The notes beneath the pieces were generated by a model. The model did no database searches. It was not told the origin of the DNA and worked only from the letters and a program-made list of their open reading frames with translations. A DNA stretch of 64,000 nt from Marinobacter sp. (GTDB lineage: Bacteria; Pseudomonadota; Gammaproteobacteria; Pseudomonadales; Oleiphilaceae), in contig NZ_JACUUB010000007.1 in the NCBI RefSeq assembly GCF_014859525.1, positions 1 to 64,000 of the forward strand, in the 5' to 3' direction. The position numbers and the translations under genes were made by a program. How positions within the stretch are numbered: position 1 is the stretch's first letter; each line of letters opens with the position of its first letter. Positions 1-64,000 of this stretch are shown in pieces.

Positions 1-53
1 TGTTGTTGGCGCGGGTTACGCGCAGCGGGATATCACAGAGCGCCCGCAGGCAC

Positions 54-392
54 TCAGGCTTTTTTGACAAACTCCGACTTGAGCTTCATGGGGCCGATAC
101 CGTCCACCTTGCAATCGATGTCGTGGTCGCCGTCCACCAGGCGGATGTTCTTCACTTTGGTGCCCACCTTCACCACCAGGCTGGAACCTTTCACCTTCAG
201 ATCCTTGATCACCGTAACGGTATCGCCGTCCTGAAGCTCGTTGCCGTTCGAATCGCGAACCACCTTGCCAGCCGCGGCCTCCGCCTGCTCCGCCGCGGTC
301 CACTCATGCCCGCACTCGGGGCAAACCAGCTGAACGCCATCTTCATAGGTGTATTCAGAATTGCACTGGGGGCATGGGGGCAGTTGCGACAT
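54..392 (-). CDS. yjdM: YjdM/PhnA-type zinc-ribbon protein
   Basis: A 112-residue protein with an N-terminal zinc ribbon (C7/C10 and C24/C27) followed by the compact basic C-terminal domain of the PhnA/YjdM family, with the typical DSNGNxLxDGD and DHDIDCKV stretches. Although named after alkylphosphonate uptake, the family has no firmly proven role there, and no phn genes lie nearby. The ATG at 392 is preferred over the in-frame ATG at 398 because AGGA lies 7 nt before it. Length fits the family. It is monocistronic on the minus strand. The 53 bases left of its stop hold nothing I recognise. Confidence 0.9.
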
Positions 393-597
393 TATCATTT
401 CCTGTTAATTGAATGAGCACAGGATTATACCACTACCGACCGGGAGAGACCCTCGCCAGAACCGTCGGTTTCTCCGACAACGGCAAGGCCAGAATCATTA
501 AAAGCAACATGAAGGTGGCGTTCATGACCCTCCCCTCAAAAACGGAAAAATAATCGCGGAGATACTAATATCGCTCACAGGCATGATTAAGGATGGC

Positions 598-750
598 TTC
601 CAAAAAATTTCGAAGGCCAAGGATGGCCTGAGAGAAGCGCACATGGGTAAGGCAAGCGTTAATGAAGCGAAGCTTCATGCGCAGCCGAACGACTGCAATC
701 TATGATTGCAGGCTGGACCCGCGTGCGGGTGCTCGTAGCGTTTTTTGGAA
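598..750 (+). repeat. Diverged intergenic palindromic repeat (copy C)
   Basis: Terminal inverted repeat TTCCAAAAAA (598-607) and TTTTTTGGAA (741-750) enclose about 130 nt. The left part holds GGCCAAGGATGGCC (615-628), which folds as a 4-bp stem with loop AAGGAT, then AAGCG-CACATGG, matching the core of the 16.5 kb repeat in order. The second core hairpin is degraded. Two further hairpins lie inside, around 662-678 and 692-711. The repeat sits between yjdM and yaiI. The flanks 399-597 and 751-878 show no convincing gene; a 46-codon frame at 413-553 lacks a ribosome binding site. Confidence 0.55.
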
Positions 751-878
751 AGTGGCTCCCAATGACACAGACACCAGAACCCAGACGGCATAGAGACAAA
801 TACGCGGACCAAACCTAACAAGTCCACCCGATGAACGGTTAAAATGCACCAACGACAAGCCAATAAAGGAACACCAAA

Positions 879-1331
879 ATGCCAATCTGGGTCGACGCCG
901 ACGCCTGCCCCGTCCCTATCCGGGAAATCCTCTGCCGCGCCGCCAGCCGCTGGCAAATCCAGACCACCTTCATTGCCAACCACGCCATCAACCTGCCGCC
1001 GAGCCCCTACATCAGCCGCCGCCAGGTACCCCAGGGTTTTGATGTCGCCGATAACGAAATCATGGACCAGATGACCAAAGGCGATCTGGTGATCACCCAG
1101 GATATCCCACTGGCAGCGGAGGCCATCGAGAAAGGCGCTGATGTCTTCAACCCGAGGGGGCAGGCGTTCACCAAGGAGAACATCCGCCAGCGCCTGGCCA
1201 TGCGAAACTTCATGGAAGAAATGCGGAATGCAGGGCAGGTGACCGGCGGGCCAGCCCCTCTCGGCCAGGCCGACCGCAAAGAGTTTGCTGATCAGCTGGA
1301 CCGCTGGCTGCAGCGCAACCGACAACGCTAG
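879..1331 (+). CDS. yaiI: YaiI/YqxD family protein (UPF0178, DUF188)
   Basis: A 150-residue protein opening with the family signature IWVDADACPVPIRE and carrying GDLVITQDIPLA and NPRGQAFTKENI further on. The aspartates of DADACP and TQDIPLA resemble metal-binding positions of PIN-like nucleases; the function of YaiI is not established. Length matches the family. AAAGGA lies 8 nt before the ATG. The gene stands alone, and the copy C repeat ends about 130 nt upstream, so it would lie in the leader if transcription starts far upstream. Confidence 0.92.
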   Translation: MPIWVDADACPVPIREILCRAASRWQIQTTFIANHAINLPPSPYISRRQVPQGFDVADNEIMDQMTKGDLVITQDIPLAAEAIEKGADVFNPRGQAFTKENIRQRLAMRNFMEEMRNAGQVTGGPAPLGQADRKEFADQLDRWLQRNRQR

Positions 1332-1456
1332 ATAAGCTCCAGGTCGCGAGCCCGCTTCCTCATATTAAGAAACGCTAATCTGACAAGCCACCCACCCGGA
1401 CGATACCCGCGTATTAGCTGCTAAGCTTTGAGGAAACGAATCGGGAGTGGTCACTC

Positions 1457-2560
1457 ATGAAAAACAACCTGCTGACATCATTAAGCGCTGCGTGCCTTAT
1501 GACGGTCGCCAGCACCATCGTTTATGCCGAGTCCTACAGCCTGGAGACCGTTGCCGAAGGCCTTGAGCACCCATGGGGGCTTGCGTTTTTGCCAGACGGT
1601 TCAGCGTTGGTCACTGAGCGCGAAGGCCGGTTGCGACGGATCGAGAATGGCCAATTAGTGCGAGATCCCGTGTCGGGCCTGCCTGAGTTGGTCGCCTCAG
1701 GCCAGGGCGGGCTGCTGGACATTGTTCTGCATCCGGACTTCGACACTAACCAAACTCTGTTCCTGAGCTACGCCCACCGCAACAGCGACGGCATGACCAC
1801 CCGGGTAGCGCGAGCGACGTATAACGGCCAGGCCCTGGACGATGTGGAAGTGATTTTCGAAGCCCTGCCCCGTTCCAGTAATGCCCGACATTTCGGCAGT
1901 CGCCTGGTTATCGACAACGACGGTTATCTTTATGTGTCCGTCGGCGACCGGGGCGACATGGATCGGGCCCAGGATACCGCTGACGATGCCGGCGGTGTGC
2001 ATCGGATAACGATCAACGGACACCCGGTGTCAGATAACCCTTTCGTCGGCAATTCAAAGGGTAACGACACCTTCTTCACCTACGGCAACCGAAACATCCA
2101 GGGCATGACCCTGCACCCGGATACCGGTGAAATCTGGAGCCACGAGCACGGCCCCCGGGGTGGTGACGAGATCAATATTATTCGGGCCGGTAACGATTAC
2201 GGCTGGCCCAAAGTCACCCACGGAATCGACTACTCGGGCATCCCGATCACCAACAAAACGACCATGGACGGCGTGACCGACCCCCTGCATTACTGGGACC
2301 CATCCATCGCACCTTCGGGTATGGCGTTCTACACCGGCAATCTGTTCCCGGAGTGGCAGGGTGATCTCTTTGTGGGTGCGTTGCGTTCGCAAAAGCTGGT
2401 GCGCCTGACCATTCAGGATGAAGCAGTGATTGAGGAAGAAGACCTGCTAACCGGTCTTGGCGAGCGCATCCGGGATGTCCGGATGGGCCCGGATGGCGCT
2501 CTGTGGTTACTGACCGACTCCCGTCAAGGCAAGATATACCGTATGGTACCGACCAACTGA
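1457..2560 (+). CDS. PQQ-dependent sugar dehydrogenase family protein (soluble, YliI/Asd-like)
   Basis: A 367-residue secreted beta-propeller of the glucose/sorbosone dehydrogenase family. Residues 1-24 form a signal peptide ending VYA before E25. Family motifs run in order: HPWGLAFLPDG, GGLLDIVLHPDF, RHFGSRL, YGNRNIQGM, HEHGPRGGDEIN, YGWPKVTHG and a C-terminal DVRMGPDGALWLLTD. Members oxidise aldose sugars in the periplasm with PQQ and calcium. Length fits YliI. The true substrate cannot be read from sequence, and no PQQ biosynthesis genes are in the window. It converges on the GFA gene with only 4 bp between them. Confidence 0.9.
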   Translation: MKNNLLTSLSAACLMTVASTIVYAESYSLETVAEGLEHPWGLAFLPDGSALVTEREGRLRRIENGQLVRDPVSGLPELVASGQGGLLDIVLHPDFDTNQTLFLSYAHRNSDGMTTRVARATYNGQALDDVEVIFEALPRSSNARHFGSRLVIDNDGYLYVSVGDRGDMDRAQDTADDAGGVHRITINGHPVSDNPFVGNSKGNDTFFTYGNRNIQGMTLHPDTGEIWSHEHGPRGGDEINIIRAGNDYGWPKVTHGIDYSGIPITNKTTMDGVTDPLHYWDPSIAPSGMAFYTGNLFPEWQGDLFVGALRSQKLVRLTIQDEAVIEEEDLLTGLGERIRDVRMGPDGALWLLTDSRQGKIYRMVPTN

Positions 2561-2572
2561 CGGATCAGTTGG
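2553..2572. terminator. Small hairpin between convergent stop codons
   Basis: CCAACTGA (2553-2560) pairs with TCAGTTGG (2565-2572) around a 4-nt loop, spanning the ends of the sugar dehydrogenase and GFA genes. There is no T-tract, so intrinsic termination is uncertain; it may act as a weak bidirectional stop or only protect the 3' ends. Confidence 0.35.
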
Positions 2573-2978
2573 GGTCGTTCGTCCGCTCGGTTTTATCGTA
2601 CTGGGGCAAGCCGTCGGTGATCTCAAACCAGTCTGACTTGGAACCAACATAGATGTGCCTTGCGGCTGTCTTCCCGAGCGGCTCGTTGATCACGCCTACT
2701 CGCAGGCGCAGGATGCCCGGAATGGCGTCTAACCGGCTGTAGAGCTGGCTTCCACACTTGCCGCAGAAGGCCCGGTATTTACCCGGGCGGGATTCAAATT
2801 CGGTGATGCTGTCTTCACCGGCAACAAACCGGAAACGCACCTTCTGTACCGGCGCACTGGCAGAAAATGCACTGCCGTGAGCCCGCCGGCACTGACTGCA
2901 GTGGCAAAGCGAAAGCGGTCCCAGTGTGCCGTCGTACTCAAACTGAATTTCGCCACAGAGGCATTGGCCGGTATACAT
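2565..2978 (-). CDS. GFA family protein (CENP-V/glutathione-dependent formaldehyde-activating fold)
   Basis: A 137-residue single-domain zinc protein. Metal-binding cysteines are visible: C6 and C8 in GQCLCG, the CHCSQC cluster (C25, C27, C30) and C72/C75 in FCGKCG. This is the layout of the Gfa/CENP-V fold. Most bacterial members have no proven substrate, and the link with formaldehyde-glutathione adducts is not established for the wider family. GGGAGAG precedes the ATG. The gene converges on the sugar dehydrogenase and is not in an obvious operon. Confidence 0.9.
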   Translation of the reverse strand: MYTGQCLCGEIQFEYDGTLGPLSLCHCSQCRRAHGSAFSASAPVQKVRFRFVAGEDSITEFESRPGKYRAFCGKCGSQLYSRLDAIPGILRLRVGVINEPLGKTAARHIYVGSKSDWFEITDGLPQYDKTERTNDPN

Positions 2979-3076
2979 CGAACTCTCCCGATTATGGCTA
3001 ACAGATCAAGGCCGCAGATCATACCGGCTCAGGCCCGGAATACCAGCCCTGAGCTCGCTGGTATGAGCAGCTGTTG

Positions 3077-3847
3077 TCAGCCACCATACTGCTTGTTCAG
3101 ATACGCCAGTATCCGCCCGGATTCAAACAACTGGGTGTCGGTGTTGGGATCTTCCAGGTACGGCACCTGAACCCTGCCGTGCTGTTGGAAAAACGCATCG
3201 CGCTTGCCGCCAGCCTGGGGCTTGTACTCACCCGGTTTGATGCGCTGTTTGGCGGGCCCGATCTCGGTCCAGTGTTCCTTACCAAGGTTGTGCAACGTGT
3301 AAGGAATCTCCAGCTCGCACAGTTTTTCTCTCACCAGTCGTGAGAATGGGCTGCCTTCAAAACTCCACAGGTGCAAACCCTGCTCCGGTCGATGGCTGGA
3401 GGCTGCACGCAATCCGCGCAACTCACTCGCGGCGGATCCTATAGTGTTCAATACCGGCTGCCAGGCTCTGGACTGGAAGTAACGCGGCACCGACCGACCA
3501 GCGTATTCGCGAAACAAGTACTCGATAATATCGTCGGACTCATAGATAACCTTATCGGTGTTCTGATCCACCAACAGCGGAAACTGCTGCTTGCCACCCA
3601 TCGCTTCGGCATCGGGCCGGAACAATCGACCGCCTTTAGGGCAAGGCCTGATGTCCGCATCCAGATGCAAAGCGGTCAGCACTTCGCGAACGCGGCGGCA
3701 ATAAGGGCAGGCTTCCATGTCGAAGAGAATAAGGGGCTTCTCGGGCTGCGCCACCGGCTTGATAACCAGGCACCCGCGCCAAGCAGCAAATGATGAGGTA
3801 GCCACGGATTCCAGTACATTCACCTGATGTCTGAGCGCTTTAAGCAT
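3077..3847 (-). CDS. Tandem glutaredoxin/GST N-terminal domain protein
   Basis: A 256-residue protein with two thioredoxin-fold halves. The first (about 38-115) has the redox motif C47-P-Y-C50 followed by FPLLVDQNTDKVIYESDDI, the glutathione-binding region of GST N-domains. The second (about 157-254) repeats the layout, with SFEGSPFSRLVREKL in place of the cysteine motif and VPYLEDPNTDTQLFESGRI. The second half thus keeps the glutathione site but has serine at the redox position. A hydrophilic linker (115-155) replaces the helical GST C-domain. Likely a cytosolic glutathione-linked oxidoreductase; substrate unknown. GGGAAG precedes the ATG. Confidence 0.8.
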   Translation of the reverse strand: MLKALRHQVNVLESVATSSFAAWRGCLVIKPVAQPEKPLILFDMEACPYCRRVREVLTALHLDADIRPCPKGGRLFRPDAEAMGGKQQFPLLVDQNTDKVIYESDDIIEYLFREYAGRSVPRYFQSRAWQPVLNTIGSAASELRGLRAASSHRPEQGLHLWSFEGSPFSRLVREKLCELEIPYTLHNLGKEHWTEIGPAKQRIKPGEYKPQAGGKRDAFFQQHGRVQVPYLEDPNTDTQLFESGRILAYLNKQYGG

Positions 3848-4071
3848 GTTCTTCCCTTGATTTGTTGTGTGAGGTTAATGAGCTCTGACCGGGATTGTCT
3901 CATAAACCCGCATTGAGCTATTGGCTGACCGGGCCGTTCGGGTGCAGTATTGGTAACTCACTGATTCTGAAAGGCACTTACGCGCCGTCACAAAAAACCA
4001 ATATAAACAACGTTTCTACTGCCATTTTTTAACGTCATGTATAGCTTTTCTGCATAGTACAAACCAAGGGG

Positions 4072-5688
4072 ATGAGCTATTGTAGAAAAAGAATACAACA
4101 ATGGGCTGGAATGATGCGGATTCAGGGTTTGCGGGCAAGAACTTGCTCTTCACAGTGCACGACCACTCCAAGGCGGCTTGTACTGGCCATTGCGGCGGCC
4201 TGCACGATGGCGTCTGCCTCCACCGCTGCCCAGGACAACACCTCGGCAGCCACAGCCTTTGCTGAATCCCGGCTGTGGGCCAGCCAAATCAAAGACTACG
4301 CCAATAAGTCGCTAAACAGCGAACAAGCCCTCAGCGTTGCCGCCATCCCCCTTAATGGGCCGGGCATTGAACAGTATGTAAACGCTGACGAACTGATGAG
4401 CCCGGGTTCGATCACCAAGCTGGTCACGACTTACGCAGCGCTCGAATTACTGGGCCCCACCCACCACTGGAACACCGATTTCCTGACCGATGGCGTGATG
4501 GTGGGCGATACCCTGAAAGGCAACCTGTTCGTTCGTTTTGGTGGCGATCCAAAGCTTACCCTGGAACGTTTGTGGAGCACGCTGCGGGAGTTACGCAGCA
4601 TGGGTATCAATCGGATCGAAGGCGACCTGGTTCTGGATGGCAGTTATTTCAGAGTAGACGGTGGATTTCCACCGTTTAACGACAACGGTAACAATCCCCA
4701 CGCCCCGTTTTTGGTCGAGCCATCAGGCTACCTGAGCAACCTCAACCTGCTGCATTTTCAGGTCCGCGCGGACGAACGTGGCACCCAGGCCTGGACCACG
4801 CCCAATCTGGGTGAAGTGTCCATTGATAACCGGGTGACTGCGTTACCGGAAGGCCCCTGCCCTGCCCGCAACCGCTTTGACTGGAAACCGACGTTTCATA
4901 ATGATCATCGCGTAACGGTTCAGGTCACCGGCGAACTGCCTCAGGGTTGTCGCACCACCACCTATCTGTCATTGCTGCCCCACGAGCGTTACTCGGCGTC
5001 TCTGATTCGTTCGGTGTTTTCGGAAATGGGTGTCGTCATCAGCGGGGGTGATCGCTTCGACACCACCCCGGAGGATGCCCGCCTGGTTATGCGCACCACC
5101 TCACCAGACTTGGTCACCATGGTGCGCGACATCAACAAGTGGAGCAGCAACGTGATGGCCCGGCAAATGCTGCTGACCATAGGAGCAGAGTTCCGCAAAG
5201 ACGATGAGCAGGACGATCGGGTAGCCGGCATCCGGGTTATTTATGACTGGCTGGAAGGCATGGGAATTAACACAGCCGGCATGGTGATTGACAACGGCGC
5301 GGGGCTGACTCGCCATGGCAGGATTACCGCACGCCAGGGCGCACAGATTCTGCAACACGCCTGGAACAGCCCTTACTCTTCGGATCTGATGGCATCCATG
5401 CCGATCATCGCCATGGATGGCACCATGTCTCGGCGCCTCAGGAACACGGGCATGGACGGCCAGGGCCGGATCAAAACCGGCTACCTGGAACACGTGCGCT
5501 CGATCGCCGGCTTTACCCGGGACGGCAAGAACACCACCTGGGCCATCGTAGGAATGGTGAATAACAACCCCGCATGGAATGGCCAGGCAGTGCTGGACAG
5601 AGTGCTTTATTCCCTGCACTTCCGGCCTCCGGTCGGGACCGCCTTGTCGCAGTCTTCCGATACAGGTGGCAGCTCGACCATCCAGTAG
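4072..5688 (+). CDS. dacB: D-alanyl-D-alanine carboxypeptidase/endopeptidase, PBP4 type
   Basis: Peptidase family S13. The three penicillin-binding motifs are present: S113-I-T-K116 in SPGSITK, SSN in KWSSNVMARQ, and KTG in GRIKTGYL. The large insert between the first two motifs is typical of PBP4. It trims or cleaves peptidoglycan stem peptides in the periplasm. An export signal lies at about residues 33-53 (RRLVLAIAAACTMASASTAAQ region, cleavage after AQ). The start is uncertain: the ATG at 4072 sits directly against AGGGG, while ATGs at 4111 and 4114 would give a more normal signal peptide. It converges on napC 21 bp away. Confidence 0.9.
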   Translation: MSYCRKRIQQWAGMMRIQGLRARTCSSQCTTTPRRLVLAIAAACTMASASTAAQDNTSAATAFAESRLWASQIKDYANKSLNSEQALSVAAIPLNGPGIEQYVNADELMSPGSITKLVTTYAALELLGPTHHWNTDFLTDGVMVGDTLKGNLFVRFGGDPKLTLERLWSTLRELRSMGINRIEGDLVLDGSYFRVDGGFPPFNDNGNNPHAPFLVEPSGYLSNLNLLHFQVRADERGTQAWTTPNLGEVSIDNRVTALPEGPCPARNRFDWKPTFHNDHRVTVQVTGELPQGCRTTTYLSLLPHERYSASLIRSVFSEMGVVISGGDRFDTTPEDARLVMRTTSPDLVTMVRDINKWSSNVMARQMLLTIGAEFRKDDEQDDRVAGIRVIYDWLEGMGINTAGMVIDNGAGLTRHGRITARQGAQILQHAWNSPYSSDLMASMPIIAMDGTMSRRLRNTGMDGQGRIKTGYLEHVRSIAGFTRDGKNTTWAIVGMVNNNPAWNGQAVLDRVLYSLHFRPPVGTALSQSSDTGGSSTIQ

Positions 5689-5709
5689 AACGGCTGAGCT
5701 GCCTCACAC

Positions 5710-6294
5710 TCAGCGGTGCACGCCGGTCATGTCTGGCAATTTGTGTGCAATGCCCTTGTGGCAATCAATGCAGGTTTGCTCAGAGCTAACCAGTGCGGTG
5801 GAATGCGCTTGCGCGGCACGCGGATCTTGCAGGGTGAAATCCATAGAGTCGAACTCGTGACAGTTCCGGCACTCCAGCGAATCGTTGGCTTTCAACCGCT
5901 TCCACTCTCGCTCAGCAAGCTCCCGTCGCTTGGCTTCGTATTTCTCAGGGGTATTGATCGAGCCAAACACCCAACCCCACACCTCTTTAGAAGCCTCCAT
6001 CTTCCTGGCCACTTTGTGCGTCCAGCCATGAGGTACATGGCAATCCGAGCACTCTGCCCGAACGCCAGATCGGTTGGTGTAGTGGACCGTGTTTTTGAGC
6101 TCCTCATAAGGGTTGCTCTGCATCTCATGGCAACCAATACAGAATGCCTCTGTATTGGTAACTTCCAGCGCCGTGTTGAAGCCGCCCCAGAAAATAATGC
6201 CTGCGATAAACCCACTGAGCGTCAGAAAACCGATGCTGTAGTGAACACTGGGCTTTCGCAGAAGGCTCCAATAAAACTTAAGCCACTTAATCAT
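5710..6294 (-). CDS. napC: Cytochrome c-type protein NapC (tetraheme quinol dehydrogenase)
   Basis: A 194-residue NapC/NirT-family protein with one N-terminal membrane anchor (about 20-40) and four CxxCH haem motifs (C52-C55-H56, C82-C85-H86, C142-C145-H146, C175-C178-H179). It oxidises membrane quinol and passes electrons through NapB to NapA. It is the last gene of napEFDABC; its ATG lies inside the 3' end of napB (8-nt overlap), with AGGAGG just upstream. Length is normal. Confidence 0.97.
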
Positions 6295-6763
6295 TCCTGC
6301 CTCCTGCGACGGAATCCCGGATCACTTGATCCACCGCCTTGAAGTTGGAATCAACCAGGTCTTCGGCATCGGTTTGAGGCACATGGCACTGGGTGCAGAA
6401 GTAACGCCCGGGAGTTACCTCGGCACGCACCTGGAAGTGACGGTCCATAAAGTGCGTTACACTCACCATCGGAGCGCCCGCCCGTACAGCAGACTCCCGG
6501 CTATGGCAATCCAGGCAACGATTGAAGTTTTTGTCTACCTGATAATCCCGAATCGTGTGAGGAATAACCGGTGGCTGCTCCGGGTAGCTACGCACCTCTC
6601 TTTTGACGCTCCGTGGATCACCGGCAATCGGCGGTGCCGGCAGATCTTGCCCGACGGTTCCACCCTTACGAAGCCCATCCGGCGCCGATGGCGAAAGCCC
6701 ATCACTCTGTGCAAAGGCAGCCAATGCCAGAGAGCTTGTCAGCAATAAAATCAATAACCTCAT
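6287..6763 (-). CDS. napB: Periplasmic nitrate reductase, diheme electron transfer subunit NapB
   Basis: A 158-residue exported cytochrome with a signal peptide (1-18, ending AFA), two CxxCH sites (C83-C86-H87 and C123-C126-H127) and conserved distal histidines H69 and H104. The region PPVIPHTI before the first haem is typical of NapB. It accepts electrons from NapC and reduces NapA in the periplasm. It starts 12 bp after the napA stop and overlaps napC. Confidence 0.97.
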
Positions 6764-6775
6764 GATGACTTCTCC

Positions 6776-9280
6776 TCAGGCAAGGTTAACCAGTTCAAGA
6801 CGTACCGCGCATTTCTTGAAATCCGTTTGCTTGGAAATCGGATCGGTGGCGTCCAGGGTGACTTTATTGATCAGCTTGCCCGCATCGAAGAACGGCACGT
6901 ACACCATGCCCTTGGGCATACTGACCCGGCCCCGGGTTTCAACCCGCACCCGGACTTCGCCACGGCGGCTGATCACTTTTACCTCGCTGCCGCGGCGCCA
7001 GCCCTTATCACGGGCGTCGTCTGCGTTCATGTACAGCAACGCATCCGGCACGGCCTTGTGAAGCTCGCTAACACGGCGGGTCATGGAGCCAGTATGCCAA
7101 TGCTCCAGCACACGACCGGTGCATAACCAGAACGGGTATTCATCGTCTGGCGATTCTGCGGGTGGCTCATGGGGTACGGCAAAGATTCGAGCTCGATTAT
7201 CGGGATTACCGTAGAACTGGAAGCCGCTACCCTCTGCGACGTAAGGGTCGGACCCTTCACGATAGCGCCAGAGGGTTTCTTTACCTTCAACCACAGGCCA
7301 CCTCAGGCCACGGGTGGCGTGATAGGTATCAAAATCGGCCAGGTCTTTGCCTTTACCCGCACCAAACTGGCGGTATTCCTCAAAAATGCCTTTCTGAATG
7401 TAGAAACCGAAATCCCTGGACTCCTGGTTTTCGTAATCGGCGTGCAACTCTTCCACCGGGTAGCGATCAACGTTGCCATTGCGGAATAGCACATCAAACA
7501 ACGTTTTGCCCCGGAGTTCCGGTGCCTTGGCGAGCTGCTCTTCCGGCCAGACATCAGCAACCTTAATCCGCTGCGACAGCGCCACCGTCTGCCAGAGATC
7601 AGAGCGTGCCTCGCCGGGAGCATTCACCAGCTGGTGCCAGAATTGGGTTCGGCGCTCGGCGTTACCAAAGGCCCCTTCTTTTTCAACCCAGCCCGCTGCC
7701 GGCAGGATCAGGTCTGCCGCCTGAGCGGAAACCGTGGGATAAATGTCGGAGACGATGATAAAGGTATCTGGATTGCGCCAGCCCGGCAGGGTTTCCTGCA
7801 TGGTATTGGGGCCGGCCTGAATGTTGTTGGTGACCTGAGTCCAGTACACACGCAACTTGCTGTCTTTGAGCATGCGGCTTTGCAGTACCGCGTGGTAACC
7901 AACTTTTGCCGGAATAGTACCTTCCGGCAAGCGCCAGATTTCCTCGGCCCTGGCTCGGTGCTCCGGATTGGTCACCACCATGTCTGCCGGTAAACGATGG
8001 GCAAAGGTGCCCACTTCACGGGCGGTACCGCAGGCGGAGGGCTGACCAGTAAGCGAGAACGGGCTGTTGCCGGGTGTGGCAATCTTACCGGTCAGCAGAT
8101 GGATGTTATAAATCAGGTTGTTTACCCAAACCCCCCGGGTGTGCTGGTTAACGCCCATGGTCCAGAAAGTGGTAACGCGCTTGGCTGGATCCGCGTAAAG
8201 CTTGGCCAACTGTTCCAGACGGCCTTCGGAGACACCGGAGATCTCAGCGGCTTTTTTAACATCGTAGTCACTGACGTGTCGGGCAAAATCCTCAAACGAC
8301 ATATCTTCCCAGCTGTTGGCTTTGTCAGCATTCTTGGCCCTCTGCTCTCTTGGATCTTCTGGCCGCAGGCCATAACCGATATCATCCGCCCCCTTAACAA
8401 ACCGGGTGTGCTTGTCGACAAAATCCTGATTGACCGCACCGTTCTGGATGATGTAATTGGCAATGTAATTGAGGATCGCCACATCGGCGTGGGGCTCCAT
8501 CACCATCGGCAGATCGGCCAAATCAAAGCAGCGATGCTTGTAGGTTGAGAGCACAGCCACTTCGGTGCCGGGGTGAGACAGGCGGCGGTCGGTCACCCGC
8601 GTCCAGAGGATTGGATGCATCTCCGCCATGTTGGCACCCCAGAGTACGAAGGCATCCGCGCTCTCGATGTCATCATAGACCCCCATGGGCTCATCGGAAC
8701 CAAAGCTCCGCATGAAACCCGCAACCGCAGACGCCATACAATGCCGGGCGTTAGGGTCGATATTGTTGGAGCGGAAGCCGGCCTTGAACAGCTTGCTGGC
8801 TGCGTAACCTTCCCAAATGGTCCACTGACCGGAACCGAACATGCCAACACTTTCCGGGCCGTGCTCCTTGATGGCGCTGGTGAACTTTTCTGCCATTACA
8901 TCCAGGGCTTCGTCCCAGCTGACTTCTTCAAAATCACCTTCTTTGTGGAACTGGCCGTCGCGTTTGCGCAGCAAAGGCTTGGTGAGGCGGTCGCGGCCAT
9001 ACAGAATCTTCGACAGGAAATAACCTTTCACGCAGTTCAAACCGCGATTCACTTCCGATTGCGTATCACCGTGGGTAGCAACAATCTTGTTGTCCTTGGT
9101 GGCAACCATCACGCTGCAACCCGTGCCACAGAAACGACAGGGCGCCTTGCTCCACTTCAGTTCGGTGAGTTCGGCGTTGGTAATCAAATTGCTGGCTGCG
9201 GCCGGTATCGACAGGCCGGCCGCAGAGGCGGCCATGGCCAACGCGTTGGCTTTTGCGAATGCTCGTCGTGTCAGGTTCAT
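6776..9280 (-). CDS. napA: Periplasmic nitrate reductase catalytic subunit NapA
   Basis: An 834-residue molybdenum bis-MGD enzyme reducing nitrate to nitrite in the periplasm. A twin-arginine signal (TRRAFAK, R5-R6) is followed by the [4Fe-4S] cysteines C48, C51, C55 and C83 and the molybdenum ligand C181 in NARHCMASA. The start at 9280 is chosen because its ATG overlaps the napD stop (ATGA) and exposes the Tat signal; the frame runs 33 codons further upstream with no support. Length is close to the family norm. NapD binds the Tat signal and NapB supplies electrons. Confidence 0.98.
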
Positions 9281-9600
9281 GACATTGCTTCCTGTTGTTC
9301 TGTTTCTGACTGTCCTGTAGCAATCAACTGCTGCTTTGCCTCTTCTGGAGACATCACTTCGTGGTAAACCAGAATGCACTCCAGAACACCTGGCGCACTC
9401 TCAATTAATTCCATCGCACTCAAAAGGTCCTGGTGGCTTGCGCCCTCGGCCAGCACCACCAGTTTTCCAACCGGATCTCGGGTACCTTCTTCAAGCCCCG
9501 GAGTTTTCTCAAGGAGACCAAGCACAGCTTCAAGAGATTCAGGGCGCACATGCACCAGAAAACTGGCTATGTGGATTTCGGCTTTCGGTGATTCAGGCAT
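9277..9600 (-). CDS. napD: NapA maturation chaperone NapD
   Basis: A 107-residue protein of the NapD family, which binds the NapA twin-arginine signal and holds back export until the cofactor is inserted. The N-terminal [13 protein letters not shown] and the central GKLVVLAEG stretch match the ferredoxin-like NapD fold. The C-terminal tail of about 25 residues is longer than in E. coli and rich in E and Q. It overlaps napF by 8 nt and napA by 4 nt, indicating translational coupling. Confidence 0.93.
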
Positions 9601-10090
9601 GGGTTGGCTCCCTCTGTTCCTGAGTAATCAGACTGATGGCATCTTCAGGGCACACCGCAACGCAGGCCCCGCAACCGGTACATTCGTCTTCGGCAATTTC
9701 CGGGACGGCGACATGACCAAGCATGGGCGGAAACCGGATGGCCGTTGGCTCGCAGGCATCGCGGCAGGTCTGACAATGAATGTTGGCTTTGGCGAGGCAG
9801 TTATCCCGCACTTCCGCCCGCCACGAGAAGGCCTCGCGGGTAAGATCGAACACGGGTTCCGGGCAGGCTCGGGCGCATTCACGGCACAGCGTGCAGCCTT
9901 CACCAGTAAAGCGAATTTGCGGAAAGCCGCCGTCACCCCGAAACAGCACACCTTCCGGGCAAGCCTCAATGCAGCGATCACATCGGGTGCACTGATCGGT
10001 GATGGCCCCGGTTGTCCAGGGCGGCCGCCATTCTGACGCCGTCGCCCTGCCGCCACGAAGGAACAGCCGGCGGGACTCGTTCACAGCCAT
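9593..10090 (-). CDS. napF: Ferredoxin-type protein NapF
   Basis: A 165-residue cytosolic iron-sulphur protein with cysteine clusters CTRCDRCIEACP, CTLCRECARACP, CQTCRDACEP and CTGCGACVAVCP, the pattern of NapF. It begins with a short basic segment (ESRRLFLRGG). NapF is thought to help NapA assembly or iron-sulphur loading in the cytoplasm. It lies between napE (8 bp gap) and napD (8-nt overlap). napG and napH are absent from this operon. Confidence 0.95.
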   Translation of the reverse strand: MAVNESRRLFLRGGRATASEWRPPWTTGAITDQCTRCDRCIEACPEGVLFRGDGGFPQIRFTGEGCTLCRECARACPEPVFDLTREAFSWRAEVRDNCLAKANIHCQTCRDACEPTAIRFPPMLGHVAVPEIAEDECTGCGACVAVCPEDAISLITQEQREPTHA

Positions 10091-10098
10091 GTTTGCCC

Positions 10099-10275
10099 CT
10101 ACCCCCCAGGCGGTCCCGGCGGGCCCATAAACACCTGCGACATCCAGACCAAAAATCCGTAACCACCCACCACGGCAACGGCCAGGATGGGAAAAAGGAA
10201 GACGATGATGAAAACAAACAACCGGAACTCGCTGCTTTTGCGCTGCTCCGGAGTGAGTTGTTGGAGGTCGTCCAT
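10099..10275 (-). CDS. napE: Periplasmic nitrate reductase small membrane protein NapE
   Basis: A 58-codon frame too short for usual ORF cut-offs but clearly NapE. It begins MDDLQQLTPEQRKSSEFRLF, has a single strongly hydrophobic helix (about 19-45) and ends MGPPGPPGG. NapE is a monotopic inner-membrane protein of unknown exact role found at the head of many nap operons. It is the first gene of this one; its stop lies 8 bp before napF. Confidence 0.92.
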   Translation of the reverse strand: MDDLQQLTPEQRKSSEFRLFVFIIVFLFPILAVAVVGGYGFLVWMSQVFMGPPGPPGG

Positions 10276-10327
10276 AAACCCGCCTTTTTAATGTGTGTAT
10301 TCACCACTTTAGTCAAGGCGAGCAAAC

Positions 10328-10341
10328 TTGGCAAAAATCAA
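10328..10341 (-). promoter_or_regulatory. Candidate Anr/FNR box upstream of napE
   Basis: On the minus strand the site reads TTGATTTTTGCCAA: a perfect left half-site (TTGAT) and a right half matching 3 of 5 bases of ATCAA, with the correct 4-nt spacer. Its centre lies about 43 bp upstream of a plausible start point that follows a TGAATA -10-like hexamer (10298-10303), and napE starts at 10275. Position and target fit oxygen control of nap. The weak right half keeps this tentative. Confidence 0.45.
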
Positions 10342-10420
10342 TATTGGTATTTCTTTGTGGGTATAGACATCGGGATAGCGGGAGGATTGTGCCCATGAAG
10401 TGCGCCATGCCGGGTGCACC

Positions 10421-10447
10421 AAAAAAGGCCGACTGCACGAGCCGGCC
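10421..10447 (-). terminator. Rho-independent terminator of the fasciclin gene
   Basis: Read on the minus strand, GGCCGGC pairs with GTCGGCC (one G-T wobble) around a 7-nt loop and is followed directly by TTTTTT. It lies about 40 bp after the fasciclin lipoprotein stop and would insulate the nap promoter from that gene. Confidence 0.75.
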
Positions 10448-10487
10448 CATCATGCATGTCTCAATCAAAGAGACATCGCCTCAACAA

Positions 10488-11522
10488 TTATTGGGCTGTG
10501 AAAATCACCTTATCGATTACATGAATCACGCCGTTAGATGCTTCAACGTCTGCTTCTATGACAGTGCTTCCGCCGATAATCAAGGCGTTGTTTTGGATGT
10601 TAACGTTGAGAGTCGTGTTAGCAAGGTTCGTTACGGTGCCCCCATTCGAGCCATAAGCAGTCAGAGAGTCCACCCGAGTATTAAGGATATGCTGCTGTAA
10701 AGTGCGCGGCAAATTCGGATCGGCAAGCAATTGGTCTGCCGTCAGATTCTGGTCTTCCAACAAAGTTGCGAAAGCAGCATCGGTTGGCGCAAATACAGTC
10801 AACGACGCGTCCTTATTCGACGCCGCAGTTAGCAGTGCGGAGGCGCCATCAGTTCTGAGTGCGGCAAGTAACGTGGTGAACTCTGCTTCCTCAGCACCCG
10901 CTAGCGCTGTAACGATCCCTGCAATCGTTGATTCTGTGTCGCTCAGAGCACTTGGTGGGGGAACAAGTACCTTATCGATCAAATGAATAACGCCATTGCT
11001 AGCATCTACATCCGTAACCGTCACCCTGGAGGTGTTTACGTACAATACATCCTCACCATTTTCCTGAGAGATTGAAAGCGCGACGTCTTTGCCTTTCACC
11101 GTTTCAACCAGGTTTTGTGGTACAGGACTTTGCGCGACGCTGATTGCCGTGTCGGCCTTTACTTCACCCACTGACGTTGCAAGAACATGGTAAGTGAGAA
11201 CCGTGTTCAGCAATTCCGTGTTGGCTAACAACTCTTCTGCCGTTAGACCTAAATCTTCCAGCAGGGCCTCAAAGGCAGCATCTGTCGGAGCAAACACTGT
11301 TAACTGATCATCTCCGCCGAGCAGTTCAGCGATAGCCGGATCTGCCGCAAGAACGGCGGCTTCAAGAATCGTCGTATTCTCATTTTCAACAGCAATTTCC
11401 AAAATGCTTTGCGTTGCATCGTCTGTGGTACGGTTGCTACTGCTGCTACTGCTGTCTAGCCAACACCCAGACAGCATGACACCCGCCGCTAAAATCATCG
11501 GTAAAGCTATCACGTTTTTCAT
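10488..11522 (-). CDS. Lipoprotein with two fasciclin (FAS1) domains
   Basis: A 344-residue secreted lipoprotein. After MKNVIALPMILAAGVMLSGC the cysteine is C20 in this numbering, followed by a serine-rich linker. Two FAS1 domains follow, each with the H1 box LTVFAPTDAAF and the H2-like SNGVIHLIDKV or SNGVIHVIDKV. FAS1 domains mediate adhesion in many organisms; here the role is unknown, though a surface or matrix contact is plausible. The ATG at 11522 is preferred over a GTG at 11537 because the AGGA lies before the ATG. Composition is acidic and Ala/Thr-rich. Confidence 0.88.
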   Translation of the reverse strand: MKNVIALPMILAAGVMLSGCWLDSSSSSSNRTTDDATQSILEIAVENENTTILEAAVLAADPAIAELLGGDDQLTVFAPTDAAFEALLEDLGLTAEELLANTELLNTVLTYHVLATSVGEVKADTAISVAQSPVPQNLVETVKGKDVALSISQENGEDVLYVNTSRVTVTDVDASNGVIHLIDKVLVPPPSALSDTESTIAGIVTALAGAEEAEFTTLLAALRTDGASALLTAASNKDASLTVFAPTDAAFATLLEDQNLTADQLLADPNLPRTLQQHILNTRVDSLTAYGSNGGTVTNLANTTLNVNIQNNALIIGGSTVIEADVEASNGVIHVIDKVIFTAQ

Positions 11523-11824
11523 TCTTTCTGTCCTCACTGAAGAATCGCTTGTCGATAGTGTGTGTTGGTTCGAACCTGCACTAATTCATTCCCTGATTAA
11601 TGCGTCAAAGCAATTTACGGGAAGCGAGAAGCAGTGGATTCACATTTATTTACATTCGAGCATACATGTGTGAGCCGAATAGCATTTTTGAATAGACGTC
11701 CACATCCGATGTGCCACCCCATCCGTAACTGGACTTATAAGTGAAACTCCGAGATAACAAAGTGCAGCTGCCGGGAACGCCTGTTCATCTGCGCCCCATG
11801 CTTTAATACCAAGAGACCTGAATC

Positions 11825-12691
11825 ATGAATTACCGGTATCGCACCAGAACCGTGAAGCTGACGATTCTTTGCCTTGTTGCCCTGATCGTTCTGGCAGGCT
11901 GCAGCTCCACCCGCATGGCTTACCGCTATGCCGACTGGGGCGTGGTTTGGTGGGTTGAGGACTACGTGACCCTGAGCCGGGCCCAGAAGCAGCAACTAAA
12001 CCAGGATCTCGACCACCTCAAGCAGTGGCACTGTTCAACAGAGCTGCCCCGGTACAGTGCCTGGCTGGAAGAATTGGAATCGGATATGGCGACTGGCACC
12101 CCGGACACCGACACGATCGTTTACCATCAGCAGCAACTGCTCGGGTTTGTACCGGAGCTGCTGGATGAGGTTGTTCCGGTAGCCGTAAACCTGCTGGCAA
12201 GCTTGTCGGATGCGCAGGTGGCAGAGCTGGCCCGGAATATGTCGAAAGATCAGGACAAGCTGGAGCAGGAAATGCTGGCTGGCAATCCGGAGCAAACTGC
12301 CAGGGCACGAGCAGAGAGAACCGCCGAACGGGTTGAGCGGTGGTTGGGCAGCCTGAACGAACAGCAACAGGCTCTGGTTGAGCAATGGTCCGCCGATCGC
12401 GGCCAGCAAACAGACATCTGGTTACAGGGCCGGAAACACTGGCAAAAGGCCCTGTTAAAAGCTTTGGAGAATCGGGGCCAACCGGGCTTTGACGACACCA
12501 TTAGAGAATTGGTGGTCAACTCTGAAAACGCCCGGGGCCCCGAGTATCAAGCCATGATGGCGGAAAGTCAGCAAACGATGGCCAACCTGATGCATTCACT
12601 GATTCAGGCAGGCAACCAACAGCATCAGGAGCACCTGCAGGCTCGGGCAAGAAAGCTCAATCAGGACTTCACGGCCCTGACCTGCTCCTGA
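11825..12691 (+). CDS. DUF6279 family lipoprotein
   Basis: A 288-residue predicted lipoprotein with lipobox LAGC (C26). It is followed by YRYADWGVVWWVEDYVTL, characteristic of a conserved gammaproteobacterial lipoprotein family (DUF6279). The rest is helical, rich in Gln, Glu and Leu, with charged stretches such as ARARAERTAERVERW suggesting long amphipathic helices. No catalytic motif is visible and the function is unknown. It ends 14 bp before a strong terminator shared with the convergent SDR gene. Confidence 0.85.
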   Translation: MNYRYRTRTVKLTILCLVALIVLAGCSSTRMAYRYADWGVVWWVEDYVTLSRAQKQQLNQDLDHLKQWHCSTELPRYSAWLEELESDMATGTPDTDTIVYHQQQLLGFVPELLDEVVPVAVNLLASLSDAQVAELARNMSKDQDKLEQEMLAGNPEQTARARAERTAERVERWLGSLNEQQQALVEQWSADRGQQTDIWLQGRKHWQKALLKALENRGQPGFDDTIRELVVNSENARGPEYQAMMAESQQTMANLMHSLIQAGNQQHQEHLQARARKLNQDFTALTCS

Positions 12692-12704
12692 TCTGGTCGA
12701 TGAC

Positions 12705-12744
12705 AAAAAAGGGCCGGAAAGGTTATATCTTCCGGCCCTTTTTT
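12705..12744. terminator. Bidirectional rho-independent terminator
   Basis: GGGCCGGAA pairs with TTCCGGCCC around an 11-nt loop. AAAAAA flanks the left arm and TTTTTT the right, so it can act on both strands. It separates the DUF6279 lipoprotein gene from the end of the SDR-phosphatase-kinase cluster. Confidence 0.9.
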
Positions 12745-12757
12745 CGTTCCTGTACCC

Positions 12758-13528
12758 TCAGACGGTCAGGTAACCGCCATCGGCGTTGATGCACGCACCT
12801 GTGGTGTAGGTGGACGCATTAGACACCAGATAAAGCACGGTACCGGCCATTTCGTCCGGATCGGCTACACGCTTCATCGGGATATGAGCCATCGCCTGTT
12901 TCTTGATGGCTTCGTTGGTGGTCAGGGCGCTGGCGAACTTGGTGTCGGTCAGTCCCGGCAGCAAAGCATTCACCCGCACGTTCTGCTGGCCCAGTTCCAT
13001 GGCGAAGGATTTGGTCATGGAAATCACGGCCGCCTTGGTGACGGAATAGATACCCTGGAAGTGACCCGGGTTGACGCCGTTAACAGACGCCACGTTGACG
13101 ATGGAGCCGCCGCCGTTCTTCTTCATCAGTTGGGCGCCACGGGCACACATGAAGAAGTAACCACGAATATTCACATCTATGGTTTTATTGAAGGCTCCCA
13201 GGTCGGTGTCTTCTACCGGACCAAAATAAGGGTTGGCGGCGGCATTGTTCACCAGGATGTCCAGTTTGCCATGCGTATTGGCAATATGTTCCCAGGCCGC
13301 TTCAATCTGATCCATCTCGCCGATGTGGCAGGCAAAGGCTTCGGCGCTGCCGCCATCGTCACGAATGCTGCTGGCCACGGCTTCACAACCGTCAATTTTG
13401 CGACTGCTTACGATCACGTGGGCACCGTAGTGGGCCAGGGTGCGAGCGATGCTCTCGCCGATTCCGCGACTGGCGCCGGTGACCAGGGCGACTTTGCCCG
13501 TTAGGTCGAACAGGTTTACGTTGCTCAT
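12758..13528 (-). CDS. Short-chain dehydrogenase/reductase (SDR)
   Basis: A 256-residue classical SDR. It has the cofactor motif TGASRGIG (17-24), NNAA at 94-97 and the catalytic set S148, Y161 and K165 (YSVTK), and ends with the usual GACINADGGY. It would oxidise or reduce a hydroxyl or keto substrate with NAD(P). It is the last gene of the minus-strand cluster beginning with the acyl-CoA dehydrogenase, 14 bp after the phosphatase gene, so a role in the same acyl-CoA pathway is likely. The C-terminal half resembles 3-oxoacyl reductases. Substrate not determinable. Confidence 0.92.
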   Translation of the reverse strand: MSNVNLFDLTGKVALVTGASRGIGESIARTLAHYGAHVIVSSRKIDGCEAVASSIRDDGGSAEAFACHIGEMDQIEAAWEHIANTHGKLDILVNNAAANPYFGPVEDTDLGAFNKTIDVNIRGYFFMCARGAQLMKKNGGGSIVNVASVNGVNPGHFQGIYSVTKAAVISMTKSFAMELGQQNVRVNALLPGLTDTKFASALTTNEAIKKQAMAHIPMKRVADPDEMAGTVLYLVSNASTYTTGACINADGGYLTV

Positions 13529-13542
13529 GGAATTCCCTCAGA

Positions 13543-14232
13543 TTATCGGAATGTCACCAGGGCGGGGTCTTCCGCCTCAAGGTGGCTATAGTTATTAAAC
13601 ACGGCCAGGCTTCGCCGGGGGCCGGAATACAGAATGCGAGAAACACTGGTGTTGGCAATAACGTTGTTCATCTCCAGCGCCTTTCGGTCTGACAGCTCAA
13701 GCAGGTGCTGGGTAACCACCGCAATAGGGCCGCCTGAGGTAGACACGATCACGTCTGCGCCATCGGCCATCTCAATCAACTGATCCAAAGCCTTGTTCAC
13801 GCGCCGCTGGAAACCTTGCCAGGTTTCTGCGTATTCGTGGTCGTACTCGCCACTCACCCAGCGAGCAACCGCTTTTTCGAAGGCTTGTTGAAAAGCCGAG
13901 GCAGGCTTCGGGAAACTTCCTAGGTCCCTCGCCATCGCCTGCTTATCGGCCCATTCTGGGCGAAATCGCTCCACGACCTGAACGTGATCAAACTCGTTCA
14001 GGCCTTCCAGAACCTGCATATCCGGCAGGTTTGCGCCATAGCCGGTAGCAATGGCTTCCACCGTTTCCCGGTGGCGCTGCAGGTTGCCGCCGAAGATCGC
14101 ACCTGGCGTTACCTTGTCGGTCAGCCAGCGGCCCAGAATCCTGCCCTGCTCCCAGCCTCTCGGCGAAAGCTGGTCGTAGTTTTCTTTGCCAAAACTGGCC
14201 TGGCCATGGCGCACCAGATAAATGATGGCCAT
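13543..14232 (-). CDS. Histidine phosphatase family protein
   Basis: A 229-residue member of the phosphoglycerate mutase-like superfamily. The phosphate-binding LVRHGQASFG is at the N-terminus (catalytic H9) and STSGGPIAVV near the C-terminus resembles the second histidine region without an obvious second catalytic His in that motif. The ATG at 14232 overlaps the kinase stop by one base (TAATG), which fixes the start; an upstream GTG-like extension is not needed. Located between an APH-type kinase and an SDR, it may remove phosphate in the same pathway, but this is inference. Confidence 0.88.
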   Translation of the reverse strand: MAIIYLVRHGQASFGKENYDQLSPRGWEQGRILGRWLTDKVTPGAIFGGNLQRHRETVEAIATGYGANLPDMQVLEGLNEFDHVQVVERFRPEWADKQAMARDLGSFPKPASAFQQAFEKAVARWVSGEYDHEYAETWQGFQRRVNKALDQLIEMADGADVIVSTSGGPIAVVTQHLLELSDRKALEMNNVIANTSVSRILYSGPRRSLAVFNNYSHLEAEDPALVTFR

Positions 14233-15296
14233 TACAAAGCACTCTGGCTGATCAGCCTCTGGCAACGTTTTTCCAGATAGTTGGCCGCATGGCCAAAAGC
14301 GGCAAAGCGCTTGTCTTTGGTCTGGCCATGATAAAAGCGGTAGTAGATCTGCTGAACAATGACCGCCAGCCGGAACAAGCCGTAGATTTCGTAGAAATCA
14401 AAGTTATCTACCCGAAAGCCGGATTTCTCCATGTAATAATCCACTACCTCCTTGCGAGTCAGCATGCCTGGCCGGTGTGTAGGCTGGCGACGGAGCATCT
14501 GGAACGGGCCTTCGTCGTCTGCCTCAATCCAGTAGGCCAGGCTGTTGCCCAGATCCATCAATGGGTCACCGATGGTGGCCATTTCCCAGTCCAGCACGCC
14601 GATCACTTCAAACGGGTTATCGGCATTGAGCACCACGTTGTCGAAGCGGAAGTCGTTGTGGATGACCACCTGTGCGATGTCTTCGGGCATTTTGTTGTTG
14701 AGCCAGGCCATCACGGCTTCAAAATCACCGACATCGTCGGTGCGGGCCTTGCGGAATCGGTCGCTCCAACCTCCAATCTGCCGTTGCACGTAACCGGCGC
14801 CCTTGCCCAGCGTGTCCAGGCCAGCGGCCGTGGCGTCAACGGTGTGCAGATCGACCAGCTTGTCGATCACATTCAGGCAAAGTTTGCGGGTATCCGCCTC
14901 ACTCAGCTCGAAATCCGCCGGAAAATCCTGACGCAGAATGATGCCCTTGAGCCGCTCCATCACATAGAAGTCGCAGCCCAGTACACTGTGATCTTCACAA
15001 ATGGCAATAATGTTCGGCACATAGGGATAGACCGGCTTAAGTGCCTCCATCACCCGTGCTTCCCGCAACATATCGTGGGCAGACTTGGCAATTTTACCGA
15101 GCGGCGGCCGACGCAGCACGTAGGACTGGTCGCTGTAATCCACCTGGTAAGTCAGGTTGGACGCACCGCCGGGGTATTGTTTGATGGTCGGCTGGCCTTC
15201 GAGACCGGGGATGGCCTGCTTCATAAACTGGTCAACAATTTTGATGTCCAGTTCTTCGCCTTCCCGAATGTCTACGGCCTGGTCGATCTGTGTCAT
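14232..15296 (-). CDS. APH-superfamily phosphotransferase (LvaA/ACAD10-kinase-like)
   Basis: A 354-residue kinase-fold protein. It has the glycine-rich GGASNLTYQV, the catalytic loop HNDFRFDNVVLN (HxDxxxxN) and the metal-binding LDWEMATIGDP. Proteins of this type next to acyl-CoA dehydrogenases include LvaA of Pseudomonas putida and the kinase domain of ACAD10/11. They phosphorylate the 4-hydroxyl of 4-hydroxyacyl-CoA so that the partner dehydrogenase can remove it. The acyl-CoA dehydrogenase of the same strand lies two genes upstream. AGGAG precedes the ATG. An antibiotic kinase is unlikely given the context. Confidence 0.88.
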   Translation of the reverse strand: MTQIDQAVDIREGEELDIKIVDQFMKQAIPGLEGQPTIKQYPGGASNLTYQVDYSDQSYVLRRPPLGKIAKSAHDMLREARVMEALKPVYPYVPNIIAICEDHSVLGCDFYVMERLKGIILRQDFPADFELSEADTRKLCLNVIDKLVDLHTVDATAAGLDTLGKGAGYVQRQIGGWSDRFRKARTDDVGDFEAVMAWLNNKMPEDIAQVVIHNDFRFDNVVLNADNPFEVIGVLDWEMATIGDPLMDLGNSLAYWIEADDEGPFQMLRRQPTHRPGMLTRKEVVDYYMEKSGFRVDNFDFYEIYGLFRLAVIVQQIYYRFYHGQTKDKRFAAFGHAANYLEKRCQRLISQSAL

Positions 15297-15334
15297 TCAT
15301 CCTCTCCTGTGATTCTATGAGCCGGCCCGACCAA

Positions 15335-16150
15335 TCAGGCCTTGCCGCCCATCTTACCCATCCAGCGCTTGGATTCCTGGTGCATCAACCAATCAAACGC
15401 CCAGGGCGCATGGCGCTTGAGCATCCACATGCGGCGCTCTTTGGCGTGGGGCAGCACCCAGAAGTCCTTATCTTTCACGCTGCGGAAGATATCCTCGGCG
15501 ACGTCTTCAGCGGTGATGCTTGAGCGCTTCATCAGTTTGTTGACGTTCTGTTGAATGCCGGGGATATCCGAGCGCATGGTACTTGCCAGGTTGGTCTGGA
15601 AGAACGCCGGGCACACGCAGCTGACGTGAATACCGGCATCCCGCAGCTCCTGGCTGAGGGTTTCGGAGAGGGCAATCACGCCGGCCTTGGAGACATTGTA
15701 GCTGTCCATCAAGGGTGCAAGCATAAGGCCGGCCATGGAGGCGACGTTAACGAAGGTGCCTGAGCCTTGCTGTTTGAATTGCGGTGTGAAGGCCTTGCAA
15801 CCACGCACTACGCCCAAGACGTTGATATCAAGAATCCATTCCCAGTCACCAATGGTGGTGTCTTCAATAGACCCTGCAGAGGCAACGCCGGCGTTGTTAA
15901 CCACAACGTCTACCCCACCCCACTTCTTGACCAGATCGTCCCGGACTTTTTCAAAATCTGCCAGGCGGCGAACATCGCATTCAACAAAGTAGCCTTCACC
16001 GCCGGCCTTGTTCAATTCCGCCTCAACGGCAACGCCCTGTTCCGGGTTAATATCCCCGATGCAGACTTTGGCGCCTTCTTTGGCGTACCGCAATGCAATC
16101 GCCCGGCCCAGACCACTGGCCCCACCGGTTATGAATACTCGCTGTGTCAT
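15335..16150 (-). CDS. Short-chain dehydrogenase/reductase (SDR)
   Basis: A 271-residue SDR with cofactor motif TGGASGLG at the N-terminus, NNAG, and catalytic ASM...YNVSK. The C-terminal extension (KERRMWMLKRHAPWAFDWL) is lipophilic and basic, as in SDRs acting on long-chain or membrane-associated substrates. It lies between the kinase (38 bp downstream) and the acyl-CoA dehydrogenase, from which it is separated by 480 bp holding two palindromic repeats. Likely part of the same fatty-acyl pathway; exact substrate unknown. Confidence 0.9.
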   Translation of the reverse strand: MTQRVFITGGASGLGRAIALRYAKEGAKVCIGDINPEQGVAVEAELNKAGGEGYFVECDVRRLADFEKVRDDLVKKWGGVDVVVNNAGVASAGSIEDTTIGDWEWILDINVLGVVRGCKAFTPQFKQQGSGTFVNVASMAGLMLAPLMDSYNVSKAGVIALSETLSQELRDAGIHVSCVCPAFFQTNLASTMRSDIPGIQQNVNKLMKRSSITAEDVAEDIFRSVKDKDFWVLPHAKERRMWMLKRHAPWAFDWLMHQESKRWMGKMGGKA

Positions 16151-16213
16151 CGTCTTTCACCGTTCTACGTTGGAATTCGTTTTATGCTTTCGAGTTCTGT
16201 CACCCTGGAGTAA

Positions 16214-16330
16214 GAGCTGCTGCCGGGTAAGGCTTTCCAAAACACGCTCCTTCGGCCCATCCCTGGGGCGCTTGGGCTCCGCCATCCCTGGCTCCGCACA
16301 GTTTTGGAAAGCCTTACCCGGCAACAGCTC
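16214..16330 (-). repeat. Intergenic palindromic repeat, copy A, with ANGGAN loops
   Basis: Arms 16214-16243 and 16301-16330 are complementary over 29 of 30 bases; on the minus strand the odd pair is a G-U wobble, on the plus strand a C-A mismatch. The minus-strand core folds into GCC[AGGGAT]GGC (loop at 16284-16289) and CCC[AGGGAT]GGG (loop at 16259-16264), 25 nt apart. It lies between the acyl-CoA dehydrogenase and SDR genes, in their sense orientation. It could act as an mRNA processing or CsrA/RsmA-binding element. It lacks the plain T-tract of a terminator. Confidence 0.8.
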
Positions 16331-16468
16331 CCAGCCGGTTCAGTATGCCGTTCGTTACATCCAGAACATTCCGACAATGCCTGAACGCCTAAATGTACGC
16401 TCCGAACAAATCCGTTTTCCCTTCTGTTTTCTTGAGCACCCAATCCCTCTCACAAGTTAACAGGGGGA

Positions 16469-16571
16469 CGGCGGGGTGGGGCTTCTGAAAATGTGCGGAG
16501 CCAAGGATGGCGGAGCCCAAGCGTCACATGGATGTGCCGAAGGAGCGTTTTTCAGAAGCCCCACCCCGCCG
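16469..16571 (+). repeat. Intergenic palindromic repeat, copy B, with ANGGAN loops
   Basis: Arms 16469-16491 and 16549-16571 are perfectly complementary over 23 bases and unrelated to the outer arms of copy A. The core matches the reverse complement of copy A over about 55 nt. It folds into GCC[AAGGAT]GGC (GGA at 16505-16507) and CAC[ATGGAT]GTG (GGA at 16530-16532), 25 nt apart as in copy A. Orientation is opposite to copy A, so its GGA loops face the plus strand, where no gene is read. The rest of 16151-16630 holds nothing else I recognise. Confidence 0.8.
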
Positions 16572-16630
16572 GCCACCCCACATCCGACCAGAGGCCGGGC
16601 GAACCCGAGCTCCCAAGCTCGAACCCAGAC

Positions 16631-17842
16631 TCAGGACTTGTACTTCCGGAGCTCCAGCCGAGCCACCATCGCCCTATGCACTTCATCTGGACCATCCGCC
16701 AGCCGCAATACCCGAGCGTAACCGAACAATGCCGTCAGCGGGAAATCATCGTCGCTGACCCCGGCACCACCATGAATCTGAATCGCATCATCAACAATCT
16801 GCTGCAGCATCGCAGGCACCACCGCTTTGATCATAGAGACCTCCTGCAACGCGCCCATGATGCCCTTGGTATCCAGCGCCCAGGCACACTTCAAGGTCAG
16901 CAACCGCGCCTGCTCGATGTTCATACGGGCATTGGCGATCACATCCGGATTGCCACCCAGTTTCGCCAGCGGACGACCGAACGCTTCGCGCGTCAGGGCC
17001 CGCTTTATCAACAGCTCCAGGGTGCGCTCTGCCGCACCGATGGCACGCATGCAATGGTGTACACGGCCTGGCCCCAAACGGCCCTGGGCGATTTCAAAAC
17101 CGCGGCCGGGACCGGCGATGATAGCGCTCTTCGGCAGGCGCACGTTGTCGAACAGTACCTGACCGTGGCCATAGGGCTCATCGTAGGCACCGAATACCGG
17201 CATCATGCGCTCGATGGTGATGCCCGGGGTGTCCAGCGGCACCAGCACCATGGAGTGACGGCGATGTTTCTGTGCGTCCGGATCGGTGACACCCATAAAG
17301 ATGGCAACTTTGCAGTCCGGATGGCCGATGCCGGTACTCCACCATTTGCGACCATTGAGAACCACATCATCGCCCTCAACCGTGGCGGTGGCTTCCATAT
17401 TGGTGGCATCGGACGAGGCCACGGCCGGCTCGGTCATGCAAAAGGCGGAGCGTACTTCGCCACTCATGATTTTGGGCAGCCACTCGGCTTTTTGCTCTTC
17501 AGAGCCATAGTGGATCAGCACTTCCATGTTACCGGTGTCTGGTGCATTGCAGTTGAAGATTTCCGGCGCGATGAAGCTGCGACCGGTTTCTTCGGCAATC
17601 AGGGCGTAATCGGAATTGAGCAGGCCACAGCCGTACTTGTCATCCGGGAAGAACATATTCCACAGACCCTGAGCCTTCGCCTTTTCTTTCAGCTCCTTGA
17701 TGATCGGCAGCACTACCCAGCGGTTCTCCAAAGAGGCCAGCTCTTTGTGATACTGCTCTTCGATGGGAAAGATCTCGTCACGCATGAACTGCTTCACACG
17801 TTTGAGATAGTCCTGGCCTTTTTCAGAAATATTGAAATCCAT
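16631..17842 (-). CDS. Acyl-CoA dehydrogenase (ACAD10/11- or LvaC-like)
   Basis: A 403-residue FAD-dependent acyl-CoA dehydrogenase. Motifs: AFCMTEPAVASSDATNM and GRKWWSTGIGHPDCKV (flavin/substrate binding), EAFGRPLAKLGG, and the C-terminal QIHGGAGVSDDDFPL. The long N-terminal domain with NAPDTGNMEVL resembles ACAD11-type enzymes, which with a partner kinase convert 4-phosphorylated acyl-CoAs to enoyl-CoAs. GAGGAG lies 7 nt before the ATG at 17842. First gene of the minus-strand cluster; divergent from a LysR regulator 138 bp away. Confidence 0.93.
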   Translation of the reverse strand: MDFNISEKGQDYLKRVKQFMRDEIFPIEEQYHKELASLENRWVVLPIIKELKEKAKAQGLWNMFFPDDKYGCGLLNSDYALIAEETGRSFIAPEIFNCNAPDTGNMEVLIHYGSEEQKAEWLPKIMSGEVRSAFCMTEPAVASSDATNMEATATVEGDDVVLNGRKWWSTGIGHPDCKVAIFMGVTDPDAQKHRRHSMVLVPLDTPGITIERMMPVFGAYDEPYGHGQVLFDNVRLPKSAIIAGPGRGFEIAQGRLGPGRVHHCMRAIGAAERTLELLIKRALTREAFGRPLAKLGGNPDVIANARMNIEQARLLTLKCAWALDTKGIMGALQEVSMIKAVVPAMLQQIVDDAIQIHGGAGVSDDDFPLTALFGYARVLRLADGPDEVHRAMVARLELRKYKS

Positions 17843-17980
17843 GGTGCAGCTCCTCGCGCTTACCTGCCCCATTGGGGGCGCACTTTCGATCAGATGGCAA
17901 ACAGTCTAGAAGTCAATGCGCTATTACGCGACTGAATTGTTCTTATCGTTTATCATTATCTGCACTTATTGGGATAACGG

Positions 17981-18892
17981 ATGTTTTTTATGGCACTGAA
18001 CCGCCTGGACCTGAACCTGCTGCACGTGTTCGACACGATTTACCGAGAGGGTAGCCTGACCCGAGCTGCCAAGGCGCTGCACCTGACCCAGCCGGCCGTG
18101 AGCCATTCACTGGCACGACTCCGGGATCACTTTGATGACCCGTTATTTACCCGTCAGGGCAATCAGATGGTACCTACGCCCCTGGCCCGAAGGTTTCTGG
18201 AGTCCATGCGGCCCGGGCTGAACCAGGTGCAGAGCGCGGTTAATCAATTTCATGCGTTTGATCCGGCAATCCAGCGCAAGACATACGCACTCGGCCTGCG
18301 AGATGTTCTGGAGTCTACGTTTTTGCCGCAGTTAATGAGCAAACTGGCTGCCTACCCTGAGATGGAGATCGTCAGCCAGCGCGTACCCAGGCGGGATATG
18401 GAAACGCAATTAGCCGCAGGCAAGCTGGATTTTGCAATTGATGTGCTGTTACCCGTCAGCAACCAGACCAGCCACGAATTGCTGAGGCAGGATCGGTTAG
18501 TGATTTTGGCCAGAAAAGGCCACCCTGCCACGCAGAAGGGGCTGGATATGCCGTCTTATCTGGAAGCCAAACATGTGCTGGTGTCGTCGCGCACAGAGGG
18601 GCCGGGCATTGAAGACTTCGAGCTTTCCCGCCACGGAGTCCAACGTAGCATTCGGCTACGCTGCCAGCATTATTATGCGGCCTGCCGGGTGGTGGAGAGT
18701 TCCGATCTGCTACTGACGATGCCAGAAACCTACGCCCGAATTATTGCTGAGCGTGCAGATATCGAGGTGATGAGCCCGCCGGCACAGATGCCATCCATTG
18801 ATGTTCACCTGTACTGGCACAAAGCTTACGAGCGGGAGCCCGCGCTCGTGTGGTTTCGAGACCAACTGCGCAGCCTGCCCAGTGATCAATAG
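17981..18892 (+). CDS. LysR-family transcriptional regulator
   Basis: A 303-residue LTTR with the N-terminal winged helix (about 8-66; RAAKALHLTQPAVSHSLARL recognition region) and a LysR substrate domain from about 95. Divergence from the acyl-CoA dehydrogenase gene suggests that it controls the cluster, probably by sensing a pathway acyl compound. The 138-bp intergenic region is AT-rich near the start and holds several TATC/GATA-like repeats but no clear palindrome. An alternative ATG lies three codons in. The 3' end overlaps the convergent small membrane protein gene by 7 nt. Confidence 0.92.
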   Translation: MFFMALNRLDLNLLHVFDTIYREGSLTRAAKALHLTQPAVSHSLARLRDHFDDPLFTRQGNQMVPTPLARRFLESMRPGLNQVQSAVNQFHAFDPAIQRKTYALGLRDVLESTFLPQLMSKLAAYPEMEIVSQRVPRRDMETQLAAGKLDFAIDVLLPVSNQTSHELLRQDRLVILARKGHPATQKGLDMPSYLEAKHVLVSSRTEGPGIEDFELSRHGVQRSIRLRCQHYYAACRVVESSDLLLTMPETYARIIAERADIEVMSPPAQMPSIDVHLYWHKAYEREPALVWFRDQLRSLPSDQ

Positions 18893-19242
18893 GCGCCAAC
18901 CAACGCCAGAAATCCAAAGAAGCCTGCTGCCGTGATACCCAGAGAGACCACCACAATGCCAAAGCCCCACCAGATAGCAGCCGCGTCTGAAACGGGCATA
19001 TCATGCCCGCGCAACGTGCGATAAAACGCCCAGGGGCCAAGCACGAAAGACCCCACCACAGCGAACACCAAGCCGACGGCAATACCTGCAAAGGTCCAGG
19101 TAGCCAGGACCATCGCCCGATCAGAAATTTGCTCTTTAACGCCGTGGTGCTCCAGAAATTTTTTACAGAAGAACCACACCAGGGCAAACAGGGCGACAAC
19201 AAACACCAATCCGCCAACGAGCGTTATAATCCGATACAGCAC
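18886..19242 (-). CDS. Small predicted inner-membrane protein, three helices
   Basis: A 118-residue protein with three hydrophobic segments (about 5-25, 42-65 and 88-115) and a short cytoplasmic loop between helices 1 and 2. A GTG start at 19242 is chosen because AGGA lies 7 nt before it and the upstream part of the frame is not protein-like. No known family recognised. It is 25 bp downstream of the EAL-domain gene, so they may be co-transcribed. Its stop overlaps the end of the convergent lysR gene. Confidence 0.7.
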   Translation of the reverse strand: MLYRIITLVGGLVFVVALFALVWFFCKKFLEHHGVKEQISDRAMVLATWTFAGIAVGLVFAVVGSFVLGPWAFYRTLRGHDMPVSDAAAIWWGFGIVVVSLGITAAGFFGFLALVGAY

Positions 19243-19267
19243 AGAGCCATCCTTTTTCGGTGAGTGA

Positions 19268-20032
19268 TCAGTCCGGGAACACCGGCTCTGGCAGGCATTC
19301 AAAACCCGGCTTTGCGAACAAGTAGCCCTGATACAGTGCAATACCCTGTGACCTGAACCAGAAATATTCTTCCCGGGTTTCCACACCTTCAGCCACAATA
19401 CGGCCGCCCAGCCGACGCATCATGGTGATGATTCCTGAGACCACCGCCTGCTTGTTTGGTTCCTTGTCTATGTCCCGCACCAGCGTCATGTCCAGCTTCA
19501 ACAGATCCGGCGGGCTGGCCATCATGATGTTGTAGCGCGAGTAGCCGGCACCAAAATCATCAATCGCCGTTTGAAAGCCCATGTTCTGATAGGCAGCAAT
19601 GATGTCTGTAAGGTGCTCCACCGATGTGAGATCTTCGGCTTCAATCAGCTCGAAGATGATCTTTCTGGTATCAAAATTGTAGGTTTTTGCCGCCGCCAGG
19701 GTGGTCCGAATACAATATTCCGCTTTGTACACCGCGTTCGGCATGAAATTGATACTGAGCATGGTCTGCATGTCGAGTTTTGCGGCCAGCTTGACCGCTT
19801 TAACCCGGCAGATTTGATCAAAAGAATAACGATTCTGCTCATTAACTCTCGACAAGATGCTCATTGCACCTTCACCGTTAGTGCCGCGTACCAGTGCCTC
19901 ATAAGCAAACACCGTTTTGTTCTCGGCATCCACAATGGGCTGGAAGGCAAAACTGAACGAAAAGTCCAATCCATTCCCACAGGCACACTGCTCACAATGC
20001 GACTCATCAAATAGTACTTCAGGTTTAATCAC
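19268..20032 (-). CDS. EAL-domain protein, probable c-di-GMP phosphodiesterase
   Basis: A 254-residue stand-alone EAL domain. Conserved residues are in place: YEALVRG, SINFMPN, FELIEAED, AIDDFGAGYS, LLKLDM and AEGVET, so it could hydrolyse c-di-GMP. A short N-terminal segment carries a cysteine cluster (HCEQCACG) that could bind metal or sense redox state. There is no GGDEF or sensor domain. The start is a GTG with GGAG 5 nt upstream. It may share a transcript with the small membrane protein downstream. Confidence 0.9.
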   Translation of the reverse strand: MIKPEVLFDESHCEQCACGNGLDFSFSFAFQPIVDAENKTVFAYEALVRGTNGEGAMSILSRVNEQNRYSFDQICRVKAVKLAAKLDMQTMLSINFMPNAVYKAEYCIRTTLAAAKTYNFDTRKIIFELIEAEDLTSVEHLTDIIAAYQNMGFQTAIDDFGAGYSRYNIMMASPPDLLKLDMTLVRDIDKEPNKQAVVSGIITMMRRLGGRIVAEGVETREEYFWFRSQGIALYQGYLFAKPGFECLPEPVFPD

Positions 20033-20227
20033 ACGAGCTCCGGTGCATAAAAATTTCAGTTGACGTGAAGCTTAAAAGAATACGTTGTTTTCCACTATAG
20101 CTATCAACCGAAGTGGCGTAAAACTTCGTCAATTTATTAAAGCCGCTGTCACTGGCATCTGCCAGTCAGGGAACTACACTGGGAGTTGAATAAAACCCGC
20201 ACATACCGCACGTTAGGAGGCTCAGGA

Positions 20228-21382
20228 ATGGCCCAGACCACCCGAATTGCAGTAACCCCGGGAGACGGCATTGGCCCGGAAGTTGTCGCAGAAGCTATTC
20301 GCTGCCTGGAGACTCTGCGCGCGAAGCATCATCTGGCGCTGGAATGGACCCGGTTCCCCTGGCCCTCGCACGCCTGGCACGAAGACCACGGGGAGTCCTG
20401 GCCTACCAATGCACTGGACCAACTGCAGCAGTACGACGCCATCTTGCTGGGCGCCCTGGGCGACCCCGGCCCAATCGATGATGGCAATCGTTACCTTCTC
20501 TCTGACAGCGTGTCTCTTGCCCCACTATTGGACATGCGCAAAGGTTTTGATCAATGGGTGTGTGAACGGCCGGCCCGCCTGCTGCCCGGCGCCCGCCAAT
20601 ATCTGAAGGATGATCGGGCCAAAGACATCGACATGCTGGTGATTCGTGAAAACAGCGAGGGCGAATACGTCAGCCAGGGTGGCCGGCTCCGCCAGGGCAA
20701 ACCGGATGAAGTGGCCACCCAGATGGAAGTGTTCACCCGCAGGGCCACCGAGCGCATCATCCGTTATGGCTTCGAGCAGGCCCGGCAGAGGGCCGGGGAA
20801 CGGATGCAACAAGGCCGCACCCGAGCCTTCAGAACCTTTGATGGCCGCAGTTGTGAAAGCCAGGTGTGCATCATCACCAAACGCAACGCCCTGCGTTACT
20901 GGGGCGACATGTACACCGAAGTATTCGAAGAAGTAAGTCAGGAGTTTCCAGATGTTGCCATCCACCATGAACTGGTGGATGCCGCCTGCATGAAGTTTGT
21001 GCAATGCCCCTGGGCGTTCGATGTGGTGGTCGCCAGCAACCTGCAGGGAGATATTCTGACCGATCTCGCCGCGGTCTTGTCGGGCGGCATGGGCGTCGCG
21101 CCGTCCTGCAACCTGAACCCGACCGATCCGGACATGCCGTCCATGTTTGAGCCCACCCACGGCAGCGCCCCGGACATTGCCGGCCAAGGCATTGCAGACC
21201 CAACCGCCATGCTGTTCACCACGGCTCGCATGCTGGACTGGCTGGGCCGTAAAGATCCGGTGCTGGCCGAAGCCGGCAAAGAACTGTTCAACGCAGTCGC
21301 CGCAGACCTGGCCGAGAACGGCGGCGAACAACGGGCCACCCGGCAGATCGGCGATGCCATTTGTGAGCGCCTGCAGGCATAG
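20228..21382 (+). CDS. Isocitrate/isopropylmalate dehydrogenase family enzyme (tartrate/D-malate dehydrogenase-like)
   Basis: A 384-residue NAD(P)-dependent beta-decarboxylating dehydrogenase. Visible motifs: GDGIGPEV at the N-terminus, VIRENSEGEYV, and the metal and cofactor region NLQGDILTDLAAVLSGG then FEPTHGSAPDIAGQGIADP. It differs from true LeuB and Icd in the NSEGEY region and lies away from leu genes, so tartrate, D-malate or a related hydroxyacid is more likely. AGGAGG precedes the ATG at 20228. A hairpin follows 14 bp after the stop. Substrate is uncertain. Confidence 0.85.
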   Translation: MAQTTRIAVTPGDGIGPEVVAEAIRCLETLRAKHHLALEWTRFPWPSHAWHEDHGESWPTNALDQLQQYDAILLGALGDPGPIDDGNRYLLSDSVSLAPLLDMRKGFDQWVCERPARLLPGARQYLKDDRAKDIDMLVIRENSEGEYVSQGGRLRQGKPDEVATQMEVFTRRATERIIRYGFEQARQRAGERMQQGRTRAFRTFDGRSCESQVCIITKRNALRYWGDMYTEVFEEVSQEFPDVAIHHELVDAACMKFVQCPWAFDVVVASNLQGDILTDLAAVLSGGMGVAPSCNLNPTDPDMPSMFEPTHGSAPDIAGQGIADPTAMLFTTARMLDWLGRKDPVLAEAGKELFNAVAADLAENGGEQRATRQIGDAICERLQA

Positions 21383-21395
21383 CGCCACACCTGAA

Positions 21396-21437
21396 ATGCA
21401 CAAGGCCAGATGGGATGCCTCATCTGGCCTTGTGCAT
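21396..21437. terminator. Long hairpin between convergent genes
   Basis: ATGCACAAGGCCAGATG (21396-21412) pairs perfectly with CATCTGGCCTTGTGCAT (21421-21437) around an 8-nt loop. It lies between the dehydrogenase stop and the end of the DUF1439 lipoprotein gene. There is no long T-tract, but a 17-bp stem between convergent genes suggests bidirectional termination or 3' end protection. Confidence 0.7.
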
Positions 21438-21465
21438 CGCGTCTGTGATCACTCTTGCCTGGCGC

Positions 21466-22038
21466 TTAGTTGTCCGCCATCACAAATTCCAGCCGTCCCG
21501 GCGCGACCCGGATATCCATGGGTACCAACCCAAACATGCGCTGGGCCAGGTCGTTTTCGTCCAACCGGTAGACCGGCATGGTCTCGAGCATTTGCGCCAC
21601 AACCCGCATGACGCTGTCGGTCACCGGAGCCAGGTCACCTTTGAAGAACGCTGAGTCAATAGAACTCTCCAATAACTGAAGCCGACGAATATACACTGCC
21701 CGTTCCTGGCTGTCGTAAACCGGGGCACCTTCCACCTTCAGCGCAAGATCCACCGGCAGCTTGGCCATCAATGCATTCAGAGCCACCTGACCTCTCAGAT
21801 CAATAACGGCCACATCTCGGCCGTCGGGGCCGAGCTTGATCCTGGCATCACTCAGACTAAGGCTCAACGGAGACCCGCTTTGCAACTGCTGCCGGTCATA
21901 ATCGGCGACTGCACGCTTTAAATGTCGCTCAATCTCGCCCTCAGAAATCGAGTAGGGCGAAAGGCTCGCGCAGCCACTCGCCAGCACCGCCAGAATCAAC
22001 ACCGGGAGCCAGGCCCGGGGCAGCTTGAATATCGTCAT
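21466..22038 (-). CDS. DUF1439 (YceB-like) lipoprotein
   Basis: A 190-residue predicted lipoprotein with lipobox ASGC (C23). The mature part resembles the YceB/DUF1439 fold, with ISEGEIERHL near the N-terminus, the central VDLALKVEGAPVYDSQERAVYIR strand region and the LxxxPVYRLDENDLAQR C-terminal motif. The protein is predicted to sit in the periplasm facing a membrane. YceB-type proteins have a lipid-binding-like fold but no proven role. It follows the cysteine-rich small protein gene on the same strand with 85 bp between. Confidence 0.85.
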   Translation of the reverse strand: MTIFKLPRAWLPVLILAVLASGCASLSPYSISEGEIERHLKRAVADYDRQQLQSGSPLSLSLSDARIKLGPDGRDVAVIDLRGQVALNALMAKLPVDLALKVEGAPVYDSQERAVYIRRLQLLESSIDSAFFKGDLAPVTDSVMRVVAQMLETMPVYRLDENDLAQRMFGLVPMDIRVAPGRLEFVMADN

Positions 22039-22123
22039 TCTTTCTTCCTCTGAAAACCGGGCTTTATCCTGCGGCAGTCTGATTGAACGCGCAATACCCG
22101 GGCATTACGTCTTGATTAAAAAA

Positions 22124-22315
22124 TCAATCGTTCTCCGCCCTGGCTTCCACCGTTGGCATCAACTGCTCATCAAAATGCACCGTCAGTACTATCGGTTGGC
22201 AACACACCTGGCAATCCTCTACGTACTCCTGATCAGGTACTGATGGGTCGACGCTGACTTCCAGCGTCTCCCAACAGTATGGGCATTGAATCGACACATA
22301 ATCGAGAGCAGACAT
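22124..22315 (-). CDS. CPXCG-motif cysteine-rich small protein
   Basis: A 63-residue zinc-ribbon-like protein: IQCPYCWE near the N-terminus and a second pair in DCQVCCQPI, the pattern of the CPXCG-motif cysteine-rich family. The glycine of the CPXCG motif is replaced by Trp here. The function is unknown; the family is often encoded near unrelated housekeeping genes in gammaproteobacteria. The ATG at 22315 has GAGG before it; the upstream extension of the frame lies inside the aminotransferase gene and is not protein-like. The aminotransferase ends 7 bp upstream, so they are co-transcribed. Confidence 0.88.
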   Translation of the reverse strand: MSALDYVSIQCPYCWETLEVSVDPSVPDQEYVEDCQVCCQPIVLTVHFDEQLMPTVEARAEND

Positions 22316-22322
22316 GGGTGCC

Positions 22323-23549
22323 TCAGAACTGTTGTTTGGCCATCCAGGGGATGATCCGGTCGAAAGCCTCTTCCATTCGCTCGCAGGTTGTTGAGAAGCT
22401 GAACCGCAAGGCGTTGGTGCAGTTTTCACCAAACGCATCACCCGGCACAACGCACACTCCGGTTTCTTTGAGCATTCTGAGCGCCAGATCCGACCCATCT
22501 ACATGGTGCGGCAAATCCGGGAACGCAAAAAAGGCACCGCCAGGCTTATACCCCGTCAAATGAGGCGTCTGATCAATCAACTCAACAATCTTATCCCGGC
22601 GTTCGCGATAAATACCCACCATATCCCTTACGCACTGCTGGTCTGCCGTCAGCGCCGCAACCCCGGCAAACTGGGACGGCGTATTGGCAACCGAGGTGGT
22701 GAACATGTGATACCGGCGCAAGGATTTGATTGCCGCTTGACTGGCAATCACCCAGCCAACCCTTAACCCGGCCATGCTGTAGGTTTTGGAAAAGCTGCTG
22801 ATGCACATGATGTTGTCCAGATCTGGCGAACAACTCAGAACACTGGCGAACTCATCGTCGTCAAAAATGAAGTGGTCGTATACCTCATCCGCATACACCT
22901 GAATACCCCGGTATGCGCACTCTTCCAGAATGGTTTCAACCGTGCTGCGCGGGTAGACCGCCCCGGTGGGGTTGTTCGGGTTGTTGAGGATCAGAGCAAA
23001 AGTTCGTGGCCCCATGGCTCGAATCACATCGTCTGGGTCCAGCTGATGATTGTTCTCAGCCAGGGTTGGCACATACTTCACCTCACCACCGTTCATCCGG
23101 ATCAAGGGTGCGTATAGCAGAAACGAAGGGTCGGTCACGATAAACTGGCGACCGGGAGCCGAGGTAGCTGAGATAGCCAGATACATCGCCTCAGTGGCAC
23201 CACTGGTGACCAGAATGTTGTCTCGGGTCAGCTTGCGATTGTAGCGTTTGCCGTAGTAATCCCGCAGAGCCACCAACAGCTCTGGCAAACCGGCATCCAT
23301 GGTGTAACCGGTCTGGCCTGCGTTCAGCGCATCCACATACGCATCAATAATATGTTTTGGCGTCGGCAAATCCGGTTGTCCAATCGAAAGATGAATGACA
23401 TCTTTCATGGTGGACGCCATGTTTACCAAGCGACGAATCCCCGACACAGGAACGGCCTGCATGGCCGGGTTCCAGCTTGCCTTTGTTTTCCGGTACTTCA
23501 CGCTACGCGGTTTGGTCTCGCCGGTATCCTTGTTCGCGGACTCTGGCAT
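22323..23549 (-). CDS. Class I/II pyridoxal phosphate aminotransferase
   Basis: A 408-residue fold-type I aminotransferase. It has the PLP pocket motifs SGATEA, LNNPNNPTGAV, YADEVYDHF and the Schiff-base lysine K255 in SSFSKTYSMAGLRVGW, with a substrate-binding Arg in ALRFSFST near the C-terminus. Substrate (aspartate, alanine or aromatic) is not clear. The ATG at 23549 is preferred over an in-frame GTG at 23555 because AGGAGG lies 5 nt before it. It is followed at once by the CPXCG-type small gene. Confidence 0.92.
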   Translation of the reverse strand: MPESANKDTGETKPRSVKYRKTKASWNPAMQAVPVSGIRRLVNMASTMKDVIHLSIGQPDLPTPKHIIDAYVDALNAGQTGYTMDAGLPELLVALRDYYGKRYNRKLTRDNILVTSGATEAMYLAISATSAPGRQFIVTDPSFLLYAPLIRMNGGEVKYVPTLAENNHQLDPDDVIRAMGPRTFALILNNPNNPTGAVYPRSTVETILEECAYRGIQVYADEVYDHFIFDDDEFASVLSCSPDLDNIMCISSFSKTYSMAGLRVGWVIASQAAIKSLRRYHMFTTSVANTPSQFAGVAALTADQQCVRDMVGIYRERRDKIVELIDQTPHLTGYKPGGAFFAFPDLPHHVDGSDLALRMLKETGVCVVPGDAFGENCTNALRFSFSTTCERMEEAFDRIIPWMAKQQF

Positions 23550-23752
23550 ACACACCTCCTGACGACGGGCTAAAAATTATCTACCCCTGCAGGTTAGTCA
23601 GTAAAAATCAGCGGTACAAGCATGCTGGGACTAAAGCATAGCCAAACCCGCTCAATGACCGATTGTGCCAGGCCAGGTTGACCACTGCCAACTCGGCTAC
23701 CAGACTAGGGTATTGCACTGACACGAACCCTTGTTACCCCTGCGGAGGTCAA

Positions 23753-24733
23753 ATGACAGAGTCCAACAAGCCGGTTGTCACCGTTCTAACCGCTCCCGGT
23801 GAAGCAGCTCCCCCAGGCATTGAAGCCGTTCAGGCACGGGCGCAAGTTCGTTTCGCCTGCGACGAGCAAACACTGCGGGATACGCTGCCAGGTACCGATG
23901 TAATGATGGTAACGGACTTCCGAACTGAAGCCCTGGAGGCGGCCTGGCCCGCCGCCGATAAGTTGCAGTGGATACATGCCACCAGCGCCGGCGTGGATGC
24001 GCTAATGTTCCCCGCCCTGATCAAGGGCAATGTGGTTGTCACCAACGCCCGCGGGATTTTTGACCGGACCATTGCCGAATACGTGCTGTGTTCGATCCTG
24101 ATGTTCGCCAAGGACTTTCCGCAATCCATCCGACTGCAGCTGAAGCGTGAGTGGAAGCACCGGGATACCGAGCGAGCTCAAGGCAAACAGGTGCTTGTGG
24201 TAGGGGCCGGCTCCATCGGGCGGCAGATTGGCCAGCTGGTGAAAGCCATTGGCATGCAGCCCCACGGTATTGCGCGCACACCAAGGCGCGATGACCCGGA
24301 TTTTGTTGCGGTGCATGGCCATGAGCAGATCTATGATCAGCTGTCTCATGCCGACTATGTGGTGATTGCGGCACCGTTGACCCCGCAAACTGAGGGGCTG
24401 TTTGACAGCAAGGCGTTTGCTGCCATGAAGAAGTCGGCCCGTTTGATCAACATTGGTCGAGGCCCCATTGTAAAGACCGACGATCTGATCAAGGCGCTGG
24501 AAGACGGCGAGATCGCCGGCGCGGCTCTGGATGTTTTCGAAGAGGAGCCTTTACCGGAGGATCATCCGCTGTGGCAGCGCGACGATGTGATCATGACGGC
24601 GCACATGGCTGGCGATTTCATCGGTTGGAAGCGGGCGTTGACGGACCAGTTCCTGGAGAACTTTGACCGCTGGCATAAGGGTGGCGAGCTGTTTAACCTT
24701 GTTAACAAGGAGCTTGGTTACGCCGGCAGCTAG
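23753..24733 (+). CDS. D-2-hydroxyacid dehydrogenase (GhrA-like)
   Basis: A 326-residue NAD(P)-dependent dehydrogenase. The Rossmann motif GAGSIGRQIGQL, the Arg in INIGRGPIVKT, the Glu in ALEDGEIAGAALDVFEEEPL and the catalytic His in MTAHMAG are all visible. The family reduces glyoxylate, hydroxypyruvate or other 2-keto acids. The start at 23753 is chosen because GGAGG lies 4 nt upstream and the longer frame is not protein-like. It is divergent from the aminotransferase, with about 200 bp between, and ends 131 bp before a terminator. Confidence 0.92.
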   Translation: MTESNKPVVTVLTAPGEAAPPGIEAVQARAQVRFACDEQTLRDTLPGTDVMMVTDFRTEALEAAWPAADKLQWIHATSAGVDALMFPALIKGNVVVTNARGIFDRTIAEYVLCSILMFAKDFPQSIRLQLKREWKHRDTERAQGKQVLVVGAGSIGRQIGQLVKAIGMQPHGIARTPRRDDPDFVAVHGHEQIYDQLSHADYVVIAAPLTPQTEGLFDSKAFAAMKKSARLINIGRGPIVKTDDLIKALEDGEIAGAALDVFEEEPLPEDHPLWQRDDVIMTAHMAGDFIGWKRALTDQFLENFDRWHKGGELFNLVNKELGYAGS

Positions 24734-24864
24734 AGTTCCGAACGTTCACGCTCTGGCACCGAGATTTTCTGGTGCCTTGAGTCGGGTACGGACCGGCTAA
24801 CCGGTAGGGCTGTATTCACAGCGTGTTTCAGGAGTCCGTCTCGACACCCACCTTGCACCCAAAC

Positions 24865-24894
24865 AAAAACGGGAGCCCAAAGGCTCCCGTTTTT
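24865..24894. terminator. Bidirectional rho-independent terminator
   Basis: GGGAGCC (24871-24877) pairs with GGCTCCC (24882-24888) around CAAA, flanked by AAAAAC on the left and GTTTTT on the right, extending the stem. It separates the D-2-hydroxyacid dehydrogenase gene from the convergent response regulator gene. Confidence 0.92.
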
Positions 24895-24917
24895 GATACA
24901 ACCTGCAAAGCAAACCA

Positions 24918-25583
24918 TCAGCCCCCGGACAACGACTGCTCCGAAGGATCAAGTTCCATCTGCTGAATGGCAATCACCGCCTGCGTCCGATTGCGAACGC
25001 CAAGCTTGCGGAACACCGCTGTGATGTGGGCCTTGATGGTTGCCTCCGACACATCCAGATCGTAAGCGATCTGCTTGTTCAGAAGACCCTCGGCCAACAT
25101 ACCCAGCACCCGGAACTGCTGCGGCGTCAGCGACGCCAGGCGCTCCGAGAAGTCCGTAGGCTCGGACTGCATCCGCTCGATTTTGTCTGCGACACCCGCA
25201 GGCAGCCACACATCGCCTTCCAAAACCGCCTGGATACCTTCGGTAATGGTCGGCAGGGGTGCGCTCTTGGGAATGAAGCCAGACGCACCGTAATCAATCG
25301 ACCTGCGCATAACCTGCAAATCTTCAGAACCTGACACCACCACCACCGGCAAGCCCGGGTACTGGCCACGCATAAACACCAGCCCGGAGTAGCCGTGGGC
25401 ACCCGGCATGTTCAGATCCAGCAGGATCAGATCAGCGTCCGGGTTTGCCTCTACCGCCGCCTGCAGGGCCTTGATGCTGTCAACTTCAACCGTCTTGGCA
25501 TCCGGCACCGCCTGAGTGACCGCCTGTTTCAATGCTGCCCGAAACAGCGGGTGATCATCAGCGACGATAATTGTTTGTGTCAT
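24918..25583 (-). CDS. LuxR/NarL-family response regulator (CrbR/ErdR-like)
   Basis: A 221-residue two-domain regulator: receiver domain (1-120) with phosphoacceptor D56 in LILLDLNMPG, and a C-terminal LuxR helix-turn-helix (about 150-210, LTPQQFRVLGMLAEGLLNKQ). It lies 42 bp downstream of acs on the same strand. Regulators of this type next to acs include CrbR (with sensor CrbS) and ErdR, which control acetate assimilation, so control of acs is plausible. No partner sensor kinase of the CrbS type is in the window. Confidence 0.9.
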   Translation of the reverse strand: MTQTIIVADDHPLFRAALKQAVTQAVPDAKTVEVDSIKALQAAVEANPDADLILLDLNMPGAHGYSGLVFMRGQYPGLPVVVVSGSEDLQVMRRSIDYGASGFIPKSAPLPTITEGIQAVLEGDVWLPAGVADKIERMQSEPTDFSERLASLTPQQFRVLGMLAEGLLNKQIAYDLDVSEATIKAHITAVFRKLGVRNRTQAVIAIQQMELDPSEQSLSGG

Positions 25584-25625
25584 TCAACAGATTCCTCACA
25601 AGTTAGGAACTGTCGACGGCCGCCG

Positions 25626-27575
25626 TTACTTGAACTCGCGACTGTCGATCAGGTCATCCACTACGCCCGGATCAGCTAGCGTGGAAGTGTCTCCAAGCTG
25701 ATCGTGCTCGTTAGCGGCAATCTTACGCAAAATCCGGCGCATAATCTTGCCTGAACGCGTTTTTGGCAATCCAGGCGCCCATTGAATCACATCCGGCGAG
25801 GCAATCGGACCAATTTCTTTGCGTACCCACTGCACCAACTCTTTCTTCAGCTCGTCGCTGGGCTCCTCGCCCTGCACGAGGGTTACGTAGACGTAGATAC
25901 CCTGGCCTTTAATCTCGTGCGGGTAACCAACCACGGCGGCTTCTGCCACCTTATCATGCGCCACCAGGGCACTTTCCACCTCAGCGGTACCCAGACGGTG
26001 ACCAGACACGTTCAGAACGTCGTCTACGCGGCCGGTGATCCAGTAATAGCCATCTTCATCCCGGCGAGCACCGTCACCGGTAAAATACATGCCTTTGTAG
26101 GTGCTGAAGTAGGTCTGGATAAAACGCTCGTGGTCACCGTAAATGGTGCGCATCTGGCCCGGCCAGCTGTCCAGGATCACCAGGTTACCTTCGGCTTTGC
26201 CTTCCAGGACATTACCTTCGTTGTCGACCAGCGCCGGCTGTACCCCAAAGAACGGCAGAGTTGCAGAACCCGGCTTCAGGTCGACCGCGCCCGGTAGCGG
26301 AGAAATCAGAATGCCGCCGGTTTCAGTCTGCCACCAGGTATCCACGATCGGACATTGGCTGTTGCCAATGACGCGGTGATACCACTCCCAGGCTTCCGGG
26401 TTGATCGGCTCGCCCACGGAGCCCAGAATCCTGAGGCTCTTGCGGTTGGTGCCGTCCATGCAGGACTCACCCTGGGCCATCAGGGCACGGATTGCCGTTG
26501 GCGCGGTATACAGGATGTTGACCTTGTGCTTGTCAACCACCTGGCCCATGCGGGAGCTGTCCGGGTAGTTGGGCACGCCCTCGAACAGCAGGGTGATGGC
26601 ACCGTTGGCCAGCGGGCCATACAGGATGTAGCTGTGGCCGGTCACCCAACCGAAGTCGGCGGTACACCAGTACACATCACCGTCGTGATAATCAAACACG
26701 TACTGATGGGTCATGGAGGCGTACACCATGTACCCGCCCGTGGTGTGCAGAACACCCTTAGGAGCACCGGTAGAACCGGAGGTGTAAAGCATGAACAGCG
26801 GGTCTTCCGCGTTCATCGGCTCGGGCGCGCACTCGGCGGAGGCATCTTTCATCAGGTCTCGGTAACTGACGTCGCGACCTTCAGTCCAGGGCACGTCTTT
26901 GTTGCCGGTGTGAGCAACCACGATGACCTTCTCAACCTTGGCTTCGTTCTCGTGTTTGAGCGCGTGATCCACGTTCTTCTTCAGCGGAATCGCACGACCA
27001 CCGCGCAGACCTTCGTCGGCGGTAATGATAAACCGGGATTTACCGTTTACTACACGGGCAGCCAGCGCTTCCGGAGAGAAGCCACCAAAAACGACGGAGT
27101 GGATGGCACCAATGCGGGCACACGCCAGCATGGCAACGGCTGTCTCTACAATCATCGGCATGTAGATGGTAACCACATCGCCTTTCTTGACGCCCTGAGC
27201 TTTGAGGACGTTAGCAAACTTACAAGTCTGCTCATAAAGCTCTCGGTATGTGACGTTGCGGGAAACAGAGGGGTCGTCGCCTTCAAAGATGATCGCCGTC
27301 TGGTCGCCCCGGGTTTCAAGGTGACGGTCCAGGCAGTTGGCAGAGGCGTTCAGCTCGCCATCTTCAAACCATTTAATGGATAGATTGTTGTAGTCGTACG
27401 TGGAGTTTTTTACCTTGCTGTATGGCTTGATCCAGTCCAGGCGCTTGCCATGCTCACCCCAGAATGTGTCTGGGTCATCGACAGATTGACGATACATTTC
27501 TTCGTACTGCGCGCGAGTAACCAGTGCGCCTTCGGCGATTTCCGGACTCACCGGATATACCTGTTTATCAGTCAT
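25626..27575 (-). CDS. acs: Acetyl-CoA synthetase
   Basis: A 649-residue AMP-forming acetyl-CoA synthetase, full length. Motifs: [11 protein letters not shown] (P-loop), [29 protein letters not shown] (adenylate domain hinge) and [15 protein letters not shown], whose Lys is the usual acetylation site. It converts acetate, ATP and CoA to acetyl-CoA via acetyl-AMP in the cytosol. A strong AGGGGGAG precedes the ATG. A LuxR-type regulator follows downstream. In a wax-ester organism it supplies acetyl-CoA to central and lipid metabolism. Confidence 0.97.
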
Positions 27576-27843
27576 TGTGCTCCCCCTTAATTAGAGTCTG
27601 TTGTCATTGTCGGTTTTTTAAATGCAGGGTGGTCGGACCTTGGTGGCCCTTAAGACAGATGCACGTAGTTCACCATGTGTGCCACCGCACAATGAATTAG
27701 ACTAACGTACTAATGTACCGCCAATTTCGGGCTAACCTGCGCAAAACTGCAGTGATCAATGCGGAGTAAAGCTGCTTTAGACGCGGCTTTAACAAGAATA
27801 GTGGCTCATAGCGGAATGGCAAAAAAACAAAGAGGTAAAAGCT

Positions 27844-27863
27844 GGCCCGGAGCAAACCGGGCC
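27844..27863 (-). terminator. Weak terminator-like hairpin after the acyl-CoA reductase gene
   Basis: GGCCCGG (27844-27850) pairs with CCGGGCC (27857-27863) around a 6-nt loop, and on the minus strand CTTTT follows. It lies 16 bp after the reductase stop. The rest of the 303-bp gap 27576-27878 is the acs leader and promoter region; I find no gene and no confident operator in it. Confidence 0.45.
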
Positions 27864-27878
27864 GGTAAAAAGTGCGGG

Positions 27879-29417
27879 TCAGGCCGCTTTTTGGCGAGAT
27901 TTCGATGCTCGAAGACTGTAAACCTTGCGCTCTTTGAGCGCATAACGGTTCAGTCCCGCCAAGTGAATCTTACGGAGGTAGAGCTCCCAGTCGATCTCCC
28001 GGGCATCAACCGGGAACAGCACCTTATCAACCCCTCCCATCCGGGCAGACAGCGCCTGCAACTCATCATTATGGAAGGTGTAATCCGGGGCGGTATAAAA
28101 GCCAAAAATAGTCGCCAGCGATTGCGTTGTATCCAGGTTGCGAAGCATTTTGAGGTCGCGGGTGTTACCCAGTAATTTCAGCACCTTGTCTGCGAGACTC
28201 AAAGGCAAACGGGCACTGCTGACCACCAGATCAAACAAGGACCGATTGACCGCCACAAAGGGTTTACCAGGCTTTCGATAAAACAGGTGGTCGTATGCCG
28301 CGTAGTTGGTTTTGGCTTCGGTCATCAAGTGATCAATAAACTGCCCCAAAGACACCGGGTTCGAGCTACCGCTGCAGCATTGATAGATTCTTCTGCGCCC
28401 TGGCTCCCCGATTGCCTCGGCCAACGAGAGAATGATCGCATTAGCCACCAGATCCACGGGGATCACATCAATAATGCCGGACCGCTTGCCCGGAAACAGA
28501 GTCACTTTTTCCCGGGCGTAAGCCAGGATGATGGCGTCAGCCACCTTAACCCCTTCAATCCAGCCCGGGGCAGGCTCTTCCAGGGCACTTTCAATGATTG
28601 AGGGGCGAACGATGGTTAGGCTGCGGCCATTCAACGCCTTCATCAGCAACTGTTCGCCCAACCACTTGGTGAAGGTATAGGTATCACTCCAGCCGTACCG
28701 GTTAGCTTCACAAATTCCCAGATCAACCAGCTTCTTTTCAAGCGTTTTACCGGAATATCGGGCACGCACGTCGGCAATCTTGTCTTGCAGCAGGCGCACC
28801 AACTCGTCGATTTCGTAATAGCCATCGCTGGAACGCGGGATCGACGCACCTGCGGGTTTGATCACCGATTCGGTGACCTGGCCGGAATTGATGCCGTTAA
28901 CGTAGCAAGTAGACACTTGTAACACCGCCAGCTGCGGGTTCTGGCGGGCCAGCACCGCGATGTTTTCCAAACACAGCGTGTTGATGGTCAGAGCCTTGTC
29001 GAGCTCCTCCCGAAAATTGACACTGGCAGCCGAGTTAATCACCGCATCCAGCTCACCCGCCAGTTTGCCGCAGGCCTCTTCGTCCAGGCCAAAACGTGGC
29101 TCTGTCACCTCACCGGTAATGCAGTGAATCCGGTCCTCAATAAACGCTTCAAATCGCTCCAGATCGTCTTCTCTCAAACGATCAAAAACCGAGGACGTTG
29201 CGATTTCATGAAGAAAACGACCGCGAGCATCGGGGTGTCGCTTATTACCCCGGATCAGCAGATAGATGCCCCCGATGTCGGGCACAGTTCTGATCAGCTT
29301 TTCCAATACCACCTTACCCAAAAATCCGGTGGTGCCGGTAATCAATACCCGCTTGCCCCGAAGCTGCCCAAGAACCTTCGATGAGGATTTGCTCTGATGT
29401 ATCTGCTGCATTGCCAT
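27879..29417 (-). CDS. Alcohol-forming fatty acyl-CoA reductase (wax-ester type)
   Basis: A 512-residue NADPH-dependent reductase that converts fatty acyl-CoA to the primary alcohol via a bound aldehyde. It has the extended SDR motif GTTGFLG (28-34), catalytic Y247 and K251 in YTFTK, and a Sterile-type C-terminal domain ending RYALKERKVYSLRA. The sequence is strikingly like the well-studied Marinobacter enzyme (Maqu_2507 type) and the same length, 512 residues. The ATG at 29417 has GGAG 7 nt upstream; a longer frame of 65 codons has no support. Fatty alcohols feed wax-ester synthesis by a WS/DGAT enzyme, which is not in the window. Confidence 0.95.
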   Translation of the reverse strand: MAMQQIHQSKSSSKVLGQLRGKRVLITGTTGFLGKVVLEKLIRTVPDIGGIYLLIRGNKRHPDARGRFLHEIATSSVFDRLREDDLERFEAFIEDRIHCITGEVTEPRFGLDEEACGKLAGELDAVINSAASVNFREELDKALTINTLCLENIAVLARQNPQLAVLQVSTCYVNGINSGQVTESVIKPAGASIPRSSDGYYEIDELVRLLQDKIADVRARYSGKTLEKKLVDLGICEANRYGWSDTYTFTKWLGEQLLMKALNGRSLTIVRPSIIESALEEPAPGWIEGVKVADAIILAYAREKVTLFPGKRSGIIDVIPVDLVANAIILSLAEAIGEPGRRRIYQCCSGSSNPVSLGQFIDHLMTEAKTNYAAYDHLFYRKPGKPFVAVNRSLFDLVVSSARLPLSLADKVLKLLGNTRDLKMLRNLDTTQSLATIFGFYTAPDYTFHNDELQALSARMGGVDKVLFPVDAREIDWELYLRKIHLAGLNRYALKERKVYSLRASKSRQKAA

Positions 29418-29680
29418 GGTAGAACTCCATCTCTGTTTTCTTTGCTGCCGGCACACAAGGCCAGCAAAAAATGTTGCGGGCGGGGCCTGTTCGTTTATCC
29501 CGTTAACTGAGAGTCCGTGACGAAACCGCCTTCCAAGCCACTTGCATAATGCACGCCACGAGCTCTGATCGTGATTAATTTTTGCACAGGAGTCATGACA
29601 GGGCGGTGACAAACTGCAAAATGACGCCCCAAAGATCGCAGATAAAATAACGGATCAGGAGACAGGTTTCCGGCGAGTCA

Positions 29681-31024
29681 TCAAGACCTGCTGCGGTCAG
29701 CGCTTGCCAGGGTAAGCAGCAGGTCATTCAGCGACACATTCGCTGGTTTTTCCCGCAATGCGCGGAGCAGCTGGTCTTGCTCGCCAAAGCTGACCCGATC
29801 GTAGAGCGGTTCTTTTACCGGCTCGAAACGGGCAACGGAAGGCGCTTCCGCTACCGTACCCGGGGCCAAATCACGTGCCAATTGTCCAAGGTGACGAGCC
29901 AGCTTTTTGCGGTCGTCTTCAGCCAGCTCGCCCCAGGCCATAGAGGCCAGGCCGGTCTGTACTATCTCAACCGTATCGGCATCAGGCTTGCGCCCCAACA
30001 GGGCAAACAAACGGGTGAATGCTTCATACCGGAGCATCACATCATCCGGCGACGCCTCTAATACACCCGCAAGCCGCTCAACCAAATCCAGGCACTGCTG
30101 TTTGGGTGAGTCACCCTCGACCGCGGATGGCACACCCGCTTTAACGGGTTGTCGGCGCGCAGCCTGGTGCCAGTAGGCTGCGATGCCGGCTTTTCTTCGA
30201 GGTAGCCCGGCCAGGTGGACATGAAGCATTTCTGCCAGGGAATGAAATTGCCGACACGAGGGATCGGATGCGGGCAACAAAGTTACCGGGCTTTGATTAA
30301 GCACGGACTGTCGAAGCGTCTCGTCCCGCCAGAGCGCGCCCAGGTAATGCAATGACCATTGCAGATGACGCTGACAGGCACCGTTAAGACGCTGAAACAC
30401 AGATCGGGCCTGGCTGGCACCCTGTGCCATGTTGACGATAACCGATGGGGTTCGGCGATAACCCCGGCGCTTCATCACCTTGATGAGCGAAAACGCATCA
30501 GTCAGTGACGCCGGGTCCGGAGACACTACCAGGCACGCCAGTTCGGCTGCCGCAATCATATGCAAGCCTACAGCCTGAAGCCCGGCCGCAGTATCGACAA
30601 TGACATAATCGTAGCGATGCTCCAGTTCATGCAGAGCTCGAAGCAGGACCAGCCCGTCACCGTCGGACATATCCATACACTCCTGCACCCCAGAGGCACC
30701 AGGTACGATGTGCAGCCCGGAATAGCTGTGTAGAATGGTATCATCCATGGTGCACCGGCGGGCGACCACATCCGCAAGCGTGCGTTTGGGGTATAACCCC
30801 ACTAAAAGGCTGACGTTAGCCAGATCCGTGTCGGCATCCAACAACAACACCCGTGAGCCGCTTTTGGCCAGCACGAGTGCAAGATTCAGCGCAACAGTGG
30901 TTTTTCCTACTCCACCTTTGCCGCCGGTTACGGCGATAGTCCTTGGTTGGCGCAACTTTTGCGTTCCCTCGTGGCGTGCTCTTGAAAACAGACTAAACTT
31001 CAGACTTGTCACTATAAGCGACAT
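29681..31024 (-). CDS. MinD/FlhG-like P-loop ATPase with C-terminal extension
   Basis: A 447-residue ParA/MinD superfamily protein. The deviant Walker [11 protein letters not shown] (34-43), [18 protein letters not shown] and the [13 protein letters not shown] switch region match MinD/FlhG. Residues about 270-447 form an extra helical, charged C-terminal region not found in MinD. It may position or count polar structures. The initiation site is weak: no clear ribosome binding site precedes the ATG, and a TTG at 30955 with GAGGGA upstream is an alternative. It is divergent from the HDOD-kinase gene. Confidence 0.85.
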
Positions 31025-31164
31025 TTAGAGGAGTAAAAAGAGCATATGCGCCAAGGGCTGGATAATGAATTGCTTAAAAAACCAGCAATAAATGTTTAAT
31101 AGTGACAAGTTATTGTCTAAGCTCTCGAACTTAAAAGAAGAATGAACACACTGTCATAAAGAAC

Positions 31165-33216
31165 ATGTACAGAACAGGGAACTTTACACCGCAACACGAT
31201 CAGCAGGGTGTAATGGATTCAGGGCGAGCCATGAAGAACGCGACGGATTTTGCAACGGACCTTCAATTACCCAGCCTTCCGGAAGTCATTCTGCGGGCCC
31301 TGGAGGCATGCCATGCTGGCGACAGCTACCGCGCCATCAGCCAGATCGTAGCAACGGATACTGCCCTGATAACCCGACTACTGGCACTCTCCAATTCAGC
31401 GTTGTACCGGAGCAGCCCGCCGATTCGTTCGGTTGAGCAGGCGCTCCTGCGTTTAGGCACGCACCGTTTCCAGACCCTGCTTTTGACTTCCGCACTGCGC
31501 CAACTTCTGTTCGAGTTGGGCGGTGATGAGTGGCAACAGCTGAGAGACTTCTGGAGACACTCGCTGACAGCCGCCCTCACCGCTAAAGCGCTTGCCACAC
31601 TGACTCGCTATCCGAATCCGGAAGAGGCCTTTCTGCTCGGCATGGTCCACAACATTGGCGAATTGATGGCCATTAAAACAACCTCGCCGGAACGTAAAGA
31701 GCAGATTCTCAATCATCAGAACGAGATCGCGGCCGAGCTGGTTACCCATTGGGGCCTCGGAGCCATGGCTGCCGACGCTATGCGCTATCAGCAAGCTCCA
31801 CCCGCACAACTGCGCGATGCCAGTCACTTGGTCAAATTGATCAGTCTCGCAACCCGGCTCGCGCTGTCAGATCTGGCCGGCATCGCGGCAGCGGGCACCA
31901 TATTCGGTCTTCAAGAAGACCTGACCCGAGAGATTGCCAACAAAATCAACGAAGAGGTTGACAACATGGCGGCAGCTTTCGGCATCCCTTTGGACATCCT
32001 TTACGGGCCCGAGACAGCATCGCGGCAACTCAAAGATACGGTCATCCATCAGGTGATGACCACTACATCGCTGGAGTTCAACACGACTGAATCCGTCAAG
32101 CCGGAAGAACTGATTGCCAGCACCGTGGACAGCCTGTCATTGCTGACAGGTCTACCCACCTTATGCTTTGCGCCAGACGGAGATGAGCTGGCGCTGTTAT
32201 CCGGCACCTGCTCCGACCGGCCTGATCTTCGCCTGGCCCCAAAGGCTGGCAACAGCGCACTGAGCGAAGCCTTTAACACCCTCGCACCGGTGCGCCTGGG
32301 CGAGCGACTTCCCAGCGTGCTGGATAAGCAACTCCTGACCATCCTGAGAACGCCCTCCTTTATCGCCGTTCCGGTTGTTGTACATGAAAGCACCAGTGCC
32401 CTCGCCGTCTTTGTGGTCGGCCTGAACACCGATGCAGCTGAAGGCATGATCACCCTGGCGCAACTCTTTACCCGCCAGCTCACCTTGCTGACGGCGGATC
32501 ACCGGTCCGACCAAGCTGGCGTGGATACGCAGATCATGACTGACCGGTTAAGACGCCAGGTTCACGAGATCAGTAATCCACTGACCATCGTCAAACAGTA
32601 CATTTTTCAGCTTCGCAATCGGCTTGAAGACATTGAGATTCAAGGTGATCTGGAGATCATTCAGGAAGAGCTGGATCGCGCCGGTTACCTTTTGCTTCAG
32701 ATCAGCAATAGTAGTGGCACTAAACCAGACAGCAACGAAACCGATCTTAATGCAGAACTGGAAAGCCTGGCACGAATCCTCGAGGACAGCCTGTTCAGCC
32801 AGCCAAACCGGAGACTCAACGTCCAGCTTAGCACCGCAAGCACCCGGGTGCAGGGCACGGTGTCTGGTGTCCGTCAGGTCATCATTAATCTGATCCGTAA
32901 TGCCGCCGAAAGCTTCGGGCATGAGCCGGGCAACATTACCCTGCGCACCGCTGCCCCCATCTATCAAAACCAGCGTAGCTGGGTTGAATTGCAGATTGCA
33001 GACAACGGCCCAGGCATTCCTGATACCGTCCGCCGCCACTTGTTTGCACCGGTAGCCAGCTCAAAAGGACAAGGCCACAGCGGACTGGGCCTGAGTATAG
33101 TAAAACAACTGATTGATGACATGGAGGGCATCGTTGCTTGTCAAACGGGGCAGGAAGGCACCACCTTCCGGATTTTGTTCCCAGCGGCAAGCACTCACGA
33201 GAACGACATCGACTGA
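31165..33216 (+). CDS. HDOD-domain histidine kinase
   Basis: A 683-residue soluble protein. An N-terminal HDOD domain (about 30-280, with PSLPEVILRAL and GMVHNIGELMAI) is followed by a GAF-like middle region (about 315-445) and a C-terminal kinase. The H-box RRQVHEISNPLTIVKQYI (H467), N-box INLIRNAAES (N579), and G boxes IADNGPGIPD and GHSGLGLSIV are all complete. No membrane segment is seen, so it senses a cytosolic signal. Its gene is 21 bp before the REC-PAS-GGDEF-EAL gene, its probable partner. The start is uncertain (ATGs at 31165, 31213, 31231). Confidence 0.9.
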   Translation: MYRTGNFTPQHDQQGVMDSGRAMKNATDFATDLQLPSLPEVILRALEACHAGDSYRAISQIVATDTALITRLLALSNSALYRSSPPIRSVEQALLRLGTHRFQTLLLTSALRQLLFELGGDEWQQLRDFWRHSLTAALTAKALATLTRYPNPEEAFLLGMVHNIGELMAIKTTSPERKEQILNHQNEIAAELVTHWGLGAMAADAMRYQQAPPAQLRDASHLVKLISLATRLALSDLAGIAAAGTIFGLQEDLTREIANKINEEVDNMAAAFGIPLDILYGPETASRQLKDTVIHQVMTTTSLEFNTTESVKPEELIASTVDSLSLLTGLPTLCFAPDGDELALLSGTCSDRPDLRLAPKAGNSALSEAFNTLAPVRLGERLPSVLDKQLLTILRTPSFIAVPVVVHESTSALAVFVVGLNTDAAEGMITLAQLFTRQLTLLTADHRSDQAGVDTQIMTDRLRRQVHEISNPLTIVKQYIFQLRNRLEDIEIQGDLEIIQEELDRAGYLLLQISNSSGTKPDSNETDLNAELESLARILEDSLFSQPNRRLNVQLSTASTRVQGTVSGVRQVIINLIRNAAESFGHEPGNITLRTAAPIYQNQRSWVELQIADNGPGIPDTVRRHLFAPVASSKGQGHSGLGLSIVKQLIDDMEGIVACQTGQEGTTFRILFPAASTHENDID

Positions 33217-33237
33217 CGAAACCACGGAACCAGATCA

Positions 33238-35415
33238 ATGGCACCTGAACAAAGCAGAGCGTCTTCAAGCTGGGCACATCCAGCCCGAATTCTCGTGGCG
33301 GACGACGAACCGCGCCTGCTGACCACGCTGGTCACGCTGTTGCAGGGACGACATTTTGAGGTCACCGGCGCCAACGGCGGCCATGAAGCCTGTGCTCTGC
33401 TTGCCAACCAATCATTCGATCTGGCTCTTCTTGACCTCAACATGCCCGGCGTTGATGGCTATGCAGTTATGGACCAGTTGGTCACGCAGCAACCCGACTG
33501 CGGCGTGATCGTCGTAAGCGGAGAAAGCTCCTTCAGCTCGGTCAGCCGGGCCCTGCGCCGGGGCGCACTCGACTATATTCGCAAGCCATTTGACCCGGAA
33601 GAACTTCTCAACACCGTCGAAAACGTGCTCGGCAAACAATCCTTGATCAAAGCCCATGATCTGATCCAAACCCGGCTCGAAAAGTCTGAAGCGTTACACC
33701 GCTACATCGTTAACAGTTCACCAGACATCGTCTTCATGCTCGACAAAAACGGGCACATCTGCTTCATCAACAACAAGGTGGAGAGTCTGCTTGGGTATCA
33801 ACCCGCCGAGCTGCGCGGTGAGCATTTCAGTTACATTCTGGATGATCGGGATGTCACACGGGGCACCTTCGCGCTCCAGGGGCCAGACATCTCTGCCGAT
33901 AATCCAAGGACGCTGGAAGTTCGGCTGAAAACCCGGGGTAGCCGCAAAGCCACCCGGCACTTTGAGATCACCGCCTTCCCCGTAGACCCACAAACCTGGC
34001 CCCAAACCGAGGAAACCCAGGTTGGCCATACCCACCAACCCGCCCGGTATTACGGCATTGCCCGCGATGTAACCGAGCGTAAAGAAGCTGAAGCTTTCAT
34101 CAATTTCCAGGCCTACCATGACCTGCTCACCCGCTTACCCAACCGAGCACTGTTCAAAGACCGGCTGGAGCTTGCCATTACCCAGGCCCGGCGCAGCGAA
34201 CAAAAGCTCGCCGTGATGTTCCTTGATCTTGACCGGTTCAAGGTGGTAAACGACACGCTGGGCCACGCCATGGGCGACCGGCTGCTGCAGGCTGTCACCC
34301 ATCGGCTGGAAAAGTGCCTTCGCCGCGGCGACACCCTGTCGCGCTTTGGTGGTGACGAATTCACCCTGTTGCTGCCCTCTATTCACAGTCCTGACGATGC
34401 CCGCGGCATTGCCAAAAAACTGATACACGCCTTAAAAGCCCCGTTTCAACTGGGCAATCACGAAGTGTTCGTTGGTGCCAGTATCGGCATTTCAGTATTT
34501 CCAGACGCCGGCGACACCATGGACCAACTTATCCAGAACGCCGACATCGCCATGTATCACGTCAAAGCACGTGGTAAAGACGGCTACCGTTTCTTTTCAG
34601 ACAGCATGAGCATAGACACCGCCCACCGGCTCAGTCTGGAGCGGGACCTCCGGCTTGCCCTGGAGCGAGCAGAGCTCCGGGTGTACTACCAGCCCCAGGT
34701 GTGCTCACGCACCAACCAGGTGGTCGGGCTTGAAGCTCTGGTGCGCTGGCAGCATCCTGAACGTGGGCTGCTTTACCCTGGCGATTTTCTTCCATTGGCG
34801 GAAGAAACCCGACTCATCGCCAAGCTTAGCGAGCAGGTTCTCGATCAAGCCTGTCGCGACGTTGGCCACTGGATTAACAACGGCCATCCCAAACTGCGAC
34901 TGGCGGTCAACCTGTCCCCCATCCAGGTAGAACACCCCCGCTTTGTTGAAGCTCTGCTGGAGCGAGTGGCTGCTCACCGGTTCCCGCCACGGAACCTTGA
35001 AATCGAAATTACAGAAAACGTCATTATGAACGATCTGGAGCAGATCAGCCGAAAACTGAAAGAGCTGGCCGACACGGGCATCCGGATCGCCATTGATGAC
35101 TTTGGCACCGGGTACTCCTCCCTGAATTACCTGCACCGGCTGCCAATTCACACCTTGAAAGTGGACCAATCCTTCGTCAAGGCCATCCGCAGCGGCGAAG
35201 ACGGTGCCTGCATCGTCAATGCCATTATCGCCATGGCGCACGGCCTGAAACTCGAAATAGTCGCCGAAGGCGTAGAAACTGGCGACCAGCTCAGTTATCT
35301 GACAAACCTGGGCTGCCACCAGGTACAGGGCTTTTTTTACGGACCGGCAAGGCCTGCGGCAGACATCGATCAACTGTTGGGCCGTGATGGATTGGCATTC
35401 GCACACACCGCCTGA
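33238..35415 (+). CDS. Response regulator with REC-PAS-GGDEF-EAL domains
   Basis: A 725-residue c-di-GMP protein. Receiver domain (15-130, phosphoacceptor D66 in LALLDLNMPG), PAS domain (about 150-283), GGDEF domain with intact GGDEF 371-375 and I-site RxxD at 362-365, and an EAL domain with GLEALVR (EAL at 499-501), ENVIMND and AIDDFGTGYSS, so both catalytic domains look active. Directly follows the HDOD-histidine kinase, which would phosphorylate D66 and set the c-di-GMP output. The ribosome binding site is weak. Confidence 0.95.
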   Translation: MAPEQSRASSSWAHPARILVADDEPRLLTTLVTLLQGRHFEVTGANGGHEACALLANQSFDLALLDLNMPGVDGYAVMDQLVTQQPDCGVIVVSGESSFSSVSRALRRGALDYIRKPFDPEELLNTVENVLGKQSLIKAHDLIQTRLEKSEALHRYIVNSSPDIVFMLDKNGHICFINNKVESLLGYQPAELRGEHFSYILDDRDVTRGTFALQGPDISADNPRTLEVRLKTRGSRKATRHFEITAFPVDPQTWPQTEETQVGHTHQPARYYGIARDVTERKEAEAFINFQAYHDLLTRLPNRALFKDRLELAITQARRSEQKLAVMFLDLDRFKVVNDTLGHAMGDRLLQAVTHRLEKCLRRGDTLSRFGGDEFTLLLPSIHSPDDARGIAKKLIHALKAPFQLGNHEVFVGASIGISVFPDAGDTMDQLIQNADIAMYHVKARGKDGYRFFSDSMSIDTAHRLSLERDLRLALERAELRVYYQPQVCSRTNQVVGLEALVRWQHPERGLLYPGDFLPLAEETRLIAKLSEQVLDQACRDVGHWINNGHPKLRLAVNLSPIQVEHPRFVEALLERVAAHRFPPRNLEIEITENVIMNDLEQISRKLKELADTGIRIAIDDFGTGYSSLNYLHRLPIHTLKVDQSFVKAIRSGEDGACIVNAIIAMAHGLKLEIVAEGVETGDQLSYLTNLGCHQVQGFFYGPARPAADIDQLLGRDGLAFAHTA

Positions 35416-35675
35416 AACCTTCACATTGTAGGACAATCCTAACCAAAAGATTGATGCGGTTTACAAAGTGTTTCAACGCGTTACTTTATGCGTCCGGATT
35501 TGCGCATTACTGCACCTATTTGAACCAATCCCTTCTCTAAGCTCAGGTCATCAGTAACCGATCACCGGAATGTCTGACAGGCCGCCAAGACAACAAACAC
35601 AATAACGGTGACGGTTAACCAGGGAACAAGAAGAGGGCAGCACTTAACATGCGCGACAAGTACAGCTACTGGTGT

Positions 35676-36515
35676 TCAAACTGACCCGACTGCTGTGACA
35701 CCGGGCCAGTAACCTCTAACCTGAGCCACCGCAATACCCATCTCCAACATAAAAAACGCAACGTCGGGCGATGCGGCACCCGTGAAGCAGGCCTGAGCCA
35801 CCACCGGAACAGGATCTGCATGAGGCGTTTCTGCCTCTGCCAGCCTGCCGCATTGGTCCAGCAGAAAACCGACTCGCCGCGCAATCGCCTCCCCGGAGTC
35901 AACCCATGTTATGACGTCCGGAAGACTTCTCCGGAGCCAGGGCAATAACAACGGATAATGAGTACAGCCCAAAACCACCGTGTCTACACCCGCCTTACGC
36001 AGTGGTGCCACCGCGCGGTTGAGCTCCGCCTGCGGCGGTTCGTCGCCCTGTACTAATTGCTCTGCCCAGCATACGAGGCCCGGATGGCCAACCCGGACAA
36101 CCTCACAGTCTGCAGCAAATTCGGCAATCAGTTCATCCAGATAAGGCCGCTGTACCGTGGCCGGCGTAGCCAGCAAGCCAATACGGCGACTGACAGAACT
36201 GGCCGCTGCCGGTTTGACCGCCGGCACCACACCCACAACAGGTAAATCTGTCATGTCTCTCAGGTGAGGCAGTACAACGGTGCTGGCGGTGTTGCAGGCC
36301 ACAACGATGACGTCACAGGGATGCTGTCTCAAACACGCCTCAATCAACGAACAACAGCGCTCAATGACCACCTGTTCAGGCTGATCGCCGTATGGAAAGC
36401 CCGCGTTATCCGCCAGATAGATCAACTCGATACCAGGCAGCGCCTGATGAATACAAGCGGCCACACTGAGCCCACCAACACCCGAGTCGAACACCAGAAC
36501 ACGAGGTGCCGCCAT
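35676..36515 (-). CDS. murI: Glutamate racemase
   Basis: A 279-residue cofactor-independent racemase that makes D-glutamate for peptidoglycan. The conserved FDSGVGG (D10-S11), VACNTAST (catalytic C74) and GCTHYPLL (catalytic C184, H186) are present. The ATG at 36515 is preferred over an in-frame GTG at 36524 that lies inside nudC. It follows nudC on the same strand with a 2-bp gap, so they are co-transcribed. Confidence 0.94.
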   Translation of the reverse strand: MAAPRVLVFDSGVGGLSVAACIHQALPGIELIYLADNAGFPYGDQPEQVVIERCCSLIEACLRQHPCDVIVVACNTASTVVLPHLRDMTDLPVVGVVPAVKPAAASSVSRRIGLLATPATVQRPYLDELIAEFAADCEVVRVGHPGLVCWAEQLVQGDEPPQAELNRAVAPLRKAGVDTVVLGCTHYPLLLPWLRRSLPDVITWVDSGEAIARRVGFLLDQCGRLAEAETPHADPVPVVAQACFTGAASPDVAFFMLEMGIAVAQVRGYWPGVTAVGSV

Positions 36516-36517
36516 AC

Positions 36518-37345
36518 TCAGCACCTGCTCCGCTGGCCGGCGATGTCCGCCTTTACTGCACCAATAAGGCGTCCCGCGATGGTGGTTTCAGGGGGTATCG
36601 GAGGGTGATCGTCAGCGCTGAACCAGCCCGCGTCAGCCAACTCGTCCTGCTGCAGACAAAGCTCGCCGCCCTGATAATCAGCAACAAAGCCCATCATCAA
36701 CTGGTGGGGAAATGGCCAGGGTTGGGAACTCTGGTACCGGACATTACACACGTCCAGTCCGGTTTCTTCTTTGACTTCACGAGCCACGGCCTGCTCCAGA
36801 CTTTCGCCAGGCTCTACAAAGCCGGCGATCAAACTGTAGAAGTTGCGGGTAACCCGTGACGATCTAGCCAAGAGAAAGCGATCCTCCCGCCGAATAATCA
36901 CAATCACGCAAGGCGCTATTCGGGGGTACCAGGGAACATGACAATGACCACACCAGCGCGCGCGCTCACTTGCATGGGGCTGAGTAGGCTTACCACAACG
37001 ACCGCAGTAACGGTGATCCTGCCACCATTGCCAAACCTGAAAGCCGGTGCTGAGCAAGTCAGTTGGTGCCTCTGGACAGAGCAGCAAGGCGTCCCGCAAA
37101 GTGACCGTCTCAAGCCCTGGCATGCCAGAATCCGGCAATGTGCTCACAAACAGCCTCTGGCCATGCCAGTGGCCCAGCGCCAGGGCTTCAGGCCGACTGC
37201 TGCCCATCTCCGGGGCGCCCCAACGCAAAAACCAACCGTCACCGGGCTTGAGAATGTTGCTACCCGAAAACGCCAGCAACAGATCCCCCTCTACCGGCGC
37301 ATCCTCTGTCCAGCCAGGCACCCATTGAGCACAAGTGTTCACCAT
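36518..37345 (-). CDS. nudC: NAD(+) diphosphatase / RNA de-NADding hydrolase NudC
   Basis: A 275-residue Nudix hydrolase. A four-cysteine zinc ribbon (CGRCG and CGHCH) precedes the Nudix box GFVEPGESLEQAVAREVKEE and the NudC signature SQPWPFPHQLM. NudC cleaves NAD(H) to NMN and AMP and removes NAD caps from RNA. Length is normal. GAAGG lies before the ATG. murI follows directly. Confidence 0.95.
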   Translation of the reverse strand: MVNTCAQWVPGWTEDAPVEGDLLLAFSGSNILKPGDGWFLRWGAPEMGSSRPEALALGHWHGQRLFVSTLPDSGMPGLETVTLRDALLLCPEAPTDLLSTGFQVWQWWQDHRYCGRCGKPTQPHASERARWCGHCHVPWYPRIAPCVIVIIRREDRFLLARSSRVTRNFYSLIAGFVEPGESLEQAVAREVKEETGLDVCNVRYQSSQPWPFPHQLMMGFVADYQGGELCLQQDELADAGWFSADDHPPIPPETTIAGRLIGAVKADIAGQRSRC

Positions 37346-37486
37346 AGCTTTGCCTTCTCAGCCACTGTTTTATCTGATCCGCAATGTAACACATCACATT
37401 CACTACCAAGAATCGGCATACCGCTTTCCGCACTCGTCGCAACCCGCTAAACTTGGCGCCTGTTTCAAGTACCGGAGTAACATCTT

Positions 37487-39958
37487 ATGCGGCTTTATCA
37501 GGGCGTTCGTAGCCTGATCCTGTCTCTTTTCCGCAAGATCCTGTTTTTATGGGTCAAGACCGATGTCAGCGGCAATACACTGGAAGCCCTCGGGCTCGAT
37601 CCGGATAAACCGGTGTGCTATGTGCTGCAATACAGCTCTTTGTCGAGCCGACTGGTACTCGAACAGGAAGTCATTCGTGGCCGCCTGCCTGGCGCAGCTG
37701 AAATCCTGCCCGTTAAAAACGGCCCAACGCATTCTTTCTTTTTTCTCTACAAGCGCATTGGCAGCTTGTTCCGGGGCGAACGGCAAAAACCCGTGCCCAC
37801 CAAAGAATTCACCGAACTGGTTCATTTCGGATTGGAACACTCGGAAAAAGACGTGCAAATCGTGCCAGTGTCGTTGTTCTGGGGGCGATCTCCAGACAAA
37901 GAAAAGTCACTGGTCAAATTACTGCTCTCTGACAACTGGTCTGTTGCTGGCCGGCTGCAAAAATTTCTGATCATTTTAGTACATGGCCGCAGCACCTACG
38001 TGCAATTTAACCAGCCACTGTCGCTGAAAATAGTGGTGGATGAATACCGAGATAATGAAGAAAAGGCCAAGCGCAAACTGGCGCGCATCCTGCGCACGCA
38101 CTTCCGGCGGGTTCGTCAGGCCGTATTAGGGCCAGACTTATCACACCGGCGCACGCTGGTTGAGGGCTTGGTGCGCACTCAGGCGGTCAAAGAGAGTATT
38201 CGCGAAACCGCTGCCAAAGATGATATTCCGCCAGAGAAAGTTCGCGCCAAGGCTTACAAATACGCCGATGAAATCGCCGCCAGCATGTCGATCGTCACCA
38301 TTCGTTTTCTGGAATTGGTGCTGGCCTGGCTATGGAATCGAATATACAAAGGCATTGCCGTTAATAATATCAAAGTAGTCAAAGAAGTAGCGCAAGACAA
38401 CGCAGTGGTCTATGTACCCTGTCACCGGTCTCACATCGATTACCTGCTGCTGTCTTATGTACTATACAAAAATGGCCTGATGCCTCCCCACATTGCGGCA
38501 GGCATCAACCTCAACATGCCAGTGATTGGTCCCATTCTACGTCGCGGTGGTGCCTTTTTCATGCGCCGCAGCTTTCGGGATAATCCGCTCTATGCCACGG
38601 TGTTCAACGAATACATGCATGTGATGTTCACCCGTGGCTACTCTGTGGAATACTTCGTTGAAGGCGGCCGTTCCCGCACCGGGCGCATGCTGACACCGAG
38701 GCCCGGCATGCTGGCCATGACCGTGCGCAGCTTCCTTCGGGATCACCGTAAACCCATAGTGTTTGTGCCCGTTTACATCGGTTATGAAAAGGTGATGGAA
38801 GGCAGGTCGTATCTGGGCGAATTGCGCGGCAAGCAAAAGCAAAAAGAAAGCATCTTCGGGCTGGCTAGAACCGCCCGCAAGCTGACCAATTCGTTTGGCC
38901 GGGTCGCGCTAAACTTCGGCGACCCCATCCTCCTGGCCGATGTACTGGACAACGTTAACGGCAGTTGGCGCAGTGAGGCATTCAACTCCGAATTCCGCCC
39001 GCCCTGGCTTTCGGACGCCGTCGATGAGCTGTCTCAGCGGGTTGCGAACAACATCAACGCTGCGGTCGCGGTAAACCCCATAGGCCTGACGGCAACAGTC
39101 TTGCTCGGCACAGAACGCATGGCCATGGACGAAGGCCAGCTGATACGACTTCTGGACAAGTACGCAGATCTGTTGCGGGCCTTTCCCTACGCCGACACCG
39201 TCACCTTACCCGAAGGCTCCGGCCGTGACTGGGTGGCCTATTGTGAGAACATGGGACTGATTACCCGCCAGCCTCAAAAACTCGGCGACATCATTGCCCT
39301 GGAAGGCGCAAACGCCACACTGATGACGTATTACCGCAACAACATCCAGCATCTGTTCGCTCTGCCAGCACTGATTGTCAGCCTGTTCGAAAACAAGTCC
39401 AGCCTGCGTCGCGACAAGATCCTGTTCCTGACCAGCGTCGCCTACCCGTACCTGCAGTCGGAGCTGTTTATTCGCTTCAGTCAGGACGAAGTGGAATCCG
39501 TGATCAACCAATGGACCGATGTACTGATCGACCAGGGCTTGCTTATTCAACTGGATGACGAGCGCCTGGGCCGGCCAGAAGAAGGCACCGAAGCCATGCT
39601 GCGAGCGCGTATTCTTTCGCGGTTCATTATCCAGACGCTGGAGCGCTATCACATTACGCTGGGCATCCTGCGTAAATACGGTTCAGGAAAGCTCACGGCT
39701 GCAGAACTGGAAGAGCAAAGTACCTTGCTGGCCGAGCGCATGTCGATCTTGTTCGGACTGAATGCGCCGGAGTTTTTCGACAAGACACTGTTCCGGAACT
39801 TTATTGCTAACATGCAAAAAACCGACGTACTGACCACCGATGAAGCCGGGCGACTGTGCTATGGCGAGGGTCTGGATGAGGTGGCGGAGGATGCGCGACT
39901 GGTGTTGAGCGTGGAGAAGCAATTAGCGATTCAACAAGTTACCATGCTGGACGCCTGA
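37487..39958 (+). CDS. plsB: Glycerol-3-phosphate acyltransferase
   Basis: An 823-residue membrane-associated enzyme that acylates glycerol-3-phosphate at position 1 from acyl-ACP or acyl-CoA, the first step of phospholipid synthesis. The acyltransferase blocks are all present: PCHRSHIDYLLLSY (HX4D), GGAFFMRRSFRDN, FVEGGRSRTGRML and VFVPVYIGYEKV. Length is like E. coli PlsB. GGAG lies 9 nt before the ATG. The gene is monocistronic, between nudC (divergent) and rsmJ (convergent). Confidence 0.96.
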   Translation: MRLYQGVRSLILSLFRKILFLWVKTDVSGNTLEALGLDPDKPVCYVLQYSSLSSRLVLEQEVIRGRLPGAAEILPVKNGPTHSFFFLYKRIGSLFRGERQKPVPTKEFTELVHFGLEHSEKDVQIVPVSLFWGRSPDKEKSLVKLLLSDNWSVAGRLQKFLIILVHGRSTYVQFNQPLSLKIVVDEYRDNEEKAKRKLARILRTHFRRVRQAVLGPDLSHRRTLVEGLVRTQAVKESIRETAAKDDIPPEKVRAKAYKYADEIAASMSIVTIRFLELVLAWLWNRIYKGIAVNNIKVVKEVAQDNAVVYVPCHRSHIDYLLLSYVLYKNGLMPPHIAAGINLNMPVIGPILRRGGAFFMRRSFRDNPLYATVFNEYMHVMFTRGYSVEYFVEGGRSRTGRMLTPRPGMLAMTVRSFLRDHRKPIVFVPVYIGYEKVMEGRSYLGELRGKQKQKESIFGLARTARKLTNSFGRVALNFGDPILLADVLDNVNGSWRSEAFNSEFRPPWLSDAVDELSQRVANNINAAVAVNPIGLTATVLLGTERMAMDEGQLIRLLDKYADLLRAFPYADTVTLPEGSGRDWVAYCENMGLITRQPQKLGDIIALEGANATLMTYYRNNIQHLFALPALIVSLFENKSSLRRDKILFLTSVAYPYLQSELFIRFSQDEVESVINQWTDVLIDQGLLIQLDDERLGRPEEGTEAMLRARILSRFIIQTLERYHITLGILRKYGSGKLTAAELEEQSTLLAERMSILFGLNAPEFFDKTLFRNFIANMQKTDVLTTDEAGRLCYGEGLDEVAEDARLVLSVEKQLAIQQVTMLDA

Positions 39959-39986
39959 ACACGTCCAGTCGCGAGCTGAACGGCAC

Positions 39987-40010
39987 CCGGCCTGGCCATG
40001 CTCAGGCCGG
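39987..40010. terminator. Hairpin between plsB and rsmJ
   Basis: CCGGCCTG (39987-39994) pairs with CAGGCCGG (40003-40010) around an 8-nt loop. It overlaps the rsmJ stop codon and follows plsB by 28 bp. There is no T-tract, so intrinsic termination is only a possibility. Confidence 0.4.
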
Positions 40011-40826
40011 TAACGCCTTGATAGAATAGATATCGTAACGACTGCTCTTGCCTTCAACCCGGGTGGTTGGCTCCGGGCCCACCACAGTGGGTGCTTTGCG
40101 GGGCCGCTTGACGACGACCCGATAACGAGCGCACTCAAGCGCCACCTTCAACAGTTGCTCAGAATCATCGTCGGCGCCCACCACCTGGCGGAACACCTGC
40201 ATTTCCTTTTTAACCAGTGCCGCTTTATCCCGGTGCGGGAACATCGGGTCCAGATAGACAACATCCGCCACGGGCGGCTCAGCTTTCTGCAGCCAGTCGA
40301 TGGAACTGCCTGGCTTAAGGTGCATACGCGCCACCACCTCTGAACAGTCAGTATTCAACGAGGCACGCGCCAAGCCATCGGCCAACAAGGCATGAATAAC
40401 AGGATTGCGCTCCAGCAAGGTGACCCGGCAACCCAGACTGGCCAGAACAAACGCATCCTGACCGAGACCGGCGGTGGCATCGAGCACATGCAGCGCTGCC
40501 TTTGTTTTATGCAGACCAACCGCCCGAGCGACCAATTGCCCCGTACCACCGCCATGCTCTCTGCGATAGCCCATTTTTCCGGTGACAAACTCCGCTCGTA
40601 CCGGTCCAGGCGCGCCTTTGCCCGTCAATTGAAGTGCCAGGCCGTCTTCGTCCATGTGCAACAATACCGGGTAGTCACGAATCTGTTGGGGCTTGACGGT
40701 ACCCAGCCAGCAAAGGCTCAGTTCATCTGCCAACTGCCGTGCCGCGCGCTGATCCCCGAGGGGGCCACAGGCTACAGCAACCGTACTGGCGAGGGAGGAA
40801 GTGTCGTTATAGAAGGGCTCCAACAT
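40002..40826 (-). CDS. rsmJ: 16S rRNA (guanine-1516-N2) methyltransferase
   Basis: A 274-residue SAM-dependent rRNA methyltransferase of the RsmJ (YhiQ) family. It has the SAM motif LDATAGLGQDAFVLASLG and the family signature YLDPMFPHRDKAALVKKEMQ near residue 190. It modifies G1516 of 16S rRNA. It ends the minus-strand operon adk-tsaB-hypothetical-rsmJ; its ATG overlaps the upstream stop by one base (TGATG). Confidence 0.93.
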   Translation of the reverse strand: MLEPFYNDTSSLASTVAVACGPLGDQRAARQLADELSLCWLGTVKPQQIRDYPVLLHMDEDGLALQLTGKGAPGPVRAEFVTGKMGYRREHGGGTGQLVARAVGLHKTKAALHVLDATAGLGQDAFVLASLGCRVTLLERNPVIHALLADGLARASLNTDCSEVVARMHLKPGSSIDWLQKAEPPVADVVYLDPMFPHRDKAALVKKEMQVFRQVVGADDDSEQLLKVALECARYRVVVKRPRKAPTVVGPEPTTRVEGKSSRYDIYSIKALPA

Positions 40827-41203
40827 CAGACCAGAATGTCGATGCCGGAGATAAGGCTGCCACCGTCAAATTCCTGGCCCGCAGCGGCAACTCCTGCAAA
40901 CGTGGACAATGCTCTGGCAGCTGGCAGGGGTAGATCATCAGCACGGAACTGCTCAAGGCGTGCATCCTCGGCCGCTCTGCGCGCCTCGACACGGCGTTCG
41001 ACCGCCTCGAAACTACCAGACAGGTTGCCTGGCGCAGTGTCACGCTCTTGTCTCGGCGCATTCAGATCCTGACGGACAGCCTCTGCGCTCGGCGCCTGTG
41101 GTGACGCCGATGGCGATCTGGCAACGTCAGCACGCTCTCGTGCCGGGCTGTTATTGCCAGCCTGAATAAGGGAAGAATTTGCCGGATTGATACCACCGAT
41201 CAT
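40826..41203 (-). CDS. Conserved hypothetical protein in the adk-tsaB-rsmJ operon
   Basis: A 125-residue protein I do not assign to a family. The first 60 residues are Ser/Ala/Pro/Gln-rich and probably disordered; residues about 62-90 form a charged helix (FEAVERRVEARRAAEDARLEQ); the end is hydrophobic (ARALSTFAGVAAAG). No signal peptide or catalytic motif. The ATG at 41203 is chosen over a TTG three codons upstream. It is translationally coupled to rsmJ. Function unknown; the helix suggests a protein-protein contact. Confidence 0.7.
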   Translation of the reverse strand: MIGGINPANSSLIQAGNNSPARERADVARSPSASPQAPSAEAVRQDLNAPRQERDTAPGNLSGSFEAVERRVEARRAAEDARLEQFRADDLPLPAARALSTFAGVAAAGQEFDGGSLISGIDILV

Positions 41204-41307
41204 AATCCACAACCATAGAGGTGATTCGAAGGGATTACCGCATTATGGAAGATCGCGGTCCGGTTGAAAAGCGGACAGCAACAAAACCGATCAAAAAACA
41301 CACGCAA

Positions 41308-42012
41308 TCACTCGCGGCCCGGCAGTTTTTTCCAGGCAACTTCATCACGAATGTAGACCGGCTGAGCCCTTTGTGCAGGCACGGCGCACCCCTGCCGATA
41401 GCCCTGCTCTGCAAGTCGCGCTACCTGAGCTGCCCGCGGTATCAGGCTATGATCGATCGTCCTGATGCGGCTGACCACGGCTTCTGGCATATCCTTCACA
41501 AAAGCCCAACCCTGGCCTACGCCAATCCAGCCCGCATCGGACTCCAACTCCGGCAAGCTCACGGCTACGGGCGAACATACCCGCTCTTCACCGATCATAA
41601 CCGGCAAGCCCTCTCGGCACTGGAAGCAACCCCAGTAGACTTCGCCCATGCGCGCGTCAAACGCCACCGCGATCAAGTCACCGTCAGTCAGCCGATGGGC
41701 TTCAATTCCAGCCAGCGCTACCGCGGCTAATGACGACACCGGAACAACCGGCAGGCTCAAACCCCAGGCCAGGCCCTGCACTACTCCGGTGGCAATCCGT
41801 AAACCGGTAAAAGAACCCGGACCTCGGGCAAACGCCAAGGCATCAAGATCGGCTGGAACCAGCCCCTGCTCCGCAAGAACGTCACGGATCATGGGCATTA
41901 GAAGACGGGTGTGGCCCCTGGGGGCCAATTCAAACCGCTCGCTAATCTGACCATCTAGCCAGAGCGCGGCCGAACAGCCCTCAGAAGACGTATCCAGTGC
42001 TAAAAGCTTCAC
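41308..42012 (-). CDS. tsaB: tRNA t6A biosynthesis protein TsaB
   Basis: A 234-residue ASKHA-fold protein that pairs with TsaD and TsaE to make the t6A modification at position 37 of ANN-decoding tRNAs. The N-terminal LALDTSSEGCSAALW and FARGPGSFTGLRIATGVVQG are typical of TsaB. The start is GTG with GGAGG 9 nt upstream. It lies 34 bp downstream of adk and upstream of the hypothetical gene and rsmJ. Confidence 0.95.
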   Translation of the reverse strand: MKLLALDTSSEGCSAALWLDGQISERFELAPRGHTRLLMPMIRDVLAEQGLVPADLDALAFARGPGSFTGLRIATGVVQGLAWGLSLPVVPVSSLAAVALAGIEAHRLTDGDLIAVAFDARMGEVYWGCFQCREGLPVMIGEERVCSPVAVSLPELESDAGWIGVGQGWAFVKDMPEAVVSRIRTIDHSLIPRAAQVARLAEQGYRQGCAVPAQRAQPVYIRDEVAWKKLPGRE

Positions 42013-42046
42013 AGAATCGAGCCTCCGGGGGCTGCCGCGGTTTCAG

Positions 42047-42856
<810 letters not shown>

Positions 42857-42923
42857 TCATGGACTGATTGACTGGAATATAGGCACTATCCGGCAAAAGG
42901 AAAGAAACCTGAGGTGGATTTGC

Positions 42924-44294
42924 TCAGGACGCAAGAGAAGACGCCAGCACGTCCAGATCAGAGGCAACCTGCTGGACCTCCTGCTGAACCAGCTCCAGCG
43001 TGGCCGGCTCCATGCCCAAGGCCTCCGTCAGTGCCGGAATATCATCCGGATTGAACTCGTCTCCAATACCCTGCTCCTTCAGCAAAGCATTCGCTAACTG
43101 GACCATCAGAACGTAGTCCGCATGTTCGCCGTGATAGCCAGGACTTTGGTGCATGCCTGCGGCCTTGATCACCGGCTCCGGCAATTGCCACAGGCGATGA
43201 AGAATTCCCCCGATGGCACCGTGCCCCACGGCCAGAATATCCTGGCGGTCGCCATGACCAAACACTTCCTGCTCCAGCGAGTGCATACTTGCTTCTGAAT
43301 TAATCTCCCGCAGTGCGTTCAGCTCCTGGAATTCCGAGGGGAACAGATGCCCGACCAACAACAGACCAAAGTTGTGCAGTAGCCCACACAGATAAGCCAG
43401 CCCTTTGTCGCGCCCGGAGCGGGCTGCCAGGCTTTGGCACAGGAAGGCGCAGTACAAGGAGTGGCGCCAGAAGTTATCCATCCCCAACATCCCGCCCCTG
43501 GGCACGTCAAAGGCTCGTACCGAGGCAATCCCCATGGCGATATGAGCAACCCGATCAAACCCGAGCACCCGAGTGACAGCCTCCTGCACTGAGTTAATCT
43601 GTCCCGGATAATTGAACAGGGCGGAGCGGGCGTACCGCATAATCTGCGCGGTCATACTCGGATCAAACTCGATCAACTCCGCAAGTTCTCTTGCGGTGGC
43701 TTCGCTGTTAGCTGTCAGCTTGAGAATCCGCAATGCCAGCGCCGGCATCGGTGGTAACCGGTAGAGCTTCTGCAGTTTGTCCGCCACTTCGTCCAGGGTT
43801 AAGGCCCCGCGGGAACCATTACCCTGCCCCCGGATCACCAAGTGGCCCTCACGGGCACCAACCAAAGCCAACCGGAACGACCGGCCATCCATGTCTATCA
43901 GACTGTGGTTGGTTCCGGCGGAAAAAAGCACCTGTTCTGCGTTGGCCACATCTTCATCCACCAACACAGGCAATTCCCAGGCGCCCCCCACAGGCGGTAC
44001 AAAGCCCGGATCGCAGTCGCCGAACAAGCGGCTGGTCTGGCGCGCGGTCAAAGGCTGCAGGCGCCGACCGGTGAATTGATGCACAGCGTCCATATCCAGG
44101 GTGCTGTCGAAGCGGTGCACCGCCATAACCACACCATTGATGTCGATCAACAGCGTCGGCTGGATAAAATTACGCCGGGCCTCACCGGAGGCAATCACCG
44201 CCGCATCAAGATTGGCCGCAGGATCAATCTCGATGCTTTGATAACGGATGCCCTTGCGGTTAAGAAAACTCGCCAGTTTTTCTGACAGTGCCAA
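42924..44294 (-). CDS. YbaK-like plus HDOD two-domain protein
   Basis: A 456-residue soluble protein. Residues 1-150 look like an aminoacyl-tRNA deacylase (YbaK/ProX) domain, with KLASFLNRKGIRYQSIEID, TLLIDINGVVMAVHRFD and a TARQTSRLFGDCDPGFVPPVG segment. Residues about 170-405 form an HDOD domain (KLYRLPPMPALALRIL, LCGLLHNFGLLLVGHLF). The start is a TTG with AGGAG 9 nt upstream. The combination suggests a signalling role, with the first domain acting as a ligand or RNA sensor. Whether the deacylase site is active is not clear. Confidence 0.85.
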   Translation of the reverse strand: MALSEKLASFLNRKGIRYQSIEIDPAANLDAAVIASGEARRNFIQPTLLIDINGVVMAVHRFDSTLDMDAVHQFTGRRLQPLTARQTSRLFGDCDPGFVPPVGGAWELPVLVDEDVANAEQVLFSAGTNHSLIDMDGRSFRLALVGAREGHLVIRGQGNGSRGALTLDEVADKLQKLYRLPPMPALALRILKLTANSEATARELAELIEFDPSMTAQIMRYARSALFNYPGQINSVQEAVTRVLGFDRVAHIAMGIASVRAFDVPRGGMLGMDNFWRHSLYCAFLCQSLAARSGRDKGLAYLCGLLHNFGLLLVGHLFPSEFQELNALREINSEASMHSLEQEVFGHGDRQDILAVGHGAIGGILHRLWQLPEPVIKAAGMHQSPGYHGEHADYVLMVQLANALLKEQGIGDEFNPDDIPALTEALGMEPATLELVQQEVQQVASDLDVLASSLAS

Positions 44295-44353
44295 AGGGGA
44301 AAACTCCTTAATTCAGTTCCGGGGCATTCCGACCCCCGGCGCTATTATGCACG

Positions 44354-46999
44354 TTAGCCCGTGTTACGCATACCGGCAGAGATACCCGCCATGGTCACTT
44401 TCAGAGCCCGTTCTACCATCTCTGGCACTTCGCCTTTGCCCTCGCTTTCGCGATCACGCTTGAGCAATTCTGCCTGCAGATAATGCAGCGGGTCCGTGTA
44501 CGGGTTCCGGACTCTCATGGAGTGTGCAAAGACCGGTTCATCTTCAAGTAACGCCTGCTGACCTTTCAGCTCCAGTAATCGATGGATACACCCTCTCAAG
44601 CGCTCCCGAAGGTCAGCGCCCAACGCTTTGAGGGCAACATCATCCACCAGGGTTTGCTCATAATAACTGGCGATACGGAGATCGGCTTTCGCCAGCACCA
44701 TTTCCAGCATATCGATATAGGTGCGGAAAAATGGCCATCCCCGCATCATCTCCCGCAGCTCCGGTAACCGATCATGACGGGCGGCCTCTTCCAGGGCGAC
44801 ATCGCTGCCCAGCCAACTCGGCAGCATCAGGCGCATCTGGGTCCAGGCAAAGATCCAGGGAATCGCCCTCAAGCTTTCAACGCCCCCCGTTGCTTTGCGC
44901 CTGGCCGGTCGGCTACCCAGTGCGAGCTTACCCAAAGCGGTTTCCGGCGTGACCTGACGAAAGTACGGCACAAAATCCGGGTTCTCGCGAACCACCTCTC
45001 GATAGGATTTGAGCGACCGCTCAGTAAGCCAGTCCATAACCTCGCGCCAGCTGTCTTCGGGCTCTGGTGGCGGTGCCAACGTCGCTTCAATAACTGCGGT
45101 GGTGTAAAGCGTCAGGCTTTGCACGGCCAGTCTGGGCAAGCCGAACTTAAAACGGATCATTTCACCCTGCTCGGTAATCCTGAAGCTGCCGTTGACCGAA
45201 CCTGGCGGCTGCGACAGGATTGCCCGGTTGGCGGGGCCGCCGCCACGGCCAACCGTACCACCGCGGCCATGGAACAAAGTCAGATGAACGCCGTACTGAC
45301 TGGCAACCTGAGTCAGTTTTTCCTGAGCCTGGTATTGAGCCCAGGCCGCCATCAGCTGGCCGGCATCCTTGGATGAATCGGAGTAGCCAATCATCACCTC
45401 CTGCCGGCCCTGACAGTAGTCCTGATACCAGTCGAGCTCATAAAGAGCCGCCATGCTGGCCGGCGCCCCCTGCAGGTCACTCAGAGTTTCAAACAGGGGC
45501 ACTACTCGCATCGGGAACTGCATACCGGCTTCTCGCAGCAGCAGGATCACACTGAGCACATCAGAGGGCTTGCTGGCCATCGAAATAACGTAAGAGCCCA
45601 GTGCCTCCGGGGTTTGTTCGGCGACCACTTCACAAGTGGCGAGCACCTCCCGGACCAATGCTGACGGCACCCAGTTACGCGGCACTAAGGGCCGGCGACC
45701 GCTGAGCTCTGTTAACAAAAAATTCTGACGCTCCTGCTCGGACCACGACAGGTAATCCCCCAGCCCCAGGTAGTCCACCATCTCGGCAACGGCTTCGGCG
45801 TGGCGGGAGGCCTCTTGCCGAATATCCAGCCGGATCAGCGGCAGGCCAAAAGTGTGAGCCCTGCGAATGGTATCGAGTAGCGGGCCATTGGCAATGTGCC
45901 CAAGACCGCAATCAACCAACGAGCGGTAACACAACTCCAGCGGCCCGGTCAGATCTTCGTTTTCAAACAGAATGTCGTTGTCAGGCGCCGACTCACCCTT
46001 TACCCCAGCCTCGGCCCAGTCACGAGTCCGCAGCAATCGGTCCCTGAGGGAGGCGAGCACTTGCCGATAGGGTTCCCGGGAATCTCCGGTTTGAGCTTTC
46101 AGCTCATCGCTGGCCTGCCACATGGACAACTCGGCTCGCAGCGACTGAATGTCGCGCAGATAGAGATCGGCTGCCATCCACCGGCCCAGCAAGAACACCT
46201 GCCGAGTCACATCATGGGTCACATTGGGGTTGCCATCGCGGTCACCGCCCATCCAGGACGCAATGCGAACCGGCGCAGCCTGCAAAGGCAACCCTTTGCC
46301 AGTCGCGTCAGAAAGCGATGTGTCAAGGCTGCGCAAAAACTTGGGTAGCGCCTGCCACAAACTGTTTTCGATAACCGCAAAGCCCCACTTGGCCTCATCC
46401 ACGGCGGTTGGGCGTTCGTGGCGAATTTCGTCTGTGTGCCAGGCCTCGGTGATCAATTGAGACAGGCGACCAATCATCTCATCACGCTCGGCCGGCATCA
46501 GGTCATCGTGATCCAGCTGCGCCAGGCAGTCAGACATCTCATCGTATTTCAAGATCAGGGTACGGCGGGCCACTTCGGTCGGATGCGCGGTCAGTACAAA
46601 CTCAATCCGCAGGTCGGCCACCTTGCGGTGCAAATCATCAGCACTGACGCCGCCAGACTTAAGGCGATCAAACACTTCTGCGAAGGATTCCACCATCAAA
46701 TCCGACGGGTGCCCCTGCTTGCGTCGAATACCGTGATACTGCTCGGCCAGATTGGCCAGATTCAAAAACTGATTAAATGCCCGCGTGACTGGCAGTAGTT
46801 CAGTATCACTGAGTTGGCCAAGCAAGGTCACCAAACGCTGCCCTGAGCCGCTTTCCTGCCTACGATCGGCTTTGGCGGCCGCCCGGATCTCTTCAATACG
46901 CTCGTAACAGTCCTGGCCGGGAAAACGCTGGATACTCTGGCCTAAAAGCTCTCCGAGTAAACGCACGTTTTCTCGGAGGTCAGGATGCAGTTCAGTCAC
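44354..46999 (-). CDS. ppc: Phosphoenolpyruvate carboxylase
   Basis: An 881-residue enzyme forming oxaloacetate from PEP and bicarbonate. Catalytic regions are intact: LTAHPTEVARR (His), GYSDSSKDAGQLMAAW (Lys), FHGRGGTVGRGGGPANRA (Arg loop), and the C-terminal SAGMRNTG at the very end. Length is normal. The start is GTG with AAGGAA 6 nt upstream. It replenishes the citric acid cycle. 59 bp separate it from the YbaK-HDOD gene on the same strand. Confidence 0.97.
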   Translation of the reverse strand: MTELHPDLRENVRLLGELLGQSIQRFPGQDCYERIEEIRAAAKADRRQESGSGQRLVTLLGQLSDTELLPVTRAFNQFLNLANLAEQYHGIRRKQGHPSDLMVESFAEVFDRLKSGGVSADDLHRKVADLRIEFVLTAHPTEVARRTLILKYDEMSDCLAQLDHDDLMPAERDEMIGRLSQLITEAWHTDEIRHERPTAVDEAKWGFAVIENSLWQALPKFLRSLDTSLSDATGKGLPLQAAPVRIASWMGGDRDGNPNVTHDVTRQVFLLGRWMAADLYLRDIQSLRAELSMWQASDELKAQTGDSREPYRQVLASLRDRLLRTRDWAEAGVKGESAPDNDILFENEDLTGPLELCYRSLVDCGLGHIANGPLLDTIRRAHTFGLPLIRLDIRQEASRHAEAVAEMVDYLGLGDYLSWSEQERQNFLLTELSGRRPLVPRNWVPSALVREVLATCEVVAEQTPEALGSYVISMASKPSDVLSVILLLREAGMQFPMRVVPLFETLSDLQGAPASMAALYELDWYQDYCQGRQEVMIGYSDSSKDAGQLMAAWAQYQAQEKLTQVASQYGVHLTLFHGRGGTVGRGGGPANRAILSQPPGSVNGSFRITEQGEMIRFKFGLPRLAVQSLTLYTTAVIEATLAPPPEPEDSWREVMDWLTERSLKSYREVVRENPDFVPYFRQVTPETALGKLALGSRPARRKATGGVESLRAIPWIFAWTQMRLMLPSWLGSDVALEEAARHDRLPELREMMRGWPFFRTYIDMLEMVLAKADLRIASYYEQTLVDDVALKALGADLRERLRGCIHRLLELKGQQALLEDEPVFAHSMRVRNPYTDPLHYLQAELLKRDRESEGKGEVPEMVERALKVTMAGISAGMRNTG

Positions 47000-47103
47000 A
47001 TTGAGTTCCTTCTGAATTGACGGACATGAAGTAAACTTACGATACTAAGGAACTGTTCAGAAAGTCTATTGGCGATTGATAACCTGCGCCCCAAGGAGCC
47101 ACC

Positions 47104-47337
47104 ATGAAAGTGACCGATTTGCCCCAACACTGGGAAGAAGAGAAAAAAGCCATGGAGCGGACGCAAGAATACAATCTGCGCCTCCCCCTGGAAGACGCAG
47201 CGCGCATAGCGGCCCTGGCCGAGCTCTATCCTGACCGCAGCGAGAGTGACATTCTGAATGATATGGTTGCCGCCGCCCTGGATGATCTGATCAGCAAAGG
47301 GCCGCTGAAAGATCGCCTGGCGGACAAGAACAAATAA
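47104..47337 (+). CDS. Small conserved protein, paralogue of the gene at 47.4-47.7 kb
   Basis: A 77-residue acidic protein. MKVTDLPQHWEE at the start and ALAELYPDRSESDILNDMVAAALDDLI in the middle align with the convergent 114-residue gene at 47390-47734 (MKIKDLVKHWDK and AAMYPMKSSQDLIRDLISAALDEL). No transmembrane or catalytic motif. Related proteins have been annotated as pilin assembly proteins in Pseudomonas, without firm proof that I know of. AAGGAG lies 5 nt before the ATG. It ends in a shared terminator. Confidence 0.82.
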   Translation: MKVTDLPQHWEEEKKAMERTQEYNLRLPLEDAARIAALAELYPDRSESDILNDMVAAALDDLISKGPLKDRLADKNK

Positions 47338-47380
47338 ACAAAAAGCCGACCGAAGAGTTTCGGTCGGCTTTTTGTTTATT
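47333..47380. terminator. Long bidirectional rho-independent terminator
   Basis: A 48-nt perfect palindrome: AATAAACAAAAAGCCGACCG is mirrored by CGGTCGGCTTTTTGTTTATT around a short loop. GC-rich centre and AT-rich tails on both sides let it work on both strands. It separates two convergent paralogues and overlaps the stop codon of the left one. Confidence 0.92.
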
Positions 47381-47389
47381 GCGGAGGGC

Positions 47390-47734
47390 TCAGGCCACGG
47401 ATTCGAGCTGACGCGCCTTGATACGTTGAATGTGCTTCTGGCTGAGTTCGACAAAACGAGGCGTCAGGCCATTGTCTTCAAACACCTCAAAGCCATCCTC
47501 GTCGTACGCTACAACTTTGTCACCCTGCACGTATGGAAAGCTGGTTTCCAATTCATCCAGCGCCGCAGAAATCAGATCGCGAATCAGATCCTGGCTGGAT
47601 TTCATCGGGTACATGGCGGCTACTTTCTGCAGCAACTCATGGTGCTGGTCAGACAACGACAGGTAGGCAGCGTCGCGGGTCAGTCGACCGCGCCCGTGCT
47701 TGTCCCAATGCTTGACCAGATCTTTGATTTTCAT
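47390..47734 (-). CDS. Small conserved protein, paralogue of the gene at 47.1 kb
   Basis: A 114-residue protein. The first 65 residues are homologous to the convergent 77-residue protein (shared KDLxxHWDK start and YPxxSxxDLIxDLISAALDEL motif). The remaining part (FPYVQGDKVVAYDEDGFEVFEDNGLTPRFVELSQKH, quoted in two pieces: FPYVQGDKVVAYDEDG and LTPRFVELSQKH) is unique to this copy. Related Pseudomonas proteins are annotated as pilin assembly proteins. No signal peptide. GAGG lies before the ATG. Confidence 0.85.
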   Translation of the reverse strand: MKIKDLVKHWDKHGRGRLTRDAAYLSLSDQHHELLQKVAAMYPMKSSQDLIRDLISAALDELETSFPYVQGDKVVAYDEDGFEVFEDNGLTPRFVELSQKHIQRIKARQLESVA

Positions 47735-47881
47735 GGTGCCCTCACCCCTGCATCTTATTTGACAGCATAGCGCACCGAATCAGTGCACCTACAGTCACAA
47801 TTTTAGACGAAGAATGACGCTTCCGTGACCAGGAATTGGTTACGGATTGTACTTATCGGCGCCACGTTGCGCTCGCACCGG

Positions 47882-48721
47882 CTATTTTTTCTCAACGCCT
47901 TTGACCGATTGCCAGATGGCATCCAGCGCTTCAAGCGTTTCCTCGTCCATATTACGCCCCTCAGATTCGAGAACTCGTTCAATCGCGCGAAAGCGCGCTT
48001 CAAATTTATGGTTGGTTCGCTTCAGGGCCTGCTCAGGATTTACCGCCATAAAGCGTGCCAGATTGACGCAGACAAACATCAAATCACCAAGCTCGTCCTC
48101 AACACAGTCCCGGTCGCCGGTGCCGGCTTCGGCAGCCTGCCAGGCTTCTTTGAGCTCATCGATTTCTTCGTGCAGTTTGTCGAACACCGGGCCTATATCC
48201 GGCCAGTCAAAACCGTGTCGCGAGGCTCTTTTCTGCAATTTTTCGGCCCGAGCCATCGCTGGCAAGGTGCGAGCGATCCCGTCCAGGCGGCTCACCGGCA
48301 CATCTTCAACCGGCCTTTGCGCTCGTTCTTCAGCTTTTATCCGTTCCCAGCTTTCCTTAATCCAGGCTTCGTCTGGCCGGTTATCCGGGTCGATCCGGCT
48401 CTCCAGCGTACCCTCGGGGAATACGTGAGGGTGACGACGAATCAGTTTCCGGACCAAATGGTCGACAATGCCATCAAATTCAAAATGGCCCTGCTCTTGC
48501 CCCATCTGTGCGTAGAAGATGACCTGAAACAGCAAATCACCCAACTCATCTTTCAGGTGCGGGTAGTCTGCCTGCTCAATGGCATCCGCCACTTCGTAGG
48601 CTTCCTCAATGGTGTGGGGCACGATGCTGCTGAACGTCTGTTTAGTGTCCCAGGGGCAACCGGTTTCCGGCTCCCTGAGACGGGCCATCAGGGTTTTCAG
48701 GTCGTCGATGGTGTAGCTCAT
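47882..48721 (-). CDS. mazG: Nucleoside triphosphate pyrophosphohydrolase MazG
   Basis: A 279-residue all-alpha NTP pyrophosphatase with two MazG repeats. The first contains CPWDTKQTF and HTIEEAYEVADAIE with EELGDLLFQV-type ExxE/ExxD metal sites; the second contains LHEEIDELKEAW and VEDELGDLMFVCVN. It clears house-cleaning nucleotides and, in E. coli, lowers ppGpp. Its ATG overlaps the relA stop (ATGA), so the two opposing functions are co-transcribed. Confidence 0.96.
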   Translation of the reverse strand: MSYTIDDLKTLMARLREPETGCPWDTKQTFSSIVPHTIEEAYEVADAIEQADYPHLKDELGDLLFQVIFYAQMGQEQGHFEFDGIVDHLVRKLIRRHPHVFPEGTLESRIDPDNRPDEAWIKESWERIKAEERAQRPVEDVPVSRLDGIARTLPAMARAEKLQKRASRHGFDWPDIGPVFDKLHEEIDELKEAWQAAEAGTGDRDCVEDELGDLMFVCVNLARFMAVNPEQALKRTNHKFEARFRAIERVLESEGRNMDEETLEALDAIWQSVKGVEKK

Positions 48722-50955
48722 CCGCGCTTGCGCCTCACATCAATGATATTCGGAAGATTTCGAATCTGCGCCAGTAGCCGGGCCAACTGTTCCAAGCTGG
48801 AAATCTCGACCGTTACCCGCATGGTCGCCGTATTCTCATCTTTGTTGCTCAGGGTGTTGAGCGACAGCACGTCACTGCGGGACGACGACAATACCTGGGT
48901 AATGTCTCGTAAAAGACCAGACCGGTCGTAGGCTTCAATCTCGATATCCACCGGATACACCGACGCCGGCTGACCGCCCCAGTTAACCTCAATAATCCGG
49001 TTAGGCTCAAACTCCTGAAGGCTGAGGAACGTCAAACAGTCCTGACGATGCACTGTCACGCCCCGCCCCACGGTGATGTACCCGCCGATAGCATCACCAG
49101 GTAATGGTTTGCAGCACTTGGCTACCTGGGTTTTGAGTTTACCAACCCCCTGAATCTGGATATCAGATTCCGTGTCGTATTCTTTTTTCCGCGCGCTCGT
49201 CAACTTGAGGTCGAGCTGTTCCGATTTCGGCTCCAGCATCTGCTGGGCAACGTGAGCAACGTGCGTCGGCCTCAAGTCTCCGGCACCGATGGCCGCGAAC
49301 ATGTCATCAGGCGAGTGGTAGTTCACCTTTTTGGCGAGATCCGTCAGGTCCACTTCAAACAGTGACAGCCGGCGGAAGTCGTCTTCAAGAATGGCCTGGC
49401 CGTCAGCGATGTTGCGATCCCGGTCCTGTTGCTTAAACCAGTGAGTGACCTTTGCCCTCGACCGGGAGGTCTGGATGTAGCCCAGACTGGGGTTCAACCA
49501 ATCCCGGCTAGGTGCCGGATTATTGGAGGTCAGTACAAAAACCTGATCACCGGTTTTCAGGGGGTAGGTCAGCGGCACGATGCGACTGTTCACCTTGGCC
49601 CCACGGCAGGCGTGGCCAATTTCGGTGTGCACCCGGTAGGCAAAATCAACCGGCGTGGCGCCCTGGGGCAAATCAACCACATGACCTTCTGGCGTGAACA
49701 CGTAAACCCGATCCGAGGCCACGTCGGATTTCAGATGGTCGGCCAGCCCAGACAGATCACCCAGCTCCTCCTGCCATTCAAGTACCTGGCGCAGCCAGTT
49801 GATCTTGGCGTCATAGCCGGTGGACTTGTTGTTTTTGTCTGTACCTTTATAGAGCCAGTGCGCACAAACCCCCAGCTCGGCTTCTTCATGCATGGCGTGG
49901 GTGCGAATCTGAACTTCCATAACCTTGCCATCGGGGCCGATGACCGCCGTATGCAGTGACTGGTAGCCATTTTCTTTAGGGTTGGCAATGTAATCGTCAA
50001 ATTCGTTGGGGATATGGCGCCAGAGGGCATGCACAATGCCCAGAGCGGCGTAACAATCACGGACTTCCGGCACCAGGATTCGAACCGCCCGCACGTCGTA
50101 GACCTGCGAAAAGTCGATGCCTTTGCGGCGCATTTTGCGCCAGATACTGTAGATGTGTTTTACCCGGCCACTGAGGTCAGGCTTGATGCCCGAGGCCTGA
50201 AGTTCGGTTTCCAGTGTCTCGATAACCCGCCGGATGTAGATCTCCCGGTCCATCCGTTTTTCATCCAGCAGCTTGGCAATCTTTTTGTAGGCCGTACTGT
50301 GCAAATAACGGAAGGACAGATCCTCCAGCTCCCACTTGATATGACCAATGCCCAGCCTGTGGGCCAAAGGCGCATAGATGTCGAAGACTTCTCGGGCCAC
50401 CCGCATTCGCTTGGCTTCCGGGGCGTCTTTAACCGCCCGGATGGCACAGGTCCGCTCGGCCAGTTTGATCAGCGCGACCCGAACGTCATCAATCATCGTC
50501 ACCAGCATCTTGCGAACATTGTCGAGCTGGCCTTCACTCTGACCCAGCACGTTGCCCTTGAGCGGGTGATGGACCGATGAAATCGCCGCCATTTGCTGCA
50601 CACCATTGATCAGCCCGGCAACTTCATCCCCAAACTCTTTTCGAATTTCCTCCAACGACACACGCTCTTCGCGCACTGCTCGATACAACACGGCTGCTAC
50701 CAGGCTAGCCTGATCCAGATGCAACTCGGCCAGCACCTGAGCCATCTCAAGGCCGGTGAGAAAGCTGCTCGAACCCGGGGTCCACAGACGGTCTTCACGA
50801 AACGCCTGTTGTGCGATGTGCGAGGCTTTATCACAAGCCTTCCGGAGCTGATCCGGATTATCCAGGCGAGTCTGTTCCGCGATGTGACGTACACAACGCT
50901 CGATATCCACTTCACCATCGCCGGTGACGGAATAATCTTCCCGAACTTTTACCAT
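48718..50955 (-). CDS. relA: GTP pyrophosphokinase RelA ((p)ppGpp synthetase)
   Basis: A 745-residue ribosome-associated stringent-response synthetase. The N-terminal hydrolase domain is degenerate: the HD motif position reads AAVLYRAVREE. The synthetase core is intact (YDVRAVRILVPEVRDC, GYQSLHTAVIGPDGKVMEV), followed by TGS, zinc-finger (CCKPLPGDAIGGY) and ACT domains. It is thus probably monofunctional. It lies between rlmD and mazG in the order cysM-rlmD-relA-mazG. Confidence 0.96.
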   Translation of the reverse strand: MVKVREDYSVTGDGEVDIERCVRHIAEQTRLDNPDQLRKACDKASHIAQQAFREDRLWTPGSSSFLTGLEMAQVLAELHLDQASLVAAVLYRAVREERVSLEEIRKEFGDEVAGLINGVQQMAAISSVHHPLKGNVLGQSEGQLDNVRKMLVTMIDDVRVALIKLAERTCAIRAVKDAPEAKRMRVAREVFDIYAPLAHRLGIGHIKWELEDLSFRYLHSTAYKKIAKLLDEKRMDREIYIRRVIETLETELQASGIKPDLSGRVKHIYSIWRKMRRKGIDFSQVYDVRAVRILVPEVRDCYAALGIVHALWRHIPNEFDDYIANPKENGYQSLHTAVIGPDGKVMEVQIRTHAMHEEAELGVCAHWLYKGTDKNNKSTGYDAKINWLRQVLEWQEELGDLSGLADHLKSDVASDRVYVFTPEGHVVDLPQGATPVDFAYRVHTEIGHACRGAKVNSRIVPLTYPLKTGDQVFVLTSNNPAPSRDWLNPSLGYIQTSRSRAKVTHWFKQQDRDRNIADGQAILEDDFRRLSLFEVDLTDLAKKVNYHSPDDMFAAIGAGDLRPTHVAHVAQQMLEPKSEQLDLKLTSARKKEYDTESDIQIQGVGKLKTQVAKCCKPLPGDAIGGYITVGRGVTVHRQDCLTFLSLQEFEPNRIIEVNWGGQPASVYPVDIEIEAYDRSGLLRDITQVLSSSRSDVLSLNTLSNKDENTATMRVTVEISSLEQLARLLAQIRNLPNIIDVRRKRG

Positions 50956-51034
50956 AGCAGACTTGTACCCGCTGATTTTCCGGTTATCCGAGCGGCCATC
51001 CTGGTCGCTCCGGGGCTGACTGGCCGCCGCTCAG

Positions 51035-52384
51035 TCAGTGCTTATCGCGCTCAAACAGTGCAATAGACTCAACATGGGTGGTGTGCGGAAACATATCCAT
51101 AACACCCGCCTGCACCAGGCGATAGCCATTCCGGACCATGACCCCGGCATCCCTCGCCAGGGTTGCCGGATTACAAGACACATAAACGATCCGGTTGGCA
51201 CCAAACGCCGTCAGATATTTGCAAATTTCTTCAGCACCGGACCGAGGCGGATCAATCAGGATCTTGTCGAAGCCCTCTTTAGCCCAGCTCTGCCCGGTAA
51301 AATCACCGTGCAAGTCCGCTCCGTGGAACTCAACGTTATCGAGACCATTCAAGCGGGCGTTCTCCTGCCCCCGAACGACCATGGCATCGTCGCCTTCCAC
51401 GCCCACCACTTGACCGCCTTGACGCGCCATTGGCAACGTAAAATTACCCAACCCACAAAACAGATCCAGCACTCGTTCCCCGGGCTGAATATCCAGCCAC
51501 TCCACAGCACGGTGTACCATGTCGCGGTTGATGCCTGCATTGACCTGGGTGAAGTCCATGGGGTGAAACTTCATGGTCAGATCGAATTCGTCCATCCGGT
51601 AACTCAATCGCTCGTCGTCGCGACTGGCGGCCGCCGGCCAGATCCTGTGAACCGTGTCCGGACCTTTCGGCTGAAGATAGATATGCAAGTCATGGGCCTG
51701 GCCGAACTGAATCAGCTTTTCCCGATCCTCGGGCACCAGATCGTCCATATTGCGAAACACCATGGCGGCGGTGTCATCACCGCAGGCCACTTCCACCTGC
51801 GCGATACGATCATAAGCGGCCATACTGTGCAGCAGTTCGCGCAACGGCTGTATGCGCTCACCAATGCGCGGATCCAGCACAACGCAGCGATCAATATCGG
51901 TCAGAAAGCTGTTGCGCTTTTCGCGGAAACCCACCAACACCGACTCCCGCGCTTTGACAAAGCGCACACCCAGGCGCGCCTTTCGGCGATAGCCCAGAGT
52001 ATCTGGCGATCGCATGGGCTCAATCCATCGCTCCGGCTCGATGCCCCCGAAATGGGCAAAATTCTCCCTCAGAGTATTCTCTTTGAACCGGATCTGGGCA
52101 TCGGCGGCCATGTGTTGCAAGCTGCAACCACCGCACAAATCGGCAAACTCACAAGGTGGCTGCTGGCGTTCCTGCGCGGCCGAGAGCACCTCGGTGGTGC
52201 GGAGTTCATCAAACTTGCTGCGGGTGCCGACCATTTTGGCCATCACGGTTTCACCGGGCAATGCGCCATCAACAAACTGGATTTTGCCATCGGCACGAGC
52301 AATACCCCGGCCATCGTGACCCAGGCTCTCAACTTCACAGCGCACGGGCTCCTTGGGCAGAACCTTGCGACGACGCTTACTCAT
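51035..52384 (-). CDS. rlmD: 23S rRNA (uracil-1939-C5) methyltransferase
   Basis: A 449-residue RlmD (RumA)-type enzyme. An N-terminal TRAM domain (about 10-70) is followed by a [4Fe-4S] cysteine motif ([16 protein letters not shown]), the SAM site [14 protein letters not shown], the catalytic Cys in [13 protein letters not shown] and [10 protein letters not shown] at the C-terminus. It methylates U1939 of 23S rRNA. The ATG at 52384 is chosen because the upstream frame lies in cysM and is not protein-like. Directly upstream of relA. Confidence 0.95.
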
Positions 52385-52427
52385 ATAGGCTTTACTCTCT
52401 TTTAGATTGCCGGAGTGGACTGACCGC

Positions 52428-53321
52428 TCAGGCGCCGGGGAAAACACCGGTAGACAAGTATCGATCTCCGCGGTCACAGATAATGGCCACGATAACCGCA
52501 TTTTCAACGTTTCGGGACAATTTAAGGGCCGCAGCGATGGATCCGCCCGAGGAGACACCACAGAAAATACCCTCTTCTGAAGCCAGAGCCCGCATGGTGT
52601 TCTCAGCCTCTTCCTGGCCGATGTCCAAAACCTGGTCCACCCGGGCAGCATCAAAGATTTTGGGCAGATAGGCCTCCGGCCAACGCCGGATACCGGGAAT
52701 CGACGCGCCATTCGCCGGTTGCAGACCGATAATCTGAATATCCGGATTACGTTCTTTCAGATATCGGGAAACGCCCATGATGGTGCCAGTGGTGCCCATG
52801 GAGCTGACAAAGTGCGTCACTTTGCCCGCGGTCTGCTCCCAGATTTCCGGGCCCGTAGTGCGGTAGTGGGCCAACGGGTTATCCGGATTACTGAACTGAT
52901 CCAGCACCTTGCCCTTGCCCTCGGCCTCCATTCGGGTTGCCAGGTCGCGCGCACCTTCCATGCCGTCTTCTTTGCTGACGGTGATAATCTCGGCACCATA
53001 GGCGCGCATCGATGCCCGGCGCTCTTCACTCATATGCGCGGGCATAATCAGCACCATGCGGTAGCCTTTGATCGCGGCAGCCATGGCCAGAGCAATACCG
53101 GTATTACCGGAAGTTGCCTCGATCAACGTATCGCCCGGCTTGATGTCACCCCGGCGTTCCGCCTCTTGAATCATACTGACAGCAGGTCGGTCCTTGACCG
53201 ATCCGGCCGGATTATTCCCTTCCAGTTTAGCCAGAATGACATTAGAGGTTTGCCCCGGCAGCCGCTGCAAACGAACCAGAGGGGTATGCCCTACATAATC
53301 TTCAATTGTGGGGAAAGTCAT
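52428..53321 (-). CDS. cysM: Cysteine synthase B
   Basis: A 297-residue PLP enzyme forming cysteine from O-acetylserine and sulphide or thiosulphate. The PLP lysine is K43 in [10 protein letters not shown], with SGNTG and GTTGTIMGV phosphate-binding loops. Length and the C-terminal [14 protein letters not shown] fit CysM rather than CysK. It heads cysM-rlmD-relA-mazG and is divergent from the gacS/barA gene, a common gammaproteobacterial arrangement. Confidence 0.94.
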
Positions 53322-53542
53322 AGCGAAACCCTGTGATACACTTTCGGCTTGGAATCATACGCGTTATGGCCGCTTTGTCCCAATACAGCTTGTCGCTATA
53401 TCCATGACCTGCGGCTATAACCCACGGTTTCCGGAACCTTTACTACGATTATTGGATTCCGGATCAACTATGCTCACAAGGAAGTCTCTGGCCTCGGCAA
53501 CACGCCTTCGCGCCAGGCTCGATCGATTGACAGGAATTCACT

Positions 53543-56413
53543 ATGCGGCGCTGGGGCATTCGCAAAAAAGTCTTGGTGGTAACTCTGGTTCCCACCCTGG
53601 TGACCACGTTGTTACTTGGGCTGTTCTTTACTTACAGCTGGGTCACAAACATCGAGAACCTGCTCGAAGACCGTGGCGAATCGTTGTCCCGCCAACTTGC
53701 CGCGGGGTCCGAATACGGCCTGTTTACCGCCAATCGCAGCCTGCTCAGCAGCCTGTCTAATGCCCTGCTGGAAGAGCAGGACGTCCGCTCCATTACGTTC
53801 TTCACGCCAGATGGTCGACGACTGTTGCACACTGGGCCTGGTGGTGCTGATGCCGTTGCCGCAACCTCACTGAGAGCCGACCAGGCGGTGCGCGTCACTC
53901 GCGGTAGCAGTACTCGGTTTGTCACCCCCGTACACCTGCAAGATCTGATGATCGAAACCATGCTCGACCCGGATGTTCGCCAATCAGCAAACGGACGACA
54001 GGAACCGCTGGGTTGGGTCGCAGTAGAGATGTCTCACATACGGACCGAGAAAGAGACCTACAAAGCGCTGCTTATTTCTTTGCTGTTGGTGGTTGGCGGC
54101 GTGCTGCTGAGCATGGCCATTGCCCTTCGGCTTAGTCGTGCCTTTACTAATCCGGTGCTCCAGCTCAATGAGGCGGTCGCAAAGCTTAAAGAGGGTAAGC
54201 TCGACACTCGCGTTTACACCCGTGCTGGCCCCGAATTCGAGCAACTGGAATCCGGCCTGAACGATATGGCCTCGGAGCTTAGTCAGGCCCAGGCAGAAAT
54301 GCAGCAGAACATTGATCAAGCGACCGAAGATCTCCGGGAAACTCTGGAAACCATTGAAATCCAGAACATCGAACTCGACTTCGCTCGTAAAGAAGCATTG
54401 GAAGCCAGCCGGATAAAATCCGAATTTCTCGCCAACATGTCCCATGAAATCCGAACGCCGCTGAACGGCATTATCGGGTTCACTGAACTGCTGTTAAAAA
54501 GTCCGCTGCCCCGCCAACAGCGCGACCACCTGAACACTATCCGCAAGTCGTCCGAAATCCTGCTGACCATCATTAACGACATTCTGGATTTTTCCAAGAT
54601 CGAGGCCGGCAAACTGATCCTGGACCGTGTGCCCTTCCAGCTACGGGACATTACCGAAGAAGTGATGGTGATGCTGGCACCAGCGGCCCACAGTAAAAAC
54701 CTGGACCTGGTGCAACTGGTTTACAACGACGTACCAGACAACATCATGGGCGACCCCTTGCGAGTCAAGCAGGTAATCACCAACCTGGTCAACAACGCAA
54801 TCAAGTTTACCCAAACGGGCGAGGTTGTTTTAAGGGTCAGCCTTGAAGACGAAGACACCGAAGCCAACCGGGTCACTCTGCGCCTGAGCGTCACCGATTC
54901 TGGCGTTGGTTTGTCCAGAGCCCAACAGCAATCGCTGTTCAACGCTTTCAGCCAGGCTGATGCCTCTACCGCCCGGCAATATGGCGGCACCGGATTAGGG
55001 CTAGCCATTTCAAAACGGCTGGTTGAAGAAATGGGCGGCAAAATCGGGCTGGAGAGCGAGCTGGGCAAAGGCTCCACTTTCTGGTTTACCCTGACCCCCG
55101 AACTCTCAGGCGGCGCCGACAGCATGGCTCAGAAAGACGCCCTTCATGGTGAACGCGTCATCTACCTGGAACAGCAGAAAACAACTGGATTGGCGGTAGA
55201 ACACCTGTTACGTGACTGGGGCATGATCGTGGAGCGAGTCACCTCACCCGCTGCCCTTATGGAGCAAGTCGAAGAAGCGCAGCGAAAACAAGAAGGTTAT
55301 GCAACAGCGCTCATCGGCATTACCCGGCATCTGCTCAACTCCAGCCAGTATTGTAATATGGTGCGCTCACTCGAAATAGAGCGGGATTGCCGGACGCTGC
55401 TGCTAACGCCGACCCTCGAAACCCAGGATACCCCTTTATCCGGCCTGCCCAGTGGGCACCTGACCAAGCCGGTTTGCCGGGAAGCCCTGTATGACGAGTT
55501 GCTGTTACTGATCCACGGTATTCATTCTGGTTTCGGAGGCATTCAGGAAACGGCAGCACCGCTGCGCAACGGCAAACCGGTCAACGTACCCAGAATCCTG
55601 GCCGTAGACGACAATGACGCCAACCTGAAGCTGGTCCTGACTTTGTTGCAGGACTTCCGGCTGGAAGCGGAGGGAGCTTCCAGTGGTTTTGAAGCCTTGA
55701 CCAAGGTACGCCAGAAACCCTTTGATCTGGTGTTTATGGACCTGCAGATGCCGGGCATGGATGGCGTAGAAACCACCGCACGAATACGCGCACTGGATTC
55801 CGGATCTCACCACACCCCGATCATTGCACTGACCGCCCATGCGCTGGCGGACGAGCAGGAACGCCTTGCCCAGCAGGGTTTTGATGGTTATATGGCCAAA
55901 CCGATCAGCAGCATCCAGCTGATCGAGCTGATCCAGGAATACACAGGTTATAACTGTCGAAGCACCAAAGACAGCTTCAAGGTATCGGAGGTCAGGGACA
56001 CCCGTCGAACCCTGCGCCCCTCAAACCGTCGCATGCAACAAGATTGCGTCAGCATAGAAGAAAGCATTCAGCTGGCGGCTGGCAAAGCCGACCTGGCGGA
56101 GGAGTTGTTCAGCATGTTACTGGAGCAGCTGCCTGCGGATTCTGAACGGATCAGGTCGCTCTGGGATAACGGGGAAGCAGCCACTCTGCTGGAATGCGTC
56201 CACAAGCTGCATGGAGCCACCCGCTACTGCGGTGTGCCAGAATTGCGCACAGCCGCCAACCGGCTTGAAACCGCACTAAAATGCCAGGCTCATGACATGG
56301 AACTTCAGAAGGATCAGTTACTGGCGGCCATCGATCGGCTCCAGGTATGGAGCGAGCAAACCGACTGGCAACCGCTGTTCAGAGGACAGCAGCGCCAACC
56401 GGAAACCACCTGA
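53543..56413 (+). CDS. gacS: Hybrid sensor histidine kinase GacS/BarA
   Basis: A 956-residue membrane kinase. Two membrane segments (about 9-30 and 174-196) flank a periplasmic sensor region; HAMP follows. The HisKA box is [18 protein letters not shown] (H301), the HATPase has DSGVGLS and [10 protein letters not shown], a degenerate receiver-like region occupies about 535-660, the receiver has D733 in [11 protein letters not shown] and the C-terminal Hpt has H887 in VHKLHGAT. This is the GacS/BarA layout, which signals to GacA/UvrY and small RNAs that sequester RsmA/CsrA. AGGA lies 7 nt before the ATG. Confidence 0.95.
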
Positions 56414-56420
56414 GAACCGA

Positions 56421-57155
56421 TCAGACCCTGGCGCGATCAAGGATGGCGCGCATATCAAGGACAGCCTCTTTAAGGCCACTGAACACCGCCCGGGCAATAA
56501 TCGCGTGCCCGATGTTCAGTTCGTTGATGCCGGGAATGGCGGCCACCCGCTCGGTGTTGTGGTAGTGCAAACCGTGCCCCGCATTAACAATCAGACCTTT
56601 TTTGCGAGCATAGGCTACTGCGTCTGCCAGAATCCTGAAGGACGCTTCTACGGTCTCCGGGTCGCGGGCTTCAGCGTACTCGCCCGTGTGCAGTTCAATC
56701 ACAGGAGCACCGCAGCGCACCGCGGCATCAATCTGGACCGGGTCAGGATCAATGAACAACGACACTTCGGCGTTAATCTTCGCCAAGCGCTCGCAAGCCT
56801 TCGCCACGCGCTCTTCCTGGCCATCCACATCAAGGCCACCTTCGGTCGTCAGCTCTTCGCGTTTTTCCGGAACCAGGCACACACACTCAGGACGAACTTG
56901 CTCAGCGAACGCCAGCATGGCATCGGTTACCGCCATCTCCAGGTTCATCTTGGTCTGCAACACCTCTTTAAGAAGCAGAACATCACGATCCTGAATGTGC
57001 CGACGATCCTCTCTGGGATGGATGGTGATGCCGTCCGCTCCGGCATCCTCAGCCACCAGCGCTGCCTGTACCGGATCCGGGTAGCGGGTACCGCGGGCCT
57101 GACGCAAGGTGGCAACGTGGTCAATATTCACACCAAGCAACACTCTGGAGTTCAT
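56421..57155 (-). CDS. pdxJ: Pyridoxine 5'-phosphate synthase
   Basis: A 244-residue TIM-barrel enzyme of vitamin B6 synthesis, condensing 3-amino-2-oxopropyl phosphate and deoxyxylulose 5-phosphate. Signature stretches [37 protein letters not shown] and [10 protein letters not shown] are present. Its ATG overlaps the recO stop (ATGA). It is the last gene of the lepA-lepB-DUF4845-rnc-era-recO-pdxJ operon. It converges on gacS with 7 bp between. Confidence 0.96.
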
Positions 57156-57892
57156 GGATTTCTCCCTGATGATGAAACAGAATGACTGAATAAACTGCGA
57201 CTGTGCAACGGTTTACCTTGAAGTAGAAAGTCCACCAGAACCCGCATAACCCGCTTGGCGGTCCTGCGGGGCTCATCACTGCCGAGATCTCCCGCCGCCA
57301 ACGCCAGCAAAGCATCCCCCTGCAGTTGACTGACCCGGATACCCGGTGCCAACGCAGACACTATGCCCTGTAGCGGATCATAACCATAACAGCGACCTGC
57401 CTCTACCGGCATACCGGTATCAGTCGCCTCGTCCCAGGCAAAGTCGTAACCCATGGCCGCCGCAAAACCGATTTCAAAACGCCGAAGCACGGGTTCGACG
57501 TCGGCATCTGACGACAGCGCGGTGAGCGCCTGAAGACTTTCAATGTAACCGGCAAACAGGCTTTGGTGGGGGTCCGCCACGGGCAGAACCCGCTGCAGTA
57601 ATTCGTTGAGGTAAAGACCACTGTATAGAGCTCGGGTCTTGGACAGCATGGGCGCAGCGCGCACTTCTAACTGGACCAGGGTTTTCAGGTCACTCTTGCC
57701 AGTCCAATCCACCAGCAGCGGCTGGAACGGTTGCAACTGAGCCTTGAGCGGGCTTTTGGCACTGTTCGCTCCCCGGGCAACCAGGCTCATGCGGCCATGA
57801 TTGAGGGTGAACAGATCCACCAGCAGAGCGGTTTCGCGCCACGGGCGACGGTGGATCACATAAGCGGGCTCCTGCTGCACCGCGCCTTTCAT
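57152..57892 (-). CDS. recO: DNA repair protein RecO
   Basis: A 246-residue RecO with an N-terminal OB-fold ([31 protein letters not shown]) and a helical C-terminal half ([23 protein letters not shown]). It loads RecA with RecR at single-strand gaps. The cysteine-rich zinc motif of many RecO proteins is not seen. It lies 7 bp after era and overlaps pdxJ. Confidence 0.94.
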
Positions 57893-57899
57893 AGCCGCC

Positions 57900-58817
57900 T
57901 CAGAAATCGCCCATACCCAGGCTTTTCAGTGCCCGGTCGCTGTCAGCCCAGCCACGCTTGACCTTTACCCACAACCGCAGCATCACCTTAGTATCGAACA
58001 TGCGTTCCATGTCCATTCTGGCTTCCTGACCTATCCGGCGCAGGCGCTCACCCTTGTCGCCAATGATGATCTTCTTCTGCCCCTCACGCTCGACCAGAAT
58101 CAGAGCGGAAATGTGCAAAGTGCGACCCTGAGCTTTAAACTCCTCAATCTCAACGGCCACGGAGTAAGGCAGTTCTTCGCCAAGCTGGCGGGTAATTTTC
58201 TCGCGCACCATTTCAGACGCCATGAACCGCTCACTGCGATTGGTAATCTGATCGTCCGGATAGAAATGGATACTCTCAGGCAGGTAGCGGCCAACCGCCT
58301 CTTGCAGAGGTATCAGGTTGGTCTCTTTCAGCGCCGACAGTGGAATGATTTCGGCAAAGTCACGCTTCTTTGCCAGAACCTCAAGGTGCGGCAAGAGCCT
58401 GTCGCGATTCTCAATCTTGTCCACTTTGTTGATCGCCAGAATGACCGGGCACTCCAGATACTTCAACTTCTCGAGCACCATTTCATCGGCGGTGGTCCAT
58501 GCCAGCTGGTCAACCACAAACACCACCACATCCACACCGATCAGCGCCGATGAGGCCGCTTTGTTCATGTAGCGATTCAGTGCGCGGGGCTCATCTTCGT
58601 GCATCCCCGGAGTGTCCACATAAACCGCCTGAACCGGGCCCTCTGTCTTGATGCCCAGCACCTGGTGCCGGGTAGTCTGCGGCTTACGAGAGGTTATGCT
58701 CAGCTTTTGGCCGAGAATATGATTGAGCAACGTGGATTTACCCACGTTCGGCCGGCCTACAATCGCCACAAAACCGCAACGACTGTCTGGATTTTCAGGG
58801 CGGGTAATATCATTCAT
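57900..58817 (-). CDS. era: GTPase Era
   Basis: A 305-residue GTPase needed for 16S rRNA maturation and 30S assembly. G1 [10 protein letters not shown]2 region [10 protein letters not shown]3 DTPGMHED and G4 NKVD are present, and the C-terminal KH domain has [16 protein letters not shown]. Its ATG overlaps the rnc stop by one base, so the two are translationally coupled. Length is normal. Confidence 0.97.
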
Positions 58818-59506
58818 CAGTCGTTCTCCACGCCCAATTTTTTAAGAGCACTGCGGGCAGCCTGCTGCTCAGCAATGCGGCGGCTGCTGCCTGTACCATT
58901 CGTCTTTCGGTCCAGCGATGGCAATGCGCAAGACACATGAAATGTCTGATTGTGAGCTTCACCGTCCACCGATATGACTTCATAAAGCGGCAGCGGAAAC
59001 TGCCGCGACTGCAGATACTCCTGCAATCGGGTTTTCGGGTCTTTTTGGGTGTCCTGGAGGTCCAGGCTGGCCAATCGGTGTTCAAACCAGCGGAGCACCT
59101 GGGCGCGGCAGGTATGGAAGTCGCTGTCGAGGTAGATGGCACCAATAATCGACTCGATCCCATCCGCCAGTATCGATTCCCGACGAAAGCCACCGCTTTT
59201 GAGCTCACCAGAACCCAGCCGCAAGTATTGCCCGAGCTCGAACTCCCGGCCGATCTCAGCCAGGGTGACGCCTTTAACCATACGAGCCCTGAGCCGGCTC
59301 AATTGACCTTCCCGAGCTTTCTCGAAGTGCAGGAACAGGTGTTCCGCAATCACCATGTTGACAATCGAATCGCCAAGAAATTCCAGGCGTTCATTATTCT
59401 GGTTGCCGTAACTTCTGTGGGTAAGCGCCAGCAACAAACGCTCCGGCTCTTTGAATGTGTAGCCGATACGGCGTTGAAGTTGATCCAGATCTGGTTGTGA
59501 ACTCAC
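58817..59506 (-). CDS. rnc: Ribonuclease III
   Basis: A 229-residue double-strand-specific RNase. The catalytic signature [14 protein letters not shown] (N-terminal third) and the metal site in [17 protein letters not shown] are present, followed by a dsRNA-binding domain (KTRLQEYLQ to the end). The start is GTG and overlaps the DUF4845 stop (GTGA). It processes rRNA and some mRNAs; era follows directly. Confidence 0.96.
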
Positions 59507-59892
59507 TTTCCCTTTAACTCATACTCGTGCTGGAAGTGGACGATGGTGTCCACATTACCAAATAGATTGTTACGAACTTCGTAGTCCACCTTGATGACCA
59601 CAAATTCGCCGTTTTTATCGACACTGATCTGCTTGGCGTCAAACCCACTGATGTTATTCACGCTCAACCGCCGGTTGATCAGGTTACGCACTTCAGCCGG
59701 CCCCATCCGAGACAAACCTTCGGTACCTTCCAGGCCTTCGAGGGCCTCGCGGATGGTGTAGTCGTCCAGATATGCCGGGCCAAGCTTGAGACCCAGGGCC
59801 AGCAGGCTGCCGAAAAACAGAGCCACGATCAACATGGTCAGCGCACTGCCATTCTGCTGCTTCAAACCGACAGGATGTTTTATTTTCATCAT
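59503..59892 (-). CDS. DUF4845 membrane protein
   Basis: A 129-residue protein with one N-terminal membrane helix (about 16-38, [20 protein letters not shown]) and a periplasmic domain. This family (DUF4845) is consistently encoded between lepB and rnc in Pseudomonas-like gammaproteobacteria; function unknown. GGAG lies 7 nt before the ATG at 59892. It overlaps rnc by 4 nt. The N-terminus is somewhat pilin-like. Confidence 0.9.
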
Positions 59893-59915
59893 GTATTTAC
59901 TCCGGCACGGCAGGA

Positions 59916-60704
59916 TTAATCAATACTGCCCACTCGATCAAAAGATGGCAGACTTGTCAGCGATTGCCAGTGCATCCAGATGGCGAAAGCCTTCCCGACC
60001 ACCAGATCATCAGACACCGTGCCCCAGAAACGACTGTCGTTACTGTTGTCACGATTATCGCCCATTGTAAAATAATGCCCCTCTGGCACGACCCACTCGC
60101 CCTCGCCAGGCCCGGCAACACGCCCCAGCGTCAGGTAGACGTCGTGCTCAACGCCGCCCACATCCTCACGCCAGCGTTCCATTGGCGGCAAACGCGCAAC
60201 AAACTCACGCGCCACTGGCTCATCATTGATAAACAATTGCTTGTTGCGGTAGCGAACCCGGTCACCCGGCAAGCCAATCACTCGCTTGATGTAGTTGGTC
60301 TTACCGTCTTCCGGGTAACGAAACACCATAACGTCCCCACGTTCTGGATCGCCCACCTCGAAAATTTTAGTACCTGCAACGGGCAGTCGGAGCCCGTAGG
60401 CATACTTATTTACCAGGATAAAGTCACCCACCTCCAGGGTGGGCAACATGGAGCCAGAGGGGATCTGAAACGGCTCAACCAGAAATGAGCGCAGTACCAA
60501 CACAATCGCCAACACCGGAAAGAACGACCGGCTCAAATCGACGAGCCAGGGTTCTTGGCTTTCAGCGTCCTCATCGGCTGTTGCCGTTTGCTCTGGGCCA
60601 GCCTCCAACGCTCGTTTTTTTCTGAGAAAGAATTTGTCCGCCAGCCAGATTACTCCGGTCGCGAAGGTCAGAACCACCAGTACCAGCGGAAAATCAATAT
60701 CCAT
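59916..60704 (-). CDS. lepB: Signal peptidase I
   Basis: A 262-residue membrane protease removing signal peptides. Two membrane segments (about 5-24 and 59-76), catalytic S85 in QIPSGSMLPT and catalytic K140 in KTNYIKRVIGLPGD, and the MGDNRDNSNDSRFWG C-terminal box. Slightly shorter than in E. coli, as usual in Pseudomonas relatives. The ribosome binding site is weak. It follows lepA by 15 bp. Confidence 0.95.
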   Translation of the reverse strand: MDIDFPLVLVVLTFATGVIWLADKFFLRKKRALEAGPEQTATADEDAESQEPWLVDLSRSFFPVLAIVLVLRSFLVEPFQIPSGSMLPTLEVGDFILVNKYAYGLRLPVAGTKIFEVGDPERGDVMVFRYPEDGKTNYIKRVIGLPGDRVRYRNKQLFINDEPVAREFVARLPPMERWREDVGGVEHDVYLTLGRVAGPGEGEWVVPEGHYFTMGDNRDNSNDSRFWGTVSDDLVVGKAFAIWMHWQSLTSLPSFDRVGSID

Positions 60705-60719
60705 CCGGGAGCCTTAGTC

Positions 60720-62528
60720 TTAGTTATCTACTTTCAATACAGCAAGAAACGCTTCCTGAGGCACCTCGACATTACCCAGCTGCTTCATACGTTTTTTACC
60801 TTCCTTCTGCTTCTGAAGCAGTTTTTTCTTCCGGCTAACGTCACCACCGTAACACTTCGCCGTCACGTTCTTGCGCAATGCCTTGACCGTAACCCGTGAG
60901 ACCACCTGAGTGCCGATTGCAGCCTGAATGGCGATATCAAACATCTGCCGGGGAATCAGTTCTTTCATCTTCTCAATCAGCTGACGCCCCTTACGATGCG
61001 CCTGATCCTTGTGCACAATCAGCGCCAGGGCGTCCACCCGCTCAGCGTTGATCAACACATCCAGTCGCACCAGATTGGCGGGCTGGAAACGGACGAAGTG
61101 ATAATCCAGCGATGCAAAGCCCCGGCTCGCAGATTTGATCCGATCAAAGAAATCCATGACCACTTCTGCCATCGGCAGCTCATAAGTAAGCTGAACCTGA
61201 GTCGACATAAAGTGCATGTTTTTCTGAACGCCGCGTTTTTCCTCACACAGGGCAATGACGTTGCCCAGATGCTCTTGGGGCACCAGAATGTTGGCTTCGA
61301 CAATCGGCTCGCGCATTTCTTCAATGGAGCCAATATCCGGAAGTCGGGACGGATTATCCACCGACAGCGTCTCACCTTGCTTGGTGAGCACTTCATAGAT
61401 GACCGTTGGAGCAGTGGTAATCAGGTCAATGTCGTATTCCCGCTCCAGCCGCTCCTGAATAATCTCCATGTGCAGCATGCCAAGGAAGCCACAACGGAAA
61501 CCAAACCCGAGTGCGTCTGAGTTTTCCGGCTCGAAGAACAAGGAAGCGTCGTTCAGGGTCAGTTTCTCGAGGGCGTCCCGGAAGTCGTCGTAGTCGTCTG
61601 AACTGACAGGGAACAGCCCGGCATAAACCTGGGGCTGCACCTTCTTGAAGCCAGGCAACATCGGCGTTTCGTCCGCAAACTTCTGATGCACGATGGTATC
61701 GCCCACTGGTGCGCCGTGGATGTCCTTGATACCCGCTACCACAAAGCCAACATCGCCGGCTTCCAGGATGTTGGTATCGGTTGGTTTCGGATTGAATATG
61801 CCGACCTTATCGGCATTCCACGCCTTCTTGGTGGACTTGATGACGATCTTGTCGCCCTTGCGCAGAATACCTTCAGTGACCCGTACCAACGACACGACGC
61901 CCAGGTAGTTGTCGAACCAGGAATCAATAATCAGCGCCTGCAACGGCGCACTTCGATCACCTTTGGGGGGCGGGATCTTCTTGATCAAATCCTCAAGCAC
62001 ATCCTCTACGCCCAAGCCACTTTTGGCGCTACAACGCACGGCATCCTGAGCCTCGATACCAATAATATCTTCGATTTCGGCAGCCACCCGCTCGGGCTCG
62101 GCCTGAGGCAGGTCCATCTTGTTCAGGACCGGCACCACTTCAAGACCCTGCTCCAGGGCGGTATAGCAGTTAGCCACAGACTGGGCTTCAACACCCTGAC
62201 CAGCATCCACCACCAGCAGCGCGCCCTCACAGGCGTAAAGGGAGCGAGACACTTCGTAAGAGAAGTCGACGTGGCCCGGCGTATCGATAAAATTCAGCTT
62301 GTATGTCTCACCATCCTGGGCCGTATAGTGGAGCGTTACGCTCTGGGCCTTGATAGTAATGCCCCGTTCCCGCTCCAGATCCATGGAATCGAGCACTTGC
62401 TCGGCCATTTCACGTTCGGTCAAACCTCCGCAGATCTGGATAAAACGATCCGCCAAGGTGGATTTACCATGGTCGATGTGGGCAATAATGGAAAAGTTAC
62501 GGATTCGGCTCAGTTCAGTCACAGACAA
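60720..62528 (-). CDS. lepA: Elongation factor 4 (LepA)
   Basis: A 602-residue translational GTPase that acts on stalled or misassembled ribosomes. G1 [22 protein letters not shown] and NKMDLPQAE are present, as is the LepA-specific C-terminal domain ([20 protein letters not shown]). The start is uncertain: TTG at 62528 with GAG upstream, or GTG at 62522 which would begin [10 protein letters not shown] as in relatives. It heads the lepA-lepB-DUF4845-rnc-era-recO-pdxJ operon. Confidence 0.96.
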
Positions 62529-62625
62529 TGATTACTCATATAAGACGTAGGATTGAGCCCGGAATGGCCGCTACCGGGTCCGGGAACCGCGTAATTTTAC
62601 CGGTTACCGGCCGCCATTGCCATGA

Positions 62626-64000
62626 TCAGGAAATAAGCGGCTTCTCGTACTGACGGATCAAGAACCCGATCAGGGCATCTTCGTCCAGCGGGTAACTGAA
62701 CAGATTGCCCTGACACTGGGCGCAACCAGCGGATTTCAGGAAGCTCAGTTGCTGCAAGGTTTCAACACCTTCGGCCACCACGGTCAAGTGAAGCTTCTTG
62801 GCCAGAGCAATCACCGCAGACGCCACATCGGTCGCGCTGACGTTGTAAGGGATGTCGCGAATAAACCGATGATCGATTTTTATGACATCGAGTGGCAATT
62901 GTTGCAACGCCACCAGTGAGCACGAACCCGTGCCGAAGTCATCCAGAATCAAACACACCCCGAGATCGTTCAACGACACCAACAGCTCCCGCAACATGCG
63001 CGGATCTTCATTCAGCAGCTCTGCCGGCATTTCCAGCTCCAACCGCTCCGGGGACACCCCGGTTTCAGTGATCACCTGCCGAACCATGTCCAGAAAACCG
63101 GAGTCGGTCAGCTGCCGAACCGACAGGTTCACTGCCATTTTCAGCGATTCAAAACCGGCCCGCTCCAGCGCTTGCACCTGAATACACGCTTGCCGCAATG
63201 CCAGCTCACCCAGCTGAACGATCAAGCCGGTTTCTTCCGCGAGATGGATGAATTGCTGGGCCGAGACCAGCCCTTTTTCAGGATGATGCCAACGCAGGAA
63301 GGCTTCAACGCCAATCACCCGCTCGCTGGCCAGGTCAATTTTGGGCTGATAGTGCAGAACAAACCGGTCGCCATCGAGCGCCGCCGACAGCTCCTCTTGC
63401 TGCAACAACCGCCGCGCGGCCTTGATATTCATGGCCGGCGTAAAAAACTGATAATTATTCCGGCCAAGTTCTTTGGCACGGTACATGGCCAGGTCTGCAT
63501 ACTTCATCAAGGTGCCGGTATCTTCACTGTCATGGGGAATCATGGTGATCCCGATACTGACGGTGATCCCCACCTCATGGTCGTTGAGCCGGATACGCTG
63601 ACACAGGCGCCGGAGGATGGTTTCAGCCACCTTGGTGGCTGCATCAGGGCCACTGATGCGCGACAGTAACACCACAAATTCATCGCCACCTAGCCGGGCC
63701 ACAGAGTCTTCCTCGCGCACGCAACCCTCTAGCCACTGCGCAACCTGTTGCAGCAGCTCATCGCCAGCGTCGTGGCCCAGCGTGTCATTGATGCGTTTAA
63801 AACCATCCAGATCAAGAAGCATCAGTGCCGCCGGTTCGCCATTGCGGCGGCAGCGGCGCACAGCATGATTGAGGCGATCGCGGAATAACTGGCGGTTGGC
63901 CAGTCCGGTCAGAGGATCATAGAAGGCAAGCCGATGCAATTCTGACTGGGCCGCTTTCAGCTGGGTGAGGTCCCGGAGGCTCAGAACCACGCCATTGACC
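62626..64000 (-). CDS. Partial PAS-GGDEF-EAL protein (N-terminus beyond the window)
   Basis: The reading frame runs off the right edge; the part present begins with the end of a PAS-like domain (GVVLSLRDLTQLKAAQ). It has a GGDEF domain with intact LGGDEF and I-site REED, then an EAL domain whose signature reads GVEAFLRW (EAF instead of EAL) but with ILDDFGTG and AEGVET intact. Likely a c-di-GMP turnover enzyme. The 97 bp between it and lepA hold GC-rich inverted sequence but no clear terminator. Confidence 0.92.
   Translation of the reverse strand, partial: VNGVVLSLRDLTQLKAAQSELHRLAFYDPLTGLANRQLFRDRLNHAVRRCRRNGEPAALMLLDLDGFKRINDTLGHDAGDELLQQVAQWLEGCVREEDSVARLGGDEFVVLLSRISGPDAATKVAETILRRLCQRIRLNDHEVGITVSIGITMIPHDSEDTGTLMKYADLAMYRAKELGRNNYQFFTPAMNIKAARRLLQQEELSAALDGDRFVLHYQPKIDLASERVIGVEAFLRWHHPEKGLVSAQQFIHLAEETGLIVQLGELALRQACIQVQALERAGFESLKMAVNLSVRQLTDSGFLDMVRQVITETGVSPERLELEMPAELLNEDPRMLRELLVSLNDLGVCLILDDFGTGSCSLVALQQLPLDVIKIDHRFIRDIPYNVSATDVASAVIALAKKLHLTVVAEGVETLQQLSFLKSAGCAQCQGNLFSYPLDEDALIGFLIRQYEKPLIS

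Follow-up and report, generated by a model that had tools for sequence, protein, structure and literature searches.

Two inverted copies of a repeat with paired GGA-bearing loops lie between an acyl-CoA dehydrogenase gene and an SDR family oxidoreductase gene of a Marinobacter sp., and this locus raises the question of whether such elements act as RNA modules docking the regulator RsmA/CsrA or are dispersed repeats to which this protein is irrelevant. The stretch of DNA analysed, hereafter the window, comprises 64,000 nucleotides (assembly GCF_014859525.1, contig NZ_JACUUB010000007.1, positions 1 to 64,000). From its letters, an earlier note had described the two inverted copies, a common core of about 55 nt, and four ANGGAN loops with the GGA motifs 25 nt apart in both copies. 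These features were confirmed by counting on the sequence, with a core of 57 nt in each copy. The part of the anatomy that had been overlooked was the pair of copy-specific outer stems, of about 30 bp each (Table 1).

Architecture and family of the two elements

Table 1. Elements, their parts and neighbouring genes (positions in the window, except in the last row)
Feature	Position	Strand	Remarks
Element copy A, outer stem and two-hairpin core	16214..16330	-	GGA strand is minus, sense to the acyl-CoA dehydrogenase and SDR genes
Copy A core, 57 nt	16244..16300	-	loops AGGGAT and AGGGAT
Copy A outer stem, 5' arm	16301..16330	-	
Copy A outer stem, 3' arm	16214..16243	-	
Element copy B, outer stem and core	16463..16577	+	GGA strand is plus, antisense to the acyl-CoA dehydrogenase and SDR genes
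Copy B core, 57 nt	16492..16548	+	loops AAGGAT and ATGGAT
Copy B outer stem, 5' arm	16463..16491	+	
Copy B outer stem, 3' arm	16549..16577	+	
Spacer between divergent copies A and B	16331..16462	.	
Acyl-CoA dehydrogenase family protein gene	16631..17872	-	upstream of both elements
SDR family oxidoreductase gene	15335..16150	-	downstream of both elements; NF004196, 410 bits (cut-off 297)
Third, split family copy	586..763	+	model R1, 37.1 bits
56-nt palindrome copies (in L254)	454-509, 1338-1393, 2120-2175		two flank the Y1 transposase gene

The arms extend for about 30 nt on each side of the core and are unlike in sequence between the copies, with a complementarity of 97% in copy A and 93% in copy B; the loop starts, as the GGA motifs, stand 25 nt apart in both. 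A 29-nt core pattern, searched with up to three mismatches, matched the window at copies A and B only and matched none of 100 shuffles, which excludes a chance origin. The folding energy of the whole element was far below that of shuffles (z of -7.9 and -5.7 for copies A and B), and the cores folded alone were no more stable than shuffles (z of 0.61 and 0.99). Of the two small hairpins that had been drawn in each core, the second was absent from the MFE folds of both cores and present in the alignment fold; its support is the alignment fold and covariation, not single-sequence energy. The ANGGAT loops are able to close one extra A-U pair, as the first hairpin does in MFE folding, which the ANGGAC loops (47% of second loops) are unable to do. 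In the third copy of the window, the second hairpin loop is interrupted by an insertion of about 80 nt with small palindromes of its own. The product of the gene upstream of the elements is matched by several acyl-CoA dehydrogenase models, none above its curated cut-off.

On their GGA strands, copies A and B are covered at full length by the Rfam model RF01731, TwoAYGGAY (model positions 1-168), with 30.9 and 27.1 bits, respectively. Both lie below the gathering score of 43 bits, and the window yields nothing at gathering thresholds. The whole genome gave 35 RF01731 matches at E of 1 or less, two of them above the cut-off (48.6 and 45.2 bits), and 14 control genomes gave 0 matches. A second model, R1, was built from 70 aligned elements (alignment A1; 70 of the 120 listed references, 203 being eligible) and recovered the paralogues above the RF01731 cut-off together with copies A and B; the latter scored 107.1 and 109.4 bits, both copies being part of the building alignment. 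Given the full-length match, the shared architecture and this unbroken kinship with paralogues above the cut-off, copies A and B are almost certainly members of the TwoAYGGAY family. Weak matches of the window to miRNA and other Rfam models, with scores far under the cut-offs, were disregarded.

The family has been described in a NAR article, whose authors we take to be Gardner and Eldai, and in a listing of 2010, presumably that of Weinberg et al. The passages on TwoAYGGAY in the former (PMC4333381) report an external stem little conserved in sequence and tandem G-A pairs in one stem. Like the family, the window copies present two A-GGA-loop hairpins on a shared outer stem, and between helices 2 and 3 the consensus shows GGA facing GGA in an internal loop, where the tandem G-A pairs of the literature might form. 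Also as the family requires, 21 of the 22 arm pairs had changed on both sides, with 99.4% of the outer-stem cells paired, a figure biased by the choice of elements with paired arms. All four window loops are ANGGAY terminal loops; unlike the family name, A or G replaces Y at the second position in three of them, and one is strictly AYGGAY. The entry in the 2010 listing gives the family as probably RNA and not cis-regulatory, from human gut, Gammaproteobacteria and Clostridiales; the present type in Rfam is cis-reg, and the text on Rfam 15 adds two covarying pairs. The other articles consulted were PMC2864571, PMC11661157, PMC11701678, PMC7657543, PMC5864184 and PMC4679880. A strong match to the CsrA-binding motif, with CsrA sequestration as the proposed role, is already stated in PMC4333381, so that the CsrA-binding idea is in print and not new here. 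No functional study of TwoAYGGAY, including CsrA binding, was found in the literature searched. What is new here is the occurrence of the family as a dispersed repeat in Marinobacter.

Pairing, strand and loops

Over the 70 aligned elements, 27 of the 32 named pairs had changed on both sides (21.5 in shuffles), the both-side-changed cells numbered 514 versus 119, and the covariation score was 0.658 versus 0.164 in shuffles and 0.05-0.12 in slid controls; on all three measures, none of 500 shuffles came as high. Further pair types amounted to 71 versus 66.8 in shuffles, a value reached by 45 of the 500. Only elements whose arms were largely paired had been admitted, and the 232-element set further demanded two ANGGA loops. 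The core helices, which were not selected for pairing, covary as well, helix 2 in 4/4 pairs and helix 4 in 2/3, and helix 3, that of the first loop, never varies and is thus uninformative. The compensatory change CCC/GGG versus CAC/GTG to which the earlier note had drawn attention is real and recurrent, the middle pair being A-U in 62 elements, C-G in 7 and a gap in one.

The mismatches that remain in the arms are unequally distributed between wobble types. When 26 fixed inner pairs of 221 distinct elements were read on the GGA strand, 129 G-U, 17 A-C and 83 other mismatches were counted beside 5517 Watson-Crick pairs (G-U versus A-C, p 1.7e-22), and the called arms of 221 distinct elements gave 81, 7 and 37 (p 4.5e-17), these p-values being a rough guide since the elements are related. 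G-U and A-C were scored alike in the selection of elements, which leaves their ratio unaffected. The G-U:A-C ratio was 33:5 with an opposite 5' neighbour gene and 46:2 with a co-directional one, and 11:0 in 37 distinct dehydrogenase-antisense elements of 80 loci (the one of L116 lying elsewhere in its locus). The excess of G-U indicates that the GGA strand acts single-stranded, whatever the direction of the neighbour gene, and a function in double-stranded DNA would show no such difference, so the asymmetry fits RNA. The functional form is very probably a GGA-sense single strand; a single-stranded DNA hairpin acting on one strand would, however, give an identical asymmetry. Together with the covariation, the asymmetry bears out the selection on pairing that had been proposed from two copies.

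To what extent the GGA loops themselves are conserved was addressed by a search on arms only, in which no loop letters were asked for. It returned 242 long hairpins with 35-75-nt loops in 187 loci, and 229 of them carried at least two ANGGAH. Of the remaining 13, four (L069, L094, L107, L110) were true elements in which a loop had been lost or altered, one was masked by N and eight were unrelated hairpins. At the 80 dehydrogenase loci, 70 of 78 hairpins carried at least two ANGGAH, the rest being those four elements and four unrelated hairpins, and both loops were kept in 70 of 74 elements. Such a search misses elements with broken arms, for example L119 and L132; A-GGA is almost invariant, then, where the arms are intact, and for such elements the outcome that the earlier note had named as refuting, GGA loops less conserved than the rest, did not occur. 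Information content in 210 distinct aligned elements was 1.96-2.00 bits at the letters A, G, G and A of either loop; it was 1.47 (first loop) and 0.59 bits (second loop) at the N position, and 1.79 and 0.88 bits at the Y position. This count used 220 of the 242 hairpins, 210 of them distinct, after exclusion of those containing N, strandless or without core-like letters; one core pattern used for it touches the first loop. The loop starts were 25 nt apart in 150 of 232 elements, 23 in 39 and 24 in 34.

The elements present A-N-GGA in paired hairpin loops, as is expected of RNA bound by CsrA/RsmA. The excerpt of PMC4347634 gives the CsrA SELEX consensus as RUACARGGAUGU, with ACA and GGA invariant and GGA favoured in a hairpin loop. 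Second-loop variants such as GUACAGGGACGU are off this consensus at 1 of 12 positions. The letters before N-GGA are ACA in the second loop of 204 of 232 elements and CCA in the first loop of 225 of 232; among the window loops, ACA occurs only in the second loop of copy B, and copy A has CCA there. The first hairpin, devoid of the SELEX ACA, counts partly against RsmA/CsrA as the ligand; the A-GGA loops with free N and Y resemble CsrA sites, the second loop more closely than the first. In other families of the class, one ANGGA loop was kept and the loop of the second hairpin was ACACGA (L243, L246, L247) or ACAGGA (L244, L245, L248, L253), so not every TwoAYGGAY member has a second ANGGA site.

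Rfam places RF01731 and PrrB/RsmZ in one clan, CL00106, csrA is present in this genome, and it was found in 52/52 element-bearing genomes examined (36 of 39 genus genomes, and 16 class genomes other than this one with RF01731 matches). Because csrA is widespread among such bacteria, this co-occurrence is weak. On contig C56 of this genome (G000), its single csrA match lies about 9 kb from its best-scoring RF01731 copy (375-530 and 9833-9966). The GacS/BarA-type kinase to which the earlier note had linked the loops is indeed a full-length BarA/GacS-like hybrid kinase (53543-56413, plus strand), yet it scores 841 bits to NF008318, under the curated cut-off of 890, and at a distance of 37 kb it provides context only. 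As for RsmA/CsrA-type modules, the note's central proposal keeps the RF01731 match, the RsmZ clan and the presence of csrA on its side, and has against it the CCA, not ACA, of the first loop. A candidate RsmZ of this genome was rejected, since its best score, 23.4 bits, fell short of the cut-off of 44, 8 of 14 controls also matched and the stretch has one GGA.

A dispersed repeat and its gene context

Model R1 found 67 copies in this genome at 72-112 bits, the next match being at 42 bits, and copies in 39/39 genus genomes, from 2 to at least 104 per genome, with up to 105 candidates scored in each. In several of these the number is down to 2-11, the low of 2 being in highly complete genomes; many copies are therefore not needed. 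With stricter filters, RF01731 matched 52 of 61 genus genomes. R1 matches occurred in 26 of 76 genomes of the order, three of them Marinobacter, and RF01731 matches in 17 of 276 genomes of the class, this one included; in other families of the class they are often multi-copy too. Compared with TwoAYGGAY as described, the Marinobacter elements stand out by their dispersal in high copy number and by their divergent pairs.

Neighbour genes were counted after the 80 dehydrogenase loci and elements without a called gene on one side had been dropped, with 153 rows left; genes away from the window were called here by a trained dicodon score and are not annotations. For 107 single elements, the 5' neighbour ran in the same direction in 60 cases and in the opposite one in 47 (p 0.25); for the 3' neighbour these counts were 56 and 51 (p 0.7). 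An antisense bias seen in the list of this genome vanished in the larger set. Elements are nearly all intergenic: no more than 4 of the 107 singles lie less than 5 bp from a called gene. Of all 107, 21 are flanked by a divergent gene pair and 47 have no co-directional gene 5'. Across 158 5' flanks no sigma-70 enrichment was found (5.10 versus 5.27 in the control and 4.97 shuffled). Singles with an opposite 5' neighbour scored higher (6.18 versus 4.7), which is put down to the promoter region of that neighbour. Consensus scans of positions 16100-16700 of the window gave 0 sigma-70-like promoter sites and 0 terminator-like sites, the latter for loops of 3-8 nt only (0.7 in shuffles).

Close neighbours follow a nearly constant arrangement. 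Among 45 adjacent pairs less than 400 bp apart, 44 are divergent, their 5' ends pointing at each other (22/22 at the dehydrogenase loci, mutually orthologous, and 22/23 elsewhere, some orthologous too), and at least 11 further close pairs, judged by eye (7 in G014, 4 in G006), are all divergent. Their spacers measure 44-208 bp and show no conserved sequence by eye. The spacer of the L192 pair holds a different palindromic repeat (GTAGGTCGGATTAG..).

A sponge sRNA gene of the CsrB/Rsm type has its own GacA-controlled promoter and terminator, and such sRNAs come from few dedicated genes with many sites each. The elements are like the CsrB/RsmX/Y/Z sRNAs of clan CL00106 in that hairpins present A-GGA loops in pairs, and unlike them in being many and dispersed, with two sites each and no promoter found. 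The model of an sRNA gene with its own promoter was rejected, as the 5' flanks gave no sigma-70 signal overall and the consensus scans of the window region returned neither promoter nor terminator. For the GacA box, this genome gave one palindromic place with 1 mismatch (control, 2 per strand), beside which no sRNA-like feature was seen by eye. With no orientation bias and no promoter found by consensus scan, the context is not what a simple sRNA or UTR element would show. Aln1a-c of Alteromonas are a described marine case of CsrA-sequestering sRNAs.

The history of one site was followed at 80 loci recruited through the dehydrogenase (68 titled Marinobacter), chosen without an RNA model, the other loci having been selected through RF01731 matches. 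At least one intact element occupied this gap in 46 of the 80 (45 of the 68; 47 of the 80 under a looser loop pattern), and both elements were intact in 22, all ordered minus then plus. The 34 loci without an intact copy (23 of the 68) include intergenic gaps of 11-43 bp, with 11 bp in L092 and L099. Degenerate or one-hairpin forms occur, for example in L069, L107, L110, L119 and L132; in L119 the element is decayed with its loops lost as well, and in L132 it is truncated. The arm letters differ between species and the pairing is kept. Elements starting less than 90 bp from the dehydrogenase stop have an antisense core in 38 of 43 cases. The five with a sense core (L090, L091, L101, L103, L104) have similar arms, as though an inversion had affected the core or the whole element.

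At the junction of the SDR gene with a phosphotransferase-like gene, three species carry an element (L089 8447-8545, L102 5007-5106, L111 8275-8374). The same junction in L094, L100, L122 and L132 looks like a whole-element deletion at a short AAGG repeat, and L096 retains one side only. In such junction comparisons apparent losses were visible and no clean insertion was seen.

Competing explanations and possible function

The hairpin is very stable, as an intrinsic transcription terminator or attenuator would demand; yet no T-run lies 3' of either window copy, the scan returned no terminator-like site, A and C abound in the 3' flanks across the element set and the element also occurs between divergent genes, which makes this role extremely improbable. 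A cis-regulatory or 3'-end element of the acyl-CoA dehydrogenase/SDR operon has in its favour that it is kept at the locus across much of the genus and that copy A lies on the sense strand, as the earlier note had stressed. The special link with that transcript is not supported, however: copy B is antisense, no orientation preference exists elsewhere, many of the loci are without an intact copy and the same element stands at 65 other places in this genome, so that an operon-specific role appears very improbable. Quasi-palindrome correction at the level of DNA, by template switching, would keep the arms perfect without selection on RNA and would make covariation a by-product of replication. The rarity of wobble pairs (39 of 4641, or 0.8%, in the inner 21 pairs) and the abundance of double Watson-Crick changes agree with it. 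Such correction should nevertheless be strand-symmetric, and the GGA strand is not; moreover, 16 close orthologue pairs showed 12 G-U, 3 A-C and 12 other single changes beside 16 doubles, and the core helices covary as well. The strand asymmetry thus disfavours it as the sole cause, a role we consider improbable, while it may help to keep the arms perfect.

A more serious competitor is a selfish or neutral REP/MITE-like repeat, whose mobilising enzyme would recognise the hairpin of one strand, the GGA being letters of that enzyme and CsrA irrelevant. RAYT and integron recombinases do recognise one-DNA-strand hairpins of their sites, and REP, BIME and REPIN repeats with their RAYT are intergenic, palindromic, high-copy and found as inverted pairs. 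The present elements share all these features, the pairs resembling BIMEs, and the spread of copy number between congeners, the patchy occurrence in the order and the lack of gene-orientation bias point the same way. What sets the elements apart is an outer stem that is far longer and mostly differs in sequence from copy to copy, and the conserved two-hairpin core. In addition, the repeat flanking the one Y1 transposase match of this genome is another palindrome, no recent copies are seen (best same-genome arm identity of 0.89, genome medians of 0.43-0.57 in 13 genomes, for the loci fetched), the junctions show apparent deletions in place of a clean insertion, and free N and Y within an invariant A-GGA resembles the CsrA pattern. 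On this evidence a purely selfish or neutral repeat is rather unlikely. As to the mobiliser, RAYT was rejected, because the element does not flank the RAYT-type gene of this genome. That gene's surroundings (L254, G000:C50), a RAYT-like setting with the only Y1 transposase match of the genome, contain three 56-nt palindromes (GGGTCAGACCC..GGGTCTGACCC).

The explanation that we prefer is an RNA-acting repeat carrying paired docking loops of the RsmA/CsrA type, which is on balance probable. In this view the GGA strand of each copy would give rise to a structured TwoAYGGAY RNA, in which an outer stem of about 28-30 bp, free in sequence and kept in pairing, would hold the two-hairpin core with its ANGGAY loops. 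The two loops may together dock a single RsmA/CsrA dimer, and the transcribed element could either titrate the protein or tether it to the carrying transcript. The loop letters make RsmA/CsrA a putative ligand that is somewhat likelier than not to be the right one. A copy number as low as 2, together with the absence of an orientation bias, favours dispersal with a weak or indirect function, and retention at one site in many species with intact loops speaks for function; a decoy role beneficial to the host, rather than a tolerated repeat, is conceivable, though we lean against it.

More tentatively still, tens of RsmA/CsrA docking modules might have spread through the genome as an RNA repeat that is, or once was, mobile. 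The number of scattered transcripts bearing a decoy would then set how much of this global translational regulator is free, along with antisense or read-through transcription genome-wide, instead of or besides dedicated Rsm sRNAs. If this were true, copy number would tune the Gac/Rsm switch between species. If binding holds, a CsrA sponge on a dispersed repeat would tie repeat dynamics to global post-transcriptional control. With 2 to at least about 100 copies per genome, conserved sites and strong covariation, Marinobacter offers a natural copy-number series among congeners, which makes the published CsrA hypothesis directly testable.

Concerted evolution of the cores of one genome, hinted at by paralogue pairs, was dropped after permutation (core identity of 0.822 within genomes versus 0.819 between, with 359 of 1000 permutations as high); arm identity was slightly higher within genomes than between them (0.515 versus 0.493, 11 of 1000 permutations as high). 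Of 110 orthologue pairs whose arms had an identity of at least 0.85, 16 showed core switching with kept arms; as these pairs share elements, they reflect few events. Window copies A and B compared with L055-L057 and L077 have near-identical arms and a different core class, as if the core had been swapped.
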